Under the pieces are notes generated by a model. The model saw only the letters and a program-made list of their open reading frames with translations. It ran no database searches and was not told the origin of the DNA. The position numbers and the translations under genes are program-made. From the NCBI GenBank assembly GCA_947365245.1, contig CANAWG010000008.1, positions 1 to 64,000 of the forward strand: 64,000 nt of DNA, read 5' to 3'. Of the stretch, positions 1 to 64,000 are shown piece after piece. Source of the stretch: an uncultured Oscillibacter sp. (GTDB lineage: Bacteria > Bacillota > Clostridia > Oscillospirales > Oscillospiraceae). Within the stretch, counting starts at the first letter, position 1, and every line of letters begins with the position of its first letter.

Positions 1-124
1 GCGTCAGCCGGAAATGGAGCGGCGGAGTTTCTTCCGACGACAATGGGGGGTGCATCCCCAGCACGGGCGAAGCCCGTGCGTCGTCCCCGGCCCGAGGCCG
101 GAAAGCTCCCGTCCCCCCGCAGGG
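1..124 (+). repeat. Mosaic repeat R1 (left edge cut by window)
   Basis: Partial copy of the dispersed repeat. It carries the GGAGCGGCGGAGTTTCTTCC module, the GGGGGGTGCAT motif and then three GC hairpins: GCACGGGC/GCCCGTGC (61-79), CCGGCC/GGCCGG (87-101) and a CCCC/GGGG stem (about 113-124). The array ends 11 bases before the gyrB stop codon, so it lies at the 3' end of gyrB and may take part in 3'-end formation (inference). Related copies are at 3590, 13780, 23290, 24160, 58390, 61080 and 62720. Confidence 0.85.
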
Positions 125-135
125 GTGGCAGCCGC

Positions 136-2085
136 TCAATAATCCAGATTCACGGCGTACTGGGCGTTCTCCTCGATAAACGCCTTCCGGGGCTCCACTT
201 TCTCGCCCATGAGGATGGTGAAGATCTCGTCGGCCCGCACGGCGTCGTCCAGGGTGATCCGGCGCAGGGTCCGCCGCTCCGGGTCCATGGTGGTCTCCCA
301 CAGCTCATGGGGGTTCATCTCGCCCAGACCCTTAAATCGGGAGATGTCCACCTTGGCGTTGGGATTGTCCCCCCGGAGCTCCGCGGAGATGGCGTCCCGC
401 TCCTCCTCGGAAAAGGCCAGGCGGGTGGTCTTGCCCCTTGTCAGCTTAAAGAGGGGGGGCACGGCGGAGTAGACATACCCCTGCTCAATCAGGGGCCGCA
501 TGAAGCGGAAGAAGAACGTCAGCAGCAGCGTCCGGATGTGAGCGCCGTCCACGTCGGCGTCGGCCATGATGATGACCTTGTGATACCGGAGCTTCGCCGC
601 GTCGAACTCCTCGCCGATGCCCGCCCCCAGGGCGGTAATCACCGGCTGGAGCTTGTCGTTTCCGTAGACCTTGTCCGCCCGGGCCTTTTCCACGTTCAGC
701 ATCTTTCCCCACAGAGGCAGGATGGCCTGGAACCGGGAATCCCGCCCCTGGGTGGCGGAGCCTCCCGCGGAGTCGCCCTCCACGATGTAGATCTCGGTGA
801 GCTCGGGGTTGTTCTCATTGCAGTCCCGGAGCTTGTCGGGCATGGCGGCGCCCCCCAGGGCCGTCTTGCGGCGGATGGACTCCCGGGCTTTCTTGGCGGC
901 CTCCCGGGCGCGGTTTGCCGTCAGGGCCTTGTCCAGAATCATCCGGCCCACCTGGGGGTTCTCCTCCAGGAAGGTGTCCAGCTTCTCGGAGACGATGTTG
1001 TTCACCAGGGTCCGGATCTCGCTGTTTCCCAGCTTGGCCTTGGTCTGGCCCTCGAACTGGGCCTCCGTCAGCTTCACGGAGATGACGCAGGTGAGGCCCT
1101 CCCGGCAGTCCTCGCCGGAGACCTTCTCATCGTCCTTGAGCATCTTGATCTTCCGGCCGTAGTTATTCAGCACGGTGGTCAGGGCCCGCTTGAAGCCCTC
1201 CTCGTGCATACCGCCCTCCGGGGTGCGGACGTCGTTGGCGAAGGAGACGATCATCTCGTTGTAGGCGTCGTTGTACTGGAGGGCCACCTCCGCGGAGGAG
1301 TCCTCCTTCTGCCCCGCCATGTAGATGACCTCCGAGTGGATGGGGGTCTTGTTCTGGTTCAGCCAGGCCACATACTCCCGGATGCCGCCCTCGTAGCACA
1401 TCTCGTCTGAGATCTCCCGGCCCTCCCGCCTGTCAAACGTGGAGATTTTCAGCCCCGCGTTCAAAAAGGCCTGCTGCTGCATCCGGGTATGGATGGTGTC
1501 GTAATCGTAGGTGGTGACGTCGAACATCTCGCCGTCCGGCTTGAACGTAACGGTGGTGCCGGTGCGGTCGGTCTTGCCCACCACGGTCATCTTCTGGGTC
1601 ACATTGCCCCGGGAGAACTTCATCTCGTAGATTTCGCCGTTTTTGTGGACCTGGACGGTGAGCCACTCCGAGAGGGCGTTGACAACGGACGCGCCCACGC
1701 CGTGGAGGCCGCCGGAGACCTTGTAGCCCCCGCCGCCGAACTTGCCGCCGGCGTGGAGCACGGTGTACACCACCTCCAGGGCGGGCAGTCCCGTCTGGGC
1801 CTGGATGTCCACGGGGATGCCCCGGCCGTTGTCGGTGACGGTGATGGTGTCCCCGGGGTTGATGGTGACGGTGATCTCGTCGCAGTAGCCCGCCAGCGCC
1901 TCGTCGATGGCGTTGTCCACGATCTCGTAGACCAGGTGATGCAGGCCCGACTCGCTGGTGGAGCCGATATACATGCCCGGCCGCTTCCGCACGGCCTCCA
2001 GGCCCTCCAGCACTTGGATCTCAGAGGCGTCGTACTCGTTGGAGGCGTCCACGGCGGTGGAGTTCAGAATCTCGTTTTCTGCCAT
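136..2085 (-). CDS. gyrB: DNA gyrase subunit B
   Basis: ATPase subunit of DNA gyrase, which with GyrA introduces negative supercoils. The 649-residue product has the usual length. The N-terminal GHKL ATPase shows [16 protein letters not shown] and [11 protein letters not shown]; the TOPRIM domain shows [12 protein letters not shown] and the metal site [12 protein letters not shown]; the C-terminus shows [20 protein letters not shown]. The start at 2085 is chosen because AGGAGAAATC precedes it at the right spacing and the protein then begins MAENEIL; the frame stays open upstream without homology. It is last in the leftward dnaA-dnaN-S4-recF-remB-gyrB series. No gyrA follows in the window; the repeat R1 starts right after the stop. 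Confidence 0.98.
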
Positions 2086-2307
2086 ATATTGATTTCTCCT
2101 TATCATCAGGTTCAAAGCGGAAAAAGGCAATCCGGAGACGGGATGGGAAGCCACCGGACTTCCTTTTTCCGCTCTTATTGTGGAATGTGGTGGTTGACGG
2201 GGAACAACATGGATCCCCCCTCCTACGGGGTGGGGCCCGGGAGACGCGGGAGGGAACAACGGGGTACGGGTGTCATACTTGAGGCAGACGGCGCATAGGA
2301 TGTCCCA

Positions 2308-2691
2308 TCAGAGGCCTTGTCCCGTCCTGCCATCGGCATGGAATCTCTCCCAGACCAGCCGGGCAAGAACTCCGACGCCGGTCCCCAGCAGAGCGCACAG
2401 CACCAGGGCACCCAGGACGCAGTAGAGAATGATCCCCTCATCCCGCAGGAGCTGGACCACGCCCCGGATATTTAGATGGTACAGCGCCGCCAGCACCGCC
2501 AGCGCCCCGCCGCACAGCAGGGGGAGTGCCCACCTCCACCGCCGGCGGCGGGAGAGGAAGAACTGCGCCGCCGCGCCGGCCGGCACCAGCCCCGCGCCCA
2601 GGGCCATCCAGAGCGAGCCCAAGTGGTACAGCGCGATATACCGCAGCATCAGCAGGCACACAAGCAAAAACGAATCGGATTCATAGACCAT
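2308..2691 (-). CDS. Small membrane protein, unknown
   Basis: Not recognised. The 127-residue product looks like an integral membrane protein with about three hydrophobic segments (roughly residues 16-45, 54-73 and 85-113), an Arg-rich loop (SRRRRWRW) between the first two, and a basic C-terminal tail ending GRTGQGL. AGGAG five bases before the ATG supports the start. It lies 18 bases after the RemB-like gene and 222 bases before gyrB, so it is probably cotranscribed with the recF-gyrB series. No function can be assigned. Confidence 0.7.
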   Translation of the reverse strand: MVYESDSFLLVCLLMLRYIALYHLGSLWMALGAGLVPAGAAAQFFLSRRRRWRWALPLLCGGALAVLAALYHLNIRGVVQLLRDEGIILYCVLGALVLCALLGTGVGVLARLVWERFHADGRTGQGL

Positions 2692-2709
2692 GGGTTCTCC
2701 TTTCCCCGC

Positions 2710-2976
2710 CTATCCCTCCAGAACCCCGCTCTCCGCCCGGGCCCGGAGGGTAGAGGTGTTCAGCTGGCTGAGGTAGACGATCTGGTCGTGGTAGGGGTGG
2801 TCGCACACCACAAAGGACTTGGGCAGGTCCCCGGAGACGTCCAGCACCACGCCCTCTTTTTCCGCGGCGGCCAGATAGTCCCGGGTCCTCTTGGAGGTGG
2901 AGCACTTGTCCAGATCGAAGATCCCGATGATCCGGCGGTAGGGGACGATCTCGTTTTGTCCAAGATGCAGGTACAT
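2710..2976 (-). CDS. remB: RemA/RemB-family DNA-binding regulator (DUF370)
   Basis: The 88-residue product matches the DUF370/RemA family: MYLHLGQNEIVPYRRIIGIF at the N-terminus, then IFDLDKCSTSKRTRDYL. In Bacillus subtilis the paralog yaaB/remB sits between recF and gyrB and influences biofilm matrix expression; RemA itself binds DNA as oligomeric rings. The same position here (after recF, before gyrB) supports the RemB assignment. The C-terminal third (YHDQIVYLSQLNTSTLRARA) is typical of the longer YaaB type. GAGGAG lies before the ATG. Family membership is confident; the biological role in this organism is inferred. Confidence 0.88.
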   Translation of the reverse strand: MYLHLGQNEIVPYRRIIGIFDLDKCSTSKRTRDYLAAAEKEGVVLDVSGDLPKSFVVCDHPYHDQIVYLSQLNTSTLRARAESGVLEG

Positions 2977-2991
2977 GCCGGTCTCCTCTTC

Positions 2992-3537
2992 TTACCACAG
3001 ATCGTCCCGCAGCCAGCCCAGCCACCGGCGGCGGATGACGCTCTTCTGGGCCCGCTCATTGTCCCAGTTCTCATAGATATTCTTTCTTCCGGCACGGTAC
3101 AGCTTATAGTACCCCTCGCCGTCTCTCTCTTTTCCAAGAACGAGCGTATGGCCCTCGCCGTCCGTCCAATTGACGTACAGGGAGGGATTTTTCTCATAGA
3201 AAATCGCGCTCACCACGACAGTCGCCGCGCTCTCCGGGGAGAGATGCCGGTCCGCCGCCTCCATCAGCTCCGGATGATCCGCGGCCGACAGGTCCCCATT
3301 CTCACCGCCCTCCAGCAGGCTCTGAACAACGGCGCATTGGGAAAGATCCTCAACCATGGCCCGGTCCTCCTCCGTGATCTCCACCTCCGGCGCCCGCCGC
3401 AGAATGGCCTCCGTGTCCTTTGACACGACCGCCGCCTCCTTGCAGGGATACCGAAGCTCCATACAGAGCTCGACACCCAGCAGGACCAGGAGGAGGACGA
3501 GGATCGTTGTCTTGAGAAGCCTCTTTGAATCTTTCAT
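2992..3537 (-). CDS. Single-pass membrane-anchored protein, unknown
   Basis: Not recognised. The product is about 181 residues: a short basic N-terminus (MKDSKRLLK), one hydrophobic segment (about residues 9-27), then a soluble, acidic extracytoplasmic domain rich in Glu/Asp and ending WLGWLRDDLW. The ATG at 3537 is preferred over a GTG at 3552 because GAGGAG stands six bases before it. The gene sits between the repeat R2 and remB, 15 bases from remB, so it likely shares that transcript. It is not part of the conserved dnaA-gyrB gene set and may be lineage-specific. Confidence 0.65.
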   Translation of the reverse strand: MKDSKRLLKTTILVLLLVLLGVELCMELRYPCKEAAVVSKDTEAILRRAPEVEITEEDRAMVEDLSQCAVVQSLLEGGENGDLSAADHPELMEAADRHLSPESAATVVVSAIFYEKNPSLYVNWTDGEGHTLVLGKERDGEGYYKLYRAGRKNIYENWDNERAQKSVIRRRWLGWLRDDLW

Positions 3538-3589
3538 ATAATCTCTCCTCACAGCGGAGTTGAGGCCTATAAGGGCGTTTTACCGGAAG

Positions 3590-3954
3590 TGCCGTGCGCT
3601 TCTGTATCCCGTCGGTAGACGAAAAGAACACCCCGCCCGTGCCCGGCCATGCGCGAAGCGCGGGCAGAGGAGCAAAAGGCCCTGCGTCCGCCCAGCGTCA
3701 ATTGCCATACTACCGATGAATAGAGCGCACCCCGGAGGGCACCCGAAAGCGCCTCTCTTTTCTCTTCCACCGTGCACGGCGCATTCTCTTTTCTCTGGCA
3801 AGACAGAGAAACGGGGCCCCCGCGCGGCCTGCCGCGTGGGGAGAGGAGGAAGGAACGGAGCTTGAGCGGAATTTTCGGCGTCAGCCGGAAATGGAGCGGC
3901 GGAGTTTCTTCCGACGATAATGGGGGGTGCATCCCCCGTCCCCCGCGGGACCCC
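3590..3954 (+). repeat. Mosaic repeat R2, single forward copy
   Basis: Fills the gap between recF and the unknown gene at 2992. It begins with a GGTAGACGAA-type segment, then the inner palindrome GCGCGAAGCGC (about 3651), the CCGTGCACGG core (about 3770), a truncated A/T hairpin (TTCTCTTTTCTCTGGC... about 3782-3810), a GGGGAGAGGAGGAAGGAACG module, the GGAGCGGCGGAGTTTCTTCC module and GGGGGGTGCAT, and ends in a GC hairpin (CCCGTCCCCCGCGGGACC) touching the recF stop. No convincing ORF is present. Confidence 0.85.
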
Positions 3955-5058
3955 CTACCCAATCTCCCCCCGGGAGACATGAAACACTTTCCCCCCCAGA
4001 AGCTGGGGAAGCCGGTCATCCTCACAGCAGGTGATAAACACCTGTCCCCCCGCGATGCGGTTGAGAACAAACTCCTGCCGCCTGGGATCCAGCTCGCTGA
4101 GCACATCGTCCAGCAGCAGCACCGGATATTCCCCGGCGGCGTTTTTATAGATCTCCCGCTCCGCCAGCTTCATGGCCAGGGCCGCCGTTCGGGTCTGCCC
4201 CTGGGAGGCGTACTGCTTGGCGTCTCTGCCGTCAATGCTCACCAGGAGATCGTCCTTGTGGGGTCCGGAGAGGCACAGCCGGGAAGCCCGCTCCGCCGCC
4301 TGGTGCTCGGCCATGTGGCGCCGCAGCTGCTCCGTGATCACGGCCGCATCCGCCGCCGGGTCCGTGACGGAGGAGACCGTCTTGTACTGAATCTCCAGCG
4401 CCTCTTTTCCGCCGGAGCACTCCCGATGGTGAATGGCGGCATACTCGCCCAGCCGCGCGGCAAACCGCGCCCGGTAATGGACCAGCACGGCGCCGAAGCG
4501 CACCAGCTGCTCGTTGAACTCCGGCAGCGCCGCCAGCAGATCCGGCCGCTCCTCCGCGTCCCGGAGGATGCGGGTCTTGTGGTCGTAGGCCCGGCCGTAC
4601 TCCGCCAGGGCGGCGGCGTACCGGGGCCGCAGCTGGCACAGGGCGGTATCCATGAACTTTCTTCTGGCGGCGGCCCCCTCCCGGATCAAAAAGAGATCCT
4701 CCGGGCAGAAGAACACGGTCTGATAGACCTCGCTGAGGGCGGCGCTGCTCTTGGCCGGCACCTGGTTGACGGACATCCGCCGCCGCCGGTCCCGGAACAG
4801 CTCCACCCGCACCTGAAACTCCCGCTCCCGGGCGAAGACCCGGGCGGACATCCGGGCGGCGGGCGCTTCAAAGCCGATCATCTCCCGGTCCGTCCTGGCC
4901 CGGGGGGAGCGGCCGCAGGAGAGATAGACCAGGGCCTCCAGCAGATTGGTCTTCCCCTGGGCGTTCTCCCCGAAGATCACGTTGCACCGGGCGTCCAGGT
5001 CCACGGCCTGACGGCCGTAGTTCCGGAAATGCTCCAGCTCCAGGCGGTCAATCCGCAT
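3955..5058 (-). CDS. recF: DNA replication/repair protein RecF
   Basis: SMC-like ATPase that helps load RecA at gapped DNA (RecFOR pathway). The 367-residue product has the P-loop [14 protein letters not shown] (about residues 35-48), the ABC-type signature region ([11 protein letters not shown]) and the Walker B/D-loop [12 protein letters not shown] near the C-terminus. The start [15 protein letters not shown] is the classic RecF N-terminus; it overlaps the end of the S4 gene by 11 bases, which implies translational coupling. The stop codon is immediately followed by the GC hairpin of repeat R2. Length and motifs are ordinary for the family. Confidence 0.97.
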
Positions 5059-5263
5059 ACCGCACCGTGTAGTGACCGCCGTCAAAGAGCACGTCGTCCC
5101 CGGGGCGGAGCTTCTTCCCCCGCTGGGTGCAGACCTCGCCGTTGACATAGACCTGTCCGTCCCGGATCAGCGCCTTGGCCTCGCCGCCGGTCTCCACCAG
5201 CCCCGCGAATTTCAGCAGGTCCTGGAGCTTGATAAACTCCGTCGTAATGGTGACGTTCTCCAT
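5048..5263 (-). CDS. yaaA: S4-domain RNA-binding protein YaaA
   Basis: A 71-residue single S4 domain: [24 protein letters not shown] then [19 protein letters not shown]. Such proteins lie between dnaN and recF in most Firmicutes; B. subtilis YaaA has been linked to ribosome assembly, but the role is poorly defined. The gene starts three bases after the dnaN stop and overlaps recF, so it is embedded in the dnaA-dnaN-recF operon. The small size is normal for the family. Confidence 0.93.
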
Positions 5264-5266
5264 GGC

Positions 5267-6382
5267 TCACTCCGCCGATTTCAGCCGCACCGGCAGCACC
5301 ATGTACAAAAAGTTCTCCTTGTCGTCCGTAGGCACGATGATGGCGGGAGAGACGCCGGTATTCAGCTCGATCTTCACCGTGTCGGCGGGGGCGTAGCGCA
5401 GGGCCTCCATCAAATAGCGGTTGTTGAAGCCGATCTCCAGCCCCTGGCCGTCGCCGGAGAGGCGGCAGACGTCCTTGGCCTCGCCGTTGCCGGTTTTGGC
5501 GGAGAGAATCACCTTGTCGTGGTCGAAGATGCACCGGACGGGGCTTTTCAGCTTGTCGGAGATTACCACGGACACCCGGTCGATGCTCTCGATAAGAGAT
5601 TTGGTCTCCGCCGTCACGGAGATGGGGTTGGACCGGGGGATGGCGTTCTTATAGTCCAGGAACTCTCCCTCCAGCCGCCGGCAGATCAGCTCCGTGTTCC
5701 CAATCTCAAAGAGAATGTGGCGCTTGCCCAGGGTGACGGAGGCGGCGTCCTCCGTGTCGCCGCATACGCTCTTGACCTCGTTGAGGGCGGCGCCGGGGGC
5801 CACAAAGGAAAACGCCCCGCCGGAGAGCTTCTCCAGCGGCTCCCGCCGGACGGCCAGCCGGAACCCGTCCACCGCCACCACGGTCAGCCCCGCCTCGCCG
5901 ATCTCGAAGAGAGCGCCGGTGTGCACCGGCCGGCTCTCGTTGGTGGACACGGCAAAGGCGGTCTCCTCGATCATGGCCCGCAGCACTTTCTGCTGGATGA
6001 TGAATCCGTACTCGTCCTCCACCTCCGGAAGCTCCGGGTAGTCGGCGGCGGAGAGGCCCAGAATGTCAAAGTCCGCGTCGCCGCAGCTCAGGTGGACCAT
6101 CTGCCGCTCATCGGCGGCAAAGGTCACCGTGTCGTCTGGCAGACGGCGGATGATGTCGCCGAAGAGGCGGGCGTTCAGCACGATCTCTCCCTCCGCCTCC
6201 ACGGCGGCGGAGACCCTGGTGCGGATGCCGGTGTTCATATTGTAGCCGGAGACCGTCAGCTCCTCTCCCGCGTGGAGGAGCAGTCCTTCCAGGGCGGGGA
6301 TGGAGCTTTTCTGGGCCACGGCGCGGCTGGTGACGGCGATGGCGCTCTGCAAAAGCGCTTTCTCGCAGGAGAACTTCATCAT
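5267..6382 (-). CDS. dnaN: DNA polymerase III sliding clamp (beta subunit)
   Basis: Ring-shaped processivity factor of DNA polymerase III. The 371-residue product shows the three-fold clamp architecture: MKFSCEKALLQSAIAVTSRAV at the start, the central AVDGFRLAVRREPL and the C-terminal NNRYLMEALRYAPADTV and YMVLPVRL. Two ATG codons are adjacent (6382 and 6379); GAAAGGAAC upstream fits either. It is the second gene of the leftward dnaA series. The 248-base gap to dnaA holds DnaA-box-like 9-mers. Confidence 0.97.
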   Translation of the reverse strand: MMKFSCEKALLQSAIAVTSRAVAQKSSIPALEGLLLHAGEELTVSGYNMNTGIRTRVSAAVEAEGEIVLNARLFGDIIRRLPDDTVTFAADERQMVHLSCGDADFDILGLSAADYPELPEVEDEYGFIIQQKVLRAMIEETAFAVSTNESRPVHTGALFEIGEAGLTVVAVDGFRLAVRREPLEKLSGGAFSFVAPGAALNEVKSVCGDTEDAASVTLGKRHILFEIGNTELICRRLEGEFLDYKNAIPRSNPISVTAETKSLIESIDRVSVVISDKLKSPVRCIFDHDKVILSAKTGNGEAKDVCRLSGDGQGLEIGFNNRYLMEALRYAPADTVKIELNTGVSPAIIVPTDDKENFLYMVLPVRLKSAE

Positions 6383-6580
6383 GGCAGTCGGTTCCTTTCA
6401 GTCAAAATAGAGGACATTTCGTTTTTCAAAAGAAAAAGACAGAGATTTTAGAAGAAAAAGCAGACGTAGGGAAAACCAGTGTGGAAATCCCTCTGATTTG
6501 GCTGCGGGAGAGGGAATTCGGCCTCCACAGGGCCCGTCCTTCTTTTGAACAGGTTTCCCCATAATTTTACGGAAGGACGC

Positions 6581-6625
6581 TTTTTCCACAGAGACGTTTT
6601 CCTTTTCCACATTTTCTGTGGAAAT
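6581..6625. promoter_or_regulatory. Cluster of three DnaA-box-like sites (dnaA-dnaN gap)
   Basis: Three 9-mers of the TTTTCCACA type, a common Firmicute variant of the TTATCCACA DnaA box, occur within 45 bases: 6582-6590 (TTTTCCACA), 6603-6611 (TTTTCCACA) and 6617-6625 in the reverse sense (TGTGGAAAT). They lie directly downstream of dnaA, where bipartite Firmicute origins have their second box cluster. Binding is inferred from sequence only. Confidence 0.65.
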
Positions 6626-6630
6626 TTTTC

Positions 6631-7947
6631 TCACCGCTTGGAGCTGATATTGGTCTTGATTTCCTTGATCCGCTCGGCGTAGGCCGGCTCCTGCTTCATC
6701 TTCTTCTCCACCTGCTGGATGGAGTAGAGGACGGTGGAGTGGTCCCGGTTGTCGAAGATCTTGCCGATATCCACCACGGAGATGTTGGTCATGGAGCGGA
6801 TGAGGTACATGGCGATCTGCCGGGCCTGCACGGCCTCCCGCACCCGCTGCTGCCCCCGGATCAGGGACTGCTCCACGCCGTAGTACTTGCTGATGTACTC
6901 CAGAATGGCCTCCGGCGTGGGGATATACTCGCTGCTGCGCTTGAGAATATCCTGAATGGCCCGGGAGACGGTGTCCTCGTTGGTCTCGTCCCCCAGAAGG
7001 TCCTTGTAGGCCAGGAGCTTGTTGACGATGCCCTCCAGCTGGCGGACGTTGGCCGTGGCCTTTTCCGCGATGGTAAAGGCCACCTTGTCCGGCAGGTTCA
7101 TCCCCAGGATGGCGGCCTTGTTCTTGACGATGGCCACCCGGGTCTCGAAGTCCGGCGGCGCCACGTCCACCAGCAGACCCCACTCAAACCGGGTCCGCAG
7201 ACGGTCGTCCAGCAGCGTCATCTCAGAGGGGGGACGGTCGGAGGTCAGCACGATCTGCCGGCCGGACTCGTAGAGGGTGTTGAAGGTGTGGAAGAACTCG
7301 TTTTGCACCTGCTCCTTGCCGGCCACAAACTGCACGTCGTCCACCAGCAGCAGATCCGCGTTGCGGTACTTGGCCCGGAACTCGCTGCCCCGGCCCGCCC
7401 GGACCAGCTCGATGAACTCGTTGATGAAGTCGTCCCCCTTGATGTAGACGATCTTGGACTGGGGGTCGCTGCGCCGGATGACGTTGGCGATGGAGTTGAG
7501 GAGGTGGGTCTTGCCAAGGCCGGAGTCCCCGTAGATCAAAAGGGGGTTGTAATTCTGGGCCGGGTGCTCCGCCACCGCCATGGAGGCGGCGTAAGCCAGC
7601 TTGTTGGAAGGGCCCACCACAAAGGTCTCAAAGGTGAACTCCTCGGAGGTGAAGCGGTCCTCCCGCTTTTTGACCGCGGGCCCCTGAAACTCCGCGAAAG
7701 AGGCGTCGTCCAGAATGGTCACCTCGAAGTCCGTGGAGAAGATCTCCCGCAGGGCGGCCTTGATGTTTTTCAAAAACAGCGTCTCAATATAGCCCTTTTT
7801 AAAGTCATTGGAGCAGTGGAGATAAAACATGTTCCCCCGGATGTCCACGGCCTCCAGTTCATCGAACCAGGTGGCAATGGTGGTCTCCGAGAGGTCCTGT
7901 TTCAGCTGTACCAGAATGTTGGCCCATATATCGGCGACAGAATTCAA
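6631..7947 (-). CDS. dnaA: Chromosomal replication initiator DnaA
   Basis: AAA+ initiator that melts oriC. The product is about 438 residues with the usual four domains: N-terminal DnaB/SirA-interaction domain (IWANILVQLKQDLSETTIATWF), a short linker, AAA+ with Walker A GDSGLGKTHLLN and Walker B LLLVDDVQF, and the C-terminal DNA-binding domain with DHSTVLYSIQQVEKKM. The start is a TTG at 7947: it gives the normal N-terminus (MNSVADIWANIL), has GAGAGG nine bases upstream, and no ATG gives a sensible length. A promoter lies at 8030-8058. First gene of the leftward replication operon. Confidence 0.97.
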   Translation of the reverse strand: MNSVADIWANILVQLKQDLSETTIATWFDELEAVDIRGNMFYLHCSNDFKKGYIETLFLKNIKAALREIFSTDFEVTILDDASFAEFQGPAVKKREDRFTSEEFTFETFVVGPSNKLAYAASMAVAEHPAQNYNPLLIYGDSGLGKTHLLNSIANVIRRSDPQSKIVYIKGDDFINEFIELVRAGRGSEFRAKYRNADLLLVDDVQFVAGKEQVQNEFFHTFNTLYESGRQIVLTSDRPPSEMTLLDDRLRTRFEWGLLVDVAPPDFETRVAIVKNKAAILGMNLPDKVAFTIAEKATANVRQLEGIVNKLLAYKDLLGDETNEDTVSRAIQDILKRSSEYIPTPEAILEYISKYYGVEQSLIRGQQRVREAVQARQIAMYLIRSMTNISVVDIGKIFDNRDHSTVLYSIQQVEKKMKQEPAYAERIKEIKTNISSKR

Positions 7948-8029
7948 AAGGAAACACCTCTCTCTACTTTGAACTGCTGATTGCGGCTGCTGAAAAGTAT
8001 GGTGAAAAATGGACAAAACAATCCAACTC

Positions 8030-8058
8030 ATTATAGCAAAAAAAGCAAAAAGAGGCAA
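8030..8058 (-). promoter_or_regulatory. dnaA promoter
   Basis: Reading leftward: -35 TTGCCT (8053-8058), 17-base spacer, -10 TATAAT (8030-8035), followed by about 80 bases of leader to the TTG start of dnaA. The perfect -10 and spacing support a sigma-A promoter. Confidence 0.75.
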
Positions 8059-8202
8059 TACATATTCTAATATAAAAGGACAAAAAATCTTGCCGGAAAC
8101 AGCGCAAGATTTAGAATTTTTTTGAAAAAGAGGCGCTATATCTAGAAAATCTTGCGAAAAACAGAGAAAAGGGGAGAATTTCAGGGAAATTTGAAGTACA
8201 TC

Positions 8203-8231
8203 TTGACACCTTTTGAAAAAGAATGTATACT
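8203..8231 (+). promoter_or_regulatory. rpmH operon promoter
   Basis: -35 TTGACA (8203-8208), 17-base spacer, -10 TATACT (8226-8231): near-consensus sigma-A promoter, about 120 bases before rpmH. It probably drives rpmH-rnpA-yidD-yidC-jag. Confidence 0.9.
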
Positions 8232-8354
8232 ATCCCATGCGCCTTTTCTGTAAGGTGCGCTGAAAAGTTTACTGCGCCGCGCTCAAGCAGGAGGGCGGTG
8301 TCGGGTAAGCGCCGCCCGCGGGCGGACGCAATTGAAACAGGAGGTGTCTCAAAC

Positions 8355-8495
8355 ATGGCTACCAAACGTACCTATCAGCCCAAGAAGCTCCACGGCCAGA
8401 AGGTCCACGGCTTCCGCAAGAGGATGGCTACCGCCAACGGCCGCAAGGTCCTGGCCCGCCGCCGCGCCAAGGGCCGCGCCCGGCTTTCCTACTGA
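8355..8495 (+). CDS. rpmH: 50S ribosomal protein L34
   Basis: A 46-residue, very basic protein: [20 protein letters not shown] then [19 protein letters not shown], the canonical bL34 sequence. AGGAGGTG (8339-8346) gives a strong ribosome-binding site. It opens the rightward operon that carries RNase P protein and the membrane insertase, the standard arrangement beside oriC. Confidence 0.98.
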
Positions 8496-8639
8496 GATTG
8501 AAGAATCTCACCGAGGCGGAGAGACACTTGAAAAACGTCTTCAGGGACGGCTGGAATTTTGCAGATTCCTCCGTCCCTACAAGAGTTTTCCCAGGTGATC
8601 TCCGTCGGAGAAACTGAACGCTTGAGGGAGTGGGGCGCG

Positions 8640-8984
8640 GTGAAGCGGGCCTGTACGCTGAAAGAGAATTATGAGTTCCGCCGGGTGTATCAGCGGGGAT
8701 CCTCCGCGGTCAGCGGGGCCATGGTGGTCTACTGCCGGAAGAACAAGCTGGGCCGAAACCGCCTGGGGATCACCGCCTCCACGAAGATCGGAGGCGCGGT
8801 CACCCGGAACCGGGCCCGCCGCCGCCTGCGGGAGGTCTACCGCCTCCATCGGGACAAGCTCCAGACGGGCTGGGACATCATTTTGGTGGCCCGGGGGAGG
8901 ACGGCGGCGTGCTCCTGGAAAGAGCTGAACGACGCGTTCCTCCGTGCCTGCCGGAAGCTGAACATTCTGGAGGGCGGCAGATGA
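8640..8984 (+). CDS. rnpA: Ribonuclease P protein component
   Basis: Protein subunit of RNase P, which matures tRNA 5' ends. The 114-residue basic product contains the family signature [13 protein letters not shown] and the FRRVYQRG motif. A GTG start at 8640 is chosen: GAGGGAG lies nine bases upstream and the protein then starts [17 protein letters not shown] as in homologs. Its stop overlaps the yidD start (ATGA). Confidence 0.95.
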
Positions 8985-9190
8985 AAAAGCTCCTGATTCT
9001 GGCCATCCGCTTTTATCAAAAGGCCGTCTCACCCTACCGCCCCCGCTGCTGCAACTACATCCCCACCTGCTCCCAGTACGCCCTGGAGGCCGTTGAGAAG
9101 TACGGCGCCGTCAAGGGCGGCTGGCTGGCGTTCAAAAGGATCCTGCGGTGCAACCCCTTTCACAAGGGGGGGTATGACCCGGTGCCCTGA
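8981..9190 (+). CDS. yidD: Membrane protein insertion efficiency factor YidD
   Basis: A 69-residue protein of the UPF0161/YidD family with the Cys-rich signature [15 protein letters not shown] preceded by FYQKAVSP. It is thought to assist YidC-dependent insertion at the membrane. The ATG overlaps the rnpA stop by four bases, so translation is coupled. The order rnpA-yidD-yidC is conserved across bacteria. Confidence 0.95.
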
Positions 9191-9252
9191 GAGGGGAATC
9201 CCCCCGCGTCCCATGCAAATGGAAACAATCCCCATTTCTGGAGGAACTCTCT

Positions 9253-10407
9253 ATGTTTTCAACCATCGGATACTATATCTGTATCCCCTTCGCGGCGCTG
9301 CTGCGCCTGTTTTACAACCTGACAAGCTCCTACGGTCTCTCCCTGATCTTCTTCACGCTGGTCATCAAGCTGGTGCTTCTGCCTTTCCAGATGAAGTCCA
9401 AGAAGAGCATGGTGCGTATGAACCGGATGTCCGGCAAGATGCAGGAGATTCAGAAGAAATACGCCAACAACCAGATGAAGATGCAGGAGGAGATGCAGAA
9501 GTTCTACGCCGAAGAGGGCATCAACCCCATGAGCGGGTGTGTTTGGAGCTTTATCCCCATGCCCATCATGATCGCCCTGTACTACATCATCCGGGAGCCG
9601 GTGGTGTTCTTTATGAACTTCGGCAGCCGCGGCGCCAACCTGGAGGTGCTGCAAAAGGCCAAGGACGTGGTCACCTCTCTGGGTCTGGGCTGGTCCACCC
9701 TGGCAAACGGCAACGACGGCGCATACGCCCAGATTGAAATTATCCAGCACATCTCCAACAACATTGATAACCCCCTCGTAAAGACCTTTTTGTCGGACAA
9801 CCCCCACTGGGTCAACGTGGATTACCACTTCCTGGGGCTGGATCTGACCACGCTGCCCAGCAGCGCCTTTTCCGCGCTGAAGACCGGCCTCACCCCCGCC
9901 CTGATCGGCATCATTTTGATTCCCGTCCTCTCCGGCGCGCTGAGCTTTCTTTTGAGCAAGGTCTCCATGGCCGGCAGCCAGAACCAGGGCTCCGCCGCCG
10001 CCAGCGGCAAGACCATGATGCTGATGATGCCCCTGATGAGCGTGTACATCGCGTTCATCATGCCCGCGGCCCTGGGTGTGTACTGGATCGCCCAGAGCGC
10101 GTTCTCCATCATCCAGGAGTTCGTCCTGGGCCGGTTCTACATGAAGAAGATCCAGGCGGAGGAGGACGCCCGCTTTGAGGCCCGGGAGGCCGACCGCAAG
10201 CGCCGCCAGGAGGAGGCCAGAGTTCTCCAGGAGCAGCGGCAGAAGCAGGCGGCCCAGAAAAAGTCCCTGAAGGAAAAGCGGCAGGAGGCCCAGGAGGCCA
10301 AGAATAAGGCGAAAAAGCCCAGTACCACCGAGGCGGGCCGGGTGGGCGAGCGCCCCTATGCCCGCGGCCGCTCCTATAAGGCGGACCGCTACGATACGGA
10401 GGATTGA
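9253..10407 (+). CDS. yidC: Membrane protein insertase YidC/Oxa1 family
   Basis: Inserts membrane proteins with or without SecYEG. The 384-residue product shows the Oxa1 core: an N-terminal hydrophobic segment, the basic cytoplasmic hairpin (MKSKKSMVRMNRMSGKMQEI), then NPMSGCVWSFIPMPIMIALY, further membrane segments and a long, very basic, coiled-coil C-terminal tail (about residues 295-384, rich in Arg/Lys/Glu). No lipobox is seen, unlike Bacillus SpoIIIJ. TGGAGGAACTC precedes the ATG. Confidence 0.95.
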   Translation: MFSTIGYYICIPFAALLRLFYNLTSSYGLSLIFFTLVIKLVLLPFQMKSKKSMVRMNRMSGKMQEIQKKYANNQMKMQEEMQKFYAEEGINPMSGCVWSFIPMPIMIALYYIIREPVVFFMNFGSRGANLEVLQKAKDVVTSLGLGWSTLANGNDGAYAQIEIIQHISNNIDNPLVKTFLSDNPHWVNVDYHFLGLDLTTLPSSAFSALKTGLTPALIGIILIPVLSGALSFLLSKVSMAGSQNQGSAAASGKTMMLMMPLMSVYIAFIMPAALGVYWIAQSAFSIIQEFVLGRFYMKKIQAEEDARFEAREADRKRRQEEARVLQEQRQKQAAQKKSLKEKRQEAQEAKNKAKKPSTTEAGRVGERPYARGRSYKADRYDTED

Positions 10408-10415
10408 GAGCCCCT

Positions 10416-11264
10416 ATGAGAGAGTATATTGATGTGACGGGCAAGACCGAGGAAGAGGCCGTGAACAGCGCCCTGGCGCAGCTGGGCCTGGACCGGGACG
10501 ATGTGTCCGTTGAGATTTTAGAGCGCGCCAAGTCCGGCTTCTTAGGCATCGGCAGCAGCCCCGCCCGGGTCCGGATCTACCACGGCCCCGAGGAGGAGGA
10601 GCCGGCCCCCAAGGCGGAGGAGGCCCCCGCCCCCAAGGCAAAGCCGGAGGTTCAGGTGGAGAGCAGGCCGGAGGCACGGCAGCCCCAGCCCCGCCGGGAC
10701 AGGCCCAAAAAGCAGGAGCGCCGGGAGGAAAGGCCCGCCGCCGCGGCGGAGGAGCCCCGCCCCGCCCCCGTGCCCCAGGATCTGGGGGAAGAGGTGGACG
10801 ACGAGAAGGCCCAGGCCATCCGTCAGTTCCTCACGGGCCTTTTGGAGCACATGGAGGCCAAGGCGGACATCCGGGTCTACCAGCCGGAAAAGGGCCGCTA
10901 CAAGGTGATTCTGGAGGGGGAGCGCATGGGCGCGCTGATCGGCCGCCGGGGGGAGACCCTGGACGCCATTCAGCAGCTGACCAGCTACTCCGTCAACCGC
11001 ACCGGCGGCGGCCGGGTCCGGGTCCAGCTGGACGCGGAGGGCTACCGGGAGAAGCGGGAGCAGAGCCTCCAGCACCTGGCGAAGAAAGTGGCGGGAAAGG
11101 TGGTCAAGTACCGCCGCAGCGTCACCCTGGAGCCCATGAACGCCTACGAGCGCCACGTGATTCACACGGCTCTCCAGGACGTGCCCGGCGTCACCACCTA
11201 CTCCACGGGCACCGAGCCCAACCGGCGGGTCATCGTTTCCTACGACCGCGCCGCCACCCGATAA
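10416..11264 (+). CDS. jag: RNA-binding protein Jag/KhpB (SpoIIIJ-associated)
   Basis: Product of about 282 residues with three recognised parts: Jag-N (EYIDVTGKTEEEAVNSAL), a long Pro/Glu/Lys/Arg-rich linker (about residues 55-130), then a KH domain with RMGALIGRRGETLDAIQQL and an R3H domain with MNAYERHVIHTAL. KhpB/Jag binds RNA with KhpA and affects cell elongation in several Firmicutes. The ATG at 10416 fits homologs; a TTG at 10404 overlapping yidC is also possible. A strong terminator follows at 11273. Confidence 0.93.
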   Translation: MREYIDVTGKTEEEAVNSALAQLGLDRDDVSVEILERAKSGFLGIGSSPARVRIYHGPEEEEPAPKAEEAPAPKAKPEVQVESRPEARQPQPRRDRPKKQERREERPAAAAEEPRPAPVPQDLGEEVDDEKAQAIRQFLTGLLEHMEAKADIRVYQPEKGRYKVILEGERMGALIGRRGETLDAIQQLTSYSVNRTGGGRVRVQLDAEGYREKREQSLQHLAKKVAGKVVKYRRSVTLEPMNAYERHVIHTALQDVPGVTTYSTGTEPNRRVIVSYDRAATR

Positions 11265-11272
11265 AAAGACGA

Positions 11273-11306
11273 GACCTCCGCCCGGATGACGGGCGGGGGT
11301 CTTTTT
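11273..11306 (+). terminator. Intrinsic terminator after jag
   Basis: Stem GACCTCCGCCCG / CGGGCGGGGGTC (one G-T pair) followed by TTTTT. It ends the rpmH-jag operon nine bases after the jag stop. Confidence 0.92.
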
Positions 11307-11389
11307 AAAAACTTCCTGTTCTCCGGTGACAAACCGCTCCCTTTCGTCGTATGTTTAGTGAAAGCTTTCATATAAGGAGCATCGGTTCC

Positions 11390-11872
11390 ATGGAAAAAAC
11401 CTTATTCAACAGCGCAGCCCGGCAGTACCAGGATATGGTCTACCGCGTTGCCCTGCACGCTCTCGGCAGCCCTCAGGACGCCGAGGATGCCGTGCAGGAG
11501 GTATTTTTGCGGCTGTATACCGAGAAAAAGCCTTTCGCGGGGCCGGAGCACCTGCGCCGCTGGCTGATCCGGGTGACGGTGAACGTGTGCAGGGACGCGC
11601 TGAAGAGTCCCTGGCGCCGCCGCCGGGTCTTTTTGGATACATTGCCGGAGACCCCGGTCTTTGACCGGCCGGAGCAGGGGGCGCTGTACCGGGAGGTGAT
11701 GGCCCTGCCGGAGAAGTACCGCACGGTGCTGTATCTCTTCTACTACGAGGAGCTGACGGTAAAGGAGATCGGCGAGGTCCTGGACCTGCGGACCACGGCG
11801 GTGACCACCCGGCTCCACCGGGCCCGGGCGAAGCTGAAAGAGCAGTTGACGGAGGTGTGGCAGGATGAGTAA
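11390..11872 (+). CDS. ECF-type RNA polymerase sigma factor
   Basis: A 160-residue sigma-70 family protein with region 2 (YRVALHALGSPQDAEDAVQ, FLRLY) and region 4 (LPEKYRTVLYLFYYEELTVK, TTRLHRARAKLKE) and no other domain. The ATG at 11390 has AAGGAG upstream. It overlaps the next gene by eight bases, the usual sigma/anti-sigma arrangement. Just upstream, AAAC (11331) and CGT (11346) are spaced like an ECF autoregulatory promoter, but this is weak. The regulon is unknown. Confidence 0.9.
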   Translation: MEKTLFNSAARQYQDMVYRVALHALGSPQDAEDAVQEVFLRLYTEKKPFAGPEHLRRWLIRVTVNVCRDALKSPWRRRRVFLDTLPETPVFDRPEQGALYREVMALPEKYRTVLYLFYYEELTVKEIGEVLDLRTTAVTTRLHRARAKLKEQLTEVWQDE

Positions 11873-13691
11873 CCGTGAATTTTATCAGGATACCTTCTCC
11901 CAGGTCCACTCTTCCACGGACATCAGATGGGAGGACTTTGAGAACATGAAAAAGAGAAGAGCCCCCGGAAAGCGGGTTTTGACGCTGGCGGCGGCGGTGT
12001 GCCTGTTGGCGGCGCTGTCCATCGCCGCGGCGGCCACGGGCCTCTTCGGCCTGCGGGACATTCTGCTGCCGGAGAAGGGCAGCGTGTACGTCACGGATGA
12101 AAACGATGTGGTGGTTCCCGGCGAGTACGAATACAAGGACTTTGTCAGCCTCTCCGGCTGGCAGGACACCCCGGAGAGCCGGGCTCTGGCGGAGTGGCGG
12201 GCTTTCCTGGAGAGCTACGATCGGGACGGCGCCATCATCGGCGGGATTGGCAACAGCCCCACGGGCTTCGAGGACCGTTATGGTCTCTACCAGGTGTACA
12301 CCCAGGAGATGGCCGACAGGCTGGAGGAGATCACCGCGAAATACGGCCTCCGGCTCCACAGCCGTCTGGAGGAGGTGCTGCCGGGGAGCTGGGAGACCGC
12401 CGTGGGGGACTTCTGCGGCGAAAACGCCGCGGCCTATTCCGGCTATATCTACGAAAACGGCACGTTCCGTTTTGACGGCGAGGCGGCCCTGGACGGCTAC
12501 GGCTGCATCGAGTACCAGTTCAGCCGCTCCGTCCGGGGGACCTTTGACGACGTGGCGCTGAACATCGGCGACGCCTCGGACTTCCAGGAGTGGGGATACC
12601 AGACGGCGGACGGCACTCCCGTCACCCTGGGGCTGGGGGCGAGGAACCGCTCCCTCATCCTGGCGGACCTGGGGGACTGCTTTATCCTGGTGAACGTGCT
12701 GACCGGGGAGGAGGGAGACGACTCGTTCTCCTCCGGCCCCATCGGGCGGGAGGAGCTGGAGGCCCTGGCGGACAGCTTCCGCTTCTCGGCCCTGAGCCCG
12801 GCGCGGCAGCCGGACTTTGACGCCCTCATGGCGGAGAACGCCCGGTACATGGAGAAGCTCCAGGAGCAGCCTGTGGAGACCGCCCCGGAGGCCGCCGGCG
12901 ACCCTCTGTATGAGAGCACCGGCATTCGGACCGAGGCGGCCCGGGACTTCGTTCTCCTGCTGGCGGAGCGCATCCAGGACGGGAAGAGGCAGGAGGTTGC
13001 GGAGCTGCTGGTCTATCCCGCCCAGGTGGAGGTGGCTGCCGGGACGTTCACCGTGAACTCCCCGGAGGAGTTCCTGCCCTACTACGACGAGATTATCGGT
13101 CAGAACCGTCTGGGCCTTGTCTCCGCCATGACCTGGGAGCCCGCACCCGGGGAGCCCCAGCTCTTCCGGGACGGCGGCGGCCTGGTGTCCGCGGCGGACG
13201 GGGCGGTGTGGTTCGGCCTGGTGGAGGAGAGCGTCCTGCGGATCTTCACCATCCAGACGGATCAGGCGGCGGTCCGCGCCAGCACGCCCCCTTTCGGCGG
13301 CGATGAGATCTATGACACTGCGGGCATCGAGACGGATGCGGCCAAGGCCTTCGTCTGGGACCTGGCGGAGCTGCTGGCGGACGGGGAACGGGAGAAGGTG
13401 GCGGACCTCTTCGTATACCCCTGCGCCGTCCGCACCGGCGATGGGGCTTTCACAGTGAACGGTCCGGAGGAGCTGCTGGCGTACTACGACGAGGCCGTCG
13501 GCGGCCACGCGGGGGACCTGATCCCAAAGCTGGACTACAGCACGCTCTTCACCAGGAACGGCCTGGTGGGCGTGGGGGACGGCGCGGCCTGGTTCGGTCT
13601 GGTGGAGGACGGGGAAATCCGTCTGTTCAGTCTCTGGTCCGCCCAGGGACTGGGGGTGGGCCCCGTAGTCAGCGAACCCACCCGCGGCTGA
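11865..13691 (+). CDS. Membrane-anchored partner of ECF sigma factor (putative anti-sigma/sensor)
   Basis: A 608-residue protein: about 35 cytoplasmic residues, one membrane segment (about 37-60, VLTLAAAVCLLAALSIAAAA), then a large extracytoplasmic part. The C-terminal half carries two tandem copies of a domain (about residues 346-475 and 480-600): each has a GI-T-AA-F start, a VYP motif, FTVN-PEE-L-YYDE and WFGLVE. Overlap with the sigma gene suggests it controls that factor; the short N-terminal region could bind sigma but shows no recognisable zinc-anti-sigma (HxxxCxxC) motif. Substrate or signal unknown. A strong terminator follows. Confidence 0.7.
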   Translation: MSNREFYQDTFSQVHSSTDIRWEDFENMKKRRAPGKRVLTLAAAVCLLAALSIAAAATGLFGLRDILLPEKGSVYVTDENDVVVPGEYEYKDFVSLSGWQDTPESRALAEWRAFLESYDRDGAIIGGIGNSPTGFEDRYGLYQVYTQEMADRLEEITAKYGLRLHSRLEEVLPGSWETAVGDFCGENAAAYSGYIYENGTFRFDGEAALDGYGCIEYQFSRSVRGTFDDVALNIGDASDFQEWGYQTADGTPVTLGLGARNRSLILADLGDCFILVNVLTGEEGDDSFSSGPIGREELEALADSFRFSALSPARQPDFDALMAENARYMEKLQEQPVETAPEAAGDPLYESTGIRTEAARDFVLLLAERIQDGKRQEVAELLVYPAQVEVAAGTFTVNSPEEFLPYYDEIIGQNRLGLVSAMTWEPAPGEPQLFRDGGGLVSAADGAVWFGLVEESVLRIFTIQTDQAAVRASTPPFGGDEIYDTAGIETDAAKAFVWDLAELLADGEREKVADLFVYPCAVRTGDGAFTVNGPEELLAYYDEAVGGHAGDLIPKLDYSTLFTRNGLVGVGDGAAWFGLVEDGEIRLFSLWSAQGLGVGPVVSEPTRG

Positions 13692-13697
13692 GAGATT

Positions 13698-13730
13698 GGA
13701 AGAGGCCCTCCGGGCCTCTTCCCTTTTTAT
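13698..13730 (+). terminator. Intrinsic terminator
   Basis: Perfect 11-bp stem GGAAGAGGCCC / GGGCCTCTTCC with a 3-base loop, then CTTTTTAT. Ends the ECF sigma operon. Confidence 0.93.
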
Positions 13731-13779
13731 CCCGGGTGTGCTAAACTGAAAAAAGATTTCTGCTTTGACAGGCAGATGG

Positions 13780-14215
13780 ACTCTATTACCCGCCTCCAGC
13801 GGGGATGGGGGGATATTCCGCGCCACGGGCGCGGGACGGGGGTTTTTCCGCCCACGGGGCGGGACGAAAGTTTCCCGGCCACGGGCCGGGGACGACGCAC
13901 GGGCTTCGCCCGTGCTGGGGAATGCACCCCCCATTGTCGTCGGAAGAAACTCCGCCGCTCCATTTCCGGCTGACGCCGAAAATTCCGCTCAAGCTCCGTT
14001 CCTTCCTCCTCTCCCCACGCGGCAGGCCGCGCGGGGGCCCCGTTTCTCTGTCTTGCCAGAGAAAAGAGAATGCGCCGTGCACGGTGGAAGAGAAAAGAGA
14101 ACGCTTAGGGTGCCCTCCGGGGTTTTCTCCACTCATCGGTAGTGCTGGCGGTTGACGCTGCGTGGACGCAAGGCCCCTAGCGCCTACTCCCGCGCTTCGC
14201 GCATACCCGGGTGCG
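13780..14215 (-). repeat. Mosaic repeat R3a, reverse copy of an inverted pair
   Basis: Reverse-oriented copy: GC hairpin array (about 13812-13915, including GCACGGGC/GCCCGTGC), GCACCCCCC (reverse of the GGGGGGTGC motif), the GGAAGAAACTCCGCCGCTCC module, a gag-rich module, a truncated A/T hairpin (14043-14070), GCCGTGCACGG, and the inner palindrome GCGCTTCGCGC (about 14193). With R3b it makes a head-to-head inverted pair with hairpin arrays facing outward and no gene between. Confidence 0.85.
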
Positions 14216-14608
14216 GGCGGGCGGCTCCCCTTTCTACTATCGGTAAACGAACTCTCTTCTTCATACAGGACCGGCCATGCGCGAAGCGCGGGCAGAGGAG
14301 CAAGTCCTTGCGTCCCCGCAGCGTCAACCGCCGCACCACCGATGAATGGAGGAGACTCCGGAGGGCACCCCAAGCGCCTCTCTTTTGTCTTTGGACCGTG
14401 CACGGCCCGTTTCTATTTTCTCTGGCAAGACAGAGAAAATAGAAATGGGGGGTGCATCCTCAGCACAGGCGAAGCCTGTGCGTTCGTCCCGCGCCCGAGG
14501 CGCGGAAATCTTTCGTCCCCGCCCCGTGGGCGGAAAACTCCGTCCCGCGCCTGAGGCGCGATCCCCCCCGTCCCGCCCGCAGGCGGAAAATCCCCACACC
14601 GGAGGTAT
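14216..14608 (+). repeat. Mosaic repeat R3b, forward copy of an inverted pair
   Basis: Forward copy: a GGTAAACGAACTCTC segment, inner palindrome GCGCGAAGCGC (about 14279), CCGTGCACGG, a full A/T hairpin with arms TTCTATTTTCTCTG / CAGAGAAAATAGAA (14411-14444), GGGGGGTGCAT, then hairpins GCACAGGC/GCCTGTGC (14463-14481) and further CGCGCC/GGCGCG, CCGCCC/GGGCGG types. It ends just before the ribosome-binding site of the GH3 gene. Stem changes relative to other copies are complementary. Confidence 0.85.
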
Positions 14609-14611
14609 ATT

Positions 14612-15811
14612 ATGCGACAATCTCTCCCGGCCGCCCTGGCGGCCCTATTGCTCCTGACCGCCTGCGCCGCCCCTCCGGCGGACCCGGCCCCGCCGGCCCC
14701 TCCTCCCGCGGAGGAGACTGCCCCGGCGCCGGTCCCGGAGCCCCCGCCCCCGCCCCCCACGGAAGAGGAGCTGGCGGCGGAGCGGGTGAAGAATCTGCTG
14801 GCCTCCATGACCCTGGAGGAGAAAGTGGGCCAGCTCTTCTTTGCCCGCTGCCCGGAGACGAATGCCCTGGAGGACATCACCGCCTATCACCTGGGGGGAT
14901 ACCTCCTCTTCGGCCGGGACTTCCAGGAGGCGGACGGCGCCTGGCTGACGGAGGCGGCCTTTACGGCGAAGCTCCAGTCCTGGCAGGACGCCGCCGCCAT
15001 CCCGCTGCTCATCGGCACCGACGAGGAGGGGGGCACGGTGGCCCGGGCCAGCCGGAACCCCAACCTCTTTCCGGAGGGGAAATTTCACTCCCCCCAGTGG
15101 CTGGCGAAACACGCGGACGTGGACGGGGACGTCTTCGGCCACGACGCCTGGGAGAAGAGCCATGGCCTGCTGCGGCTGGGCATCAACGTGAATCTGGCCC
15201 CGGTGTGCGACGTGTCCACCACCCCCGGCAGCTTCATCTACGACCGCACCCTGGGCCTTCCCGCCGCCGTCCAGGCGGACTATGTGGAGAGCGTGGTCTC
15301 CGCCATGGCCCAAAGCGGCATCGGCAGCGTCCTCAAGCACTTCCCCGGCTACGGGGACAACGCGGACACCCATACCGGCATCGCCCGGGACGACCGCCCT
15401 ATGGAGACCTTTTTGGAAAGCGACTTCCTGCCCTTCCGGGCGGGCCTGACGGCGGGCGGAGACACCACCGCCGTGCTGGTGAGCCACAACATCGTCTCCT
15501 GCATGGACCCGGAGCTGCCCGCGTCCCTCTCCCCGGCGGTGCATGAGATTCTCCGGCGGGAGCTGGACTTTGACGGTGTGGTCATGACCGACGACCTGGC
15601 CATGAAGGCGGTGGCGGACTACGCCGGAGACGGAGCCGTGGCCGTTATGGCCCTGGAGGCGGGGAACGACCTGCTGATCACGTCGGACTACCGCGCCCAG
15701 ATTCCGCGGGTGCTGGAGGCCGTGGAAAACGGAGCGCTTCCGGAAGAGACGGTGGACGCCGCCTGCCGCCGGGTGCTGACATGGAAACAGGCCCTGGGGC
15801 TCATCCCCTGA
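14612..15811 (+). CDS. Lipoprotein glycoside hydrolase family 3 (NagZ-like beta-N-acetylhexosaminidase)
   Basis: A 399-residue lipoprotein: signal peptide with lipobox LTAC (Cys about residue 18), a Pro-rich linker (about 20-50), then a GH3 catalytic domain. The NagZ-type motif KHFPGYGDNADTHTGI supplies the Asp-His acid/base pair, and GVVMTDDLAMKAV the nucleophile Asp. It probably removes N-acetylglucosamine or similar from cell-wall fragments outside the membrane. CGGAGG precedes the ATG. It is followed by alaX 32 bases on and probably shares its transcript; the outer hairpin array of repeat R3b lies directly upstream. Confidence 0.88.
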   Translation: MRQSLPAALAALLLLTACAAPPADPAPPAPPPAEETAPAPVPEPPPPPPTEEELAAERVKNLLASMTLEEKVGQLFFARCPETNALEDITAYHLGGYLLFGRDFQEADGAWLTEAAFTAKLQSWQDAAAIPLLIGTDEEGGTVARASRNPNLFPEGKFHSPQWLAKHADVDGDVFGHDAWEKSHGLLRLGINVNLAPVCDVSTTPGSFIYDRTLGLPAAVQADYVESVVSAMAQSGIGSVLKHFPGYGDNADTHTGIARDDRPMETFLESDFLPFRAGLTAGGDTTAVLVSHNIVSCMDPELPASLSPAVHEILRRELDFDGVVMTDDLAMKAVADYAGDGAVAVMALEAGNDLLITSDYRAQIPRVLEAVENGALPEETVDAACRRVLTWKQALGLIP

Positions 15812-15843
15812 CGGCTGCCCAACAACAGGAGGAGGAATTTCCC

Positions 15844-17007
15844 ATGGAGACGGAGAAGCTCTATTACCAGGACCCCTTTTTGAAGACGTTCACCGCCCGG
15901 GTCTTGACCTGCGAGGAGGCCGGGAACGGCTGGCGCGTCACGCTGGACCGCACCGCCTTTTACCCAGAGGGGGGCGGCCAGCCCGCCGACCACGGTCACT
16001 TAGGCGGCGTGGGCGTGACGGACGTCCACGAGAAAAACGGCGTGGTTTTCCACACCTGTGACGGCCCTGTGGAAATCGGGGCGGAGGTCACGGGGGAGAT
16101 CGACTGGCCTCGCCGCTTTGACCATACACAGCAGCACTCCGGGGAGCACATCCTCTCCGGCATCCTTTGCCGGCAGTACCGCTGCGACAACGTGGGCTTC
16201 CACCTGGGGGCGGAGACGGTGACCATCGACTACAACGCCGAGATCTCCTGGGAGCAGGCCCTGGCGGCGGAGAGAGAGGCCAACGAGGTCATCTGGGCCG
16301 ACCGAGTGGTGGAGATCAGCTATCCCTCGTCAGAGGAGCTTCGCACCCTGGACTACCGCAGCAAAAAGGAGCTCGCCGGGCAGGTGCGCATCGTCACCTT
16401 CCCCGCCGCGGACTGCTGCGCCTGCTGCGGCACCCATGTGGCGCGGGCGGGGCAGGTGGGCCTGGTGAAAATCCTCTCCTGCCAGAGGTTCCGGGAGGGG
16501 GTACGGCTGGAGATCCTCTGCGGAAAGCGGGCCCTGGACTACCTCTCGGAGGTCTATGACCAGACCCGGTCCATTGCCCAGCGCCTCAGCGTCAAGCCCC
16601 GGGACGCCGCCGCCGCGGTGGAGCGGCTGGAGGGGGAGCTCTCCGCCGCCAAAGAGGCCCAGGCCCGCCTGGAGGAGACGGCTTTCGCCGCCATGGCCAA
16701 AGAGCACGCCGGCAGGGGGGACGTGCTGCTGTTCCAGCCGCCCATGAAGCCGGACAGCGTCCGCCGGCTGGCGGACCACCTGGCCCGGAGCTGCGGCGGT
16801 CTCGCGGGGGTGTTCGCCGGGGAGGAGGCGCGGTACGCCTACGCCCTGGTGCGCTCGGACGGCGGGGACATTGCCCCCATGGTCAAGGAGTTGAACCGGG
16901 CCCTGAACGGCCGGGGCGGCGGCCGGAACGGCTTCGCCCAGGGCAGCGTCCAGGCCCGGCGGGAGGAGATTGAGGCGTTCCTCGCGGGACGGGAAATGAA
17001 CGTTTAA
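15844..17007 (+). CDS. Alanyl-tRNA editing protein (AlaX with DHHA1 domain)
   Basis: Free-standing homolog of the AlaRS editing domain, which hydrolyses mischarged Ser- or Gly-tRNA(Ala). The 387-residue product contains the editing-site motif HTQQHSGEHI (HxxxH) and the second zinc-site motif CACCGTHV (CxxxH), an N-terminal FYPEGGGQPADHG segment and a C-terminal DHHA1 domain ending GRGGGRNGFAQGS. The length fits the long (type II) AlaX proteins. The ATG at 15844 has AGGAGGAGGA upstream. A terminator follows at 17073. Confidence 0.92.
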   Translation: METEKLYYQDPFLKTFTARVLTCEEAGNGWRVTLDRTAFYPEGGGQPADHGHLGGVGVTDVHEKNGVVFHTCDGPVEIGAEVTGEIDWPRRFDHTQQHSGEHILSGILCRQYRCDNVGFHLGAETVTIDYNAEISWEQALAAEREANEVIWADRVVEISYPSSEELRTLDYRSKKELAGQVRIVTFPAADCCACCGTHVARAGQVGLVKILSCQRFREGVRLEILCGKRALDYLSEVYDQTRSIAQRLSVKPRDAAAAVERLEGELSAAKEAQARLEETAFAAMAKEHAGRGDVLLFQPPMKPDSVRRLADHLARSCGGLAGVFAGEEARYAYALVRSDGGDIAPMVKELNRALNGRGGGRNGFAQGSVQARREEIEAFLAGREMNV

Positions 17008-17072
17008 GCCCGCCCTTTTCAAGGGGCGGGGGGGTCCAGGGCGGAGCCCTGGGAGATCGAAGGGAAAAGGAC

Positions 17073-17112
17073 AGGCCGGGACACGCATTTCGCGCGTCCC
17101 GGCCTTGTTTTT
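17073..17112 (+). terminator. Intrinsic terminator after alaX
   Basis: Stem AGGCCGGGACACGC / GCGCGTCCCGGCCT (one mismatch) followed by TGTTTTT; the T-run overlaps the stop codon of the converging gene. A second weaker hairpin (CCAGGGC/GCCCTGG, 17036-17052) lies upstream. Confidence 0.85.
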
Positions 17113-18970
17113 ACCGCAGCTCCTGATAGCGGAAATGGGTGCTGTAGTAATACTGGAGTCCCAGATACCGCTCCAGGGCCGCCTGGCCGTCGTCGTCCAG
17201 CTCCGCCGTCAGACGGCCGTTCCGGACGTACCGCCCCACGTCGGTGAGCACGGGGATCTCCCGCCAGATGTCCGCGGCGGCCTGGGTCCAGGCGTCGCCG
17301 GTCCAGCCCAGGCGGTCAAACACCAGGTTCATCAAAAAGCAGGCGGACACGTCCTCCCCCTCTCCGGTAAAATCGCTGCCCAGGGCCTCCTTGGCCGCGT
17401 CGTTGGCCCAGAGCAGGTATCGGGTGGCGTAGTAGTTGTAAAAGCCCTCGTCCGTGGAGAGGTCCAGATTGACCCCCAGCTCCTGATAGGCGGAGTTGGC
17501 GTAGCCCAGCCAGGGCTTGTGGTCGCCGAAGACCACCACCACCACCGGCCGCTCCTCCCGCCGGAATCGGTCCAGGAGCCATTGGAGCTGCTCGGCCGTG
17601 TCCATGACGGAGCCCAGGTAGTTGTCCACAATGTTGGCGGTCTCCGGGGAGTACCGCCCGTCGGTGAAGTGCTGTCCCCGCCACACGTCCTCCGTGCTGT
17701 AGGGCCCGTGGCCCTGGTAGGTGACGTTGAAGGAGAACCAGGGCCCGCCGCCGCCGTCCCGGTTGGCCTCGTAGAGCCGGAAGATCTCCGGGAAGAGCAC
17801 TTCGTCCGGGGCCTCGCCGTGGGGGTACAGCTCCCGGAAGCGGTTTTCGATATAGTAGTAGTTCTCCAGGCCCAGATAGCCGTTGACGTTGCGGCGGTTG
17901 TAGAACCACTCGTAGCTGGGGTGGCACCCCTCCGCGGTGTACCCCTGGGTCCGGAGATACCAGGCGTAGGAGTTGGTGTCGGCGCGGTAGTTCCGCTGGT
18001 CGGCGAAGCCGGTGAGGAACGCCCGCTCCGTGTCCACGGTGCCCCCGGCGAAGATGTTGGTCACCAGGTTCCCGGTGAGGCTCTCCGCCTCCAGCTGGTG
18101 GTAGACGCCGTAGGCCCGGTGGAAGTCCACGCCCTCCACGCCCTCAAAGAGGGAGAAGTCGGCAAAGGCCTCCAGCTGGATGGCGATGAGATCCACTTTC
18201 TTCTCCTCCGGAATGTCCTCCGGCGTGTAGGCGTTCAGCAGCGCCACGGTCTCCGATTGGCTGTACCCCGCCGGCGGCTTCACGGCCCCGGCGGTGACGC
18301 TGTGGAGAAACGGGTACACAAACCCCTTGGAGAGGTACACCTGGGTGGAGGACCACCGCTCGATCTGGTCGAAGTTCTGGGTCCTGCTGCTGTAAATGGT
18401 GTCGTCGCCGCAGAGCTTTGCCATGGGAAAGCACAGGACGGCGCACGCCGCCGCCAGGGCGATCCGGGGCCTTTTGGGAAGCCTCCCCCGGGCCAGAAAG
18501 AACAAAAACGCCGTGCCGAAGAGGAGGCACAGGAGCCCGAAGACAACGCGCTTGTCCGGGGTGAGGTCGTAGTCCGCCATGGCGGTGATGGCGGCGGCGT
18601 CCCGCAGGTTTTTGAGGTCCTGGAACATCAGCGGGTCGTCCCGGAAGCGGAGCTTGTAGTAGTTCCCAAGGGACAATCCCCACACCGCCAGATCCGTCAG
18701 CAAAAAGGCCAGCCAGGACCGGCCCGCCAGGGCGTACACCAGAAACAGGGCCAGCACCACCGGCGTGATGTTCAAAAAAAGGATCAGGGGGTGCTGGAAG
18801 TAGGTCTTCATGATGGTGTCCGGGTAGTCCCCGTAGGCGAAGAACAGGGAGAGCCACCCCAGGCACAGCCCCGCCGCCAGCACCACCCCCAGATTCCAGG
18901 CCCAGAAGAGGGCCCGCCGCCGCCTGGACAGGCCCTCGGGTTTTTTTTGAAAGAGCCAGAAAGAACGCAT
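17111..18970 (-). CDS. LtaS-like sulfatase-family membrane phosphotransferase
   Basis: A 619-residue protein with about five N-terminal membrane segments (residues about 20-180) and a large extracellular alkaline-phosphatase/sulfatase-fold domain. AGGTVDTERAFLTG matches the catalytic-Thr region of lipoteichoic acid synthase, and VVVVVFGDHKPWLG supplies the metal-binding Asp-His. Such enzymes polymerise or transfer glycerol phosphate to wall polymers. The ATG overlaps the glyS stop (TGATG), so it is translated from the T-box-controlled glyS message. Whether it makes LTA or modifies another glycan cannot be decided. Confidence 0.88.
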   Translation of the reverse strand: MRSFWLFQKKPEGLSRRRRALFWAWNLGVVLAAGLCLGWLSLFFAYGDYPDTIMKTYFQHPLILFLNITPVVLALFLVYALAGRSWLAFLLTDLAVWGLSLGNYYKLRFRDDPLMFQDLKNLRDAAAITAMADYDLTPDKRVVFGLLCLLFGTAFLFFLARGRLPKRPRIALAAACAVLCFPMAKLCGDDTIYSSRTQNFDQIERWSSTQVYLSKGFVYPFLHSVTAGAVKPPAGYSQSETVALLNAYTPEDIPEEKKVDLIAIQLEAFADFSLFEGVEGVDFHRAYGVYHQLEAESLTGNLVTNIFAGGTVDTERAFLTGFADQRNYRADTNSYAWYLRTQGYTAEGCHPSYEWFYNRRNVNGYLGLENYYYIENRFRELYPHGEAPDEVLFPEIFRLYEANRDGGGGPWFSFNVTYQGHGPYSTEDVWRGQHFTDGRYSPETANIVDNYLGSVMDTAEQLQWLLDRFRREERPVVVVVFGDHKPWLGYANSAYQELGVNLDLSTDEGFYNYYATRYLLWANDAAKEALGSDFTGEGEDVSACFLMNLVFDRLGWTGDAWTQAAADIWREIPVLTDVGRYVRNGRLTAELDDDGQAALERYLGLQYYYSTHFRYQELR

Positions 18971-20391
18971 CAGTAGGCCAGCTTCTCCGCGAGATATCCC
19001 CGGAGCTCCGCGATGGGGATCCGCACCTGATCCATGGTGTCACGGTCCCGGACAGTGACGCAGTCGTCCCCGGCCTTGTCGCCGTCGCCCACGGTGTCGA
19101 AGTCCACGGTGACGCAGTAGGGCGTGCCGATCTCGTCCTCCCGGCGGTAGCGCTTGCCGATGGAGCCGGTGTCGTCGTAGTCCACCATCCAGTCCTTGGA
19201 GAGCGCCTGCTGGATCTCCCGGGCCTTGTCGCCCAGCTTCTTGGAGAGGGGCAGCACCGCTGCCTTGAAGGGCGCCAGGGCCGGGTGGAAGTGCAGCACC
19301 GTGCGCACGTCGTTCTTCTCCGGGTCCACGATCTCCTCGTCGTAGGCCTCGCAGAGCACCGCCAGCACGGACCGCTCCACGCCCAGGGAGGGCTCGATGA
19401 CGTAGGGAATATAGCGCTGATTTTTCTCCTGGTCGAAGTAGGTGAGATCCTTGCCGGAGGTGCTTTGGTGCTGGGTCAGATCGTAGTCGGTGCGGTCCGC
19501 CACGCCCCACAGCTCGCCCCAGCCGAAGGGGAAGAGGTACTCGAAGTCCGTGGTGGCCTTGGAGTAGAAGCACAGCTCCTCCGGGTCGTGGTCCCTGAGA
19601 CGCAGGTTCTCGTCCCTGAGGCCGATGCCCAGGAGCCAGTCGTGGCAGAACTGCCGCCAGTAGTTGAACCACTCCAGGTCGGTGCCGGGCTCGCAGAAGA
19701 ACTCCAGCTCCATCTGCTCAAACTCCCGGACCCGGAAGATGAAGTTGCCGGGGGTGATCTCGTTGCGGAAGGACTTGCCGATCTGGCCGATGCCGAAGGG
19801 GAGCTTGCGGCGGGTGGTGCGCTGGACGTTGACGAAGTTGGTGAAGATGCCCTGGGCGGTCTCGGGCCGCAGGTAGACGGTGTTCTTGGCGTCCTCGGTG
19901 ACGCCCTGGAAAGTCTTGAACATCAGGTTGAACTGCCGGATGTCGGTGAAGTTGTGCTTGCCGCAGGTGGGGCAGGGGATGTTGTGCTCCTCCACGAAGG
20001 CCTTCATCTCCGGCTGGGAGAAGGCGTCGATGGGCTTTTCCAGCTGGAAGCCGCTTTCCTGGCACCAGTCCTCAATGAGCTTGTCGGCCCGAAACCGCTC
20101 GTGGCACTCCCGGCAGTCCATCAGGGGGTCGGAGAAGCCCGCCAGGTGGCCGGAGGCCACCCAGGTCTGGGGGTTCATGAGGATGGCGGCGTCCAGCCCC
20201 ACGTTGTAGGGGTTCTCCTGGACGAACTTCTTCCACCAGGCCCGCTTGATGTTGTTTTTCAGCTCCACGCCCAGGGGGCCGTAGTCCCAGGTGTTGGCAA
20301 GACCCCCGTAGATCTCGCTGCCGGGGAAGATGAAGCCCCGTCCCTTGCACAGGGCCACCACTTTTTCCATGCTCTTTTGTCTGTTGTCCAT
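18970..20391 (-). CDS. glyS: Glycyl-tRNA synthetase (alpha2 type)
   Basis: Class II synthetase charging tRNA(Gly). The 473-residue single-chain form shows [20 protein letters not shown], the ATP-site motif [13 protein letters not shown], and the C-terminal anticodon-binding domain ([18 protein letters not shown]). CPTCGKHNF and CRECHERF are Cys pairs in the insertion domain. GGAGG stands nine bases before the ATG. A glycine T-box leader lies upstream and the LtaS-like gene is coupled downstream. Confidence 0.97.
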
Positions 20392-20452
20392 GCTGCTGAT
20401 CCTCCATATATAAAATAGTTTTTCCGCCGTTTGCGGAAAGATGCGGGGAAAG

Positions 20453-20683
20453 AAAAACGCCCTGAGCCGGTCGGCTCAGGGCGAACTTGCGTCCGTGGTT
20501 CCACCTGAATTTCCCCCGTTGGGGGACACTCTGCCCGGTAACGTCGGGGTGGACGGCGGGGCATTTCCGCCCCGCGGCTCCCGGGCGCCTTTCTCTCCGT
20601 CCCCCGGGAGGGCTCGCACCGAACCGCCCTCTCTCTTGGCCGGGGAAACGGGGGTACTCCTCCCGTTCATGGCCTGTTTTGCC
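20453..20683 (-). promoter_or_regulatory. Glycine T-box riboswitch of glyS
   Basis: Leader read leftward: Stem I with GGAGTA S-turn, AGAGAG bulge, GGTGCGAGCC distal region and the specifier region GAGAAAGGCGCC, where GGC (complement of 20587-20589) is a glycine codon. The T-box AGGTGGAACCACGGA is at 20492-20506, followed by the terminator CGCCCTGAGCCG / CGGCTCAGGGCG and TTTTT (20453-20483). Uncharged tRNA(Gly) should favour antitermination. Specifier and downstream gene agree. Confidence 0.93.
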
Positions 20684-20712
20684 ACTGTATCACGTTTTTC
20701 CCGCGTTGTCAA
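20684..20712 (-). promoter_or_regulatory. Promoter of the glyS T-box leader
   Basis: -35 TTGACA (20707-20712), 17-base spacer, -10 TACAGT (20684-20689), reading leftward. Confidence 0.88.
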
Positions 20713-20714
20713 GG

Positions 20715-20809
20715 GGCCTCGCCCGCCGGGGAGATTGCCCCGTGGGCGGGAAACTCCCGTTCCGCGCCCAAGGCGCGAAAAACTTCCGCCCCCTGCGGGG
20801 GAAGTTCTC
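20715..20809 (+). repeat. Solo GC-hairpin array
   Basis: A hairpin array of the kind found at the outer end of the mosaic repeats, without the rest of the element: CCGCGCCCAAGGCGCG-type and CCGCCCCC/GGGGG-type stems separated by GGGAAACTCCCGTTCC-like spacers. It ends at the stop codon of the DUF1275 gene. Confidence 0.7.
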
Positions 20810-21466
20810 TCACCGTCCCGCCCGGGCCGGCTCCCGGGCCAGCACCGCCGGCAGCGGGACCGCCAGCAGCGGCACGCACCCCCATATTCCGGCGATGCCC
20901 CACCGCCCCGTGCACCACCACCCCCAGGCCACGCCCAGATGGAAGCACACCAGCGTCCCGCCGTAGAACCGGAGCTTTCGCAGCTGCTCCGCCTCCCGGG
21001 TGCAGAGGTATTCCGTTACGCCCTCGGTGAACTGCCGCAGGTTATTGGTGGAGAAGATGGTGGCGCAGTTGTATCCGGCGGCCTGGGAAAAGGCCACCCA
21101 CTGCACCGCCGTGGCAAAGAACATGGGGTACAGGGCCAGCACGGGGTCCGTCTCCGCCGGAATGAGGGCCAGCAGCACGCAGGCCGCCAGGTCCACGGCG
21201 ACGGCGAGACGCTGCAGCCGCTCCCGCCGCCCCCGCCGCCGCAGCAGCACGGCAAAGACGATCCCCGCGATGTAGCACGCCGTGCCCCCCAGCCGGACCA
21301 GGGCGGAACCCCAGGTCCCGTCCAGTCCGGCCACCACCAGGTAGATGAGGTTGGAGGTCTCGGAGGACCCGAAGGTTCCGCCCCGGACCAGCAGCGCGTA
21401 GACCCCGAAGAAGCCGCCCGCCGCCGCCATGGCGTGGTGGCCCCAGGTCTCGTGATCGATTCTCAC
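20810..21466 (-). CDS. DUF1275 (YoaK) family membrane protein
   Basis: A 218-residue membrane protein of the DUF1275/YoaK family: GGFFGVYALLVRGGTFGSSE followed by a TSNLIYLVVAGLDG segment corresponds to the family's G-x-F-x-N-x-Q-T-G-N-region, though the usual Gln-Thr is Glu-Thr here. Five or six hydrophobic segments are visible. Function unknown. The GTG start overlaps the aspS stop by four bases (GTGA), so it is coupled to aspS. The solo hairpin array abuts its stop. Confidence 0.8.
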   Translation of the reverse strand: MRIDHETWGHHAMAAAGGFFGVYALLVRGGTFGSSETSNLIYLVVAGLDGTWGSALVRLGGTACYIAGIVFAVLLRRRGRRERLQRLAVAVDLAACVLLALIPAETDPVLALYPMFFATAVQWVAFSQAAGYNCATIFSTNNLRQFTEGVTEYLCTREAEQLRKLRFYGGTLVCFHLGVAWGWWCTGRWGIAGIWGCVPLLAVPLPAVLAREPARAGR

Positions 21467-23229
21467 GCCTCCGGCTTCACCAGGGCGATGTGCAGCTCGT
21501 CCAGCTGCTTTTGCGTCACTTCGCCGGGGGCGCCCATCATGATGTCTGCGGCGTTTTTGTTCATGGGGAAGGGGATGATCTCCCGGATGGAGTCCTCTCC
21601 CGCCAGCAGCATCACCATGCGGTCAATGCCCGGGGCGATGCCCGCGTGGGGCGGCGCGCCGTAGGTGAAGGCGTTGTACATGGCGGGGAACTTGGATTTT
21701 ACGTCCTCCTCGCCCAGGCGCACCATCTCAAAGGCCTTGATCATGATCTCCGGGTCGTGGTTCCGCACCGCGCCGGAGCTCAGCTCCACGCCGTTGCACA
21801 CCAGGTCGTACTGGTCGGCGGTGATGGTGAGGGGATCGATCTCCCCCCGCTCGGCCTTCAAAAGGACCTCCAGTCCGCCGGAGGGCATGGAGAAGGGGTT
21901 GTGGCAGAACTCCAGCTCCCCGCTCTCCTCGCCGATCTCGTACATGGGGAAGTCCACGATCCAGCAGAAAGCATATTGCTGGCGATCTATATGGCCCGGC
22001 ACTGCGGCGCCCAAGGTCTTCACCAGCACGCCGGCGGTCTTGAGGGCCAGCTCCCCGGCGGACAGGGCCACCAGGGTGTCGGGCGCAAGGCCCAGGGCGG
22101 AGATGACTTTTTCCTTGATGGGCTGGACGAACTTGGCGATGCCGCCCACGATCTCCCCGTTTTCATCCAGGCGGAACCAGTAGGGCTTGCCGCCGGAGAC
22201 CACCTCCACGTCCGCCAGGGTCTTGTCGATAAACTTTCTCGTCTCATGGAACTCGCTGACCACCACGGCTTTCACCGCGCAGCCCTCAAAGGGCCCGAAG
22301 CCGCAGCCGCCCAGGAGCTTCGTCACGTCCTGGACGGTGAGGTCGATCCGCAGGTCCGGCTTGTCGGTGCCGTACTTCTCCATGGCCTCCCGGTAGGGGA
22401 TGCGCTGAAAGGGAGCGGAACTGGCCCGGTCGTACTTGCCGTACTTGGCGAAGATGGGGGGCAGCACGTCCTCGATGACCTGGAACACGTCCTCCTGGGA
22501 GGCAAAGGCCATCTCCATGTCCAGCTGGTAGAACTCGCCGGGGGAGCGGTCGGCCCGGGCGTCTTCGTCCCGAAAGCAGGGGGCGATCTGGAAGTAGCGG
22601 TCGAAGCCGGAGGTCATCAGCAGCTGCTTGAACTGCTGGGGGGCCTGGGGCAGGGCGTAGAACTTGCCGGGGTGGTTCCGGGCGGGCACTAGGTAGTCCC
22701 GGGCTCCCTCCGGGGAGGAGGCGGTCAAAATCGGCGTGGTGATCTCCAAAAAGCCGTGGTCCGTCATGCCCTGGCGGATGGCGGAGACCACGTTGCACCG
22801 CAGAACGATGTTCTCCTTGACGGCGGGGTTCCGCAGATCCAGGTAACGGTATTTGAGACGGGCGTTCTCGTCGGCCTCCCGGCTGCGATTGATCTGGAAG
22901 GGAAGCTCGTTGTGCTGGCAGCGGCCCAGAACCTCCACTTTCTCCGGGACGATCTCGATCTCGCCGGTGGGCAGCTTGGAGTTTTTGCTGTCCCGCTCCC
23001 GGACGGCGCCCTCCACGGAGATGGTGGACTCCTTGTTGATGGACTTGAAGGTGTCCACCATTTCCTCGCTCTCGGCCACCACCTGAGTGGTGCCGTAGAA
23101 GTCCCGGACCACAATAAAGGCCAGGCCCGCGCTGACCACGCGGATGTTCTCCATCCACCCGGAGATCTTGACCTGCTTCCCGGCGTCGCTGAGACGCAGC
23201 TCGCCGCAGGTGTGGGTACGGTTCTGCAT
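21463..23229 (-). CDS. aspS: Aspartyl-tRNA synthetase (bacterial type)
   Basis: Class IIb synthetase of 588 residues, the size of the bacterial type with GAD insertion. Visible parts: N-terminal OB fold (VKISGWMENIRVVSAGLAFI), motif 2 FRDEDARADRSPGEFYQLD, and motif 3 GIAPGIDRMVMLLAGEDSIR. GAAAGGAATCG lies before the ATG. In many Firmicutes aspS follows hisS directly; here about 1.3 kb containing repeats R4 and R5 and a divergent regulator pair separates them, so the ancestral hisS-aspS operon appears to be split (inference). Confidence 0.97.
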   Translation of the reverse strand: MQNRTHTCGELRLSDAGKQVKISGWMENIRVVSAGLAFIVVRDFYGTTQVVAESEEMVDTFKSINKESTISVEGAVRERDSKNSKLPTGEIEIVPEKVEVLGRCQHNELPFQINRSREADENARLKYRYLDLRNPAVKENIVLRCNVVSAIRQGMTDHGFLEITTPILTASSPEGARDYLVPARNHPGKFYALPQAPQQFKQLLMTSGFDRYFQIAPCFRDEDARADRSPGEFYQLDMEMAFASQEDVFQVIEDVLPPIFAKYGKYDRASSAPFQRIPYREAMEKYGTDKPDLRIDLTVQDVTKLLGGCGFGPFEGCAVKAVVVSEFHETRKFIDKTLADVEVVSGGKPYWFRLDENGEIVGGIAKFVQPIKEKVISALGLAPDTLVALSAGELALKTAGVLVKTLGAAVPGHIDRQQYAFCWIVDFPMYEIGEESGELEFCHNPFSMPSGGLEVLLKAERGEIDPLTITADQYDLVCNGVELSSGAVRNHDPEIMIKAFEMVRLGEEDVKSKFPAMYNAFTYGAPPHAGIAPGIDRMVMLLAGEDSIREIIPFPMNKNAADIMMGAPGEVTQKQLDELHIALVKPEA

Positions 23230-23289
23230 AATATCGATTCCTTTCTGTAATAAGAATTGTAATTTATACTAGATGTTCTGGAAATCTGG

Positions 23290-23640
23290 GTTTCCGGCCC
23301 GCGGGCCGAAACGGGGGGTCCGCCCACGGGGCGGGGACGGGAGTGTCGCGCCTCGGGCGCGGGACGAGAGATTTCCCGGCCTCGGGCCGGGGACGACGAC
23401 ACGCCGGAACGGCGTGTCTGGGGACGCACCCCCCATTCTCTTTTCTCTCTCTTGCGAGAGAAAAGAGAATGCGCCGTGCACGGTGGAAGAGAAAAGAGAA
23501 CGCTTTCCCCTCCGGAGTGCGTCCCACTCATCGGAGCTGCACAGCAAACCTGATGCGTGGACGCAGGGACTTACTCCTCTGCCCGCGCTTCGCGCATGGC
23601 TGGTGCTGGGCGGGGAGAGGGGGTGTCCGCCGCTTGGACG
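23290..23640 (-). repeat. Mosaic repeat R4, reverse copy, left arm around the Xre module
   Basis: Reverse copy: hairpin array at 23297-23418 whose innermost stem is GACACGCCG/CGGCGTGTC (23398-23418), a GCACCCCCC motif, a full A/T hairpin TTCTCTTTTCTCTC / GAGAGAAAAGAGAA (23436-23469), GCCGTGCACGG, and the inner palindrome GCGCTTCGCGC (about 23588). It stops just short of the Xre gene. With R5 it forms an inverted pair enclosing the two small genes. Confidence 0.85.
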
Positions 23641-23643
23641 TAG

Positions 23644-23856
23644 TCAACGGGTGTCTGTGCGGCCTACCAGGTAGTCGATGGTGACGCCAAAATGGTCTGC
23701 CAGCTTCCAGGTGTTTTCAATGCCCGGAAGGTTTAGTCCATATTCTAATTTTTGATAATACTGCTCCGCGACCTCAATGGCGGCCGCGACCTGCACCTGC
23801 GTTTCCTTTTTTTCTTTGCGCAGCTCCTTTAGCCGCCGATTGATCACAATATCCAT
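23644..23856 (-). CDS. Xre-family helix-turn-helix regulator
   Basis: A 70-residue HTH_3 protein (MDIVINRRLKELRKEKKETQ, then VAAAIEVAEQYYQKLEYGLN and WKLADHFGVTIDYLVGRTDTR). The ATG at 23856 has AGAGGT upstream and lies just inside the palindrome ACAAACTATAGTTTGT (23871-23886) that it probably binds. It is divergent from the small gene at 23925. A similar pair is found at 61445/61743; both sit between inverted copies of the mosaic repeat. Confidence 0.88.
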   Translation of the reverse strand: MDIVINRRLKELRKEKKETQVQVAAAIEVAEQYYQKLEYGLNLPGIENTWKLADHFGVTIDYLVGRTDTR

Positions 23857-23865
23857 AAATACCTC

Positions 23866-23894
23866 TTGACACAAACTATAGTTTGTGATACTGT
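23866..23894 (+). promoter_or_regulatory. Promoter with palindromic operator between Xre gene and small gene
   Basis: Rightward -35 TTGACA (23866-23871), 17-base spacer, -10 TACTGT (23889-23894). The spacer is almost wholly occupied by the perfect 16-base palindrome ACAAACTATAGTTTGT (23871-23886); a further half-site ACAAACTAT lies at 23902-23910. Binding of the Xre protein here would block the small gene and probably its own promoter. Confidence 0.82.
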
Positions 23895-23924
23895 GAATTT
23901 AACAAACTATGTGAGGTGTTTGGC

Positions 23925-24134
23925 GTGCCTGATTTCATGAAATGGTTCTACAACGTCTACATCCAGCCTCAGCTCTATGAGATCCACGAGGGAGAATACA
24001 CCGATTACTTTCAAAATCTGATGGACGGTCTGCCGGACGGCCTCCTCCCGGACCTGCGAAAATGCGAGGAGTTCACGGCCATCCACGCCTTTCTCCTGGG
24101 CCTGCGCACAGGCCGCGGCTTACCGAGAGAATAG
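23925..24134 (+). CDS. Small helical protein divergent from Xre regulator
   Basis: A 69-residue acidic protein starting MPDFMKWFYNVYIQPQLYEI and containing YTDYFQNLMDGLPDGLLPDL and FLLGLRTGRG. A GTG at 23925 has GAGGTG six bases upstream; the ATG at 23937 is the alternative. I do not recognise it with certainty; composition and size resemble small helical proteins (DUF6809-like) often found beside Xre genes in Clostridia. Its promoter carries the palindrome described above. Confidence 0.65.
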   Translation: MPDFMKWFYNVYIQPQLYEIHEGEYTDYFQNLMDGLPDGLLPDLRKCEEFTAIHAFLLGLRTGRGLPRE

Positions 24135-24159
24135 GAGAAAAATCTCACCTCAACAAAAA

Positions 24160-24500
24160 CCAGCCATGCGCGAAGCGCGGACAGAGGAGCTAAGGACCTT
24201 GCGTCCACGCATCAGGTCTCCTCGGCAGCTCCGATGAATGGAGGGCACTCCGGAGGGCACCCTAAGCGTTCTCTTTTCTCTTCCACCGTGCACGGCGCAT
24301 TCTCTTTTCTCTGGCAAGACAGAGAAAAAAGAATGGGGGGTGCATTCCCCAGACACGCCGGAACGGCGTGTCGTTCGTCCCCGGCCCGAGGCCGGAAACT
24401 TCGTCCCGCGCCCGAGGCGCGAAAATCCCCGTCCCCCCGCAGGGAAATCCCCCCGTCCCGCCCCGTGGGGCGGCTCTCTCGGCAGACCCCCCGCAGGGAA
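24160..24500 (+). repeat. Mosaic repeat R5, forward copy, right arm around the Xre module
   Basis: Forward copy: inner palindrome GCGCGAAGCGC (about 24170), CCGTGCACGG, A/T hairpin (24300-24333; one arm has a G-to-A change that breaks a pair), GGGGGGTGCAT, then hairpins GACACGCCG/CGGCGTGTC (24352-24372), CCGGCC/GGCCGG, CGCGCC/GGCGCG and CCCGCAGGG-types. It ends two bases before the hisS stop codon. Its first GC stem matches that of R4, its inverted partner, and differs from the GCACGGGC stem used elsewhere. Confidence 0.85.
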
Positions 24501-24502
24501 CC

Positions 24503-25861
24503 TTATCCCAAAATCACCGTCCCGCCGGCGCGGGCATCCAGCCCCGCCTTGATGCGGTAAATCGTCGCCGCGGCGTCCAGCTTGGTTTGCTCCCCGGTGG
24601 CCATGTCCTTGCAGGCCACAACGCCCGCGCTGATCTCGTCCTCTCCCAGGAAAATGACGTATGGGATGCCCAGCTTGTCGGCGTAGGCGATCTTCTGCTT
24701 GAACTTCTTCTCCTCGCAGTGGAGCTGGGCCCGGATGCCGCAGCTTCGCAGCTGCGTGGCCAGGGCGATGGCGGCGGACAGGTCCTCGGTCATGGGCAGG
24801 ATCAGCACATCCGCCGGGGCGGTGGGAAGCTCCGGGTTCAGCATTCCCTGCTCTCCCAGCACGTAGAACAGCCGGGTCAGGCCGATGGAGATGCCCGCGC
24901 CGGGAAGCTGGCGGTCGGTGTAGTACTCCGCCAGGTTGTCGTACCGCCCGCCGGAGCAGACGGAGCCGATCTCCGGGTGGTCCAGCAAGGTGGTCTCGTA
25001 GACGGTGCCGGTGTAGTAGTCCAGCCCCCGGGCGATGGTGAGGTCCACGGCGAAGTTCTCCGCCGGCACGCCGAAATCCCCCAGGTAGCGCACCACGGTG
25101 TTCAGCTCCTTCAGGCCCTGGTCAAAGACCTCGCTTTGCCCCCGGTACGCCTCCAGGGCGGAGAGGACCGCCTCGTTGGTGCCGGAGATGGCGATGAATT
25201 TCAGGATCTCATCCGCCTGGGCCTGGGACAGGGCGATGTCCTCGTCCATGAGGATGGCCTTGACCTTCTCCGGGCCGATCTTATCCAGCTTGTCCACCGT
25301 GCGCATGATGTCGCCGGACTTTTCCGTGAGCCCCAGGAGGGCATAGAAGCCGTTGAGGACTTTGCGGTTGTTCACCCGGATCTGGAACCGCTTCAGTCCC
25401 AGGGCGGAGAACGTCTGGTAGATGATGGCGGGGATCTCCGCCTCGTTGAGGATGGAGAGCCTGCCGTCGCCGATGATGTCGATGTCCGCCTGGTAGAACT
25501 CCCGGAAGCGGCCCCGCTGGGCCCGCTCACCCCGGTAGACCTTGCCGATCTGGTAGCGGCGGAAAGGGAACACCAGCTCGTTGTAGTGCAGGGCCACGTA
25601 CTTGGCCAGGGGCACGGTGAGGTCGAAGCGGAGGGAGAGGTCCGCGTCGCCCTTCTGGAAGCGGTAGATCTGCTTTTCCGTCTCGCCGCCGCCCTTGGCC
25701 AGCAGCACCTCGCTGGACTCGATGACGGGGGTGTCCAGGGGGGTGAAGCCGTAGAGGGAGTAGGTGCGGCGCAGGATCTCCATGATGCGCTCCAGCTGCT
25801 GCTGGGGCCCGGGGAGGAGCTCCATGAAGCCGGAGAGGGTGCGGGGTGTCTGTTTTGCCAT
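24503..25861 (-). CDS. hisS: Histidyl-tRNA synthetase
   Basis: Class II synthetase of 452 residues. It begins MAKQTPRTLSGFMELLPG, contains motif 2 FREFYQADIDIIGD, the histidine-specific LDYYTGTVYE motif and the C-terminal anticodon domain (ADVLILPMTEDLSAAI). AAGGAG nine bases before the ATG fixes the start; the frame remains open through the upstream gap but without homology. A T-box leader lies about 360 bases upstream, with a repeat fragment in between. The T-box specifier reads Asp, not His (see that entry). Confidence 0.97.
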   Translation of the reverse strand: MAKQTPRTLSGFMELLPGPQQQLERIMEILRRTYSLYGFTPLDTPVIESSEVLLAKGGGETEKQIYRFQKGDADLSLRFDLTVPLAKYVALHYNELVFPFRRYQIGKVYRGERAQRGRFREFYQADIDIIGDGRLSILNEAEIPAIIYQTFSALGLKRFQIRVNNRKVLNGFYALLGLTEKSGDIMRTVDKLDKIGPEKVKAILMDEDIALSQAQADEILKFIAISGTNEAVLSALEAYRGQSEVFDQGLKELNTVVRYLGDFGVPAENFAVDLTIARGLDYYTGTVYETTLLDHPEIGSVCSGGRYDNLAEYYTDRQLPGAGISIGLTRLFYVLGEQGMLNPELPTAPADVLILPMTEDLSAAIALATQLRSCGIRAQLHCEEKKFKQKIAYADKLGIPYVIFLGEDEISAGVVACKDMATGEQTKLDAAATIYRIKAGLDARAGGTVILG

Positions 25862-25919
25862 GTCGTCACGCTCCTTTTGCGTTAATGGTAACATAAAAGT
25901 TTTCGTCCACCGTGCCGGG

Positions 25920-26100
25920 GTCCCCGCCGGAGCCCAGCGCAGCGGGTCCGGTGGGGAGAGGAAGAAGAAACGGAGCGGTGGAGTTTCTTCTGACGAGGGT
26001 CCAGGGGGCGGCGCCCCCTGGCATGCTCCCGTCCCTTTCGCCGTCAGGCGGAAAAAGCGGGGCAGCAAAACAGCGGAGCCGCAAAGCGGCGAGCGCCTTT
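25920..26100 (+). repeat. Mosaic repeat fragment R6 between T-box and hisS
   Basis: Diverged fragment containing the GGGGAGAGGAAGAAGAAACG and GGAGCGGTGGAGTTTCTTCT modules, a GGGGGCGGCGCCCCC hairpin (about 25999-26018) and a TTTCGCC/GGCGGAAA unit. The rest of the gap (26100-26222) shows only further GC-rich imperfect repeats and no ORF I can support. The fragment separates the T-box terminator from hisS. Confidence 0.6.
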
Positions 26101-26222
26101 TGCGGGAGTTCTCCACTGCATTCAGTCTCGGCGCGGCGCACTCCGCGGGAGTCCTCCGCCGCACCCGACCCCGGCGCGGCACATTCCACGGAAAACTCCC
26201 CGCTGAATCCCGCCCGCCCGCG

Positions 26223-26533
26223 AAAAAAGGCGCTCTCGTCCCCAAGACAGTTTGGGACGAGAGCGCCTGTGCGCTTCGTGGTGCCACCCAAATTCAAGGC
26301 CGCACGGATCTCTCATTAAAACACCCGATCCGGATGATCGAAATATTCTAATGGAAGATTCGCGCTCCGCCTCCTTTGGCCTCCGGGGTAACGGGGAGGG
26401 AGCCGTGGGCGTTTCCGCCCCCGCTCCGCCGCTGTCCTTCCTCCGGGCCGAACGGGGCGCTTTCAGCGCTGCGCCCCTCTCTGGGGATCGGCTGCCGGGC
26501 TACTGCTGCGGCGTCTTCGCGGTGAATGTGTAG
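26223..26533 (-). promoter_or_regulatory. T-box riboswitch upstream of hisS, specifier GAC (Asp)
   Basis: Leader read leftward: CGCCGC stem, AGTA S-turn, AGAGAG bulge and a GAGGAAGGACAGCGGCG specifier segment whose GAC (complement of 26434-26436) sits exactly like GGC in the glyS leader (followed by one purine and the closing stem). The T-box GGGTGGCACCACGAAGCG (26272-26289) and the terminator AGGCGCTCTCGTCCC / GGGACGAGAGCGCCT with TTTTTT (26223-26268) are clear. GAC is an Asp codon, consistent with an original hisS-aspS operon leader. The specifier call comes from manual folding. Confidence 0.88.
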
Positions 26534-26562
26534 ATTGTATCCGCTTTTTTGAAAAATGTCAA
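26534..26562 (-). promoter_or_regulatory. Promoter of the hisS T-box leader
   Basis: -35 TTGACA (26557-26562), 17-base spacer, -10 TACAAT (26534-26539), reading leftward; it overlaps the last codon region of the mgsA-like gene. Confidence 0.88.
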
Positions 26563-26972
26563 GCGATGGGCCGGGTGGAGGGATTGACGATGTACCGCCA
26601 GTCCAGATCGCCCCGGGCCAGACCCAGCACCAGCATCTCCGCCGTGGCGATGTTGCTGGCGAAGGGGATGTTGTTCTGGTCGCACAGGCGGGAGATATAG
26701 GAGATGTCTCCGGCCATGCTCTCGTTGCTGGGGTCGTTGAAAAACAGCACCAGGTCGAACTCGTTGTAGGCGATGCGGGCGCCGATCTGCTGGGCGCCGC
26801 CGTGGGCGTAGGTCAAAAAGCAGTGGACGTCCAGGCCGGTGGCATCGGCTACCATGTGTCCGGTGGTGTTGGTGGCGTAGATATGGTGGCGGGACAGGAT
26901 ACCGGCGTAGGCCGTACAGAATTGGACCATCAACTCCTTCTTGTTATCGTGGGACATCAGCGCAATGTTCAT
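26559..26972 (-). CDS. Methylglyoxal synthase-like protein, active site altered
   Basis: A 137-residue MGS-fold protein starting MNIALMSHDNKKELMVQFC and containing NTTGHMVADATGL, GARIAYNEFDLVLFF and NIPFASNIATAEMLV, which align with bacterial methylglyoxal synthase over the full length. However, the family GGDQQ motif (catalytic Asp71 of E. coli MgsA) reads GGAQQ here, and the DPLxxxPHDPD segment (His98) reads DPSNESMAGD. Phosphate-binding parts (HD-KK, TTG) are kept. It may be inactive or have another role. Lies 18 bases after the MinD-like gene, so probably cotranscribed. Confidence 0.82.
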   Translation of the reverse strand: MNIALMSHDNKKELMVQFCTAYAGILSRHHIYATNTTGHMVADATGLDVHCFLTYAHGGAQQIGARIAYNEFDLVLFFNDPSNESMAGDISYISRLCDQNNIPFASNIATAEMLVLGLARGDLDWRYIVNPSTRPIA

Positions 26973-26990
26973 CTGTCTGGCTCCTTTCGT

Positions 26991-27737
26991 TTATTTGATC
27001 CGCGCCAGGGGAGCCTTTTCCCCCTGGATGCGTCTTGCAATATTCTGGTATGCGGCGGCGGCGCCCTGTCCGCCGGCGGGCAGCAGGGGAAGGCCCTGGT
27101 TGAGGTGCAGGGGGAGGGCGTCATCCTCCGGCACGACGCCCAGGAGGGGCAGGCCCGCCCGGTCGATGGCGTCGTCGATGGTGGCGTGGAGCTGGCGGAG
27201 CATCTTCCGGCGCACCCGGTTCACCACCAGGTGGAGGCTCCCCCCGGGGAAACGGTTCAGCTCCATCACAGTGTGCTGGGCGTCCCGCAGGGCCGTGGCG
27301 TCCGCCGTGGTGACCACGACGCACCGGTCCGCCCCGCAGACCGCCAGCTGGAAGCCGGTGCCCAGACCCGCCGGGGCGTCCAGAAGACAGTAGTCGAATT
27401 GGCCGCGGACCTCCTCCAGCAGTGTCCGCATCTCCCCCTCCGTCACCGCCGGAGAGCGGCTGCGGACGGGAGCCGTCAGCAGGAACAGGCCCGGCAGCTT
27501 GGGGTGCTCCACCGCGGCGTCGCTCAGACCGCAGCGGTGATAGGCCACGTCGGAGAAGTCCATCAGAGCCCGGTCGGAAAGACCCAGGGCCAGATCCAGA
27601 TTCCGCAGGCCCACGTCGCAGTCCAGGCACAGCACCCGCCGGCCGGACAGAGCCAGCGCGGCTCCCACGCCGGAGACCAGCGAGGTCTTGCCGGTGCCGC
27701 CCTTTCCGGAGACGACGGCGATACATTGCCCGCTCAT
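26991..27737 (-). CDS. MinD-family P-loop ATPase
   Basis: A 248-residue deviant-Walker ATPase: SGKGGTGKTSLVSGVGAALA, CLDCDVGLRNLDLALG and CLLDAPAGLGTG are MinD hallmarks, as is the AYQNIARRIQGE end region. MinD positions division inhibitors on the membrane, using a C-terminal amphipathic helix after the GE segment; here the protein stops at APLARIK, so that helix seems short or absent. No minC or minE is seen in the window. Next to an mgsA-like gene, as in the mre-min-rodA-mgsA clusters of other Clostridia. Confidence 0.85.
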   Translation of the reverse strand: MSGQCIAVVSGKGGTGKTSLVSGVGAALALSGRRVLCLDCDVGLRNLDLALGLSDRALMDFSDVAYHRCGLSDAAVEHPKLPGLFLLTAPVRSRSPAVTEGEMRTLLEEVRGQFDYCLLDAPAGLGTGFQLAVCGADRCVVVTTADATALRDAQHTVMELNRFPGGSLHLVVNRVRRKMLRQLHATIDDAIDRAGLPLLGVVPEDDALPLHLNQGLPLLPAGGQGAAAAYQNIARRIQGEKAPLARIK

Positions 27738-27765
27738 AGCCGACCCCCTTTCTCCGTGTTATCCA

Positions 27766-28476
27766 TTATAACGGGTTTTTCTTGATTTTTGCAAATGACC
27801 TGGGATATTTTTTCGGGGTTTCCGAAATTTTTTCAATCACAATCACCCGGTGGCGGACATCCGTCCCGGGGATCCGATAGTCCCTTTTTTCCCTCAGGCG
27901 CCCCCCCAGGGCCGCGATGGCGCCGCCGGCGGCGGAGAGCTCCTCGTCGGAGTCCACGGACTTCATGGCGAGGAACGCGCCCCCGGGCCGCACATAGGGC
28001 AGGCACAGCTCGCTTAAGGTCCGCAGCTCCGCCACCGCCCGGGAGGTCACCACGTCGAACTGTTCCCGAAAGGCGTCGCCGCGGCTGTGCTCCTCCGCCC
28101 GGCCGTGGAGGGTGCGGATGCCGGCAAGGCCCAGGGCGCCGCAGGTCTCCTCCAGCCAGTCCAGGCGCTTGTTCAGGCTGTCCAGCAGCGTCACGTCCAG
28201 GGAGGGGACCAGAATCTTCAGCACCACGCCGGGGAATCCCGCCCCGGTGCCCACGTCCAGCAGCCGCTTTCCCTCCAGCGCGTAGACGCCCAGCAGGGCG
28301 GCGCAGTCCAGCACATGGAGCCGGGCCACCTGCTGCGGCTCCGTGATGGCGGTGAGGTTCATCACCTGATTTTTCTCCAGCAGCAGCCGGGCGTATTCCT
28401 CCAGCCGCGCCACGGCCCCCGCCGGGGGCTCCACCCCCAGGGCCGGCAGGCCCGCCTCCAGCAGCGGCGCGATCAT
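27766..28476 (-). CDS. rsmG: 16S rRNA (guanine527-N7)-methyltransferase RsmG
   Basis: SAM-dependent methyltransferase (GidB) of 236 residues. Visible: NQVMNLTAITEPQQVARLHV with DC, motif I LLDVGTGAGFPGVVLKI, LLDSLNKRLDWLEE and VVTSRAVAEL. The C-terminus (FAKIKKNPL) is basic, as in homologs. Its start overlaps the mscL stop by four bases. Usually rsmG stands with mnmE/mnmG and noc/parAB; here it is with mscL and minD. Confidence 0.95.
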   Translation of the reverse strand: MIAPLLEAGLPALGVEPPAGAVARLEEYARLLLEKNQVMNLTAITEPQQVARLHVLDCAALLGVYALEGKRLLDVGTGAGFPGVVLKILVPSLDVTLLDSLNKRLDWLEETCGALGLAGIRTLHGRAEEHSRGDAFREQFDVVTSRAVAELRTLSELCLPYVRPGGAFLAMKSVDSDEELSAAGGAIAALGGRLREKRDYRIPGTDVRHRVIVIEKISETPKKYPRSFAKIKKNPL

Positions 28477-28883
28477 CCCCGCTCCTTCAAAAGGTCCCGG
28501 ATCTCCGTCAGGAGCTTTTCCTCAGCGGAGGGCTCCGGCGGGGCGGCGGGCGCGGCTGGCGCCTCCTCTTTCTTCCGGTGGAAGCTGTTGATGGCCCGCA
28601 CCAGGCAGAACACCACAAAGGCCATCACCAGGAAGTTCAGCACCGCCTGGAGGAAGTTGCCGTAGGTGACGACGGCGCTGCCGACGGTAAGGGACAGATC
28701 CGCAAAGGAGATACTGCCGGTGAGGATGCCCAGCAGGGGCATGACGATGTCGTTGATGAGGGAGGTGGTGATGTTGGAGAACGCGCCGCCGACGATGACG
28801 CCCACGGCCATGTCCATCACGTTTCCCCGGGCGATGAACGTCTTGAACTCCGCGAGGAATGTGCTCTTCTTTTCGGAGGCCAT
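28473..28883 (-). CDS. mscL: Large-conductance mechanosensitive channel MscL
   Basis: A 136-residue channel subunit: FKTFIARGNVMDMAVGVIVG with GGAFSNITTSLINDIVMPLL (first membrane helix), a second helix NFLVMAFVVFCLVRAIN and a C-terminal bundle (EKLLTEIRDLLKE) after an Ala/Pro linker. It opens under osmotic downshock. AGGAATC precedes the ATG; four-base overlap with rsmG. Confidence 0.96.
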   Translation of the reverse strand: MASEKKSTFLAEFKTFIARGNVMDMAVGVIVGGAFSNITTSLINDIVMPLLGILTGSISFADLSLTVGSAVVTYGNFLQAVLNFLVMAFVVFCLVRAINSFHRKKEEAPAAPAAPPEPSAEEKLLTEIRDLLKERG

Positions 28884-28944
28884 AGCGATGATTCCTTTCG
28901 GTATAGAATATCTCCGGATATACAGACCGGATTGAACCTTTCCG

Positions 28945-29691
28945 TCACCAGTGTCCCTGCTCCGTGCGCATGTGGGTGCGCTTGACGCCGGTCTGGAGGT
29001 TGAAGAGGATCTTGTTCAGGGAGGTGATCTCCTCCTCTGTCAGCTGGGCGAAGAGGAAGCCGTACCGGAATTTCCCCGGCGCGTGCTCGACGCACCGCAC
29101 GATCTGCCCCACGAAGTTCAGCGGGGTGTAGTCGTCCAGCTTCAGCCGGATGCGCAGCACCTCGTCCTCGTCGTGGACGTACTCCGACTGGACGCAGGCG
29201 CCGCTGGTGCTGATGTCCACCAACAGACATTCCTCCGGCGTTTTGCAGTGCTCGTCTTCCCAGCGGTACAGCGACACGGGGACGCTGAGGGGCAGCCGGA
29301 ACGCCTCCCGGTTTTCCGCGTGGGTCTCCACCCGCACGTTTTTCAGCTTCAGAACCGTCCGGCTGGACGCCTCTACCACGGCCCGCATGCTGATGGGCAC
29401 CATCTTTTTGTCGTAGCCGCTGGCGCACACGGCGGACTCCAGACTGCACACCTTGAAGCCCAGTCCGCCGGGAAGCCGCTCCAGCTTCAAAGAGGAGGGA
29501 CCCAGGGCCGTGATCCGGCCCACCACCAGAGGCATTCCCTCCGGGTCCGTCACCTCGATACGCATTCCCTCGTACAGCTCTCCTGTGAGGGCGCTGCCGG
29601 GCTGGCCGGACTTTCCGTCCGAATGCTGGCTGGCCTCCAGATCGTAGTCGTCCTCAGTTTCTCTGGAGAAGAGAGATGAAAAAATGCTCAT
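28945..29691 (-). CDS. PilZ-domain protein (putative c-di-GMP effector)
   Basis: A 248-residue protein with an N-terminal YcgR-like segment (GMRIEVTDPEGMPLVVGRIT) and a C-terminal PilZ domain: the RxxxR-like NREAFRLPLSVPVSLYRW and DISTSGACV (the D/NxSxxG motif) are the usual c-di-GMP contacts. YcgR-type proteins act on motility; no flagellar gene is nearby. The gene is a single unit between mscL and the SLH gene; a TTGATA-containing A/T-rich stretch (about 29779) may be its promoter. Confidence 0.83.
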   Translation of the reverse strand: MSIFSSLFSRETEDDYDLEASQHSDGKSGQPGSALTGELYEGMRIEVTDPEGMPLVVGRITALGPSSLKLERLPGGLGFKVCSLESAVCASGYDKKMVPISMRAVVEASSRTVLKLKNVRVETHAENREAFRLPLSVPVSLYRWEDEHCKTPEECLLVDISTSGACVQSEYVHDEDEVLRIRLKLDDYTPLNFVGQIVRCVEHAPGKFRYGFLFAQLTEEEITSLNKILFNLQTGVKRTHMRTEQGHW

Positions 29692-29848
29692 GGGGCACCG
29701 CCTTTTCCTTGGATTTGCCGCTTGGCAAGTGGTCCGCCCGGGGCGGAAAGGGAAGCTGGGGGTTAATTTCTAATTGTATCAATCAGCAACAAATATACGG
29801 ATGGAAATTACCGGGCGCCCATTGGTGCTGTTCGCGGTACGAACGCGC

Positions 29849-30871
29849 CTATACCCGGGACGCCGGGTCCAGCACCCGTGCCAGCATCATGGCGGCCTGG
29901 GCGCGGGTCAGCTGACCGCCGCCGTGGAAGTGCCCGGCGGTATCCACGCCGGTGAGAATGCCCGCCCGGTAGAGCCGCAGGATCGCATCCGCGTCCTGGG
30001 TCTCGTCGGGGCTTACGTCGGGGACGCTGACGGTTTCATGGACGGCCGGCAGTTCCCCGGCGGTCCGGTCCACCAGCCATGCGAAGAGGGCCCGGCTGGC
30101 GTTATCTTTGGAGAAACGGACCGCCGGGTCATAGCCGCTGTCGTCGCCGTTGTTCCCGCCGCTGGCCCGGTAAAGAAGCTCCCCATCGAAGCTCATGACC
30201 CCCTCGCTGCCCAGGTAAAAGACGGCGGGGAACCACCAGGCGTCCTTGTACAGCTCCACATACTGCGCGTTGGGGATGGTGGTGAAGCGGCCTGCTTTCG
30301 GGTCCTCGAAGCGGTAGCCCGTTCCGACGTAGCCATGGCTCATGGTGCCGGGAATGCTCTCGTGGGATTCTTTCACGCCTTCGTATGAGCCCACCCGGTT
30401 ATAGCCCTCATAGCCCACGCGCAATGTGCAGGCATCGGGCAGGGTGGGGGCGTCGGGGCCGTCGCTGATGCAGATGTAGGGACGTTCCGTCATGACGTTG
30501 TAGGCGGGCGTTTCCTCCACGGTGAAAGACGCAAATTCGTTTCCGTCTCCATCGTAGAACCGGAGGCAGGGCTGGCTCAGGTCCGGCAGGTCCGGGACGG
30601 TCCCGCCGCCGCCGTTCTGCAAGTCGTACAGCCGCGCCGCCAGCACCACCAGCTGGGCGATGCTCAGCGTTCCCTGGGGACTGAACGTGGTCTCCGAGGT
30701 GCCGTTCATCAGGCCCCGCTCATAGCAGAGCTTTATGGCCTCATAGGAGGCGCTTCCCTCCGCCACGTCGGAAAAGCCGGGGTAGGCCCGCCCTGTATCC
30801 GCTGCGGCGCAAGGGATTGAGAGGACAGACAGGAATACGGCCGTTAAAATCAGCCCGAGGATACGTTTCAT
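29849..30871 (-). CDS. Secreted SLH-domain protein
   Basis: A 340-residue exported protein: signal peptide MKRILGLILTAVFLSVLS...CAAA, an N-terminal S-layer homology motif (FSDVAEGSASYEAIKLCYERG, then TFSPQGTLSIAQLVVLAARL), a middle domain with YICISDGPDAP and YRFEDPKAGRF of unknown type, and a partial SLH-like C-terminus (LYRAGILTGVDTAG, LTRAQAAMMLARVL). SLH domains bind pyruvylated wall polymers. AAAGGATT precedes the ATG. It stands alone between serS and the PilZ gene. Confidence 0.83.
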   Translation of the reverse strand: MKRILGLILTAVFLSVLSIPCAAADTGRAYPGFSDVAEGSASYEAIKLCYERGLMNGTSETTFSPQGTLSIAQLVVLAARLYDLQNGGGGTVPDLPDLSQPCLRFYDGDGNEFASFTVEETPAYNVMTERPYICISDGPDAPTLPDACTLRVGYEGYNRVGSYEGVKESHESIPGTMSHGYVGTGYRFEDPKAGRFTTIPNAQYVELYKDAWWFPAVFYLGSEGVMSFDGELLYRASGGNNGDDSGYDPAVRFSKDNASRALFAWLVDRTAGELPAVHETVSVPDVSPDETQDADAILRLYRAGILTGVDTAGHFHGGGQLTRAQAAMMLARVLDPASRV

Positions 30872-30996
30872 CGCTGCAATCCTTTCTATCGGCTCCAAAC
30901 AGGTCTGCCGATTTCTTGAGAAAAAGTGTTCAAAAACGCCAGATTGCGCCAAATATCCCGTGTTTTCCACATGGATTTGTACACAATAAAGAGAAA

Positions 30997-32301
30997 TTAC
31001 CTCTTCGGAACCAGCTTTTCCATTCCGCCCATATAGGGCCGTAGGACCTCCGGGATCAGCACGGTGCCGTCGGCCTGGAGGTTGTTCTCCAGGAAAGCAA
31101 TGAGCATCCGGGGCGGGGCCACGCAGGTGTTGTTGAGGGTGTGGCACAGCTGGGTCTTTCCATTTTCGTCCTTGTAGCGGATGCGGAGCCGCCGGGCCTG
31201 GGCGTCGCCCAGGTTGGAGCAGGAGCAGACCTCGAAGTACTTCTGCTGCCGGGGGGACCAGGCCTCGATGTCGCAGCTCTTGACCTTCAGGTCCGCCAGG
31301 TCGCCGGAGCAGCACTCCAGCTGCCGCACGGGGATGTCCAGGGACCGGAAGAGCTCCACGGAGAACCGCCACAGCTTCTCATACCAGGCCTTGCTCTCCT
31401 CCGGCCTGCAGACCACGATCATCTCCTGCTTTTCAAACTGGTGGATGCGGTACACGCCCCGCTCCTCGATGCCGTGGGCGCCCTTCTCCTTGCGGAAGCA
31501 GGGGGAGTAGGAGGTAAGAGTCTGGGGCAGCTTCTCCGCGGGCACAATCTGGTCGATGAACCGGCCGATCATGGAGTGCTCGCTGGTGCCGATGAGATAC
31601 AGGTCCTCCCCCTCGATCTTGTACATCATGCCGTCCATGTCCGTCTGGCTCATGACGCCCTCCACCACGTTGCCGTGGATCATGAAGGGGGGAATGCAGT
31701 AGGTGAAGCCCTTGCCGATCATGAAGTCCCGGCCGTAGGCCAGCACCGCCTCATGGAGCCGGGCGATGTCCCCCAGCAGGTAGTAGAACCCGTTGCCGGA
31801 GACCCGCCCCGCGGCGTCCAGGTCGACGCCGTCAAAGGACTCCATGATCTCCGTGTGGTAGGGGATGGGGAAGTCCGGCACCTTTGCCTCGCCGAAGCGC
31901 TCCACCTCCACGTTGTGGCTGTCGTCCGGGCCCAGGGGGACGGACTCGTCGATAATCTGGGGAATCACCAGGAGGCGCTGGTGGAGCTCCGCCTCCAGCT
32001 CCGTCTCCTGCTTTTCCAGCTCCGCCAGGCGCTGGGCGTCGGCCTTGACCTGGGCCTTGACCTTTTCCGCCTCCTGAAGCTTCGCGGGGTCCTTCTTGGC
32101 CTGGCCCATCAGCACGCCCACCTGCTTGGAAAGGGTGTTCCGGGCGGAGCGCAGCTGGTCCGCCTCGGCGATGGCGGCCCGGCGCCGGGCATCCAGGTCG
32201 ATGGCCTCGTCCACCAGGGGGAGTTTCGCGTCCTGGAATTTCTTTCGGATGTTCTCTTTGACCAGTTCCGGGTTTTCCCGGATGAATTTCATGTCCAGCA
32301 T
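30997..32301 (-). CDS. serS: Seryl-tRNA synthetase
   Basis: Class II synthetase of 434 residues with the N-terminal antiparallel coiled-coil arm (MLDMKFIRENPELVKENIRK; ARRRAAIAEADQLRSARNTL), LIGTSEHSMIGRF, motif 2 CFRKEKGAHGIEERGVYRIH and the C-terminal NNTCVAPPRMLIAFLENNLQ. AGAGGTGAACC precedes the ATG. No T-box is seen upstream; a parS site lies about 50 bases beyond the start. Confidence 0.97.
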   Translation of the reverse strand: MLDMKFIRENPELVKENIRKKFQDAKLPLVDEAIDLDARRRAAIAEADQLRSARNTLSKQVGVLMGQAKKDPAKLQEAEKVKAQVKADAQRLAELEKQETELEAELHQRLLVIPQIIDESVPLGPDDSHNVEVERFGEAKVPDFPIPYHTEIMESFDGVDLDAAGRVSGNGFYYLLGDIARLHEAVLAYGRDFMIGKGFTYCIPPFMIHGNVVEGVMSQTDMDGMMYKIEGEDLYLIGTSEHSMIGRFIDQIVPAEKLPQTLTSYSPCFRKEKGAHGIEERGVYRIHQFEKQEMIVVCRPEESKAWYEKLWRFSVELFRSLDIPVRQLECCSGDLADLKVKSCDIEAWSPRQQKYFEVCSCSNLGDAQARRLRIRYKDENGKTQLCHTLNNTCVAPPRMLIAFLENNLQADGTVLIPEVLRPYMGGMEKLVPKR

Positions 32302-32349
32302 GGTTGGTTCACCTCTATAGTATAATGAGAGATTCTAAAATTCAAACAG

Positions 32350-32365
32350 TGTTTCACGTGAAACA
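32350..32365. promoter_or_regulatory. parS centromere site 1
   Basis: Perfect 16-base palindrome TGTTTCACGTGAAACA, a consensus ParB/Spo0J binding site. It lies just downstream of the par operon, between the last paralog gene and serS. Confidence 0.93.
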
Positions 32366-32368
32366 TCT

Positions 32369-32884
32369 TTAAGTCTCCCCCAGCAGAGGCCGCAGAACCT
32401 CCGCCAGGGCGTCTCCGGTCTGCTTGGAGTCCTTCACCCAAAGGGTGAGGTTTCGGTTGGAGTGCGGGGAGAGATAGTCCCATTCGTCAATGAAAAACTG
32501 GATCCGGATCGAACGCGCCCCCCGCCTGCCCACGTAGAGCAGGATGTGCCAGTCCCCATCGTGGGTGATCCGTCCGGTAACGGTGTTCTGGGGTACAAAC
32601 TGCAGGACAAGGTTCCACGGCGGGCGGCGGAACCGCAGGGCCTCGATTTCCGCCAGCACTGTCTCCCACTCCGGGTCCTCCGGGGTGAAGCCCCTGCTGC
32701 AAAGGCGGGGCTCCTGGCCCACACCACGGCTCAGGTCGTTGTCGTCAACGGTGATTCCCTCCGGGCTTCGCACCTCCGGCGCCAGGGTGTAGATGTCCAC
32801 CGGCCGGGCGTACCAGAGGCCCCAGACGATCAGCAGGGCCAAAGCGGCGGCCGGAATCTTCCAATGCGCTTTCAGCCAGTTCAT
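32369..32884 (-). CDS. Single-pass membrane protein, paralog 2 in par operon
   Basis: Not recognised. A 171-residue protein with one N-terminal membrane segment (IPAAALALLIVWGLWYA) followed by RPVDIYTLAPEV and a soluble extracytoplasmic domain. It is a paralog of the preceding gene: both have WYARPVD after the membrane helix, a FTPEDPEWETVL / VTPDSGQWRAVL segment and LRFRRP. The ATG at 32884 is six bases after GGAGGA and two bases from the preceding stop. Last gene of the par transcript. Confidence 0.7.
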   Translation of the reverse strand: MNWLKAHWKIPAAALALLIVWGLWYARPVDIYTLAPEVRSPEGITVDDNDLSRGVGQEPRLCSRGFTPEDPEWETVLAEIEALRFRRPPWNLVLQFVPQNTVTGRITHDGDWHILLYVGRRGARSIRIQFFIDEWDYLSPHSNRNLTLWVKDSKQTGDALAEVLRPLLGET

Positions 32885-32886
32885 GG

Positions 32887-33387
32887 TCATTCCTCCATCA
32901 GCAGCAGCCGTTTCGCCAGAGCCTGGGCGGCGTCCTCGCCGCCGGACAGGGACATGGGGAGATTGCGCTGGGGGCTTGTGTGAAGCGAGGTATAGCAGGG
33001 GCGGCACGCGCCTATTTGCAGCATCATGGACCGGTCGGTTTGATCCCAGAGATAAAAGACGACGTGGGCCAGCTCGGGGGACACCGCTTCGGTTTTGACG
33101 GTTCCGGTTTGCCGGTACTCCCGGATGAGATTGCCCACCGGACGGCGAAAACGCAGACCCTCCAGTTCTCCCAGGACGGCCCGCCACTGGCCGCTGTCAG
33201 GCGTTACGCCGGTGTTCCAGACGATATCGCTGCCCTGACCGGGTTCGGCGTATTCGATTTTGACGTTGACGGCCTCCAGTTCGCCTATCCCCAGGCCGTA
33301 GACGTCCACCGGCCGGGCGTACCAGATTCCCCAGGCCAGCGCCGCGGCAATTACGAGAATCAGGCCCGCTCTCCAGTGCTTTTTCAC
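32887..33387 (-). CDS. Single-pass membrane protein, paralog 1 in par operon
   Basis: Not recognised. A 166-residue protein: MKKHWRAGLILVIAAALAWG membrane anchor, then WYARPVDVYGLGIGE and a soluble domain with LRFRRPVGNLIREY. Sequence similarity with the next gene shows a tandem duplication. The GTG start overlaps the upstream stop by four bases (GTGA). Translationally coupled to the parB operon; function unknown. Confidence 0.7.
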   Translation of the reverse strand: MKKHWRAGLILVIAAALAWGIWYARPVDVYGLGIGELEAVNVKIEYAEPGQGSDIVWNTGVTPDSGQWRAVLGELEGLRFRRPVGNLIREYRQTGTVKTEAVSPELAHVVFYLWDQTDRSMMLQIGACRPCYTSLHTSPQRNLPMSLSGGEDAAQALAKRLLLMEE

Positions 33388-33944
33388 GGCGTTCCAGCCT
33401 CCAGGGCCTCCTTGACGTTGTCATAGACAATGCGGGGCGCGTTGTAAAAGGAGGGGAAGACGACCCCTTCCAAGGAATCGTCAATGGTCAGCAGCGCGGG
33501 CTGGCCTTCGCGTTCCATGTGGTCGATGATCTGCCGGCAGCTGTCGTAGTCCTCCGACTGATAGGCGTGCTCCAGCAGATACAGGTTGGTCAGTGCGGCG
33601 AGCTTGTCGTTGGCGGCCGCAGATTCCTCCTGCGCGGCCGCCGCGGTCTCGGCGGCCTCCTGGGCCTGGTCCAGGGAGCTCTGTGCCTCCGCCAGCTCCT
33701 GCTGGAGCCGGATCACCTGCTCCTGGAGCCCCTGGACCTCCTGCATGGCGGAGACGGAGGTCTGGAGCTCTCCCAGGGCCTCGGTGTTGCTCCGCTGGTG
33801 GGTGAAGAGGGACCAGATCATCAGCAGAAACGCCACGGCGAACAGCACAAAGATATACACGATCACCGGCTTTCTGCCGCCGGACTGTTTCGGAGCGTCT
33901 TTCTCCTCCGGGGCGGAGGCGCTGTCTCTGCGTTTCAGGTTCAT
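33384..33944 (-). CDS. Membrane-anchored coiled-coil protein in par operon
   Basis: Not recognised. A 186-residue protein: a hydrophilic basic N-terminus (about 25 residues), one membrane segment (VIVYIFVLFAVAFLLMIWSL), a coiled coil (about residues 55-115, EQVIRLQQELAEAQSSLDQA) and a small C-terminal domain (YQSEDYDSCRQIIDHME). Its ATG overlaps the parB stop by four bases. It might link chromosome segregation proteins to the envelope, but there is no direct evidence. Confidence 0.72.
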   Translation of the reverse strand: MNLKRRDSASAPEEKDAPKQSGGRKPVIVYIFVLFAVAFLLMIWSLFTHQRSNTEALGELQTSVSAMQEVQGLQEQVIRLQQELAEAQSSLDQAQEAAETAAAAQEESAAANDKLAALTNLYLLEHAYQSEDYDSCRQIIDHMEREGQPALLTIDDSLEGVVFPSFYNAPRIVYDNVKEALEAGTP

Positions 33945-34840
33945 GCCTCCGGGCCTCTCTTCCTCACCTGGATCAGGGCCAGGGCCTCCAGCAGGTCGTT
34001 GAGGTCGTCCACCCCATAGTACTCCAGCTCAACGCGGCCTTTCTTTTTTCCGGTGACGATTTTCACGCCCCGGCCCAGCCGGGAGGCCAGATCCTTCTGG
34101 GCCTCGGCGGTGTAGTCCACGTCGGCGGGGGGGCGCTTGCCCCCGCCGGGGTCCGACTCTTCAGGGGGCTGCCTCCCCATTTTTTTGGCCAGCCGCTCCG
34201 TCTCCCGGACGGACAGGCCCTGGAGCACCACCATGAGGGCGGTGCTCTCCTGCAGGTCGGCGGGGAGGGGCAGCAGCGCCCGGGCGTGGCCGGCGGAGAG
34301 CTTGCCCTGCTCCACCAGCTCCCGGGCCCCGGGGGCCAGGCCCAGCAGCCGCAGGGCGTTGGCCACGGCGCTACGGGACTTGCCCACCCGCTGGGCGGCC
34401 TCCTCCTGGGTCATGTGGTAGTTCTCCATGAGGGACTGGAAGCCGGCGGCCTCCTCCATGGGGTTCAAATCCTCCCGCTGGAGGTTTTCGATCATGGCCA
34501 GCTCCGCGGCCTTGCGGTCGTCCGCCTCGATGACGATGGCGGGAACCTCCTGGAGGCCCGCGAGGCGCGCGGCCCGCCAGCGCCGCTCCCCGGCGATGAT
34601 CTGATAGTAGCCGGAGGAGAGCTTCCGCACCGTCAGGGGCTGGATGATGCCGTGCTGGCGGATGGAGTCCGCCAGCTCCGCCAGGGCCGCCTCGTCAAAG
34701 AGCTTGCGGGGCTGGGAGGAGCAGGTCTCCACCTGGGAGATGGGCAGGGACAGACTGCCGGTGGTTTCGGTGTTCAGTACGTCGTCGCCCAGCAGGGCGC
34801 CGAGGCCCCGGCCGAGGCCGGTGGGCTTTTTGGATGCCAT
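33941..34840 (-). CDS. parB: Chromosome partitioning protein ParB (Spo0J)
   Basis: CTP-dependent DNA clamp that loads at parS. The 299-residue product shows the GLGRGLGALLGD N-terminal peptide (ParA-stimulating), the CTP motif IIAGERRWRAARLAG, ENLQREDLNPMEEA and an HTH (MTQEEAAQRVGKSRSAVANA), followed by a C-terminal dimerisation region. Two perfect parS sites are nearby (32350, 35856). Forms an operon with parA and three membrane genes. Confidence 0.96.
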   Translation of the reverse strand: MASKKPTGLGRGLGALLGDDVLNTETTGSLSLPISQVETCSSQPRKLFDEAALAELADSIRQHGIIQPLTVRKLSSGYYQIIAGERRWRAARLAGLQEVPAIVIEADDRKAAELAMIENLQREDLNPMEEAAGFQSLMENYHMTQEEAAQRVGKSRSAVANALRLLGLAPGARELVEQGKLSAGHARALLPLPADLQESTALMVVLQGLSVRETERLAKKMGRQPPEESDPGGGKRPPADVDYTAEAQKDLASRLGRGVKIVTGKKKGRVELEYYGVDDLNDLLEALALIQVRKRGPEA

Positions 34841-34933
34841 GGGATGCGCTCCTTTCTATAGGGCACATAAGGAACCCCTGACCGGATTTGCACGCGTCAA
34901 ATCGCTCAGTGCTTCCTTACACGCCCGGGCGCG

Positions 34934-35692
34934 TCATGCGCCCTCTTTCTCCAGAAATTCCGCCGCCAGGGCCGCGTAGGCCTCCGCCCCCCGGGAGGTG
35001 CGGTCGTACGCGCTGATGGGCTTTCCGTGGCTGGGGGCCTCGGAGAGGCGGACGTTCCGAGGGATGACGGTGGCGTAGACCTTGCCGGGGAAGTAGTGCT
35101 TGACCTCCTCGGCCACCTGGAGGGAGAGATTGGTCCGCCCGTCGAACATGGTCAGCAGCACCCCCTCCAGCTCCAGCCCGGGGTTCAGGGAGCGGCGGAC
35201 GATGCGCACGGTGTTCATCAGGTCGCTGAGACCCTCCAGGGCGAAGTACTCCCCCTGGACCGGCACCAGGATGGCGTCGGCGGCGCACAGGGCGTTGAGG
35301 GTCAGCAGCTCCAGAGAGGGCGGGCAGTCGATAAAGAGATAGTCGTAACGGGCGCTGACCTGCCGCAGGGCCTCCCGCAGCAAAAACTCCCGCCGCTCCA
35401 TACCGATCAGCTCAATGCCGGCTCCGGCCAGGGCCTTGTTGGAGGGCAGCACGTCGCCGTATCGGGTATGTACCAGGGCGTCGGCGGCGGGAATCTCGCC
35501 GATCAGCACATCGTAGATCCCCTTGGAGACCGTTTTGTCCACCCCCATGCCGGAGGTGGAGTTGGCCTGGGGATCAAAGTCGCACAGCAGCACTTTCTTG
35601 CCGCTCTCGGTGAGGGCGGCCGCCAGATTGACGCAGGTGGTGGTCTTGCCCACCCCGCCCTTTTGATTGACAATCGCAATGATTTTCGCCAC
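34934..35692 (-). CDS. parA: Chromosome partitioning ATPase ParA (Soj)
   Basis: A 252-residue deviant-Walker ATPase: [35 protein letters not shown] and [16 protein letters not shown]. It acts with ParB in origin segregation and regulates DnaA in Bacillus. Start is a GTG at 35692 (MAKIIAIVN) with AGGTG upstream. The 93-base gap to parB contains no obvious promoter. Confidence 0.96.
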
Positions 35693-35855
35693 GGAGGCAC
35701 CTACTTTCTGAAGCTCAGGCGCACTGCGCCTGTCTGTGCCCGCCGCGAAGAGAGGGGGCGGGGTTTATACGCCAAATATTATAGCAGGGGAGCCCAGTCC
35801 TTGCAAGACATAATCTGCAAAATATGGTGCAAATTTGCGGCGTCAAAAGAGAAGA

Positions 35856-35871
35856 TGTTTCACGTGAAACA
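35856..35871. promoter_or_regulatory. parS centromere site 2
   Basis: Second perfect TGTTTCACGTGAAACA palindrome, 164 bases upstream of parA and just after the GH13 stop. Together with site 1 it brackets the whole par operon. Confidence 0.93.
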
Positions 35872-35919
35872 ATCGGCGGCCCCGGGAGAAACTCCGGAGC
35901 CGCCGTGGAATACAGATTC

Positions 35920-37803
35920 TCAGTTTTCGGAGGCCGCCGCCAGCAAAAGACCGGTGAGAGGCGGCAGCGCCAGCTCCAGCGCACCCTCTGCCGGAGCGAA
36001 CCGCCGGCCGGTAAGCAGGTCCTCCGCCGCACCGCCCTCCCAGGGGAGGGAGAGGGTCTGCTCCTCCAAGGAGGCGTTGACCACGGTGACCAGGGACTCC
36101 GCCTCCGTCTCCCGGGCAAAGGCCAGCAGGGGACCGGCGGCGTGGAGCCAGCGGAGGGCGCCGGTCCGCAGAGCCGGCCGGCTTCGCCGCAGGCGGCCCA
36201 GGGTCCCAAACCAGCCCTGCAGGTCCCGGTCCTCGCCGCCCCAGGGATAGGTCCCCCGGTTAAAGGGGTCCTCGAAGCCCTCCACCCCGGCCTCGTCGCC
36301 GTAGTAGACCGTGGGGGCCCCGGGGAACGTGAAGAGCACCAGGGCCGCCAGACGGAGCCGCCGGAGGCCCCGGTCCCGCTCGCCGGGAGAGAGGCGGTAA
36401 GCGGCCCGCTCCTCCCGGCTCTCCAGCAGCACGTCGGCCCCCAGCACCGTCAGCACCCGGGGGGTGTCGTGGGTGCCCAGGAAGTTCATGGCTGAGTAAA
36501 AGGCCGCGGGAGGATAGTTCTCCCGCAGGGTCTCCATGGCCTCCTGGAACTGCTCCGCCCGGCCCTGGCGGAGATATTCCAGCAGGGAGGTGCGGAAAGG
36601 GTAGTTCATGACGCCGTGGAGCTCCCGGCCCAAGAGATACCGCCGCCGCCGGGAGTAGGCCACCTTGGTGCTGGCGTCCTCCCAGACCTCTCCCAGGAGG
36701 AAGGCGTCCGGGAAGTCCCGGTCCATGACGGCGCGAATCTTCTCGATGAACCAGTCCGGCAGCTCGTCGGCCACGTCCAGCCGCCAGCCGCTGGCGCCCG
36801 CCCGCAGCCAGCGGCGGATGATGGAGTCTTCCCCCTCGATGATATAGTCAATATAGCTGGGGCTCTCCTCCCGCACGGCGGGCAGGGTGCGGATGCCCCA
36901 CCAGGCGTCGTAGTCCGTGGGCCAGGGGTGGAAGGAGAACCAGTCCGCGTAGGGGCTGTCCAGGCTCTGGGCCGCGCCCACCGTGGGGTAGAAGCCGTCG
37001 GCGTTAAAATAGAGGCTCTGGGAGCCGGTGTGGTTGAACACGCCGTCCAGGATCACCCGGATGCCGTTTTCCCGGGCCTGGGCGCACAGGCAGCGGAAGT
37101 CCTCCTCCGATCCCAGCATGGGGTCGATTTTGGTGTAGTCCGCCGTGTTGTAGCGGTGGTTGGAGGCGGACTCGAAGATGGGACAGAGGTACAGCGTGGA
37201 CACGCCCATGTCCGCAAGATACGGGAGCTTAGCGGAGATGCCCGCGAGAGACCCGCCGAAGAAGTCCCGGTTGCGGACCTCCCCGTCCGGGTCCGGCCGC
37301 CACTCCGGCGCGTCCGCCCAATTCTCGTGGACCCAGCGCTCTCCCACCATGCCCGTTGGATCCGGGAGGGCCAGGCGGCAGAAGCGGTCAGGAAAAATTT
37401 GGTAGGCAATGCCCTCGCCAAACCACTCCGGCGTGGGAGTTTCCCGGTAGACCGTCAGCTGCCAGGGCTGCACCCGGCCGTCGTCGCGGTAGCCGGTGGA
37501 GTCCAGGATGCAGCCGGTGCCGTCATCCCGCCAGAAGCGGAAGTGGTACCAGACCAGATCCGGCAGCGGGGGCGCGGACACCGGCCCGGAAAAGCAGACC
37601 CGGTCCCCCTCGGGGCCGTCACAGGAGAATTCGATGTGGGCCTCCGTGGCGGAGAACTCCCCCCGGAGAATGAGGGCGCAGTGGTCGAAGCCCTCGGAGG
37701 CCAGGGGGCGGCAGTGGAACGTCACGCTCCCGCCGCAGGGGACGGCGCCGAAAGGCGTCTTGTACGCACTGCTGCGGGGATTAAAGACAAGCGGTTCACT
37801 CAT
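35920..37803 (-). CDS. GH13 alpha-glucosidase/neopullulanase-type enzyme
   Basis: A 627-residue glycoside hydrolase family 13 protein with an N-terminal starch-domain-like region (about 1-125), then the (beta/alpha)8 barrel: YQIFPDRF, VILDGVFNHTGSQS (region I), GWRLDVADELPDWF with the nucleophile Asp (region II), LLGEVWEDAS with the acid Glu (region III) and FLGTHDTPR (region IV). No signal peptide, so cytosolic degradation of maltodextrins or cyclodextrins is likely. It is 82 bases downstream of pbp2. Confidence 0.9.
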   Translation of the reverse strand: MSEPLVFNPRSSAYKTPFGAVPCGGSVTFHCRPLASEGFDHCALILRGEFSATEAHIEFSCDGPEGDRVCFSGPVSAPPLPDLVWYHFRFWRDDGTGCILDSTGYRDDGRVQPWQLTVYRETPTPEWFGEGIAYQIFPDRFCRLALPDPTGMVGERWVHENWADAPEWRPDPDGEVRNRDFFGGSLAGISAKLPYLADMGVSTLYLCPIFESASNHRYNTADYTKIDPMLGSEEDFRCLCAQARENGIRVILDGVFNHTGSQSLYFNADGFYPTVGAAQSLDSPYADWFSFHPWPTDYDAWWGIRTLPAVREESPSYIDYIIEGEDSIIRRWLRAGASGWRLDVADELPDWFIEKIRAVMDRDFPDAFLLGEVWEDASTKVAYSRRRRYLLGRELHGVMNYPFRTSLLEYLRQGRAEQFQEAMETLRENYPPAAFYSAMNFLGTHDTPRVLTVLGADVLLESREERAAYRLSPGERDRGLRRLRLAALVLFTFPGAPTVYYGDEAGVEGFEDPFNRGTYPWGGEDRDLQGWFGTLGRLRRSRPALRTGALRWLHAAGPLLAFARETEAESLVTVVNASLEEQTLSLPWEGGAAEDLLTGRRFAPAEGALELALPPLTGLLLAAASEN

Positions 37804-37885
37804 GGAAAAACTCCTCGATTCAAGAATGGAACAGGGCGCCGGGGGCCCCTGAAATTTTCAAAGTACGCGGGGAAGAGGCGGGACT

Positions 37886-40144
37886 TCAGGGGAGCAGCTG
37901 GTTCTCCCCGGTGATGACGGTCTCCGTCTCGTCGGGGGTGAAGTAGGCATTGATGACGTCCACGGCGGTGGAGGCCAGACGGGCGCCGGCGTCGCCCTGC
38001 TCGATGACCAGGGCCACGGCGATCTCCGGCTCGTCGTAGGGGGCGAAGCACACGAAGCAGCCGTTGTTGGTGATGTCGGCGCCCAGCTGGGTGGTGCCGG
38101 TCTTGGCGCCGGCCTCCACCACGCAGCTGCTGAAGTAGGGAGCCAGGGTGGTCTTGGTCAGGTTGTGCATCCCGGTTTTCACGGCGTTCAGGGTGCTGTC
38201 GCTGATATCGACGACGTTGGTGGGCTCCTGATTGCCCACCGCCACCACCTGGGAGTTGTCGTAGGTCTTGGCGGATTTCAGCAGGTGGGCGTCGTAGTGC
38301 TTGCCGCCGGAGACCAAGGTGGCCATGTAGTTGGCGATCTGCAGGGGAGTGAAGAGGTTGTCGGACTGGCCGATGGAGGCCTGGACGGTGTCGCCGCCGT
38401 ACCAGATCTCGCCCCGGGCCTCCTTCTCCTCGGGACCCGCCACCAGACCGGCGTAGTCGCCGATCTCAATGCCGGTGGTCCTGCCGAAGCCGAAAGCGTC
38501 GGCGTACTCGCCGATCTTCTCGATCCCCAGGCGGTAGCCCATCTCGTAGAAGAACGTGTTGCAGGAGGCGGTGATGGCCTGGGTGACGTTGAGCCGGCCG
38601 TGGCCGCCGCGGTTCCAGCACCGCCACGTCCACTCCCTTGTTCCGGCGACGATGTCCGGGTAGACCCAGTAGCCCGGGTCCATGATCTTCTCGTTCAGCG
38701 TGACCACGCCCTCCTCCAGCGCCGCCACGGCGATCATGGGCTTGTAGGTGGAGCCCGGGGAGTACCGGCCGTTGACGGCCCGGTTTACCAGGGGGCGGGA
38801 CTCGTCGGTGTTGATCTGGGCCCGGTAGTCGCCGTCCTGAATGTAGGCGGCCAGGTCGTACAGGGGATAGGAGGCCAGGGCCAGCACCTCGCCGGTGCCC
38901 ACCTTCACCACCGCCAGGCCGGCGCCCCGGGTGGTGCTGCCGTCCTTTTCGTTCATGGCGGAGACGGTGGCGGCCAGGGCCTCCTCCGCCGCCTGCTGGA
39001 GCTTGAGGTCGATGGTGAGCTCCACGTTGTTCCCGGGCCGGGGGTCCTTGGTGTAGTACTCGCCGGTGATCTTGCCGTCGCTGTTGACGGAGACCACCCG
39101 GCGGCCGTCGGTGCCCCGGAGGTAGTCCTCAAAGGCGGACTCCGCGCCGGAGCGGCCGATGATGTCATCTCCGTTGTAGCCCTTGGCCCGCAGGGCCTCC
39201 ATGTCGTCCTCCGGATAGATGGGGCCCACCATCCCCAAGATGTGGGCGGCGGCGGTGGTCTGGATCTCCCGGGCGTAGGAGCTGGTGACCTTGGCGCCGG
39301 AGTAGCCGCCGTCGTTGATGAGGGAGATGAACGTCATATCGATGTCCTCCGCCAGAATGTAGGGCACGGTGGTGCCGATGCGGCGGAGGTACAGCTCGTA
39401 TTGGATGCCCAGGACCAGCCGGGCCTCCCCCAGGGAGAGGGAGGGGGAGAGGCCGAAATCCTCCCGCATCCACTCCAGCAGCGTCTGAGGGGTGATGCCC
39501 GCGGCGGTCAGCAGCTGGGCCGTCAGGTGCTTGGAGGAGAGCAGATCCAGCAGCTCCTCTCCCAGCTGCCGCCGGCGCTGGGCCTTCTGCTCCTCCGTCA
39601 GCTCCCCCTCGGGCGCCGGGAGCTCCGGCAGGGGGGGATCGTCCTCGTCCTGCGGGGCCACCGTCTCCGGGTGCTGGAGGAGATACTCGGTCAGGGCCTC
39701 CCGGGAGGAGTCCAGCGCCTTGAGATAGGAGAGGAAGCGGCGCTTGAGCACCGGGTCCCGCAGCTCGTCCAGGGTGTAGGTATAGGGCAGCCGGCGGGAG
39801 ATGGGCAGATTTTCAATCCAGTCCACGCCCCGCTCCTGACAGAGCCCGATCAGGCGCAGAATCGCCTCGTTCTGGTCCTCGCCCTCTTTCAGGAGGCTGG
39901 GGTCGAAGGTCAGGTTGTAGGTGGAGCGGTTTCCAACCAGCAGCCGGCCGTTGCGGTCGGTGATGACGCCCCGGGAGGCCTCCACCGTCTCCGGCTGGGC
40001 GATGGAGCGGACAGACTGGGTGGCGTAGTCCTCGTGGTGGACCACCTGGACGCTGTAGAGGATGAACAGGTAGACCAGCAGGATGGCCACCAGCAGCGCC
40101 CCCAGAACGTAGAGGCGGAAATTGCGGGATTCTCTTTGATCCAT
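37886..40144 (-). CDS. mrdA: Penicillin-binding protein 2 (class B transpeptidase)
   Basis: A 752-residue elongasome transpeptidase: one N-terminal membrane helix (LYVLGALLVAILLVYLFILY), a dimerisation domain with ETVEASRGVITDRNG and a long insertion (about 150-260), and the transpeptidase domain with SPGSTYKPMIAV (SxxK), SCNTFFYEMG (SxN) and KTGTTQLG (KTG). It cross-links side-wall peptidoglycan with MreCD/RodA. The gene follows mreD by 64 bases. mreB and rodA are not in the window. Confidence 0.93.
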   Translation of the reverse strand: MDQRESRNFRLYVLGALLVAILLVYLFILYSVQVVHHEDYATQSVRSIAQPETVEASRGVITDRNGRLLVGNRSTYNLTFDPSLLKEGEDQNEAILRLIGLCQERGVDWIENLPISRRLPYTYTLDELRDPVLKRRFLSYLKALDSSREALTEYLLQHPETVAPQDEDDPPLPELPAPEGELTEEQKAQRRRQLGEELLDLLSSKHLTAQLLTAAGITPQTLLEWMREDFGLSPSLSLGEARLVLGIQYELYLRRIGTTVPYILAEDIDMTFISLINDGGYSGAKVTSSYAREIQTTAAAHILGMVGPIYPEDDMEALRAKGYNGDDIIGRSGAESAFEDYLRGTDGRRVVSVNSDGKITGEYYTKDPRPGNNVELTIDLKLQQAAEEALAATVSAMNEKDGSTTRGAGLAVVKVGTGEVLALASYPLYDLAAYIQDGDYRAQINTDESRPLVNRAVNGRYSPGSTYKPMIAVAALEEGVVTLNEKIMDPGYWVYPDIVAGTREWTWRCWNRGGHGRLNVTQAITASCNTFFYEMGYRLGIEKIGEYADAFGFGRTTGIEIGDYAGLVAGPEEKEARGEIWYGGDTVQASIGQSDNLFTPLQIANYMATLVSGGKHYDAHLLKSAKTYDNSQVVAVGNQEPTNVVDISDSTLNAVKTGMHNLTKTTLAPYFSSCVVEAGAKTGTTQLGADITNNGCFVCFAPYDEPEIAVALVIEQGDAGARLASTAVDVINAYFTPDETETVITGENQLLP

Positions 40145-40208
40145 GGGTACTCCTTACGGTCGTTGGTTCTGAAGCCCGCCATCGGCGGAATCGGACCCGG
40201 CAGGGGGG

Positions 40209-40721
40209 TTAGTCGTCGGAATGGGTGCGGCGGAAGACCGCCTGGAACAGCAGCGTCACGGGGATGATCCACGGCGCGGTGACGCAGAACTCCCGCAGGG
40301 CCAGAAAGGCCCCGGCCCCCCAGGCGGCCTTGCCCCGGCTCCAGAGGACGAAGCAGGCGAAGCCGTCCGTCAGGGCAAAGGCCATGGCGGCGGCGGCCAG
40401 GGAGCAGAGGAAGCCGGGGCGCAGGATGCTGTGGGACAGAAGAGAGGCCGCCAGCCCCGCCAGGGGAAACACCAGCGTGTAAAAGCAGGGGATGGGAGCC
40501 GGCAGCAGCAGGTCGCAGGCCACGCCCACCGCCAGGGCGAAGACGGTGCCGGCGGTGGGGCTCTCCCAGGTGGCGGGAATGGCCGCCAGCAGCGGGCAGA
40601 CAAAGGGGATCACGCCCCAGAGATGAATCCGCTGGAGGACGGCGCCCTGGACGATCAGGCACGCCAGGGCGGCGGCGGAGTAGAGAAACCACTTGAAAAT
40701 TGTCTCGTTCCGTGCCAGCAC
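40209..40721 (-). CDS. mreD: Rod shape-determining protein MreD
   Basis: A 170-residue integral membrane protein with five or so hydrophobic segments; FLYSAAALACLIVQGAVLQ and ALAVGVACDLLLPAPIPCFY resemble MreD. Assignment rests mainly on its place between mreC and pbp2. Starts 50 bases after the mreC stop. Confidence 0.87.
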   Translation of the reverse strand: MLARNETIFKWFLYSAAALACLIVQGAVLQRIHLWGVIPFVCPLLAAIPATWESPTAGTVFALAVGVACDLLLPAPIPCFYTLVFPLAGLAASLLSHSILRPGFLCSLAAAAMAFALTDGFACFVLWSRGKAAWGAGAFLALREFCVTAPWIIPVTLLFQAVFRRTHSDD

Positions 40722-40771
40722 GGGCCCGTCCTCCTCTCGGCAATGGTCCCCCTCCGGCGGAGGGGCTTTTT

Positions 40772-41611
40772 CTATGTGACGATGTCAAAGGATTTGACAA
40801 CGAAGACCTCCGACAAAGAGGCCAGGTCCGCGCTGGGGAGCAGGATGGCGTAGGAGGCGGCGCCGGAGTCGTCCACCAGCACCTCCTCCACCGTGCCGAT
40901 CACCAGGCCCGAGGGATAGTACCCGCCCAGACCCGAGGTCTGCACCAGGTCGCCGGAGAGCAGCTGGCACCCGGCGGGCAGGAGCTCCAGCCGCAGCCGG
41001 CCCTGCTCCATCAAAGAGAAGTTGCCGGCGGCGATGGCCAGGTCCTTGGTGCGGAACACCTGGGCGCCCAGGGAGGTGTCCGTGTCCACCACGGTCAGCA
41101 CGGTGCACCAGTTCACCCCTACCTCCCGCACCACGCCCACAAGGCATCCGGTGCCGTCGATTACCGCGTCGCCGCTCTCCACGCCGTGGCTGGTGCCCTT
41201 GTTCAGCGTCAGGGAGGAGGTCCAGTTGGTGACGGACCGCTCCGTGATTATGGCGCTCTCCAGCTCCAGATCCCGGCGCTGCTTGCGCAGCTCCAGGGCG
41301 TCCCGCAGGACCTCGTTTTCCTTGCTGTCGTCCGCCGCCTGGCGGAGGTCCGCCTCCAGCTGGGCAATGCGCTTGCGCAGGGCGGCGTTCTCCTCCAGCA
41401 GGGCCGTGGTGTCCCGGTAGTAGTTCTGCTTGTCGTTGAACCAGGCGGCCACGGCGGTGTAGGCCGCGCGGAACGGAGAGACCAGCGTGTTGGCCGCGTT
41501 CACCAGGGGGGCGGAGGTGGCGCTGAAATAGGACATCAGCGCCAGCGCCACAGAGATGACGGCAGCAGCGAACAGAATCCAAAGGCCGTTGTTTTTCAGG
41601 AAGTTCTTCAA
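40772..41611 (-). CDS. mreC: Rod shape-determining protein MreC
   Basis: A 279-residue bitopic protein: N-terminal membrane helix (LWILFAAAVISVALALMSYF), a coiled coil (about 70-110, ALLEENAALRKRIAQLEADL) and the two beta-barrel MreC domain (VTNWTSSLTLNKGTSHGVES; GVVREVGVNWCTVLTVVDTD). It is a periplasm-side scaffold of the elongasome that activates PBP2. Part of dut-maf-mreC-mreD-mrdA. Confidence 0.94.
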   Translation of the reverse strand: MKNFLKNNGLWILFAAAVISVALALMSYFSATSAPLVNAANTLVSPFRAAYTAVAAWFNDKQNYYRDTTALLEENAALRKRIAQLEADLRQAADDSKENEVLRDALELRKQRRDLELESAIITERSVTNWTSSLTLNKGTSHGVESGDAVIDGTGCLVGVVREVGVNWCTVLTVVDTDTSLGAQVFRTKDLAIAAGNFSLMEQGRLRLELLPAGCQLLSGDLVQTSGLGGYYPSGLVIGTVEEVLVDDSGAASYAILLPSADLASLSEVFVVKSFDIVT

Positions 41612-41628
41612 TGCCCAACTCCTTGCTT

Positions 41629-42207
41629 TTAACCCAATAGACGGACGCCGAAGCGCTCCAGCATCCGGCTCAGCCGCAGCAGCGGCAGGCCCATGACGTT
41701 AAAAAAGTCCCCGTCCAGCCGCTCCACCAGCAGCGCCCCTTTGCCCTGGATGCCGTAGGCCCCGGCCTTGTCCATGGGCTCGCCGGTCCGGATATAGGCC
41801 AGGAGCTCCTCCCGGGAGGCGGGGCGGAAGCAGACGTCCGAGGACTCCGCCTCCGTGAGGCCGCGGTCCCCCCGCCGGACGGTGACGCCGGTGCAGACGG
41901 TGTGGCGCCGCCCCTGAAGGGCGGTGAGCATCCGCAGGGCGTCCGATTCGTCCCGGGGCTTGCCCAGGCGCTGGCCGTCCAGAAAGACCATGGTGTCGGC
42001 GGTGATGACAATCTCCTCCGGCGTGCACAGGGCGGAGGCGGCCTCCGCTTTCTCCCGGGAGATGTAGGAGACCACCTCCGGCGGCGTCAGCCCCTCCGGA
42101 AAGGTCTCCTCCACCTCCGGCACCCGCACGTCGAAGTCCTCGAGGCCGACGCGGCGCAGCAGCTCCTGCCGCCGGGGGGAGGCGGAGGCCAGAACGATCT
42201 TTGCCAT
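41629..42207 (-). CDS. maf: Maf family nucleotide pyrophosphatase
   Basis: A 192-residue Maf/YhdE-like protein that hydrolyses dTTP/UTP or modified nucleotides: LASASPRRQELLRRVGL, the catalytic ITADTMVFLDGQ (Asp general base) and KAGAYGIQGKGALLVE motifs are present. Commonly found beside mreCD in Firmicutes. Twelve bases separate it from dut. Confidence 0.94.
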   Translation of the reverse strand: MAKIVLASASPRRQELLRRVGLEDFDVRVPEVEETFPEGLTPPEVVSYISREKAEAASALCTPEEIVITADTMVFLDGQRLGKPRDESDALRMLTALQGRRHTVCTGVTVRRGDRGLTEAESSDVCFRPASREELLAYIRTGEPMDKAGAYGIQGKGALLVERLDGDFFNVMGLPLLRLSRMLERFGVRLLG

Positions 42208-42219
42208 GGCGCGGCCCTC

Positions 42220-42651
42220 CTATTTCCCCGTGGAGCCGAAGCCGCCCCGGTCGGGACCCTCCAGACGCTCCACCCGGGTGAATTTCAGCGGCGGCTGGTT
42301 TTGCATGATGCGGAACTGGCAGATCCGGGCGTTGAGCTCCACTGTCACGTCCCGGGTGGCGTAGACCGGGAGAAACCACTGGTCGTTGTCCCCCCGGTAG
42401 GTGTAGTCCACGACGCCCATGGAGTTGGCCTGCAGCAGTCCGTAGTTTTTAAAGGTGGAGCTGCGGGGCACCACATGGGCCTCATACCCCTCCGGCAGGG
42501 CGATGGCCACCCCCAGGGGGATCAGGCGGAACTCCCCGGCTTTCAGCGTGACCTCCTCCGCGGCGTGGAGGTCGATCCAGTCGGACTTCCCCGCCACGTA
42601 GCACAGCTCGTCGATTTTGTCTGTGAAATATTTTACCTTCAGTTCTTCCAT
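42220..42651 (-). CDS. dut: dUTP diphosphatase
   Basis: Trimeric dUTPase of 143 residues, hydrolysing dUTP to dUMP. Motifs: ELCYVAGKSDWIDLHAAEE (motif 1 region, divergent), HVVPRSSTFKN (motif 2), GVVDYTYRGDNDQW (motif 3), CQFRIM (motif 4) and GGFGSTG (motif 5). The ATG at 42651 is six bases after GGAG; a TTG 12 bases upstream is less likely. First gene of the leftward maf-mre-pbp2 series; a perfect palindrome stands upstream at 42697. Confidence 0.9.
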   Translation of the reverse strand: MEELKVKYFTDKIDELCYVAGKSDWIDLHAAEEVTLKAGEFRLIPLGVAIALPEGYEAHVVPRSSTFKNYGLLQANSMGVVDYTYRGDNDQWFLPVYATRDVTVELNARICQFRIMQNQPPLKFTRVERLEGPDRGGFGSTGK

Positions 42652-42696
42652 TGTAAACTCCAAATTCTAAACGAAACGTAGACTTCCAATTGAAAT

Positions 42697-42709
42697 ATAC
42701 GAATCGTAT
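42697..42709. promoter_or_regulatory. 13-base palindrome upstream of dut
   Basis: ATACGAATCGTAT, a perfect palindrome about a central A, in the A/T-rich 86-base gap between the U32 gene and dut. A TATATT on the leftward strand overlaps its edge (42694-42699) and could be a -10. It looks like an operator for the dut-mre series, but no regulator is identified. Confidence 0.5.
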
Positions 42710-42737
42710 TTATTTTCGGCAGGGAATCAAGGGCTTG

Positions 42738-44798
42738 CTATTCCACGCCCCGCTTGCAGAGGCCCCGGGTAAATTCGCCCTGGGGCGGCTCGCCGTCGAG
42801 ATAGGCCCGATAGACCCGGACGCACTCCTGAGGGCTCTCCGTGGTGAAGCGCAATCGGGCGCAGCTCAGGCCCAGGCGGCGGTAGTCCGGCAGGTCCGCC
42901 AGCCACAGAGGGCGGTCGTTCTGGATCTCCGTCCGGCAGCCAAAGGCGGGCAGCAGGGGGAAGGCGGCGCCGGTGCGGTCCCGGAGGACGTTGGGCTGGC
43001 CGCAGCGGCAATGGCCGCTGTTTTTCACCAGGCAGTTCTCCGTAATCATCAGGGGCAGGCGGCCGTAGACAATGGCCTCGGCGGGCAGGGGCTTTTTCAG
43101 GTCCCGGATCTGGGCCAGGCGCAGCTCAAAAGAGACGCAGGCGGAGCGGAGGCCCTTTTGCCGCAGGTACTCCAGGGAGTAACTGTTGAATACATTCAGG
43201 CCAAAATCACCGTAAATATACAGGCCGGAATCGCGCAGGAGGGGGAGATGGCCGATGTTGCCCGCCAGGGCCCCGGTGACGCCCAGGGCTTTGGCGTGGG
43301 CCAGCCACGTTTGCAGCTGGGGCTCGTCCCGGTCCCGCCACACCCGGGGCAGCGCGGCGCACCACTCCGTCTCCCCCGCCGGCAGGGCGGGGAGAGCGGC
43401 CAGCGCCTCCAGGGGGACGTACACCCGGGCGGGGCGGAGGGCCAGCAGGTCCTCCGTCAGCTGGGCGGCGTCCGCCACGGAGACGGTAAACCGGGGTGTG
43501 TCCCCGGAGCAGTCGATGTCCGGCAGAGGCGGCGGGGGAAAGTGCTCCCGGCGCTCCGGCGGGCGGGTCCGCTCCTCCGTCAGGGCGTCCAGGGCATCCC
43601 GGCGCAGGGCGTTGACGGCGGCGGCGGAGAGGTACAGCCCCGGCTCCACCTGGGTGTCCCCGCCCATGACGCAGCGGTAGGGAGTGCCGCCGGTCTTCTC
43701 CAGCCGGGCGGCCAGATCCGACGCCGTCAGGGGGCGGTTCCCGGCGGGCTCCGGCACGGGGCCGGTGACGGTGACGCGATGGCCGGAACCATCGTCCAGC
43801 GTCAGCGAGCAGGGGACCCCGGTGCGCACCTGGGCGGTAAACGTCACGGGAATCCGGCGGTCCGGCAGGGGGAGGGGCTCCGACGATGGGGGCGCGGCGT
43901 CCTCCGGGCGGAAGCCGAACATGGCGGGACCCTTTTGGCCCAGCCAGTAGCTGTCGGTGAAGCCGGAGCGGGAGAAAGCCCGCTCCAGAATGTCCCGCTC
44001 CTCCGCCGTGGGGCCCCGGTTTTCCGCCAGCAGCCGGGCGTAGACGTTGGTGACGGCGGCCACGTACTCCGGCCGCTTCATCCGCCCCTCCAGCTTGACG
44101 CAGCTGACGCCCATCTCCGCCATCTCCCCCAGGGCGCCGGCCAGGCAGTTGTCCTTGAGGCTCAGGGGGCGGCCGGCGGACGCCGCCTCGTTGACCCCGT
44201 AGGGCAGGCGGCAGGGCTGGGCGCAGCGGCCCCGGTTGCCGGAGCGGCCGCCCAAAATGGCGCTCATGGCGCACTGGCCGGAGTAGCACATACAGAGGGC
44301 CCCGTGGCCGAAGACCTCGATCTCCGCGGGAGAGTTTGCGATGATGGCCGCGGTGTCCTCCGCCGAGCACTCCCGGGCGATGACGACCCGCTGGCAGCCG
44401 TCCGCGGCGGTCTCGCTGGCGCCGCCGGAGGTGAAAACACTCATCTGGGTGCTGGCGTGGAGAGGGAGGTCCGGCAGGGTGCGGCGCAGCAGGTCCAGAA
44501 GCCCCCAGTCCTGCACCAGCACGGCGTCCACCCCCAGGCGGGAGGCGGTTCTGGCGGATTCCAGGACGGCGGGGAGCTCCCGGTCCGTCAGGAGGATGTT
44601 CAGCGTGAGGAAGACCCGCACGCCCCGGACATGACAGTAGACCAGGGCCTCCGCGAACTCCTCGTCGGAGAAGTTCCGGGCGCCCCGGCGGGCATTGAAC
44701 GCGCCCCAGCCCAGGTAAACGGCGTCCGCGCCGTTTTCCACGGCGGCGCGCAGGGCCTCCGGGGAGCCGGCGGGGGCCAGCAGCTCGATCTTTCGCAT
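42738..44798 (-). CDS. U32 family peptidase / tRNA-rRNA hydroxylase-like protein
   Basis: A 686-residue U32-family protein: MRKIELLAPAGSPEALRAAV start, then the signature EVFGHGALCMCYSGQCAMS and GRCAQPCRLPY, whose Cys residues hold an iron-sulfur cluster in the RlhA/TrhP hydroxylases. A C-terminal second U32-like domain (residues about 430-680, with FNSYSLEYLRQKGL) is typical of the long form. Family members modify RNA (ho5C, ho5U) or were called collagenases; which applies here is unknown. Start overlaps the zapA stop by one base (TGATG). Confidence 0.88.
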   Translation of the reverse strand: MRKIELLAPAGSPEALRAAVENGADAVYLGWGAFNARRGARNFSDEEFAEALVYCHVRGVRVFLTLNILLTDRELPAVLESARTASRLGVDAVLVQDWGLLDLLRRTLPDLPLHASTQMSVFTSGGASETAADGCQRVVIARECSAEDTAAIIANSPAEIEVFGHGALCMCYSGQCAMSAILGGRSGNRGRCAQPCRLPYGVNEAASAGRPLSLKDNCLAGALGEMAEMGVSCVKLEGRMKRPEYVAAVTNVYARLLAENRGPTAEERDILERAFSRSGFTDSYWLGQKGPAMFGFRPEDAAPPSSEPLPLPDRRIPVTFTAQVRTGVPCSLTLDDGSGHRVTVTGPVPEPAGNRPLTASDLAARLEKTGGTPYRCVMGGDTQVEPGLYLSAAAVNALRRDALDALTEERTRPPERREHFPPPPLPDIDCSGDTPRFTVSVADAAQLTEDLLALRPARVYVPLEALAALPALPAGETEWCAALPRVWRDRDEPQLQTWLAHAKALGVTGALAGNIGHLPLLRDSGLYIYGDFGLNVFNSYSLEYLRQKGLRSACVSFELRLAQIRDLKKPLPAEAIVYGRLPLMITENCLVKNSGHCRCGQPNVLRDRTGAAFPLLPAFGCRTEIQNDRPLWLADLPDYRRLGLSCARLRFTTESPQECVRVYRAYLDGEPPQGEFTRGLCKRGVE

Positions 44799-45127
44799 CA
44801 GCGGCTCTGGCGCTCCAGCTTCTGTTGGAGGCGGAAGACCTCCCGCTTCAGCTCGCTGGCCTCGGCCTGGGCCCGGGCGGCCTCGTCGGCGTAGCTCTTG
44901 ATCTGGCCCCGCAGCTGCTCGGCGGACTCCTGGGCACGCATCAGCTCGTCGGCCACATTGACGGCGGTGAGCACGGCGGCGTTGACCCGGCCCACCCTGG
45001 CGCTGTCCAGGACCTCCTGCATCTTTCCGTCCACGTAGGCCCCCACTCGCTGCATATAGGAGGGGGACTCCTCCGCCACAAGGGTATACTCGTCGCCGCA
45101 GATATTCACTACCACCCGGTTTGCCAT
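44798..45127 (-). CDS. zapA: Cell division protein ZapA
   Basis: A 109-residue FtsZ-bundling protein: MANRVVVNICGDEYTLVAEE followed by MQRVGAYVDGKM and VNAAVLTAVNVADELMRAQE, then a coiled-coil C-terminus (EASELKREVFRLQQKLERQ). GAGGAGGAATG precedes the ATG. Coupled to the U32 gene, a pairing common in Clostridia; divergent from dnaD. Confidence 0.92.
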   Translation of the reverse strand: MANRVVVNICGDEYTLVAEESPSYMQRVGAYVDGKMQEVLDSARVGRVNAAVLTAVNVADELMRAQESAEQLRGQIKSYADEAARAQAEASELKREVFRLQQKLERQSR

Positions 45128-45254
45128 GAGACATTCCTCCTCTTTTGAAGCGCAATGTAAATCAACCCAATTTTACAGCGTACAGTATAGCACAGGACAG
45201 GCCGCTGTGCCAGAAAAAAAGGGGATTTTTCCAAAAAAATTCACAAAACTTAGA

Positions 45255-45330
45255 AAAGGGGGCCGCCCCCCGTCCCCGGCCCGCGGGAGAAAACCGACAC
45301 CGGGTCTTGCCCTCCGGGCAGATTTCGTGT
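45255..45330 (+). repeat. Solo GC-hairpin units in zapA-dnaD gap
   Basis: Short unit resembling the outer array of the mosaic repeats: a CCCCGTCCCCGGCCCGCGGG stretch, then the CTTGCCC/GGGCAGA hairpin that overlaps the -35 of the dnaD promoter. Few units, so membership in the family is tentative. Confidence 0.5.
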
Positions 45331-45335
45331 AAAAT
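45307..45335 (+). promoter_or_regulatory. dnaD-dnaC promoter
   Basis: -35 TTGCCC (45307-45312), 17-base spacer, -10 TAAAAT (45330-45335), 37 bases before the GTG start. Confidence 0.78.
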
Positions 45336-45371
45336 AGAAAGGCAAAAAACGATTCAGAGGAGGGACAGGCA

Positions 45372-46262
45372 GTGTCCAGCATACTGGTGCAAACCGGGGA
45401 CGAGGGCGTCACCCTCACCGCCCAGGCGGCCGGGCGCCTCCTGGAGCGGGGGGACGGGGACGCGGCCCTTTTATACCTGGCCCTCCTGCGCCGCCGCGGG
45501 ACGGTCCCGCCCCGGTCGCTGGCGGGGGAGCTGCGGTGGGACCGGCCCCGCATCGAGGCGGCGGAGGGAGTTTTGCGGGAGCTGGGCCTCCTGGCCCCGG
45601 CGCAGACGCCCCCCGAACCGGCGGAGGAGCGCCCCGCCTACCGGCAAGCGGACATCGCCGACTATCTGGAGGGCAGCGGGGAGTTCCGCCGCCTCACCGC
45701 CGAGGTGGAGCGCAAGCTGGGCAAGAAGCTCACCGCCCCGGACGTGGGCGTTCTGCTGGGGCTCAACGACTACCTGGGGCTCCCCGCCGATGTGATCTAC
45801 CTGCTGGTGTGCCACTGTGTGGAGCGGGCGCAGCAGCGCGGCGGCGCCGGCCGCCGCCCCGGCATGAAGCAGATCGAGCGGGAGGGCTACGCCTGGGCCC
45901 GGATGGGCATCGACAGCCAGGCCGCGGCGGCGGAGTACCTGAAAAGCTGCGCCCGGCGGCGACAGCGCGTCCCCCAGTATATGCGCGTCCTGGGCCTGGG
46001 GGAGCGGATGCCGTCGGCCTCGGAGGAGAAGTACCTGGACGCCTGGCAGGAGATGGGCTTCCCCCCGGAGACGGTGGCCCTGGCCTACGACAAGACGGTG
46101 CTCAAGTGCCACGAGCTGAAGTGGCCCTACTTAAACGGAATTTTGAAGCGGTGGCACGAGGCGGGCCTCCACACCCCGGAGGAGGTGGAAGCCGGCGACG
46201 GCGGCCGCAGGTCCCAGGAGCGGCCCGCCGCCGGCGGCAAGAGCGCCTGGGAGTACGTGTGA
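45372..46262 (+). CDS. dnaD: DnaD-domain replication protein
   Basis: A 296-residue primosomal protein. The N-terminal part is winged-helix-like (LLYLALLRRRGTVPPRSLAG), and the DnaD C-terminal domain shows YLDAWQEMGFPPETVALAYD and WPYLNGILKRWHEAGLHTPE. DnaD helps load the replicative helicase at origins and restart forks. The GTG start has GAGGAGGGA upstream. The next gene, dnaC-like, starts 41 bases later, a common Clostridial pair. Confidence 0.92.
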   Translation: MSSILVQTGDEGVTLTAQAAGRLLERGDGDAALLYLALLRRRGTVPPRSLAGELRWDRPRIEAAEGVLRELGLLAPAQTPPEPAEERPAYRQADIADYLEGSGEFRRLTAEVERKLGKKLTAPDVGVLLGLNDYLGLPADVIYLLVCHCVERAQQRGGAGRRPGMKQIEREGYAWARMGIDSQAAAAEYLKSCARRRQRVPQYMRVLGLGERMPSASEEKYLDAWQEMGFPPETVALAYDKTVLKCHELKWPYLNGILKRWHEAGLHTPEEVEAGDGGRRSQERPAAGGKSAWEYV

Positions 46263-46303
46263 TACCGCAATACGGCCCCGGGGCCGGACGGAGGAGCGGA
46301 GAG

Positions 46304-47296
46304 ATGGCATACGACGGAAAAATCATGCGCCGGGCCCTGCAGAGGTTCGAGGAGGACCGCCGGGCGCGGGAGGAGCGGGAGCGACGGCGGCGGGAGGAGA
46401 TCTTCCAGAGATCTCCCCGGCTGCGGGAGATCGAACGGGAGCTCCGGTCCACCATGGGGAGGCTGGTGAGCGTCACGTTCCGCCGGGGGAGGGACCCCGG
46501 GGAGGAGGTGGCGCGGCTGCGGGTGGAAAATCTGCGCCTGCAGCAGGAGCGGCAGGCCCTGCTGGAGCAGCTGCACCTGCCGGAGGACTGCCTGGAGGAA
46601 AAGCCCGCCTGCCCCTTATGCGGCGGCACGGGCTACCGGGACGGCGGCGTCTGCCAGTGTCTGCGGGGGTACTACGCCCGGGAGCAGCAAAAGGAGCTGA
46701 GCCGGATGCTGGACCTGGGGAACCAGAGCTTCGACACCTTCTCCCTGGACTGGTACTCTGACCGGGTGGAGCCGGGGCAGAAGCGCTCCGCCCGGAGCCA
46801 CATGGAGGAGCGGGTCTACAACAGCTGCGCGGAGTTCGCCCACCAGTTCGGCCGCCGGTTTGAAAACCTGCTGTTCTTTGGCGCGCCGGGGCTGGGGAAG
46901 ACCCACCTCTCCGCCGCCATCGCCCGGGAGGTCAGCGCCGCCGGGTGGTCCGTGGTGTACGACACGGCGGGCCACGTGTTCCGGGTGTTTGAGGATCAGA
47001 AATTCGGCCGGGAGGAGGCCGGGGAGGACGTGGAGCGGGTGCTCCGGTGCGACCTGCTGATTTTGGACGATCTGGGCACGGAGCTGACCACCGCCTTTGT
47101 CCAGAGCGCCCTGTATGAGATCGTCAACACCCGGCTCATCGAGCGGCGGCCCACCATCCTCAGCACCAACCTGATGCCCAGCGACCTGGAGCGGCGGTAC
47201 TCGCCCCAGGCGGCGTCGCGGATCCAGGGGGAGTACCAGCTGCTGCCCTTTGTGGGGGAGGATATCCGGAGACAGAAAAAGGAGCGGGGACAATAG
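46304..47296 (+). CDS. dnaC: Helicase loader, DnaC/DnaI-like AAA+ ATPase
   Basis: A 330-residue protein: basic coiled N-terminal region (about 1-95), a zinc-binding CPLCGGTGYRDGGVCQC (about residues 103-119), then the AAA+ domain with GAPGLGKTH, LLILDDLGTE and STNLMPSDLERRYS (arginine-finger region). It loads the replicative helicase with DnaD. GGAGGAGC precedes the ATG. A hairpin at 47387-47416 may end the transcript. Confidence 0.93.
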   Translation: MAYDGKIMRRALQRFEEDRRAREERERRRREEIFQRSPRLREIERELRSTMGRLVSVTFRRGRDPGEEVARLRVENLRLQQERQALLEQLHLPEDCLEEKPACPLCGGTGYRDGGVCQCLRGYYAREQQKELSRMLDLGNQSFDTFSLDWYSDRVEPGQKRSARSHMEERVYNSCAEFAHQFGRRFENLLFFGAPGLGKTHLSAAIAREVSAAGWSVVYDTAGHVFRVFEDQKFGREEAGEDVERVLRCDLLILDDLGTELTTAFVQSALYEIVNTRLIERRPTILSTNLMPSDLERRYSPQAASRIQGEYQLLPFVGEDIRRQKKERGQ

Positions 47297-47386
47297 GCCG
47301 CAGGTTTGGGGCAAGACGAGGCGAGGTCCGTTTTTCGGCGGCGCATAGAGGCCCGCTGCCCAAGCAAGCCAATATTTGCTCCTGTG

Positions 47387-47420
47387 GAGGGGGCTGTGCT
47401 TCGGCACAGCCTCCCCTTTC
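47387..47420 (+). terminator. Probable terminator after dnaC
   Basis: Hairpin GGGCTGTGC / GCACAGC with a TTCG loop, extended outward by further G-C pairs with one mismatch, followed by only three T. The remaining gap 47297-47641 has no other feature I can support; it may contain degenerate sequence at the edge of the restriction-modification island. Confidence 0.6.
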
Positions 47421-47674
47421 TGCCTGCGAAGCTCATGGCAAAGATCTCCTGCTTTCAGCCGCGCTCCGGGGCGGTTCGTCCACCGGGCCGATGCCGCGAC
47501 AGCAGATGGGGCTCCTCTGCGGCGCCGTGCGGGGGCATTTCTCCGGGCGCCCAGCCTCCACCCGTTTGATAAAGATGTGCGGGCTTCCGGGGGCCAGCTC
47601 CGGTCTCCGATCAGAGGAAGAGGACGAAATTATATGGGGAGAGGGATGATTCCTATGATCTCCGTGATGCGTTT

Positions 47675-47713
47675 TCGCAATATCTTGCGATTTTGATATA
47701 CTTGTGCTAAAAT
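47675..47713 (+). promoter_or_regulatory. Promoter and inverted repeat of the R-M island regulator
   Basis: -35 TTGCGA (47685-47690), 17-base spacer, -10 TAAAAT (47708-47713). The inverted repeat TCGCAA-tatc-TTGCGA (47675-47690) covers the -35, as expected for an autoregulatory operator of a control protein. Confidence 0.75.
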
Positions 47714-47741
47714 ATCTGTAATTTTGCAGGGAGGTGCTGTT

Positions 47742-47984
47742 ATGGCGGTCTCGTATAACAGGCTTTGGAAATTGCTGATTGACCGGAAAATGAGCAAGGC
47801 TGAGCTGCGGAGATTGACGGGCATCTCCCCGAACACGATGACAAAGCTTAACCGCAACGAAGAAGTAGCATTGACCGTGTTGAGCAAAATTTGTACTGCT
47901 TTAGGCGCGGATATTGGAGAGGTTGTGGAGATTCTCCCGCCCGACAGATCAACTGACAAGCAGGAGCGTGCGGATAATGGCTAA
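47742..47984 (+). CDS. Xre/Cro-type regulator of R-M island (control-protein-like)
   Basis: An 80-residue HTH protein of the YozG/HTH_26 type: WKLLIDRKMSKAELRRLTGI then SPNTMTKLNRNEEV and VLSKICTALGADIGEVVEIL. GGGAGGTG precedes the ATG. It overlaps the methyltransferase by eight bases, and an inverted repeat covers its promoter, so it probably controls itself and the methylase like C proteins of type II systems. Base composition here is clearly more A/T-rich than in neighbouring operons, suggesting transfer. Confidence 0.88.
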   Translation: MAVSYNRLWKLLIDRKMSKAELRRLTGISPNTMTKLNRNEEVALTVLSKICTALGADIGEVVEILPPDRSTDKQERADNG

Positions 47985-49509
47985 TACAACCACATACAAG
48001 GGGATTTATGCCATGCATAAATATTGGGGCAAAAAACCCTTTAATGAGATTTCAAAATTTATAGAAAAGTACACCGCGGAGGGAGAGGTTGTGTTAGACA
48101 GTTTCTGCGGTTCAGGAGTGACCTTGATTGAAGCGCTGAAAGCGAACAGGCGGTGTGTCGGCGTTGATCTGAATCCGATTGCTGTAAAACTTGCCAGAAT
48201 TTCAATGACCGCGGTTTCTCCCGAGGATATCAAGGCCGCCTTTCATCTGATTAAGAAAAAAATGCAGACGAGAATTAACAGCCTGTACGAAGTGGAGGAG
48301 GCCGGAGAGACGACCCTCGTCACGCATACTATTTGGAAAAACGATGTTCCGATAGAGGTGTGGTATTCCACCCCGAAGGGGAAGAAAATGATCCGGGAGG
48401 GCAGGGACACAGATGTTGAAATGTGCCGTCATCCAGGCCTCGCCCCCAAGTGGTACCCAACATCCGAAATGCTTGAAAACTCCAGAATCAATGTGGGAAA
48501 GGATCAAAGGGTATCGGACCTGTTTACGCCGAGAGCACTAGTGGGATTATCCTTGATTTTAGATGAAATTCAGAAAATAGAAGATCCAAAAATAAGGGAT
48601 ATCTTTGAACTGACCTTTACCGGAACACTTTCGCAGGCAAGTAATTTGGTCTTTGTAATACGGGACAGAAAAAAGAACCAGGGCCGGGAGGCGAAAGCGG
48701 AAGTAGGCAGCTGGGTTGTTGGGTACTGGGTGCCGGAGGAGCATTTTGAAATCAATGTGTGGAATTGCTTCGAAAACAGATTCAAAAGGATCCTGAGAGG
48801 AGAACAGGAAATTTATGATTTGTTCTCCGGTCAGCGGGAAAAAGAGCTCTCCGAAAAGGCTGTGCTGATTAACGGAACGGCCACCGAGCTGCCGCTGGAA
48901 GATGATTCGATTGACTATGTGTTTATAGATCCGCCTCACGCCAATCGGATACTGTACATGGAGCAAAGTCTTTTATGGAACGCGTGGCTGCGGCTTGATG
49001 AGGACATGGACTGGGAGAATGAGATTGTTGTTTCCAAGGCGAAACGGAGAACGGGTAAGGACGCGGCGAACTACAATTTCCTGTTAAGCCGTGCATTCTC
49101 TGAAATACAGCGGGTGCTGAAACCGGACCGCTATTTTTCCATGGCATTCAACTGCCTGGATGACGGCACCTGGATAGACATCCTGAATATATTTATTCGA
49201 CACGGCTTTGAGCTGGAGGATATCGTTCCGCTGGAATATTCAGCGACCTCTGTCATTCAAGACAATCGAAAAAACGCCTTAAAAACTGATTTTGTCCTGA
49301 CTTTCAAAAACACGGGACTTCAAGACCGGCGGCAGCTCATATTTGCCGATGATGAGATGCTGGAAAACAGAATTCGTGAGATATTGCGTCAGCACCCGGA
49401 ATTTGAGGTATATAATATTATGAGCGCTCTGTTTGAGGCTACGATCCCCCGGGGATTTGTATATCGGGTATCTCATATTGTTAAAAAGTGCGCGGAAATA
49501 ATGGGATGA
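47977..49509 (+). CDS. DNA N4-cytosine/N6-adenine methyltransferase
   Basis: A 510-residue amino-methyltransferase. N-terminal MHKYWGKKPFNEISKFI, motif I VVLDSFCGSGVTLIEAL (about residues 38-54) and GVDLNPIAV; motif IV FIDPPHANRI near residue 315 (DPPH where DPPY is usual). Motif I precedes motif IV. The long middle segment (about 100-300) may hold the target-recognition region. ATG at 47977 has CAGGAG upstream. It faces the nuclease-like gene across a terminator, making a compact regulator-methylase/nuclease island. Target sequence unknown. Confidence 0.85.
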   Translation: MANTTTYKGIYAMHKYWGKKPFNEISKFIEKYTAEGEVVLDSFCGSGVTLIEALKANRRCVGVDLNPIAVKLARISMTAVSPEDIKAAFHLIKKKMQTRINSLYEVEEAGETTLVTHTIWKNDVPIEVWYSTPKGKKMIREGRDTDVEMCRHPGLAPKWYPTSEMLENSRINVGKDQRVSDLFTPRALVGLSLILDEIQKIEDPKIRDIFELTFTGTLSQASNLVFVIRDRKKNQGREAKAEVGSWVVGYWVPEEHFEINVWNCFENRFKRILRGEQEIYDLFSGQREKELSEKAVLINGTATELPLEDDSIDYVFIDPPHANRILYMEQSLLWNAWLRLDEDMDWENEIVVSKAKRRTGKDAANYNFLLSRAFSEIQRVLKPDRYFSMAFNCLDDGTWIDILNIFIRHGFELEDIVPLEYSATSVIQDNRKNALKTDFVLTFKNTGLQDRRQLIFADDEMLENRIREILRQHPEFEVYNIMSALFEATIPRGFVYRVSHIVKKCAEIMG

Positions 49510-49514
49510 CGCAG

Positions 49515-49548
49515 AAGCGGGAATCGACAAATCCGTCGATTCCCGCTT
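49515..49548. terminator. Bidirectional terminator between methylase and nuclease genes
   Basis: Perfect 14-bp stem AAGCGGGAATCGAC / GTCGATTCCCGCTT with a 6-base loop in the 41-base convergent gap. The following T content is modest in both directions. Confidence 0.78.
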
Positions 49549-49550
49549 TC

Positions 49551-50729
49551 TCACTCACAGTAGATTGTGGAAAGAGACTGCGCCGTATAATCGCCCGTCA
49601 GACTGGGATCCTTGTCGTAATGATATTTAACGGTGCGGACGCCTGCCTCTGTCAAATGATCGAGAAGATCCTGAATCTTTTGGCCGATTTCCGCGGTTTT
49701 GCCCTTTAGCTCGCGTCCGTCGACAAATTTGTTTGTATAGGCGAGAAAAACAAACAATCTGTTGTTATTGCAGAAAAGCCGCTCTCCCTGATATTTATAG
49801 TTCCACCATTCCAACCGATGCAAGGACTCCGGGGCGGCGGAGACATACTGCCCGTGACGCGCCTTCATCTCGGAGACAAAGCGTCTCGCGTCGACATTAC
49901 CGGTGGAAATGAGTATCTCGCAAAGATCATTCTTTCCCAAACCGCCGAGATTGGGAAGACCGGCCGCTTTATGTGCGTGTTTGTATGCGCTGTAGTACGC
50001 CTTTATAACCTTAATCTCACTTTCATCGGAGTGGCCATTCACATAAAAATCATCGTGATGGGACTCATCAGGAAAGATTCCCTGTGACGCCAAGTCAAAG
50101 TAACTGTCGGAGATATGCGTGAATTTCAAATCAAACGGAAGGATCCGATCTCCAACCCTCAGGAAAAAATCAATGTCATGAATTTTTCTCAATGTGGGTA
50201 TCACGGCGCTGTGGCGAAGAAAGAACAGCTCAATAATATCGTTGGAGGTCTGGTTATAGTAGGACCAAAGAGCGTACTGGCGAATTCGCGGCAGAATCGT
50301 GCCGTCCAGTTCAGAGAGCAAGGCGTCCATGGATTTCAGCGACTTATTGCGAACAAAGGCCTTTACGATGTCATCCACCTTGTCGTTGCGCACGCCGCAG
50401 CTTACGATGCGAAAATTTGCAAGCACGCCATCAAGACCGGCAAGCTCCGCCTCGCGCTGCTGAATCAACTCCGCCCGTTTACTCTCGATGTATGCGATGA
50501 GCTGCGCAATTGTCACGGAGGAACGGTATGCCTTTTCTGTAAGGACTCTCATATTTCCGTCGGGGACCTCTCCGGAGCAGCGGGAAATAATCTCTTTCAA
50601 ATTGCTCCTGTCCAGGGAGCGAATCAAGAGGAATCGGGTGGCTACATCATTTTCGGCGTAATCACTGCAGAATTGACAAACATTTTTCGTTTTCGCATAC
50701 TCGTTGTACAGAGAAATAAAATCCGACAT
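49551..50729 (-). CDS. Putative restriction endonuclease (PD-(D/E)XK-like)
   Basis: A 392-residue protein I cannot match to a named family. N-terminal CQFC pair (about residues 18-21), a helical region to about residue 170, then HDIDFFLRVGDRILPFDLKF (about 184-203), which fits a PD-(D/E)XK core: Asp in DIDFF and D-x-K in FDLK. Later HHDDFYV and KAYYSAYKHAHKAA are His/Tyr rich. Convergent to a methyltransferase with a C-like regulator, so restriction enzyme is the best guess. GAGGGGG precedes the ATG. A/T-richer than neighbours. Confidence 0.65.
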   Translation of the reverse strand: MSDFISLYNEYAKTKNVCQFCSDYAENDVATRFLLIRSLDRSNLKEIISRCSGEVPDGNMRVLTEKAYRSSVTIAQLIAYIESKRAELIQQREAELAGLDGVLANFRIVSCGVRNDKVDDIVKAFVRNKSLKSMDALLSELDGTILPRIRQYALWSYYNQTSNDIIELFFLRHSAVIPTLRKIHDIDFFLRVGDRILPFDLKFTHISDSYFDLASQGIFPDESHHDDFYVNGHSDESEIKVIKAYYSAYKHAHKAAGLPNLGGLGKNDLCEILISTGNVDARRFVSEMKARHGQYVSAAPESLHRLEWWNYKYQGERLFCNNNRLFVFLAYTNKFVDGRELKGKTAEIGQKIQDLLDHLTEAGVRTVKYHYDKDPSLTGDYTAQSLSTIYCE

Positions 50730-50917
50730 ATTAACCCCCTCAGATTTTCCAAATCATTCGCCTGAGGAAACGCCGCATCCGCTATCCTCCCAATATTACA
50801 GATTAAGACATCGCGGCGCTCCGTCCCCGCGGGCACCGGGGACGTCCGCCTGGCCCGGCGCGGCGATCCCCGCAGCCTGGCGGCGCCGCCTGCGCGTTTG
50901 CCGTATTTTGGGCGGCC

Positions 50918-52711
50918 TCAGCCGATTCCGTCCTCCGGCAGGACGATGATGGGCGGGTCCGTCCCCGGGTCCAGGATGGGGGGCTCCGGGTCCGTTCCGG
51001 GGTTCGCCTCCGCCGGGGGGAGGTCCACGATGATATCGCCGGGGCCGGGGTTCACCGCCGGGACGGAGGGCTCCGCCGCCGGTCCCCGGAGAATCACCCG
51101 GTTGCGGACCTTGTAGTCGCTGGTGGCCTCGTACTCGCTGGAGAGCAGCGTGCCGTCGGCGGCGTAGACGTTGCGGTAGGTCCGGCCCTTATAGCCGGTG
51201 TAGGGGGTGACCTTCACGACCTCCTCCCCGGGGGCCAGGGTGGGGTCGTCCTCGTAGACCACCTCGAAAGGCGTGGAGGAGAGCGGCTCGTAGGTCATCT
51301 TCACGTAGGTGCCGTCCAGGTTGGTGCCCAGGATGCGCACCGTGAGATAGCCCTTTTCGTAGACGGTCTCGATCTTGATGGGGTAGTCGGTGTTGTTGGT
51401 GAACTTGTAGTCCGGCCCGCCCCAGGAGACGGTGGCGTCCAGCCCCTTGCCGATATAGGAGGGGACGTACCGGTGGGCGTACCGCTCTGTGATCTCCAGG
51501 TTGGCCCGGAGGCAGGCTAAGTACAGCGTGGAGGAGGGCTGGCACACGCCGCCGCCGATCTCGTCCACCGTCTCGCCCCGGATGTAGGCCGGAGCGGGCT
51601 TGTAGCCCTTGGCCGCCGTCCGCTGGCCCACGGTCTCGTTGTAGGAGAACACGTCGCCGCTGTTGAGCACCGTGCCGTTGAAAGCGGCGGAGGCCAGCTT
51701 TACGTTGGAGATCCGTGCCGCCGTGCCGCCCACGTGGGTCTTAGCCTCGCCCAGCACGTCCCGGAACAGCACCGCCTCCAGGTCCTCCGCCGTGACGGCG
51801 GGGAACTGAATGTCCGCGTTAATCCGCACGGTGGAGCCGGGCTCCCCCGCGTCCATGGCCGCCTGGGCGGCGGGTACGTCAAAATCCGCCCCGATCTGCT
51901 CGGGGGTGATGGTGTCCGTCTCGACGTCGTAGCCGGCGTTTTTCACCTCGCCGCTGACCTCGTTGAGGATGTCCTGGGCGGTGAGGACCGAGGCGGGGGA
52001 GAGAATCTCCCGGGGAAGGCCGATGGTGAGGGTCGTATTCCAGGCCCGGTTCAGCAGCGCCTGCTCCAGGGCGGCGGCGTCCACAGACTGGCCGTCCCTG
52101 GGGAGGCGCACCAGGAGGGCGTCCTCCTCCACCGAGTAGTCCGTGTCCAGGGCGGGCCAGGACAGCTCCCCGGCCACCCGCTGGGCGGTCTCAGCCGTCT
52201 TCTCCGGGTCCAGGGTGATGGCCTCCGGCTTGCTGAAAATATGGCCCTCCCCCCGGGAGAGATAGCGGACGGCGGCGGTGAGGAAAGAGCGGGACCGCTC
52301 CGCCTGGACGGCGAAGTCCACCAGGGCGGGCACGTCCACCTCCGCCCCCAGGTCGCTGAGGGGGATTCGGGCGCCCTGGCCGGTGCCGGCGCTGGTGGTG
52401 AAGCCCTCCGGCGCGTCGGCTGGGGTGGTGTCGTCACAGATCCTCAGATCGATGGCCAGGTCCGCCGCCGCGGCCTCCACCTTTTGGATGGCCTCCTCCC
52501 GGGTGAGGCCGCCGATGTCCTGATTCAGCACGAAAGTATTTTTCCACACAGTGTCACTGTTCTGGGCGTAGGCGCACAGGCCCAGATAGGCCCCGCCGGC
52601 GATGACCGCCGTCAGCCCCAGGGCCAGCAGCACGGGGCCGCCGATGCCGCCGCCTTTTTTTAAACGGGCCCCGCCGGGGCGCGTCTCCACGGCTTCGTTG
52701 ATTCTCTCCAT
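50918..52711 (-). CDS. VanW-like cell-envelope protein
   Basis: A 597-residue exported or membrane-anchored protein: one N-terminal membrane helix (LLALGLTAVIAGGAYLGLCA), two repeated PG_binding_4-like segments (about 45-290, with FVLNQDIGGLTREEAIQKVE), the VanW domain (NVKLASAAFNGTVLNSGDVF, GETVDEIGGGVCQPSSTLYL), a G5-like C-terminal region and a Pro-rich acidic tail. The VanW domain is linked to wall metabolism but lacks a defined reaction. GGAGGGG precedes the ATG. The 188-base gap to the nuclease gene shows nothing else. Confidence 0.87.
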   Translation of the reverse strand: MERINEAVETRPGGARLKKGGGIGGPVLLALGLTAVIAGGAYLGLCAYAQNSDTVWKNTFVLNQDIGGLTREEAIQKVEAAAADLAIDLRICDDTTPADAPEGFTTSAGTGQGARIPLSDLGAEVDVPALVDFAVQAERSRSFLTAAVRYLSRGEGHIFSKPEAITLDPEKTAETAQRVAGELSWPALDTDYSVEEDALLVRLPRDGQSVDAAALEQALLNRAWNTTLTIGLPREILSPASVLTAQDILNEVSGEVKNAGYDVETDTITPEQIGADFDVPAAQAAMDAGEPGSTVRINADIQFPAVTAEDLEAVLFRDVLGEAKTHVGGTAARISNVKLASAAFNGTVLNSGDVFSYNETVGQRTAAKGYKPAPAYIRGETVDEIGGGVCQPSSTLYLACLRANLEITERYAHRYVPSYIGKGLDATVSWGGPDYKFTNNTDYPIKIETVYEKGYLTVRILGTNLDGTYVKMTYEPLSSTPFEVVYEDDPTLAPGEEVVKVTPYTGYKGRTYRNVYAADGTLLSSEYEATSDYKVRNRVILRGPAAEPSVPAVNPGPGDIIVDLPPAEANPGTDPEPPILDPGTDPPIIVLPEDGIG

Positions 52712-52909
52712 GAAGCCCCTCCTGTCGCTTGTTCCTTTTGGAGAAGGGCCGCACACAGCCGGCCCCGCTCCACCATGCTATATTCTAACACATCCCCGGA
52801 GAAAAAAGATTACAATCCAGTAACAATAAAAGGAACGTGAGGAAGAGCACGGAAGAGATTGTTTGAAAACGCGGCGGATTCCGCGGGGGCGGCGGGGGAG
52901 GGGAGCGGT

Positions 52910-53704
52910 TCAGCGGCGGCGCTTGGGAATGCGGATGGTGAGGAGGATGTCGTCCTCCGTCTCCTCCCGGCCGCAGGCGGCGTCCACCCCGGCGTCCCGG
53001 ATGATCCGGAGCCCCCGGTCCACACTGTTCAAAAAGAGCCGCACGTCCTTGATGATGTACGTCCGCCGGCCCGCGGGGGGCGTGGACTGGAGGGCCGTGA
53101 GGCGCCGGTCCACGTACTGCTCCGCCTGGGCCACGGTGAGCTGCTTTTCCGCGATATGCCGGGCGGCCAGCAGCCGCTCGCTCTCGTCCTCCAGCCGCAA
53201 AAGGGTGCGGGCGTGGCGCTCCGTAAGGCCGCCGGAGACGAGGATCTCCCGGCAGGCGGGGGAGAGACGCAAAAGGCGCAGCTTGTTGGCCACCGCCGAG
53301 GGGGACCGGCCCAGCAGGGCGGCGGTCTGCTCCTGGGTGGCGCCGGATTCCTGGATATAGGCGGCGATGGCGGCGGCCTCCTCGAAGTAGTGCAGGTCCT
53401 GACGCTGGAGGTTCTCCACCAGGGCCAGCAGGGCGGACTGGCGGCTGTCCACCTCCGCCTCGATGCAGGGCACCGTCTCCAGCCCCGCCAGGCGTGCGGC
53501 CCGGAGCCGCCGCTCCCCGGCCACCAGCTCCCAGCCGTCCCCCCGCCGCCGCACGGTGAGGGGCTGGAGAATCCCATGGCGCCGGATGGAGGCCGCCAGC
53601 TCCCGCAGTGCCGCCTCGTCGAAGAGCCGCCGGGGCTGGGCCGGGTTGGGGCGGATGTCCGCCGCCGGCAGGCGCAGGATGCGCCGCTCCTCCGCGTGGT
53701 CCAT
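52910..53704 (-). CDS. noc: Nucleoid occlusion protein Noc (ParB paralog)
   Basis: A 264-residue ParB-like protein: ADIRPNPAQPRRLFDEAALR, CTP motif LVAGERRLRAARLAG, ENLQRQDLHYFEEA, and HTH TQEQTAALLGRSPSAVANKL. Compared with ParB at 33941 the N-terminal ParA-activating peptide is replaced by MDHAEERRILRLP and the C-terminal domain (KDVRLFLNSVDRGLRIIRDA) is Noc-like. Noc keeps the division machinery away from the nucleoid. AAAGGAGG precedes the ATG. It stands away from parAB, rsmG and mnmE. Confidence 0.87.
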   Translation of the reverse strand: MDHAEERRILRLPAADIRPNPAQPRRLFDEAALRELAASIRRHGILQPLTVRRRGDGWELVAGERRLRAARLAGLETVPCIEAEVDSRQSALLALVENLQRQDLHYFEEAAAIAAYIQESGATQEQTAALLGRSPSAVANKLRLLRLSPACREILVSGGLTERHARTLLRLEDESERLLAARHIAEKQLTVAQAEQYVDRRLTALQSTPPAGRRTYIIKDVRLFLNSVDRGLRIIRDAGVDAACGREETEDDILLTIRIPKRRR

Positions 53705-53790
53705 CAAAACCGCCTCCTTTGTGTAATTTAGGTTTCCTATATTCTACATATTGTGGAGAGAGAAGTTGGGGGGAAAGCGTCGAAGCGCAG

Positions 53791-53817
53791 AAAAAAACCG
53801 CCCGCGAGGGCGGTTTG
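53791..53817 (-). terminator. Intrinsic terminator after prmA
   Basis: Reading leftward: AAACCGCCC / GGGCGGTTT with a 4-base loop, then seven T. Ends the prmA-degV-DUF1836 series. Confidence 0.9.
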
Positions 53818-53915
53818 GAGCAATTTCCCCAATGCCGGGGAACGTCCGGCGGTCCGGGAACCGCATGGCTGCGTTGTACCCGCGAGGGTATGGCGCGAAG
53901 CCGCCAAGGGACGGC

Positions 53916-54869
53916 TCAGCGGCAGAGATAGGCGTACCAGCCCTTGCACTCACGGGCCTCCAGAATCGTCAGGCCCGCCGCCCCCAGGGCCTCCGCCACC
54001 TCCTCCTGCCGGCCCTCGATGATGCCGGAGCAGAGGAACGTTCCGCCCTCTTTCAAAAAGCCCCGCACCAGCGGCGCAAGGCCGATGATCACGTCCGCCA
54101 CGATGTTGGCCAGCACCACGTCGTAGCCGCCGCCCAGGGAGGCGCGGAACGTCTCGTCCGTCAGCACGTTGCCGATGCGCACGTCGCAGGTCTCTTTGCC
54201 GATGCCGTTGAGAGCGGCGTTCTCCCATGCCACGTCCAGGCACATCCGGTCGATGTCCACCGCCCGGGCGGAGGCGGCCCCCAGCCTCAGCGCGGCGATG
54301 GACAGGATGCCGCTGCCGCAGCCCAGGTCCAGCACCCGCTCCCCGCCGTAGATCGTTTTCTCCAGGGCCTCCAGGCACAGGCGGGTGGTGGCGTGGTCCC
54401 CGGTGCCGAAGGTGAGGCCCGGGTCCAGGTACAGGGGGATCCGCCCGGCGGTTTCCACGCTCTCCCACTTGGGCACCACCAGCAGACGCTCCCCGATCTC
54501 CATGGGCTTGTAGTACTGCTTCCAGTTGTTCTCCCAGTCCTCGTCCGCCAGGTTCTCCAGGGACATCATCAAAGAGCCCCAGTCCTGTCCCTGGGCGCGC
54601 AGGCCCTCCAGGGCGAGGCGGACCTCCCCCAGCTTGGCGAAGCCCGCCTCGTCGGAGGGGAGGTAGAAGGTGACGCGGGAGAGGCCCGCCATGCGGCGCT
54701 CCAGGTCCTCATCCACATAATCCCAGTACTGGCGGTTGTCCTCCAGAAATTCCCGGAACTCCGTCTCGTCGTCGATGACCACGCCGTCCACGTCCAGGGC
54801 GGACAGCATGGCCTCCACCGGGTCCAAGCCGGCGTGGTTGGTGTCGATGTGTACTTCCAGCCAGTTCAT
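53916..54869 (-). CDS. prmA: Ribosomal protein L11 methyltransferase
   Basis: SAM-dependent methyltransferase of 317 residues with the PrmA N-terminal substrate domain (MNWLEVHIDTNHAGLDPVEA) and the catalytic domain LDLGCGSGILSIAALRLGA and LANIVADVIIGLAP; the DPGLTFGTGDHATTRLCLEA stretch is diagnostic. AGAGGTT precedes the ATG at 54869. It lies 98 bases after degV. Confidence 0.95.
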   Translation of the reverse strand: MNWLEVHIDTNHAGLDPVEAMLSALDVDGVVIDDETEFREFLEDNRQYWDYVDEDLERRMAGLSRVTFYLPSDEAGFAKLGEVRLALEGLRAQGQDWGSLMMSLENLADEDWENNWKQYYKPMEIGERLLVVPKWESVETAGRIPLYLDPGLTFGTGDHATTRLCLEALEKTIYGGERVLDLGCGSGILSIAALRLGAASARAVDIDRMCLDVAWENAALNGIGKETCDVRIGNVLTDETFRASLGGGYDVVLANIVADVIIGLAPLVRGFLKEGGTFLCSGIIEGRQEEVAEALGAAGLTILEARECKGWYAYLCR

Positions 54870-54967
54870 AGAGAACCTCTTTTCTGATAGAATAGGGGGA
54901 GAGGGCCGCGCCGCCGGCCCGTGGCCGGTCTCCGCGCGGAGTGCACCCATCCGCCGCTTTTACGCTT

Positions 54968-55840
54968 TCAGCGGGGAGTTCCCACGAAAAACAACGCCAT
55001 GGTGCCGGGGCCGGAGTGGCTGCCGATCACCGGGCCCACGTAGTTGATGCGGATGTCCCGGGTGCCGAAGCGGCGGCGGACCTCCTCCGCCACAAACTCC
55101 GCGTCCTGGAGACAGTCGCCGTGGGAGATGAAGACCGTCTGATTTTCCGGCTCTATGGCGGTCTTTGCCATCTCGTCCACCAGGGCCAGCAGGGACGCCC
55201 TCCGGCCCCGGGCCTTGCTGACGGGGACCAGGTGCCCGCCGTCGTCCACGTGCATCACCGGCTTGATGGAGAGCATGGTGCCGAACAGCGCCGTGGCGGC
55301 GCTGATCCGCCCGCCCCGCTTCAGGTGGTTCAGATCGTCCACCGTGAACCAATGGCAGATCTTCCCCTTGGTCTCCTCGGCAAAGGCGTGGACCTCCTCC
55401 AGCGTGCGGCCCTTTTTTCGCTCCTGGGCGCACAGCCAAACCAAAAGACCCTGGCCAAGAGACGCGCAGAGGCTGTCCACCACGCAGATTTTGGCCTCCG
55501 GGAACTCCTGCCGCAGGTCCTCCGCGGCGATGGAGGCGGACTGGTAGGTGGTGGAGAGGGCGGAGGAGAAGTTAATGCACAGAATGTCCCGGCCGGAGGA
55601 GAGGATCCTCCGCATCTCCGCCTCGAAGTCCCCCACGCTGACGGCGGCGGTGGTGGCGCTCTCGCCCTGCCGCGCCCGGCTGTAAAACTCCGGGAAGGGG
55701 ATGTCCCGTCCGTCCAGCCAGTTGCGGTACACCGCCTCGCCAATATGCAGGCTCAGGGGCAGCACCGAGAGCCCCAGCTCCTCCGCCGCGGCGGCGGTGA
55801 GGTCGCAGCAGCTGTCCGTCATAATGGTGAACTCAGACAT
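54968..55840 (-). CDS. DegV-family fatty-acid-binding protein
   Basis: A 290-residue DegV protein: FTIMTDSCCDLTAAAAEELG, INFSSALSTTYQSASIAAED, KRGGRISAATALFGTMLSIK and HSGPGTMALFFVG are the family landmarks. Homologs (FakB) present bound fatty acids to a kinase FakA; no fakA is in the window. The ATG overlaps the DUF1836 stop by eight bases. Confidence 0.92.
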   Translation of the reverse strand: MSEFTIMTDSCCDLTAAAAEELGLSVLPLSLHIGEAVYRNWLDGRDIPFPEFYSRARQGESATTAAVSVGDFEAEMRRILSSGRDILCINFSSALSTTYQSASIAAEDLRQEFPEAKICVVDSLCASLGQGLLVWLCAQERKKGRTLEEVHAFAEETKGKICHWFTVDDLNHLKRGGRISAATALFGTMLSIKPVMHVDDGGHLVPVSKARGRRASLLALVDEMAKTAIEPENQTVFISHGDCLQDAEFVAEEVRRRFGTRDIRINYVGPVIGSHSGPGTMALFFVGTPR

Positions 55841-56405
55841 TTGCCTCACGCTCCTTCCGGGATTTTTTCGCCGGCGGGGCGGCCTCCGCCGCCTGGGCGC
55901 TGCGCTGGCGCAGCATGGTGACATAGCGGCTGCTGGCCACGCCGGCGGCGTAGCTCAGCAGGGCAAAGTGGATGGCGTCGTCCGCCAGGTCCTCCTCCCC
56001 GCCGGAGCGGCGCTCCATCTCCGCGGCGGTGAGGTTCAGCGCGCTGTCAAGGCTCTCGCAAAAGGCGGCGTAGCCGTCCCGGACGGGACGGTCCCCCTGG
56101 AGCTCCTCCCGGATCAGCAGGTCCATGTCCCGGGTGGACATGACCCGCTTCAAAACGCAGATGGCGGTGAGGTACGCCAGGTGCTCCCGGCCGTACTTCT
56201 TCCCCTCCGCCCGGGGGACCAGCCCGCTTTTGGTGTAGTTGTTCACCATGGCGGCGGTGAGGCCGTCGTCCTCGTCAAACCGGATCACCTGCCGGTCCAT
56301 GTAGCTGAGGACCTGGTCCATATACAAAGAGAAATCCGGCAGCTGGTCCCAGTCCACCGGGCGCTGCTTCCGCAGCCGCTCCTGCAAAGAGGCTGAATCA
56401 CACAT
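55833..56405 (-). CDS. DUF1836 protein
   Basis: A 190-residue protein of the DUF1836 family: LPDFSLYMDQVLSYMDRQV, LTAAMVNNYTKSGLVPRAEG and KKYGREHLAYL form a MerR-like winged-helix start. Function unknown; usually found beside degV in Clostridia, as here. The C-terminal tail (PPAKKSRKEREANV) is basic. Confidence 0.88.
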   Translation of the reverse strand: MCDSASLQERLRKQRPVDWDQLPDFSLYMDQVLSYMDRQVIRFDEDDGLTAAMVNNYTKSGLVPRAEGKKYGREHLAYLTAICVLKRVMSTRDMDLLIREELQGDRPVRDGYAAFCESLDSALNLTAAEMERRSGGEEDLADDAIHFALLSYAAGVASSRYVTMLRQRSAQAAEAAPPAKKSRKEREANV

Positions 56406-56528
56406 GGTACGACACTCCTTTTTCGGGGCGGATGTGAATCCGGCTTCTCAACCGGCGCTTCTGCCCCTTTCAGGGGTATTGTACCACCGGAATGTGGTTT
56501 TGTAAACTATGTTTGGAGGAAATTGAGA

Positions 56529-57935
56529 TTATTTTCCCACGCAGAACCGGGAGAAGATGGCGGAGACAATCTCCTCCCTGGCGGTGCGGCCCGTCAGCTC
56601 CCCCAGGGCGTCCAGGGCTTCCTCCACGTCGGTGAGGACGGCGTCGGGGGTGAGGCCCGCCTCCAGCGCCTCCCGGCCCCGGCGGAGGGCGGCCAGCGCC
56701 CGGCAGGCGGCGTCCTCCTGGCGGCGGTCGGTCAGCAGGCTCCCGGCCTCGGCGCCGTCCCCGGCGGGGAAGAGGGCCGCCACGGCCGCCTCCAGCCTGT
56801 CCAGGCCCTCCCCGGTGACGGAGGAGACGCAGAGGCAGGCGGCGGGATTGTTGGCGCCTTTTTGAATAGACCCGATGGAAAAGGCGCGGGGGCCGGTGAG
56901 GTCGCATTTGGACTCGATGCAGAGCCAGGGCTTGCCGCTCTGCGCCACCTGATTCAGGAGGACCGCCTCCGCCTCGAAGCGGGCCCGGTTTTCAGGGCAG
57001 ACCTCCACGGATCCGTCCCGGACCAGCAGAATCAGCTCCGCGTCCTCCATGGCCCGCCGGGACCGCTCTACGCCCAGGCGCTCCACGGCGTCCTCCGTCT
57101 CCCGCATCCCCGCCGTGTCCACCAGCCGCAGCAGCACCCCGCCGCAGAGGACGGACTCCTCCACCGTGTCCCGGGTGGTGCCGGGGACGTCGGTGACAAT
57201 GCAGCGCTCATACCCCGCCAGGGCGTTCAGGAGGGAGGACTTGCCGGCGTTGGGCAGTCCCACAATGGCGGTGCGGACGCCGGATTTCAGCACCCGGCCC
57301 CGGCGGCAGGTGTCCAGCAGGGAGGTGAGAGCCCCGTCGGCGGCGCGGAGGGCGGCGGCGGTCTCCCGGGGACCGACGTCCTCAATGTCCTCGTCGGGGT
57401 AGTCCACCACGGCGTAAAAGCGGCTGGCGATGTCCAGCAGGGACTCCTGGATGGGCTCCAGCACCCGCCGCAGACCCCCGTCCAGCTGGGCGGCGGCGTT
57501 GCGGGCGGCGGCGGCGGTCTCGGCGTCGATGAGGTCCACCACCGCCTCCGCCTGGGTCAGGTCCATGCGGCCATTGAGGAAAGCCCGCCGGGTGAACTCC
57601 CCGGGCCCCGCCTGTCTGGCCCCGGCGGCGAAGAGGGCGGAGAGGATCTCCCGCAGGACGACCGGGGAGCCGTGGCAGTGGAGCTCGGCGGAGTCCTCCC
57701 CGGTGTAGCTGTGGGGAGCGGGGAAGCGGACGGCCAGCCCGTGGTCCAAAACGCGGCCCTGTTCATCCGCCATGCGGCCCAGGACCATTTTGCGGGGGGG
57801 CTGGTCCCGGAAGGATAAGCCGTCCGCGGGGCGGAAGACCCGGTCACAGGCGGCGAAGCACCCCTCGCCGGAGAGGCGGATGACGCCGATGGCCGAGGGG
57901 GAGGCCCCGGTGGCGATGGCGGCGATGAGATCCAT
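56529..57935 (-). CDS. mnmE: tRNA uridine-5-carboxymethylaminomethyl GTPase MnmE
   Basis: A 468-residue GTPase that with MnmG modifies wobble uridine 34. N-terminal folate-binding domain (AAIATGASPSAIGVIRLSGE), helical domain, G domain with GLPNAGKSSLLNALAG, DVPGTTRDTVEE and ESKCDL, and the C-terminal FCVGK with the conserved Cys. No mnmG is in the window and the gene is 45 kb from jag, its usual neighbour. It starts four bases after a small gene (57940). Confidence 0.96.
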   Translation of the reverse strand: MDLIAAIATGASPSAIGVIRLSGEGCFAACDRVFRPADGLSFRDQPPRKMVLGRMADEQGRVLDHGLAVRFPAPHSYTGEDSAELHCHGSPVVLREILSALFAAGARQAGPGEFTRRAFLNGRMDLTQAEAVVDLIDAETAAAARNAAAQLDGGLRRVLEPIQESLLDIASRFYAVVDYPDEDIEDVGPRETAAALRAADGALTSLLDTCRRGRVLKSGVRTAIVGLPNAGKSSLLNALAGYERCIVTDVPGTTRDTVEESVLCGGVLLRLVDTAGMRETEDAVERLGVERSRRAMEDAELILLVRDGSVEVCPENRARFEAEAVLLNQVAQSGKPWLCIESKCDLTGPRAFSIGSIQKGANNPAACLCVSSVTGEGLDRLEAAVAALFPAGDGAEAGSLLTDRRQEDAACRALAALRRGREALEAGLTPDAVLTDVEEALDALGELTGRTAREEIVSAIFSRFCVGK

Positions 57936-57939
57936 GGAA

Positions 57940-58131
57940 TCAGCTCCTTCTCTTTGTCAGCTCGTCCGGGGCCCGTTCCCCGGCGATGTACAGCTCCTCC
58001 GCGCGGTCCAGCGCGGCCTGGAGGACTTTTTTCGCCTCCCAGACGTTGGACTGCTCCAGCAGGGTCAGGGCGTCGTCAATGCCGCCGCAGAGGGCGGCGT
58101 ACATCTGGCGCAAAACGTCAATATCATTCAT
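57940..58131 (-). CDS. Small helical protein upstream of mnmE
   Basis: A 63-residue protein (MNDIDVLRQMYAALCGGIDD, then ALTLLEQSNVWEAKKVLQAA) predicted helical, ending DELTKRRS. Not recognised. It lies four bases from mnmE and shares its promoter (about 58163-58185), which carries a palindrome likely bound by the neighbouring ribbon-helix-helix protein. Confidence 0.68.
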   Translation of the reverse strand: MNDIDVLRQMYAALCGGIDDALTLLEQSNVWEAKKVLQAALDRAEELYIAGERAPDELTKRRS

Positions 58132-58161
58132 ACATCATACCATCCTTTCTGGTAAGAATTT

Positions 58162-58185
58162 ATACTACCTAGTATGCAATGTCAA
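58162..58185 (-). promoter_or_regulatory. mnmE-series promoter with palindromic operator
   Basis: Leftward -35 TTGACA (58180-58185) and a TATAAA/TAAATT -10 region (about 58157-58164). The palindrome ATACTACCTAGTAT (58162-58175) lies between them. A half-site GTAGTAT recurs at about 58201, before the divergent RHH gene. Confidence 0.68.
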
Positions 58186-58230
58186 TATTTCGTAGGAATT
58201 TGTAGTATTTTTGGTCCAGAGGTGATGGGA

Positions 58231-58389
58231 ATGGAAGCTATGAAGCCTTTGAAAGTAAAGATCAGCGTCTCTCTGGATGAGGAAATTGTGAAGAAACTCC
58301 GGATTTTGGCGGAGGAGGATGACCGGCAGCTCTCCTCCTATATTAACCTTGTCCTGCGGAACTACCTGCGGGAGCGGGAAAAAACTTGA
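58231..58389 (+). CDS. Ribbon-helix-helix (Arc/CopG-like) DNA-binding protein
   Basis: A 52-residue protein: VKISVSLDEEIVKKLRILAE forms the strand and first helix, DRQLSSYINLVLRNYL the second helix of an RHH fold. The ATG at 58231 is six bases after AGAGGTG. It is divergent from the mnmE series, whose promoter contains a 14-base palindrome; autoregulation and control of that series are plausible. Its stop is followed at once by the hairpin end of mosaic repeat R7a. Confidence 0.82.
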   Translation: MEAMKPLKVKISVSLDEEIVKKLRILAEEDDRQLSSYINLVLRNYLREREKT

Positions 58390-58858
58390 GCGGAGGTTCC
58401 ACCCCGCCGGGGGAACGGGGAGATTTCGCGCCGCGGGCGCGGGGACGGGGGATGCACCCCCCATTTCTCTTTTCTCTCTCTTGCGAGAGAAAAGAGAAAC
58501 GGGCCGTGCACGGTCCTCGTCGGAAGAAACTCCGCCGCTCCATTTCCGGCTGGCGCCGAAAATTCCGCTTGAGCTCCGTTCCTTCCTCCTCTCCCCGCCA
58601 GACCCGCTTCGCTGGGCTCCGGCGGGGGCCCCAATCCAAGAGAACGCCGGGGCGAGAATTTGCCCATGCGGGCAAATTTCGCCCAAAAATACGGGGGCTG
58701 TTCTGAATCGGTGCCAATGTGAGTTGCCAGTCTCCTGCCGGGTGCGCCTGACTTTTTATCTCGCGGAGGTGCGCTCCCGCATTTGCGGGTGCCTGCGAGG
58801 CTGTTTTGCTGCTTTGACGCAAGGCCCCTAGCGCCTCTGCCCGCGCTTCGCGCATGGC
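58390..58858 (-). repeat. Mosaic repeat R7a, reverse copy of an inverted pair
   Basis: Reverse copy: hairpin array (58397-58450, CGCGCC/GGGCGCG-type), GCACCCCCC, full A/T hairpin TTTCTCTTTTCTCTC / GAGAGAAAAGAGAAA (58464-58499), GCCGTGCACGG, GGAAGAAACTCCGCCGCTCC module, then a unique stretch (about 58635-58815) with several small hairpins (e.g. GAATTTGCCC-atgc-GGGCAAATTTC, 58668-58691) and no supported ORF, then the inner palindrome GCGCTTCGCGC (about 58844). Confidence 0.82.
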
Positions 58859-59190
58859 CGGTCCTGTGTGGAGAAGAGAGTTCGTTTACCGATGGCAGGA
58901 GGGGAGCCGCCCGCCCGCACCCGGGTATGCGCGAAGCGCGGGCAGAGAAGAAAGTCCCTGCGTCCCCGCAGCGTCAACCGCCGTACTGCCGATGAATGGA
59001 GAAAACTCCGGAGGGCACCCCAAGCGTTCTCTTTTCTCTTCCACCGTGCACGGCGCATTCTCTTTTCTCTGGCAAGACAGAGAAAAGAGAATGGGGGGTG
59101 CATTCCCAGCACGGGCAAAGCCCGTGCGCCGTCCCCGCCCCGTGGGCGGAAAAACTCCGTCCCGCGCCCGCGGCGCGATTCCCCCGTGGT
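58859..59190 (+). repeat. Mosaic repeat R7b, forward copy of an inverted pair
   Basis: Forward copy: GAGTTCGTTTACCGATGG segment, inner palindrome GCGCGAAGCGC (about 58928), CCGTGCACGG, full A/T hairpin TTCTCTTTTCTCTG / CAGAGAAAAGAGAA (59058-59091), GGGGGGTGCAT, then GCACGGGC/GCCCGTGC (about 59109-59127), CCGCCC/GGGCGG and CGCGCC/GGCGCG hairpins. It ends shortly before the lepA terminator. Confidence 0.85.
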
Positions 59191-59204
59191 TTTCGGAAAC
59201 TGAG

Positions 59205-59247
59205 GAAAAAATGAAGAGGACGGGCACAGCCCGTCCTCTCGGCTTTT
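59205..59247. terminator. Bidirectional terminator after lepA
   Basis: Perfect 11-bp stem AGAGGACGGGC / GCCCGTCCTCT, loop ACA, with AAAAAA on the left (T-run for lepA) and GGCTTTTTG on the right. Confidence 0.9.
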
Positions 59248-59261
59248 TGCAAAGGTTTTTC

Positions 59262-61067
59262 TCACTCGTCCAGCTTGAGGACCGCCAGAAACGCCTCCGT
59301 GGGGATCTGCACAGAGCCCAGAGAGCGCATTTTCTTCTTGCCCTCTTTTTGCTTTTCCAGCAGCTTCTTCTTCCGGGTGATGTCGCCGCCGTAGCACTTG
59401 GCCAGCACGTCCTTGCGCATGGCTTTCACCGTCTCCCGGGCGATGACCCGCCCGCCGATGGCCGCCTGCACCGGCACCTCGAAGAGCTGGCGGGGGATGT
59501 TCTCCTTTAATTTCTCGCACAGCTTCCGGGCCCGGGGATAGGCCTTGTCCTTGTGGGCGATGAAGCTCAGGGCGTCCACCTGGTCGCCGTTTAACAGCAG
59601 GTCCACCTTCACAAGCTCGCTGGGCCGGTAGCCGGAGAGCTCGTAGTCCAATGAGGCGTAGCCCCGGGTGTTGGCCTTGAGGGTGTCGAAGAAGTCATAG
59701 ATGATCTCATTTAAGGGCATCTGGTAGTGGAGCTCCACCAGGTTGGTGTCCAGGTACTGCATGTCCTTGAACTCCCCCCGGCGCTCCTGGCACAGCGGCA
59801 TGATGCTGCCCACGTACTCGTTGGGGGAGATGATGGAGACTTTCACGTAGGGCTCCTCCGCGTGCTCGATGGCGGAGGGGTCCGGGTAGTTGTGGGGGTT
59901 GTCCACGGACACCTGTGAGCCGTCGGATTTGTAGACGTGGTAGATGACGGAAGGGAGGGTGGTCACCAGGTCCAAGTCGAACTCCCGCTCCAGCCGCTCC
60001 TGGATGACCTCCATGTGGAGCATCCCCAGAAAGCCGCACCGGAAGCCGAAGCCCAGGGCCACGGAGGACTCCGGCTCGAAGCTCAGGGAGGCGTCATTGA
60101 GCTGGAGCTTCTCCAGGGCGTCCCGGAGATCGGGGTACTTGCTGCCGTCCTCGGTGTAGATGCCGCAGTATACCATGGGCTGGACGGGGCGGTAGCCCGG
60201 CAGGGCCTCCGCCGCGGGGGCGGCGGCGTCGGTGACGGTATCGCCCACCCGGGTGTCCTTCACGTTTTTGATGGAGGCGGTGAAATAGCCCACCTCGCCG
60301 GCCTCTAATCTTTCGCAGGGCTCCAGCCCCAGGGGCAGCAGGTGGCCGCACTCCACCACCTGGTAGCTGGCGCCGGAGGCCATCATCCTCACCTGCTGGC
60401 CGGTGCGGAGGCTGCCCTCCATGAGGCGCATGTAGACGATGACGCCCCGGTAGCTGTCGTACTGGCTGTCGAAGATCAGGGCCTTCAGGGGGGCGTTCAC
60501 GTCCCCGGCGGGGGGCGGGACGTTTTTCACCACGTCCTCCAGCACGGCTTCGATGTTGATACCCATCTTGGCGGAGATCTCCGGGGCGTCCAGGGCCGGC
60601 AGGCCGATGATATCCTCCACCTCCTGCTTGGCCTTGGCGGGGTCCGCGGCGGGGAGGTCGATCTTGTTGAACACCGGCAGGATCTCCAGGTCGTGCTCCA
60701 TGGCCAGGTACGTGTTGGCCAGAGTCTGGGCCTCCACGCCCTGGGTGGCGTCCACCACCAGCACGGCGCCCTCGCAGGCGGCGAGAGACCGGGAGACCTC
60801 GTAGTTGAAGTCCACGTGGCCCGGGGTGTCGATGAGGTTCAGCTCGTAGGTTTCGCCGTCGGCGGCGGTGTAGTTCAGCCGCACGGCCCGGGCCTTGATG
60901 GTGATGCCCCGCTCTTTCTCCAGGTCCATGTTGTCCAGAAGCTGAGACGCCATCTCCCGCTGGGAGACTGCGTTGCACTTTTCCAGCAGGCGGTCCGCCA
61001 GGGTGGACTTGCCGTGGTCAATGTGGGCGATGATGCTGAAATTTCGAATATTCGATTGCTTTGCCAT
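59262..61067 (-). CDS. lepA: Elongation factor 4 (LepA)
   Basis: Translational GTPase of 601 residues acting on stalled or initiating ribosomes. G domain: [40 protein letters not shown] and [10 protein letters not shown]; later [20 protein letters not shown] and the LepA-specific C-terminal domain ([20 protein letters not shown]). ATG at 61067 has AAGGAGG upstream; the open frame beyond it runs into repeat R8 and is not coding. The hairpin array of R8 therefore lies just ahead of the ribosome-binding site. Confidence 0.97.
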
Positions 61068-61079
61068 AAAAGGGCCTCC

Positions 61080-61443
61080 TTTTGGATACCCTGCGGGAAT
61101 ACAGGGATTTTCGCGCCACGGGCGCGGGGACGGGGGTTTCCCGGCCTCGGGCCGGGGACGACGCACGGGCTTCGCCCGTGCTGGGGATGCACCCCCCATT
61201 CTCTTTTCTCTCTCTTGCGAGAGAAAAGAGAATGCGCCGTGCACGGTGGAAGAGAAAAGAGAACGCTATGGGTGCTCTCCGGGATGCGCTCCATTCATCG
61301 GAGCTGCGGAGGAGACTTAATGCGTGGACGCAAGGCCTCAGGCTCCTCTGCCCGCGCTTCGCGCATGGCTGGTGCAGATCGAGAGCACGGAGAATCGCGC
61401 CCCAGGGGCGCGGGGATCCCGCCGCGGGCGGGGGAGAGGGCGC
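61080..61443 (-). repeat. Mosaic repeat R8, reverse copy, left arm around second Xre module
   Basis: Reverse copy: CCCTGCGGGAATACAGGG (61088), hairpins CGCGCC/GGCGCG, CCGGCC/GGCCGG and GCACGGGC/GCCCGTGC (61113-61181), GCACCCCCC, full A/T hairpin TTCTCTTTTCTCTC / GAGAGAAAAGAGAA (61199-61232), GCCGTGCACGG, inner palindrome GCGCTTCGCGC (about 61357) and a GC-rich tail to 61443. Confidence 0.85.
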
Positions 61444-61444
61444 C

Positions 61445-61654
61445 TTATTTGCCGGGGTGGTCGTGGCAGATTAAGTCATCTACGGTGATGCCGTAGAAAT
61501 CCGCCAGCGCAATCAGCGTCGACAGTTTGGACTCCCGCTTGCCCAGCTCGTAATTTTGATACCCTCTCCAGCTGAGGCCAATTTTTTCCGCCAGCTCCGT
61601 TTGCTTTAGACCGTGAGCTCTTCTCAGCAGTAAGAGATGCTCTGGAAATGTCAT
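61445..61654 (-). CDS. Xre-family helix-turn-helix regulator
   Basis: A 69-residue HTH protein: MTFPEHLLLLRRAHGLKQTE, LAEKIGLSWRGYQNYELGKR and LIALADFYGITVDDLICHD. Divergent from a 46-codon gene at 61743, with an ACACAC-gaat-GTGTGT inverted repeat (61674-61689) between them. Same layout as the pair at 23644/23925, though the protein sequences differ, so the modules are analogous rather than recent copies. Confidence 0.88.
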   Translation of the reverse strand: MTFPEHLLLLRRAHGLKQTELAEKIGLSWRGYQNYELGKRESKLSTLIALADFYGITVDDLICHDHPGK

Positions 61655-61670
61655 AATTTCTCACTCTCTA

Positions 61671-61697
61671 TTGACACACGAATGTGTGTGATATGAT
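61671..61697 (+). promoter_or_regulatory. Promoter with inverted-repeat operator of second Xre module
   Basis: -35 TTGACA (61671-61676) and -10 TATGAT (61692-61697) with a short 15-base spacer. The inverted repeat ACACAC-gaat-GTGTGT (61674-61689) occupies the spacer, as in the first module; another CACACAAA lies at about 61703. Confidence 0.7.
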
Positions 61698-61742
61698 GGA
61701 TGCACACAAACGTAAAGGTCGATGCTTTTGCGGGAGAACAAT

Positions 61743-61883
61743 ATGGAAGACTATATTACAATTTTGCTGGAAGCATGGGAAGAATGTGACCGGGAATACC
61801 TTGGATGGGAGTATTACATGCAGTCGGAGCGGGCGATGGGGGCCTGGGAGCGGTTGGACGAGACCATTTCCGATCAATTATAG
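61743..61883 (+). CDS. Small acidic helical protein divergent from Xre regulator (possibly truncated)
   Basis: A 46-codon gene: MEDYITILLEAWEECDREYL, GWEYYMQSERAMGAWERLDE, TISDQL. GGGAGAAC precedes the ATG. Base composition drops sharply after codon 43, where the A/T-rich island starts; a gene fragment of matching character lies at 62578, so the original protein may have continued into that fragment before an insertion. Function unknown. Confidence 0.6.
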   Translation: MEDYITILLEAWEECDREYLGWEYYMQSERAMGAWERLDETISDQL

Positions 61884-61983
61884 GGACACAAGTTCAGCCT
61901 TAATCAATGTTGTGTAGTTTCAAGCATTTTTGGTCTTTTATTGCTTTTGCTGATACAGATTCGCTCAGGTTGAAACAAGTTTG

Positions 61984-62009
61984 CTTGTGTACTAAGTTGT
62001 GTACTCTAT
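61984..62009 (+). repeat. Left imperfect direct repeat around DUF3795 island
   Basis: CTTGTGT-actaagtt-GTGTACT-ctat. The right partner at 62550-62573 reads CTTGTGT-gcttttc-GTGTACT-ata. The pair brackets the DUF3795 gene and resembles recombination ends or duplicated target sequence; no recombinase is present. Confidence 0.5.
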
Positions 62010-62029
62010 CCCTTGCCAAAGGAGTGGTG

Positions 62030-62467
62030 TTAATTTTGCAAACTCCTCGATAAACTGGAATTTTCAGTGATTTTGCCACAAATGTGCGTACTCATTTCAA
62101 ACCAATTTATCAACCTGCCGCATTTAGGGCATTTGTGTTCAACTATTTTTTCGCTGATCCATTGTGAAACCCCGACCGCTTTCATACGCAGAGAATCAGG
62201 AATCACATTTGCGTGATTACAGATCCCATTGATAACAGGTTTTGTACTGAACTCTTTTAGTTTTGTGCAGGGAAATTCCCCACATTCATAACAACGTGTA
62301 ACGTTGTTATGAATAGCACAATCTAAGAATCCATGGTCAGCGCAGCCCTTACATCCCTCACGCACAAATTCAGAAAGGCAACCATGGCATTCATTGGGAA
62401 AGGACGGACATGCTCCACAGAATAGGCCACATATAGATGCACACTTTTCGTCAGGAATTCTCTGCAT
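62030..62467 (-). CDS. DUF3795-like Cys-rich protein
   Basis: A 145-residue protein: CASICGLFCGACPSFPNECH, then GCLSEFVREGCKGCADHGFL, DC-IHNNVTRCYECGEFPC, resembling DUF3795 (GLYCGAC start with several CxxC pairs). A second CPKCGRLINW-type zinc knuckle is at the C-terminus. GGGAG lies nine bases before the ATG. Markedly A/T-rich relative to neighbours and bracketed by short direct repeats, so probably an acquired insert. Function unknown; metal binding is likely. Confidence 0.75.
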   Translation of the reverse strand: MQRIPDEKCASICGLFCGACPSFPNECHGCLSEFVREGCKGCADHGFLDCAIHNNVTRCYECGEFPCTKLKEFSTKPVINGICNHANVIPDSLRMKAVGVSQWISEKIVEHKCPKCGRLINWFEMSTHICGKITENSSLSRSLQN

Positions 62468-62549
62468 AAACTTGTTCTCCCAAATCTGAATTTGTCGAGC
62501 TGTACACAGAAAAGCACAGCATGACAGAGCAAACAAATCTGCCAAGGTA

Positions 62550-62573
62550 CTTGTGTGCTTTTCGTGTACTATA
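62550..62573 (+). repeat. Right imperfect direct repeat around DUF3795 island
   Basis: CTTGTGT-gcttttc-GTGTACT-ata, partner of 61984-62009. It lies four bases before the gene fragment at 62578, where GC content rises again. Confidence 0.5.
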
Positions 62574-62577
62574 AAAG

Positions 62578-62682
62578 GAGCTGTTCCGGGCGTACGAGGA
62601 AAAGCAGAACGCGGCGAACGCCATCCGGGGGAGGACCCTGAGCCGCCAGATCTTTTTGCTGGCGAAAGAGATTTACCGCTGA
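62578..62682 (+). pseudogene. 3' fragment of a small helical protein gene
   Basis: An open frame of 34 codons ending TGA with host-like GC-rich codons and no start: ELFRAYEEKQNAANAIRGRT then LSRQIFLLAKEIYR. It begins exactly where the A/T-rich island ends. The same strand and character as the 46-codon gene at 61743 suggest the two are halves of one gene split by the island (inference). Confidence 0.5.
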
Positions 62683-62719
62683 TAAGCGAGTAAAAATAAA
62701 TGCTATCCCAGATAGTCTC

Positions 62720-62990
62720 ATCCATGCGCGAAGCGCGGGCAGAGGAGCGAAAGTCCCTGCGTCCACGCAGCGTTGACCGCCGTTCTACCGATGAATGGAG
62801 AAAACTTGCGGAGGGCACCCCAAGCCTTCTTTTTCTCTTTTGGACCGTGCACGGCCCGTTTTCTCAATTTCTTCGCGAAGAAAATGAGAAAATGGGGGGT
62901 GCATCCCCTCGTCCCCGCCCCGTGGGCGGAAACCCCTCGTCCCCGCCCCGTGGCGGGAAACTCCCGTCCCGGCCCGCAGGCCGTGCCCGC
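62720..62990 (+). repeat. Mosaic repeat R9, forward copy, right arm around second Xre module
   Basis: Forward copy: inner palindrome GCGCGAAGCGC (about 62726), GACCGTGCACGG (about 62843), an A/T hairpin with wholly different arms (TTTTCTCAATTTCTTCG / CGAAGAAAATGAGAAAA, 62859-62892, one mismatch), GGGGGGTGCAT, then hairpins CCGCCC/GGGCGG and CCGGCCCGCAGGCC-type. It ends at the stop codon of the last gene. Confidence 0.85.
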
Positions 62991-64000
62991 TCACGCCCCC
63001 GGTGAGGGGGTAAAAATCGCCTCATAGTCGTAATTTACCACAAACTCCCGCAGGGCGTCCAGCCTCTCCCGGCGGTTTTCCGCCGTCAGGCGGTACACTC
63101 CCGTGTTCATGGCCTCGGCCATCCGATACGTCACCCGCCCCGCCACGTGGATGTGGTCGGCGTAGTTGTCCAGGTTCGTGATGACCTCCAGATCGTCCAT
63201 GAAGAACTGGAGCTCCGCGTTGTCGTACTCCAGCAGCGTCTCCGCCGCCTGGTCCAGCATGGCGAAGACCGCCTCCGTCTCCCCCAGGAGGTCCATCTTG
63301 TCCCAGAAGAGGATGCTGTAGGGGGAGAAGTAGAAGATGAACTGGGTGTCGGGGTACTTCTCCAGCCAGCCGGTGACCTCCCGGAGGTTGGCCGCGCAGT
63401 TGTCCTGAAAATAGTCCGCCGGCTTGGGGGGCTCCCGGGTCTCAGGGCGGTCGTAGCCCCCCAGCGCCTCCTCCCGGTTGAAGGAGACGTTTCCGTCCCA
63501 CACGAAAGCGTCCTGGAGCGTCTGGGTCTCCCCCTGGGCCTTTTTCAAAACCGTGTAGGCGGAGCGGAAGAGGGCGTCCTTGTTCAGCAGGTACTGCCCG
63601 TCGTTCCAGGGGCTGTCGTCGTAGAGATACCCCGGCAGCTGATCCGGCGCCTCCGCCGGGGACCGGGAGAGGAGGTTGGGATCCAGGCCGAAGATGACCC
63701 GCCTCACGTCCTGCCGGGTGTTGGCGTACGCCAGCGCCTGGCCGAACTCCCCAAAGCCGCCGTTGGGAAAGGTGATCTTCACCGTGGAGGTCTCGTAGAA
63801 CACGTCGAACCAGAAAGGGCGGTAGTTGGCCGCCAGGGAGGACCCCATAAGGATGGTCTCGTACGTCTGGCTCCGCAGCAGCCCCGCCCCCTGGGCCCGC
63901 TGGTCAAACCACACCTCCCCCTCCGGGTCCGGGGCGCGGTAGTGGAAGAAAGGGTCCACCAGGTACACCGCCGCGGCGCACGCCGTCAGCAAGGACGCCG
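62991..64000 (-). CDS. SGNH/AlgX-DltD-like cell-surface protein (start beyond window)
   Basis: At least 336 residues; the frame stays open to the window edge and the first visible residues (ACAAAVYLVDPFFHYRAP) look like the end of an N-terminal membrane helix, so the start lies outside. GSSLAANYRPFWFD carries the nucleophile-type Ser, and DHIHVAGRVTYRMAEAMNTG the C-terminal Asp-x-x-His, as in SGNH-fold proteins that work with MBOAT acyltransferases in wall polymer acylation. No partner gene is visible in the window. Confidence 0.75.
   Translation of the reverse strand, partial: ASLLTACAAAVYLVDPFFHYRAPDPEGEVWFDQRAQGAGLLRSQTYETILMGSSLAANYRPFWFDVFYETSTVKITFPNGGFGEFGQALAYANTRQDVRRVIFGLDPNLLSRSPAEAPDQLPGYLYDDSPWNDGQYLLNKDALFRSAYTVLKKAQGETQTLQDAFVWDGNVSFNREEALGGYDRPETREPPKPADYFQDNCAANLREVTGWLEKYPDTQFIFYFSPYSILFWDKMDLLGETEAVFAMLDQAAETLLEYDNAELQFFMDDLEVITNLDNYADHIHVAGRVTYRMAEAMNTGVYRLTAENRRERLDALREFVVNYDYEAIFTPSPGA

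What the first reader, a model, noticed from the sequence alone, without database searches (positions are those of the whole stretch)
13780..14608. Dispersed mosaic repeat family with inverted-pair architecture
At least nine copies or pieces of a 250-400-base element occur in this window, all intergenic. Full copies share an order: inner palindrome GCGCGAAGCGC, a GTCC...CGTCCACGCAGCGT-like stretch, CCGTGCACGG core, an A/T hairpin, GGGGGGTGCAT, then a GC-hairpin array. Copies pair head to head (13780-14608, 58390-59190, 23290/24160, 61080/62720) so that arrays face outward. No transposase is encoded. The regular order and pairing suggest a non-autonomous mobile or structural element family that I do not recognise.
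Basis: seen in the sequence. Interest (0 to 1): 0.85.

Follow-up and report, generated by a model that had tools for sequence, protein, structure and literature searches.

The report
Paired triple-helix repeats in gut bacteria
Gut bacteria related to Oscillibacter carry many copies of a paired, mirror-arranged DNA repeat that seems to move between genes and whose ends can fold back into a three-stranded helix, a structure rarely shown to be preserved by evolution.

Summary
The window has nine CCGTGCACGG cores, in four head-to-head pairs plus one lone half, with hairpins and outward arrays; the genome has 43 cores.

The missed key feature: the pyrimidine tract before the core is the mirror image of the hairpin's pyrimidine arm and changes with it. 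The shared run is longer as mirror than as direct repeat in 52 of 64 combinations, equal in 11, shorter in 1: the signature of a single-strand triple helix. A structure model finds the same fold, with other cores, in 16 of 106 genera of the family. In 28 such matches mirror beats direct in 24, ties in 3, loses in 1; the outer helix changes compensatorily.

It is mobile: nine copies in a relative are 90-97% identical in unrelated flanks, and relatives have sites without it. Some pairs carry an XRE regulator. No transposase or target duplication was found.

Best reading: a non-autonomous inverted-dimer element whose folded single-stranded ends are recognised in trans. Mobility and three-strand covariation are shown; the enzyme, and triplex formation in cells, are inferred.

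The parts
1..128 (+). Core-less outer fragment at the contig start: mosaic module, GGGGGGTGCAT, GC hairpin, one CGTC-tagged unit
   Evidence: (D10, D14, I14)
3632..3950 (+). Lone half: inner palindrome, domain, tract, core 3770, hairpin whose 3' arm is cut by an inserted module, GGGGGGTGCAT
   Evidence: (I1)
13795..14213 (-). Left half of pair 1: outward CGTC-tagged array (13818-13894), hairpin, inserted module 13937-14036, truncated hairpin, core 14075, inner domain
14276..14590 (+). Right half of pair 1: inner palindrome, domain, mirror tract, core 14396, 19-bp hairpin, GGGGGGTGCAT, hairpin, four CGTC-tagged units
   Evidence: G006 has a site without the pair
20741..20830 (.). Isolated array-like fragment without core
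   Evidence: D12, D18
23295..23603 (-). Left half of pair 2 (A type; GGGGGGTGCG variant), core 23474
23644..23874 (-). Cargo: XRE-type regulator (HTH_3)
   Evidence: E=6e-12
23916..24134 (+). Cargo: small protein divergent from the regulator; no Pfam family at E<=0.01
24161..24490 (+). Right half of pair 2 (A type), core 24286, with outward CGTC-tagged array
25917..26015 (+). Fragment of the mosaic module, no core
   Evidence: I17, D14
58405..58860 (-). Left half of pair 3 (B type), core 58504; tract replaced by the mosaic module, so no third strand here
58925..59180 (+). Right half of pair 3 (A type), core 59044
61095..61372 (-). Left half of pair 4 (A type), core 61237
61445..61654 (-). Cargo: XRE-type regulator (HTH_3)
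   Evidence: E=4.7e-13
61722..61883 (+). Cargo: small ORF divergent from the regulator
   Evidence: not scanned
62030..62545 (-). Cargo: cysteine-rich ORF of about 171 aa, no Pfam family at E<=0.01
62724..62983 (+). Right half of pair 4 (B type), core 62845; arm has internal mismatches

Best explanation
It is a non-autonomous mobile DNA element made of two structured halves placed head to head. Each half ends in one fold: a pyrimidine tract, a short linker, an outer helix (TGCAC with GTGCA in the own genome), and a long hairpin with a pyrimidine 5' arm and a purine 3' arm. The tract can lie parallel to the purine arm as a Hoogsteen third strand. Sequence drifts freely while all strands stay matched; inner domains and outer GC-hairpin arrays differ between lineages. 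The simplest mechanism is that an enzyme acting in trans recognises these folded single-stranded ends, as HUH transposases do for IS200/IS605 and REP/REPIN elements (recalled), and moves the pair with whatever lies between the halves. Shown: dispersal, a common outer end in one relative, sites without the element, pairing, hairpin, outer-helix and mirror covariation. Inferred: that the triplex forms, that it acts as DNA rather than RNA, and that a trans-acting (possibly Y1 HUH) enzyme is used.
For: Mobility: nine paired copies in G478 are 90-97% identical over about 590 bp, flanks at the unrelated level (median 0.60, maximum 0.65). Sites without the element: five comparisons, two. Dimer unit: 42 of 42 close neighbours '-' then '+'; outside the genus 15 '-' then '+' neighbours 364-632 apart among the listed places, against one same-direction pair. 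Hairpin: 20 halves, 97.5% of 404 cells paired, 13 of 21 pairs change on both sides, 56 double-change cells against a shuffled mean of 14.3, 0 of 500 as high; slid controls at most 69.4%. Third strand, CCGTGCACGG family: 70 combinations, mirror match 686/816, shuffled mean 516, SD 11.6, maximum 559 of 2000; run length mirror longer 52, equal 11, shorter 1 of 64; clearly asymmetric arms 47, 6, 0 of 53. Third strand, other genera: 28 matches in 20 loci, mirror longer 24, equal 3, shorter 1; summed mirror run 295 against 209 (SD 7.7, maximum 236) with tracts shuffled and 236 for direct runs. Model R3 does not encode any mirror rule. A blind finder gives 7 hits in about 108 kb of G139 and none in shuffled or reversed sequence. 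Outer helix: 5 of 5 pairs change on both sides. Orientation to genes near random: outer gene start 90, end 78. Any Y1_Tnp (HUH) match: 10 of 13 many-copy genomes, 1 of 13 without a model match.
Against: No transposase was seen inside the pairs read. The Y1 link is indirect: 3 of 13 many-copy genomes have no Y1 match (G456, G214, G020), many matches are fragments, and G141 has five without the element; no half lies in any of the 12 Y1 loci read; the own genome has one partial match. No target-site duplication was seen by eye, but flanks at about 74-88% identity would hide a short one. Two sites without the element still hold GC hairpins (L059; G033 near 308.5 kb), so arrays can exist without the core. 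Not every copy keeps three strands: 3 of 168 distinct own and named halves lack a pyrimidine tract, and at 3770 and 14075 the arm is truncated. Direct repetition reaches 79% agreement at one register, because many arms are nearly symmetric. The number of further pair types is not above shuffles (19 against 20.2). Lone halves are as common as paired ones (94 against 74 scored), so the pair may not be the only mobile form. No structure or mobility was measured.
Confidence: 0.52

Rival explanations
1. The half is a structured RNA. The triplex forms in a transcript (U.A-U and C+.G-C triples), and the element spreads or acts as RNA, for example copied by a reverse transcriptase.
For: A G-U pair is common at the stem base (GU 12, AU 4, UA 3, GC 1 of 20; GU 4, GC 3 of 7), as RNA tolerates. 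Each half has a fixed 5'-to-3' order and folds strongly. PMC4666352 states that pyrimidine-motif intrastrand triplexes also occur in RNA (passage).
Against: Orientation to genes is near random (90/78 outer, 37/28 inner, by mechanical ORFs). RVT_1 is not clearly tied to the element: 8 of 13 many-copy against 5 of 13 copy-less genomes. Inside the arms there is almost no G-U intermediate. No promoter was sought.
Confidence: 0.2
2. No dedicated transposase. The folded repeats stall replication and break, and repair by ectopic recombination copies and shuffles them, giving mosaics, singles and rearrangements.
For: Synteny between G478 and G033 breaks at 6 of 8 element junctions against 12 of 61 other gaps, p = 0.003; lone halves 5 of 5, pairs 1 of 3. 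Modules are swapped between copies, and the inner part is inverted between L223 and L224 (by eye). PMC4666352 links another triplex repeat in E. coli to instability (abstract and sections read).
Against: Paired copies with the same ends lie in unrelated flanks; homology-driven copying needs homology at the new site. Repeats cause synteny breaks however they spread, and these are draft assemblies in which repeats can be misjoined (an N lies beside the L227 copy).
Confidence: 0.18
3. A conventional MITE of a DDE-type IS, with long inverted ends and duplicated targets hidden by divergence.
For: Long inverted ends, no transposase, cargo between the ends.
Against: No fixed short terminal repeat or duplication was seen in seven comparisons by eye. 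A DDE end does not need a folded stem with a mirror third strand kept in many genera while the sequence changes. DDE families were not searched.
Confidence: 0.1
4. The mirror relation is a by-product: both tracts are simple pyrimidine runs, or the tract is a displaced direct copy of the arm.
For: Many arms are nearly mirror-symmetric, and direct repetition agrees in 79% of cells at shift +3. One of 28 matches elsewhere (L387) favours direct by one base.
Against: For 53 combinations with clearly asymmetric arms the mirror run is longer in 47, equal in 6, shorter in 0; exact mirror runs reach 17 bases. The same holds in other genera (24, 3, 1 of 28). Shuffled tracts never reach the observed agreement.
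Confidence: 0.04

Closest known systems
REP / BIME / REPIN elements, including GTAG- and CGTC-tagged palindromic repeats (PMC3733652: abstract, passages and section 6 read)
   Same: Dispersed, mosaic, dimeric in opposite orientation. Array hairpins in the window carry the CGTC tag: 23 of 33 CGTCC-hairpin units found lie in element arrays, all pointing outward. That paper says CGTC REPs lack a known transposase.
   Different: Each half is about 280-330 bases, not 20-40. Array units are in tandem in one direction, stems begin with G/C rather than AT, and the conserved fold with mirror tract has no counterpart in what I read. No dedicated RAYT was found. In G139 the pair read shows no array at all (by eye).
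Intrastrand triplex repeats in bacteria: TM_ECO / BoxC / PIT and the ITxF catalogue (PMC4666352: abstract, passages, sections 15, 16 and part 1 of 20 read)
   Same: Three tracts in one strand that can form a triple helix; dispersed in many copies; tied to genome rearrangement.
   Different: TM_ECO is a G/C-rich purine-motif triplex with stems of 9 and loops of 3-6. Here the third strand is a pyrimidine tract 5' of the hairpin, arms tested are 8-17 bases, and the first loop is about 13-19 nt and holds an outer-helix strand; ITxF searched loops of 1-6 nt. Here the three strands vary together.
MITEs and other miniature inverted-repeat elements (review PMC10969869: search listing only)
   Same: Non-autonomous, inverted ends, some with passenger sequence.
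   Different: No target-site duplication or parent IS found; ends are folds rather than a fixed sequence.
Neisseria intergenic mosaic elements and dRS3 repeats (recalled; PMC3733652 section 6 equates dRS3 with CGTC-1)
   Same: Clusters of CGTC-tagged palindromes around variable modules.
   Different: No mirror tract known to me (recalled, not tested).
Foldback transposons (recalled; one search found no paper with both search terms)
   Same: Long inverted ends with internal repeats and variable cargo.
   Different: Known to me from eukaryotes; no sequence relation tested.

Membership tests
CGTC-tagged REP | Unpaired CGTC tag at one end of a palindrome | tested here: met
   Array units CGTCCC + GC stem; 23 of 33 units lie in element arrays
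CGTC-tagged REP | Stem of 8-9 bp that begins with AT pairs, tail CCA | tested here: not met
   Array stems read are G/C from the first pair; the finder itself demanded GC-rich stems, so this rests on reading the arrays. Definition
CGTC-tagged REP | Mostly close head-to-head dimers | tested here: not met
   Units in one array all point outward, in tandem; only whole halves are head to head
REPIN / GTAG REP | Inverted pair of the same repeat as the mobile unit | tested here: met
   42 of 42 close pairs; near-identical paired copies in unrelated flanks; 15 pairs outside the genus
REPIN / GTAG REP | GTAG tag and a dedicated RAYT flanked by the repeat | tested here: not met
   No GTAG tag at the ends printed; no half in any of the 12 Y1 loci read; window has GTAGGGGC only at 36949
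MITE of a known IS | Target-site duplication | tested here: inconclusive
   None seen by eye in seven comparisons at about 74-88% flank identity
MITE of a known IS | Autonomous relative with the same ends | tested here: inconclusive
   67 outer-hairpin sites in G478 listed, 30 made into loci, not read one by one for transposases
TM_ECO / BoxC triplex repeat | Consensus CCCTCNCCC...GGGNGAGGG...GGGNGAGGG (purine motif) | tested here: not met
   Order is pyrimidine, pyrimidine, purine with A/T-rich tracts; consensus
Intrastrand triplex motif (general) | Three tracts in one strand that satisfy the parallel (mirror) third-strand rule | tested here: met
Intrastrand triplex motif (general) | The triplex forms | not testable with these tools
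   Needs CD, NMR or chemical probing
Known structured RNA family | Match to an Rfam model at gathering score | tested here: not met
   Only a T-box at 20474-20679 in the window; 17 matches below gathering score in 58380-59200

The most novel reading that the evidence does not exclude
A class of mobile elements defined by a fold rather than by a sequence: an outer helix plus an intramolecular triple helix at both ends of a head-to-head pair. All strands drift together over many genera while the triplex is kept, and a trans-acting enzyme reads the folded single strand.
Probability: 0.38. Interest if true: 0.92.

Novelty: new variant of a known kind. Interest (0 to 1): 0.78.

Why it matters
Natural triple helices are mostly proposed from sequence or shown in a test tube. 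Here the three strands change together in dozens of arm variants and in many genera, which is evolutionary evidence that such a structure is kept, and the variants are ready material to test it. If an enzyme reads the fold, that would be an unusual way to recognise DNA ends. The elements are abundant in common gut bacteria, can carry small regulator genes, and lie at sites of genome rearrangement.

Tried and rejected
Known RNA family: no Rfam match at gathering score except a nearby T-box. Phage or plasmid origin: one weak phage match, no plasmid match, one edge-of-contig hit in viral contigs. Reverse transcriptase link: 8 of 13 against 5 of 13, not distinctive. Lagging-strand bias of lone halves: GC skew too weak to use. 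Three gene-sized gaps between G478 and G033 were ordinary gene differences. Untranslated regulatory role: orientation to genes near random. First covariance model R1 used a structure one column off and was discarded for R2.

What the counts rest on. One search read 209 halves; L103 and L131 (no hairpin) and L076 (from then on) were dropped as chance matches. The 20 rows of A1 were picked for diversity. The named set overlaps G478 and G033 (equal contig lengths; inference), so pair-type counts overlap; the mirror tests use distinct combinations. The genus search scored at most 54 candidates per genome, the family search 16, the order search 17, so copy numbers near those are lower bounds. Tallies include the own genome. 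The 13+13 genomes were chosen by me. Alignment A3 was fitted to R3's structure, and 5 of its 33 rows are antisense readings that one search left out. Of five order loci outside the family, four show the mirror tract by eye and one (L391) does not. Many genomes are incomplete drafts, so absence is uncertain and repeats may be misjoined.

Papers: searches found no description of this family; subscription journals and preprints are not held. PMC4666352: abstract, passages, sections 15, 16, part 1 of 20. PMC3733652: abstract, passages, section 6. PMC7283042: passages, nothing on this repeat. All others: listing only. Recalled, from no call: IS200/IS605 and RAYT chemistry, triplet preferences, dRS3/NIME and foldback facts.

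They mended several statements and found the fold in other genera, so I raised the best explanation slightly, the novel case and the interest, and lowered the by-product rival.

Full report
WHAT WAS CHECKED. The window is contig 8, bases 1-64000, of a 2.82 Mb genome held in 53 contigs. The repeats are present: nine CCGTGCACGG cores, four head-to-head pairs, one lone half (3770) and three core-less fragments. The genome has 43 cores; the reversed pattern has one. Thirty-seven are followed within 25-55 bases by GGGGGGTGCA. Records with the strict pattern are titled Oscillibacter, Dysosmobacter, Oscillospiraceae bacterium and Candidatus Pseudoscilispira (list cut at its limit; three unrelated chance matches dropped).

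ANATOMY OF A HALF (own genome, from inside outwards): a palindrome GCGCGAAGCGC 112-119 bases before the core (8 of 9 window cores); a domain with TGCGTCCACGCA and GATGAATGGAG; a pyrimidine tract; GGA (B type) or CCA (A type); CCGTGCACGG; CCCG (B) or CGCA (A); pyrimidine arm, loop, purine arm; TGGGGGGTGCAT; a GC hairpin; an outward array of GC hairpins. Of 33 CGTCC-tagged hairpins found in the window, 23 lie in element arrays and all of these point outward. Folded as single-stranded DNA, the half 14278-14600 forms the stem TGCAC / GTGCA with a GG/GG internal loop and a 19-bp helix, z = -5.6.

HAIRPIN COVARIATION. In 20 halves picked for diversity, 97.5% of 404 cells pair, 13 of 21 pairs change on both sides and 56 cells show double changes (shuffled mean 14.3, none of 500 as high); slid partners pair in 69% or less. 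The count of further pair types is not raised (19 against 20.2). In the arm, changes are U-A to C-G with almost no G-U intermediates; at the stem base a G-U pair is common.

THE MIRROR TRACT. The tract next to the core is the reverse, not the complement, of the pyrimidine arm: arm TTTTCTCTTTTTCTTC with tract CTTCTTTTTCTCTTTT; arm TTTTCTCTTTTCCTTC with tract CTTCCTTTTCTCTTTT; arm TTTTCTTTTCCG with tract GCCTTTTCTTTT. Over 70 distinct combinations 686 of 816 cells agree in mirror order; shuffled tracts give a mean of 516 (SD 11.6, maximum 559 of 2000). A register scan peaks at 0.852 for the mirror at shift 0; reverse complement stays at or below 0.061; direct repetition reaches 0.79 at shift +3 because many arms are nearly symmetric. 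The fair test is run length: mirror longer in 52 of 64, equal in 11, shorter in 1; for 53 clearly asymmetric arms 47, 6 and 0. One tract per distinct arm (25 arms): 207.5 of 250 against 161.7 (SD 6.8, maximum 184). Mirror order is what a pyrimidine-motif Hoogsteen third strand needs, because it runs parallel to the purine strand. I know of no copying error that makes mirror repeats, so I read this as selection for a triple helix. In the 14396 copy the arm has an A interruption and the tract a G opposite it, the preferred G.T-A triplet (recalled); other A interruptions have T, so this is no rule.

THE SAME FOLD WITH OTHER SEQUENCES. Three weak R2 matches in another genus (G139) proved to have a different core but the same architecture, for example tract CTTTGCTTTCTTT, linker with TGTGA, arm TTTCTTTCCTTTC, 3' strand TCACA. 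A blind finder that knows only hairpin and mirror rule gave 7 hits in about 108 kb of G139 and none in shuffled or reversed sequence; it also found 3 of the window's halves. Seven G139 halves: 94.5% of 146 cells paired, 11 of 21 pairs with double changes. Model R3 built from them matches 25 of 300 family genomes in 16 of 106 genera and 12 of 295 order genomes. In 28 sense matches from 20 loci the mirror run is longer than the direct run in 24, equal in 3, shorter in 1; the sum of mirror runs is 295 against 209 (SD 7.7, maximum 236) when tracts are shuffled. In the fitted alignment all five outer-helix pairs show changes on both sides, such as C-G 15 and G-C 14 at one pair. Outer helices read include TGCAC/GTGCA, TCCAC/GTGGA, TGTGA/TCACA, ACGAC/GTCGT and CCAGGA/TCCTGG. 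Among listed places outside the genus 15 neighbours are '-' then '+', 364-632 apart, and one pair (G178) points the same way. Of five order loci outside the family, four show the mirror tract by eye, one does not. The G139 pair at L366 6221-6655 has no GC array (by eye): the fold, not the array, is what lineages share.

EXCEPTIONS. Three of 168 distinct own and named halves have no pyrimidine tract, the window's 58504 among them. At 3770 and 14075 a module of about 100 bases cuts the purine arm. L387 fits direct order better by one base.

PAIRS AND CARGO. All 42 close pairs first examined are '-' then '+', 308 to 1598 bases apart. In the own genome 12 of 12 pairs with two strict cores join A to B; the 23.4-24.3 kb pair, left out by the strict pattern, is A with A. 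In the named loci 17 of 27 are B with B, in G478 10 of 11 (the sets overlap). Several longer pairs hold an XRE-type regulator (HTH_3) divergent from a small protein, in one relative weakly similar to DUF6809 just under its cut-off. The 61.2-62.8 kb pair also holds a cysteine-rich ORF. Other long pairs hold no obvious gene.

MOBILITY. In G478 nine paired copies are 90-97% identical while flanks are not (median 0.60). The outer hairpin is present in 43 of 46 halves and the end AGGGCGAG in 37 of 46, after which sequences diverge. Relatives lack the element at orthologous places in seven comparisons, with no visible target duplication at about 74-88% flank identity; two of these places hold GC hairpins (L059; G033 near 308.5 kb). 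A relative can also carry a half elsewhere in the same intergenic region (L093).

REARRANGEMENT. Between G478 and G033, synteny breaks at 6 of 8 element junctions against 12 of 61 other gaps (p = 0.003); lone halves make five of the six. The sample is small, and draft assemblies can misjoin repeats.

DISTRIBUTION. Model R2 matches 62 of 86 genus genomes at E <= 0.001 and 2 of 147 order genomes at E <= 0.0001. The strict pattern matches 10 of 400 family genomes in 4 of 106 genera. These tallies include the own genome. In G478 the outer hairpin occurs 67 times, the reversed control never.

WHICH ENZYME. Any Y1_Tnp match occurs in 10 of 13 many-copy genomes and 1 of 13 without a model match; reverse transcriptases in 8 and 5 of 13. 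Y1 matches include fragments, IS200-type proteins and RAYT-like ORFs, and no half lies in the 12 Y1 loci read. This is a hint, not an identification.

ASSESSMENT. Shown: a real, many-copy family; head-to-head pairing; dispersal; covariation of hairpin, outer helix and third strand in many genera; synteny breaks. Inferred: that the triplex forms in cells; that DNA rather than RNA is the functional form (near-random orientation to genes); that an enzyme in trans reads the folded ends. It works like a REPIN or MITE but is not filed as either: GTAG tag and flanked RAYT are absent, the CGTC stem rule is not met, no target duplication is shown. It is not TM_ECO, a purine-motif triplex with short loops (PMC4666352).

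Noticed in passing
window 20474-20679 (-): T-box leader (Rfam RF00230, 109.9 bits), the only Rfam match in the window at gathering score.
   Followed up: no
L230, L231, L234, L235, L241, L244, L248, L249 (inner side of lone halves): Lone halves in G478 often end inside with a GAATC..GATTC hairpin, then TTCTATCGATAGAA and a TAGGGGC-type palindrome like a GTAG REP; the lone half may be a second mobile form (by eye).
   Followed up: partly
L309, L310, L311, L312: RAYT-like Y1 transposase ORFs of about 165-185 aa in many-copy genomes, without the element in the locus.
   Followed up: partly
L001 / L020 (own genome contig 14): Partial IS200-type transposase match (69 of 121 positions, 37 bits), the only Y1 match in the own genome.
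   Followed up: partly
window 62030-62545 (-): Cysteine-rich ORF between the halves of pair 4, in a part of the window with lower GC; no Pfam family at E<=0.01.
   Followed up: partly
L032, L057, L110 (between halves): Some pairs enclose other repeat-like sequence with TGTAGGGGC-type palindromes instead of genes.
   Followed up: no
window 1-59, 3818-3936, 13937-14036, 58517-58616, 25957-26015: A separate module (TCGTCGGAAGAAACTCCGCCGCTCC...) sits at different positions of different halves.
   Followed up: partly
L390, L393 and L389, L392 (other families of the order): Weak R3 matches with an outer helix and mirror tract by eye, so the fold may reach beyond the family.
   Followed up: partly
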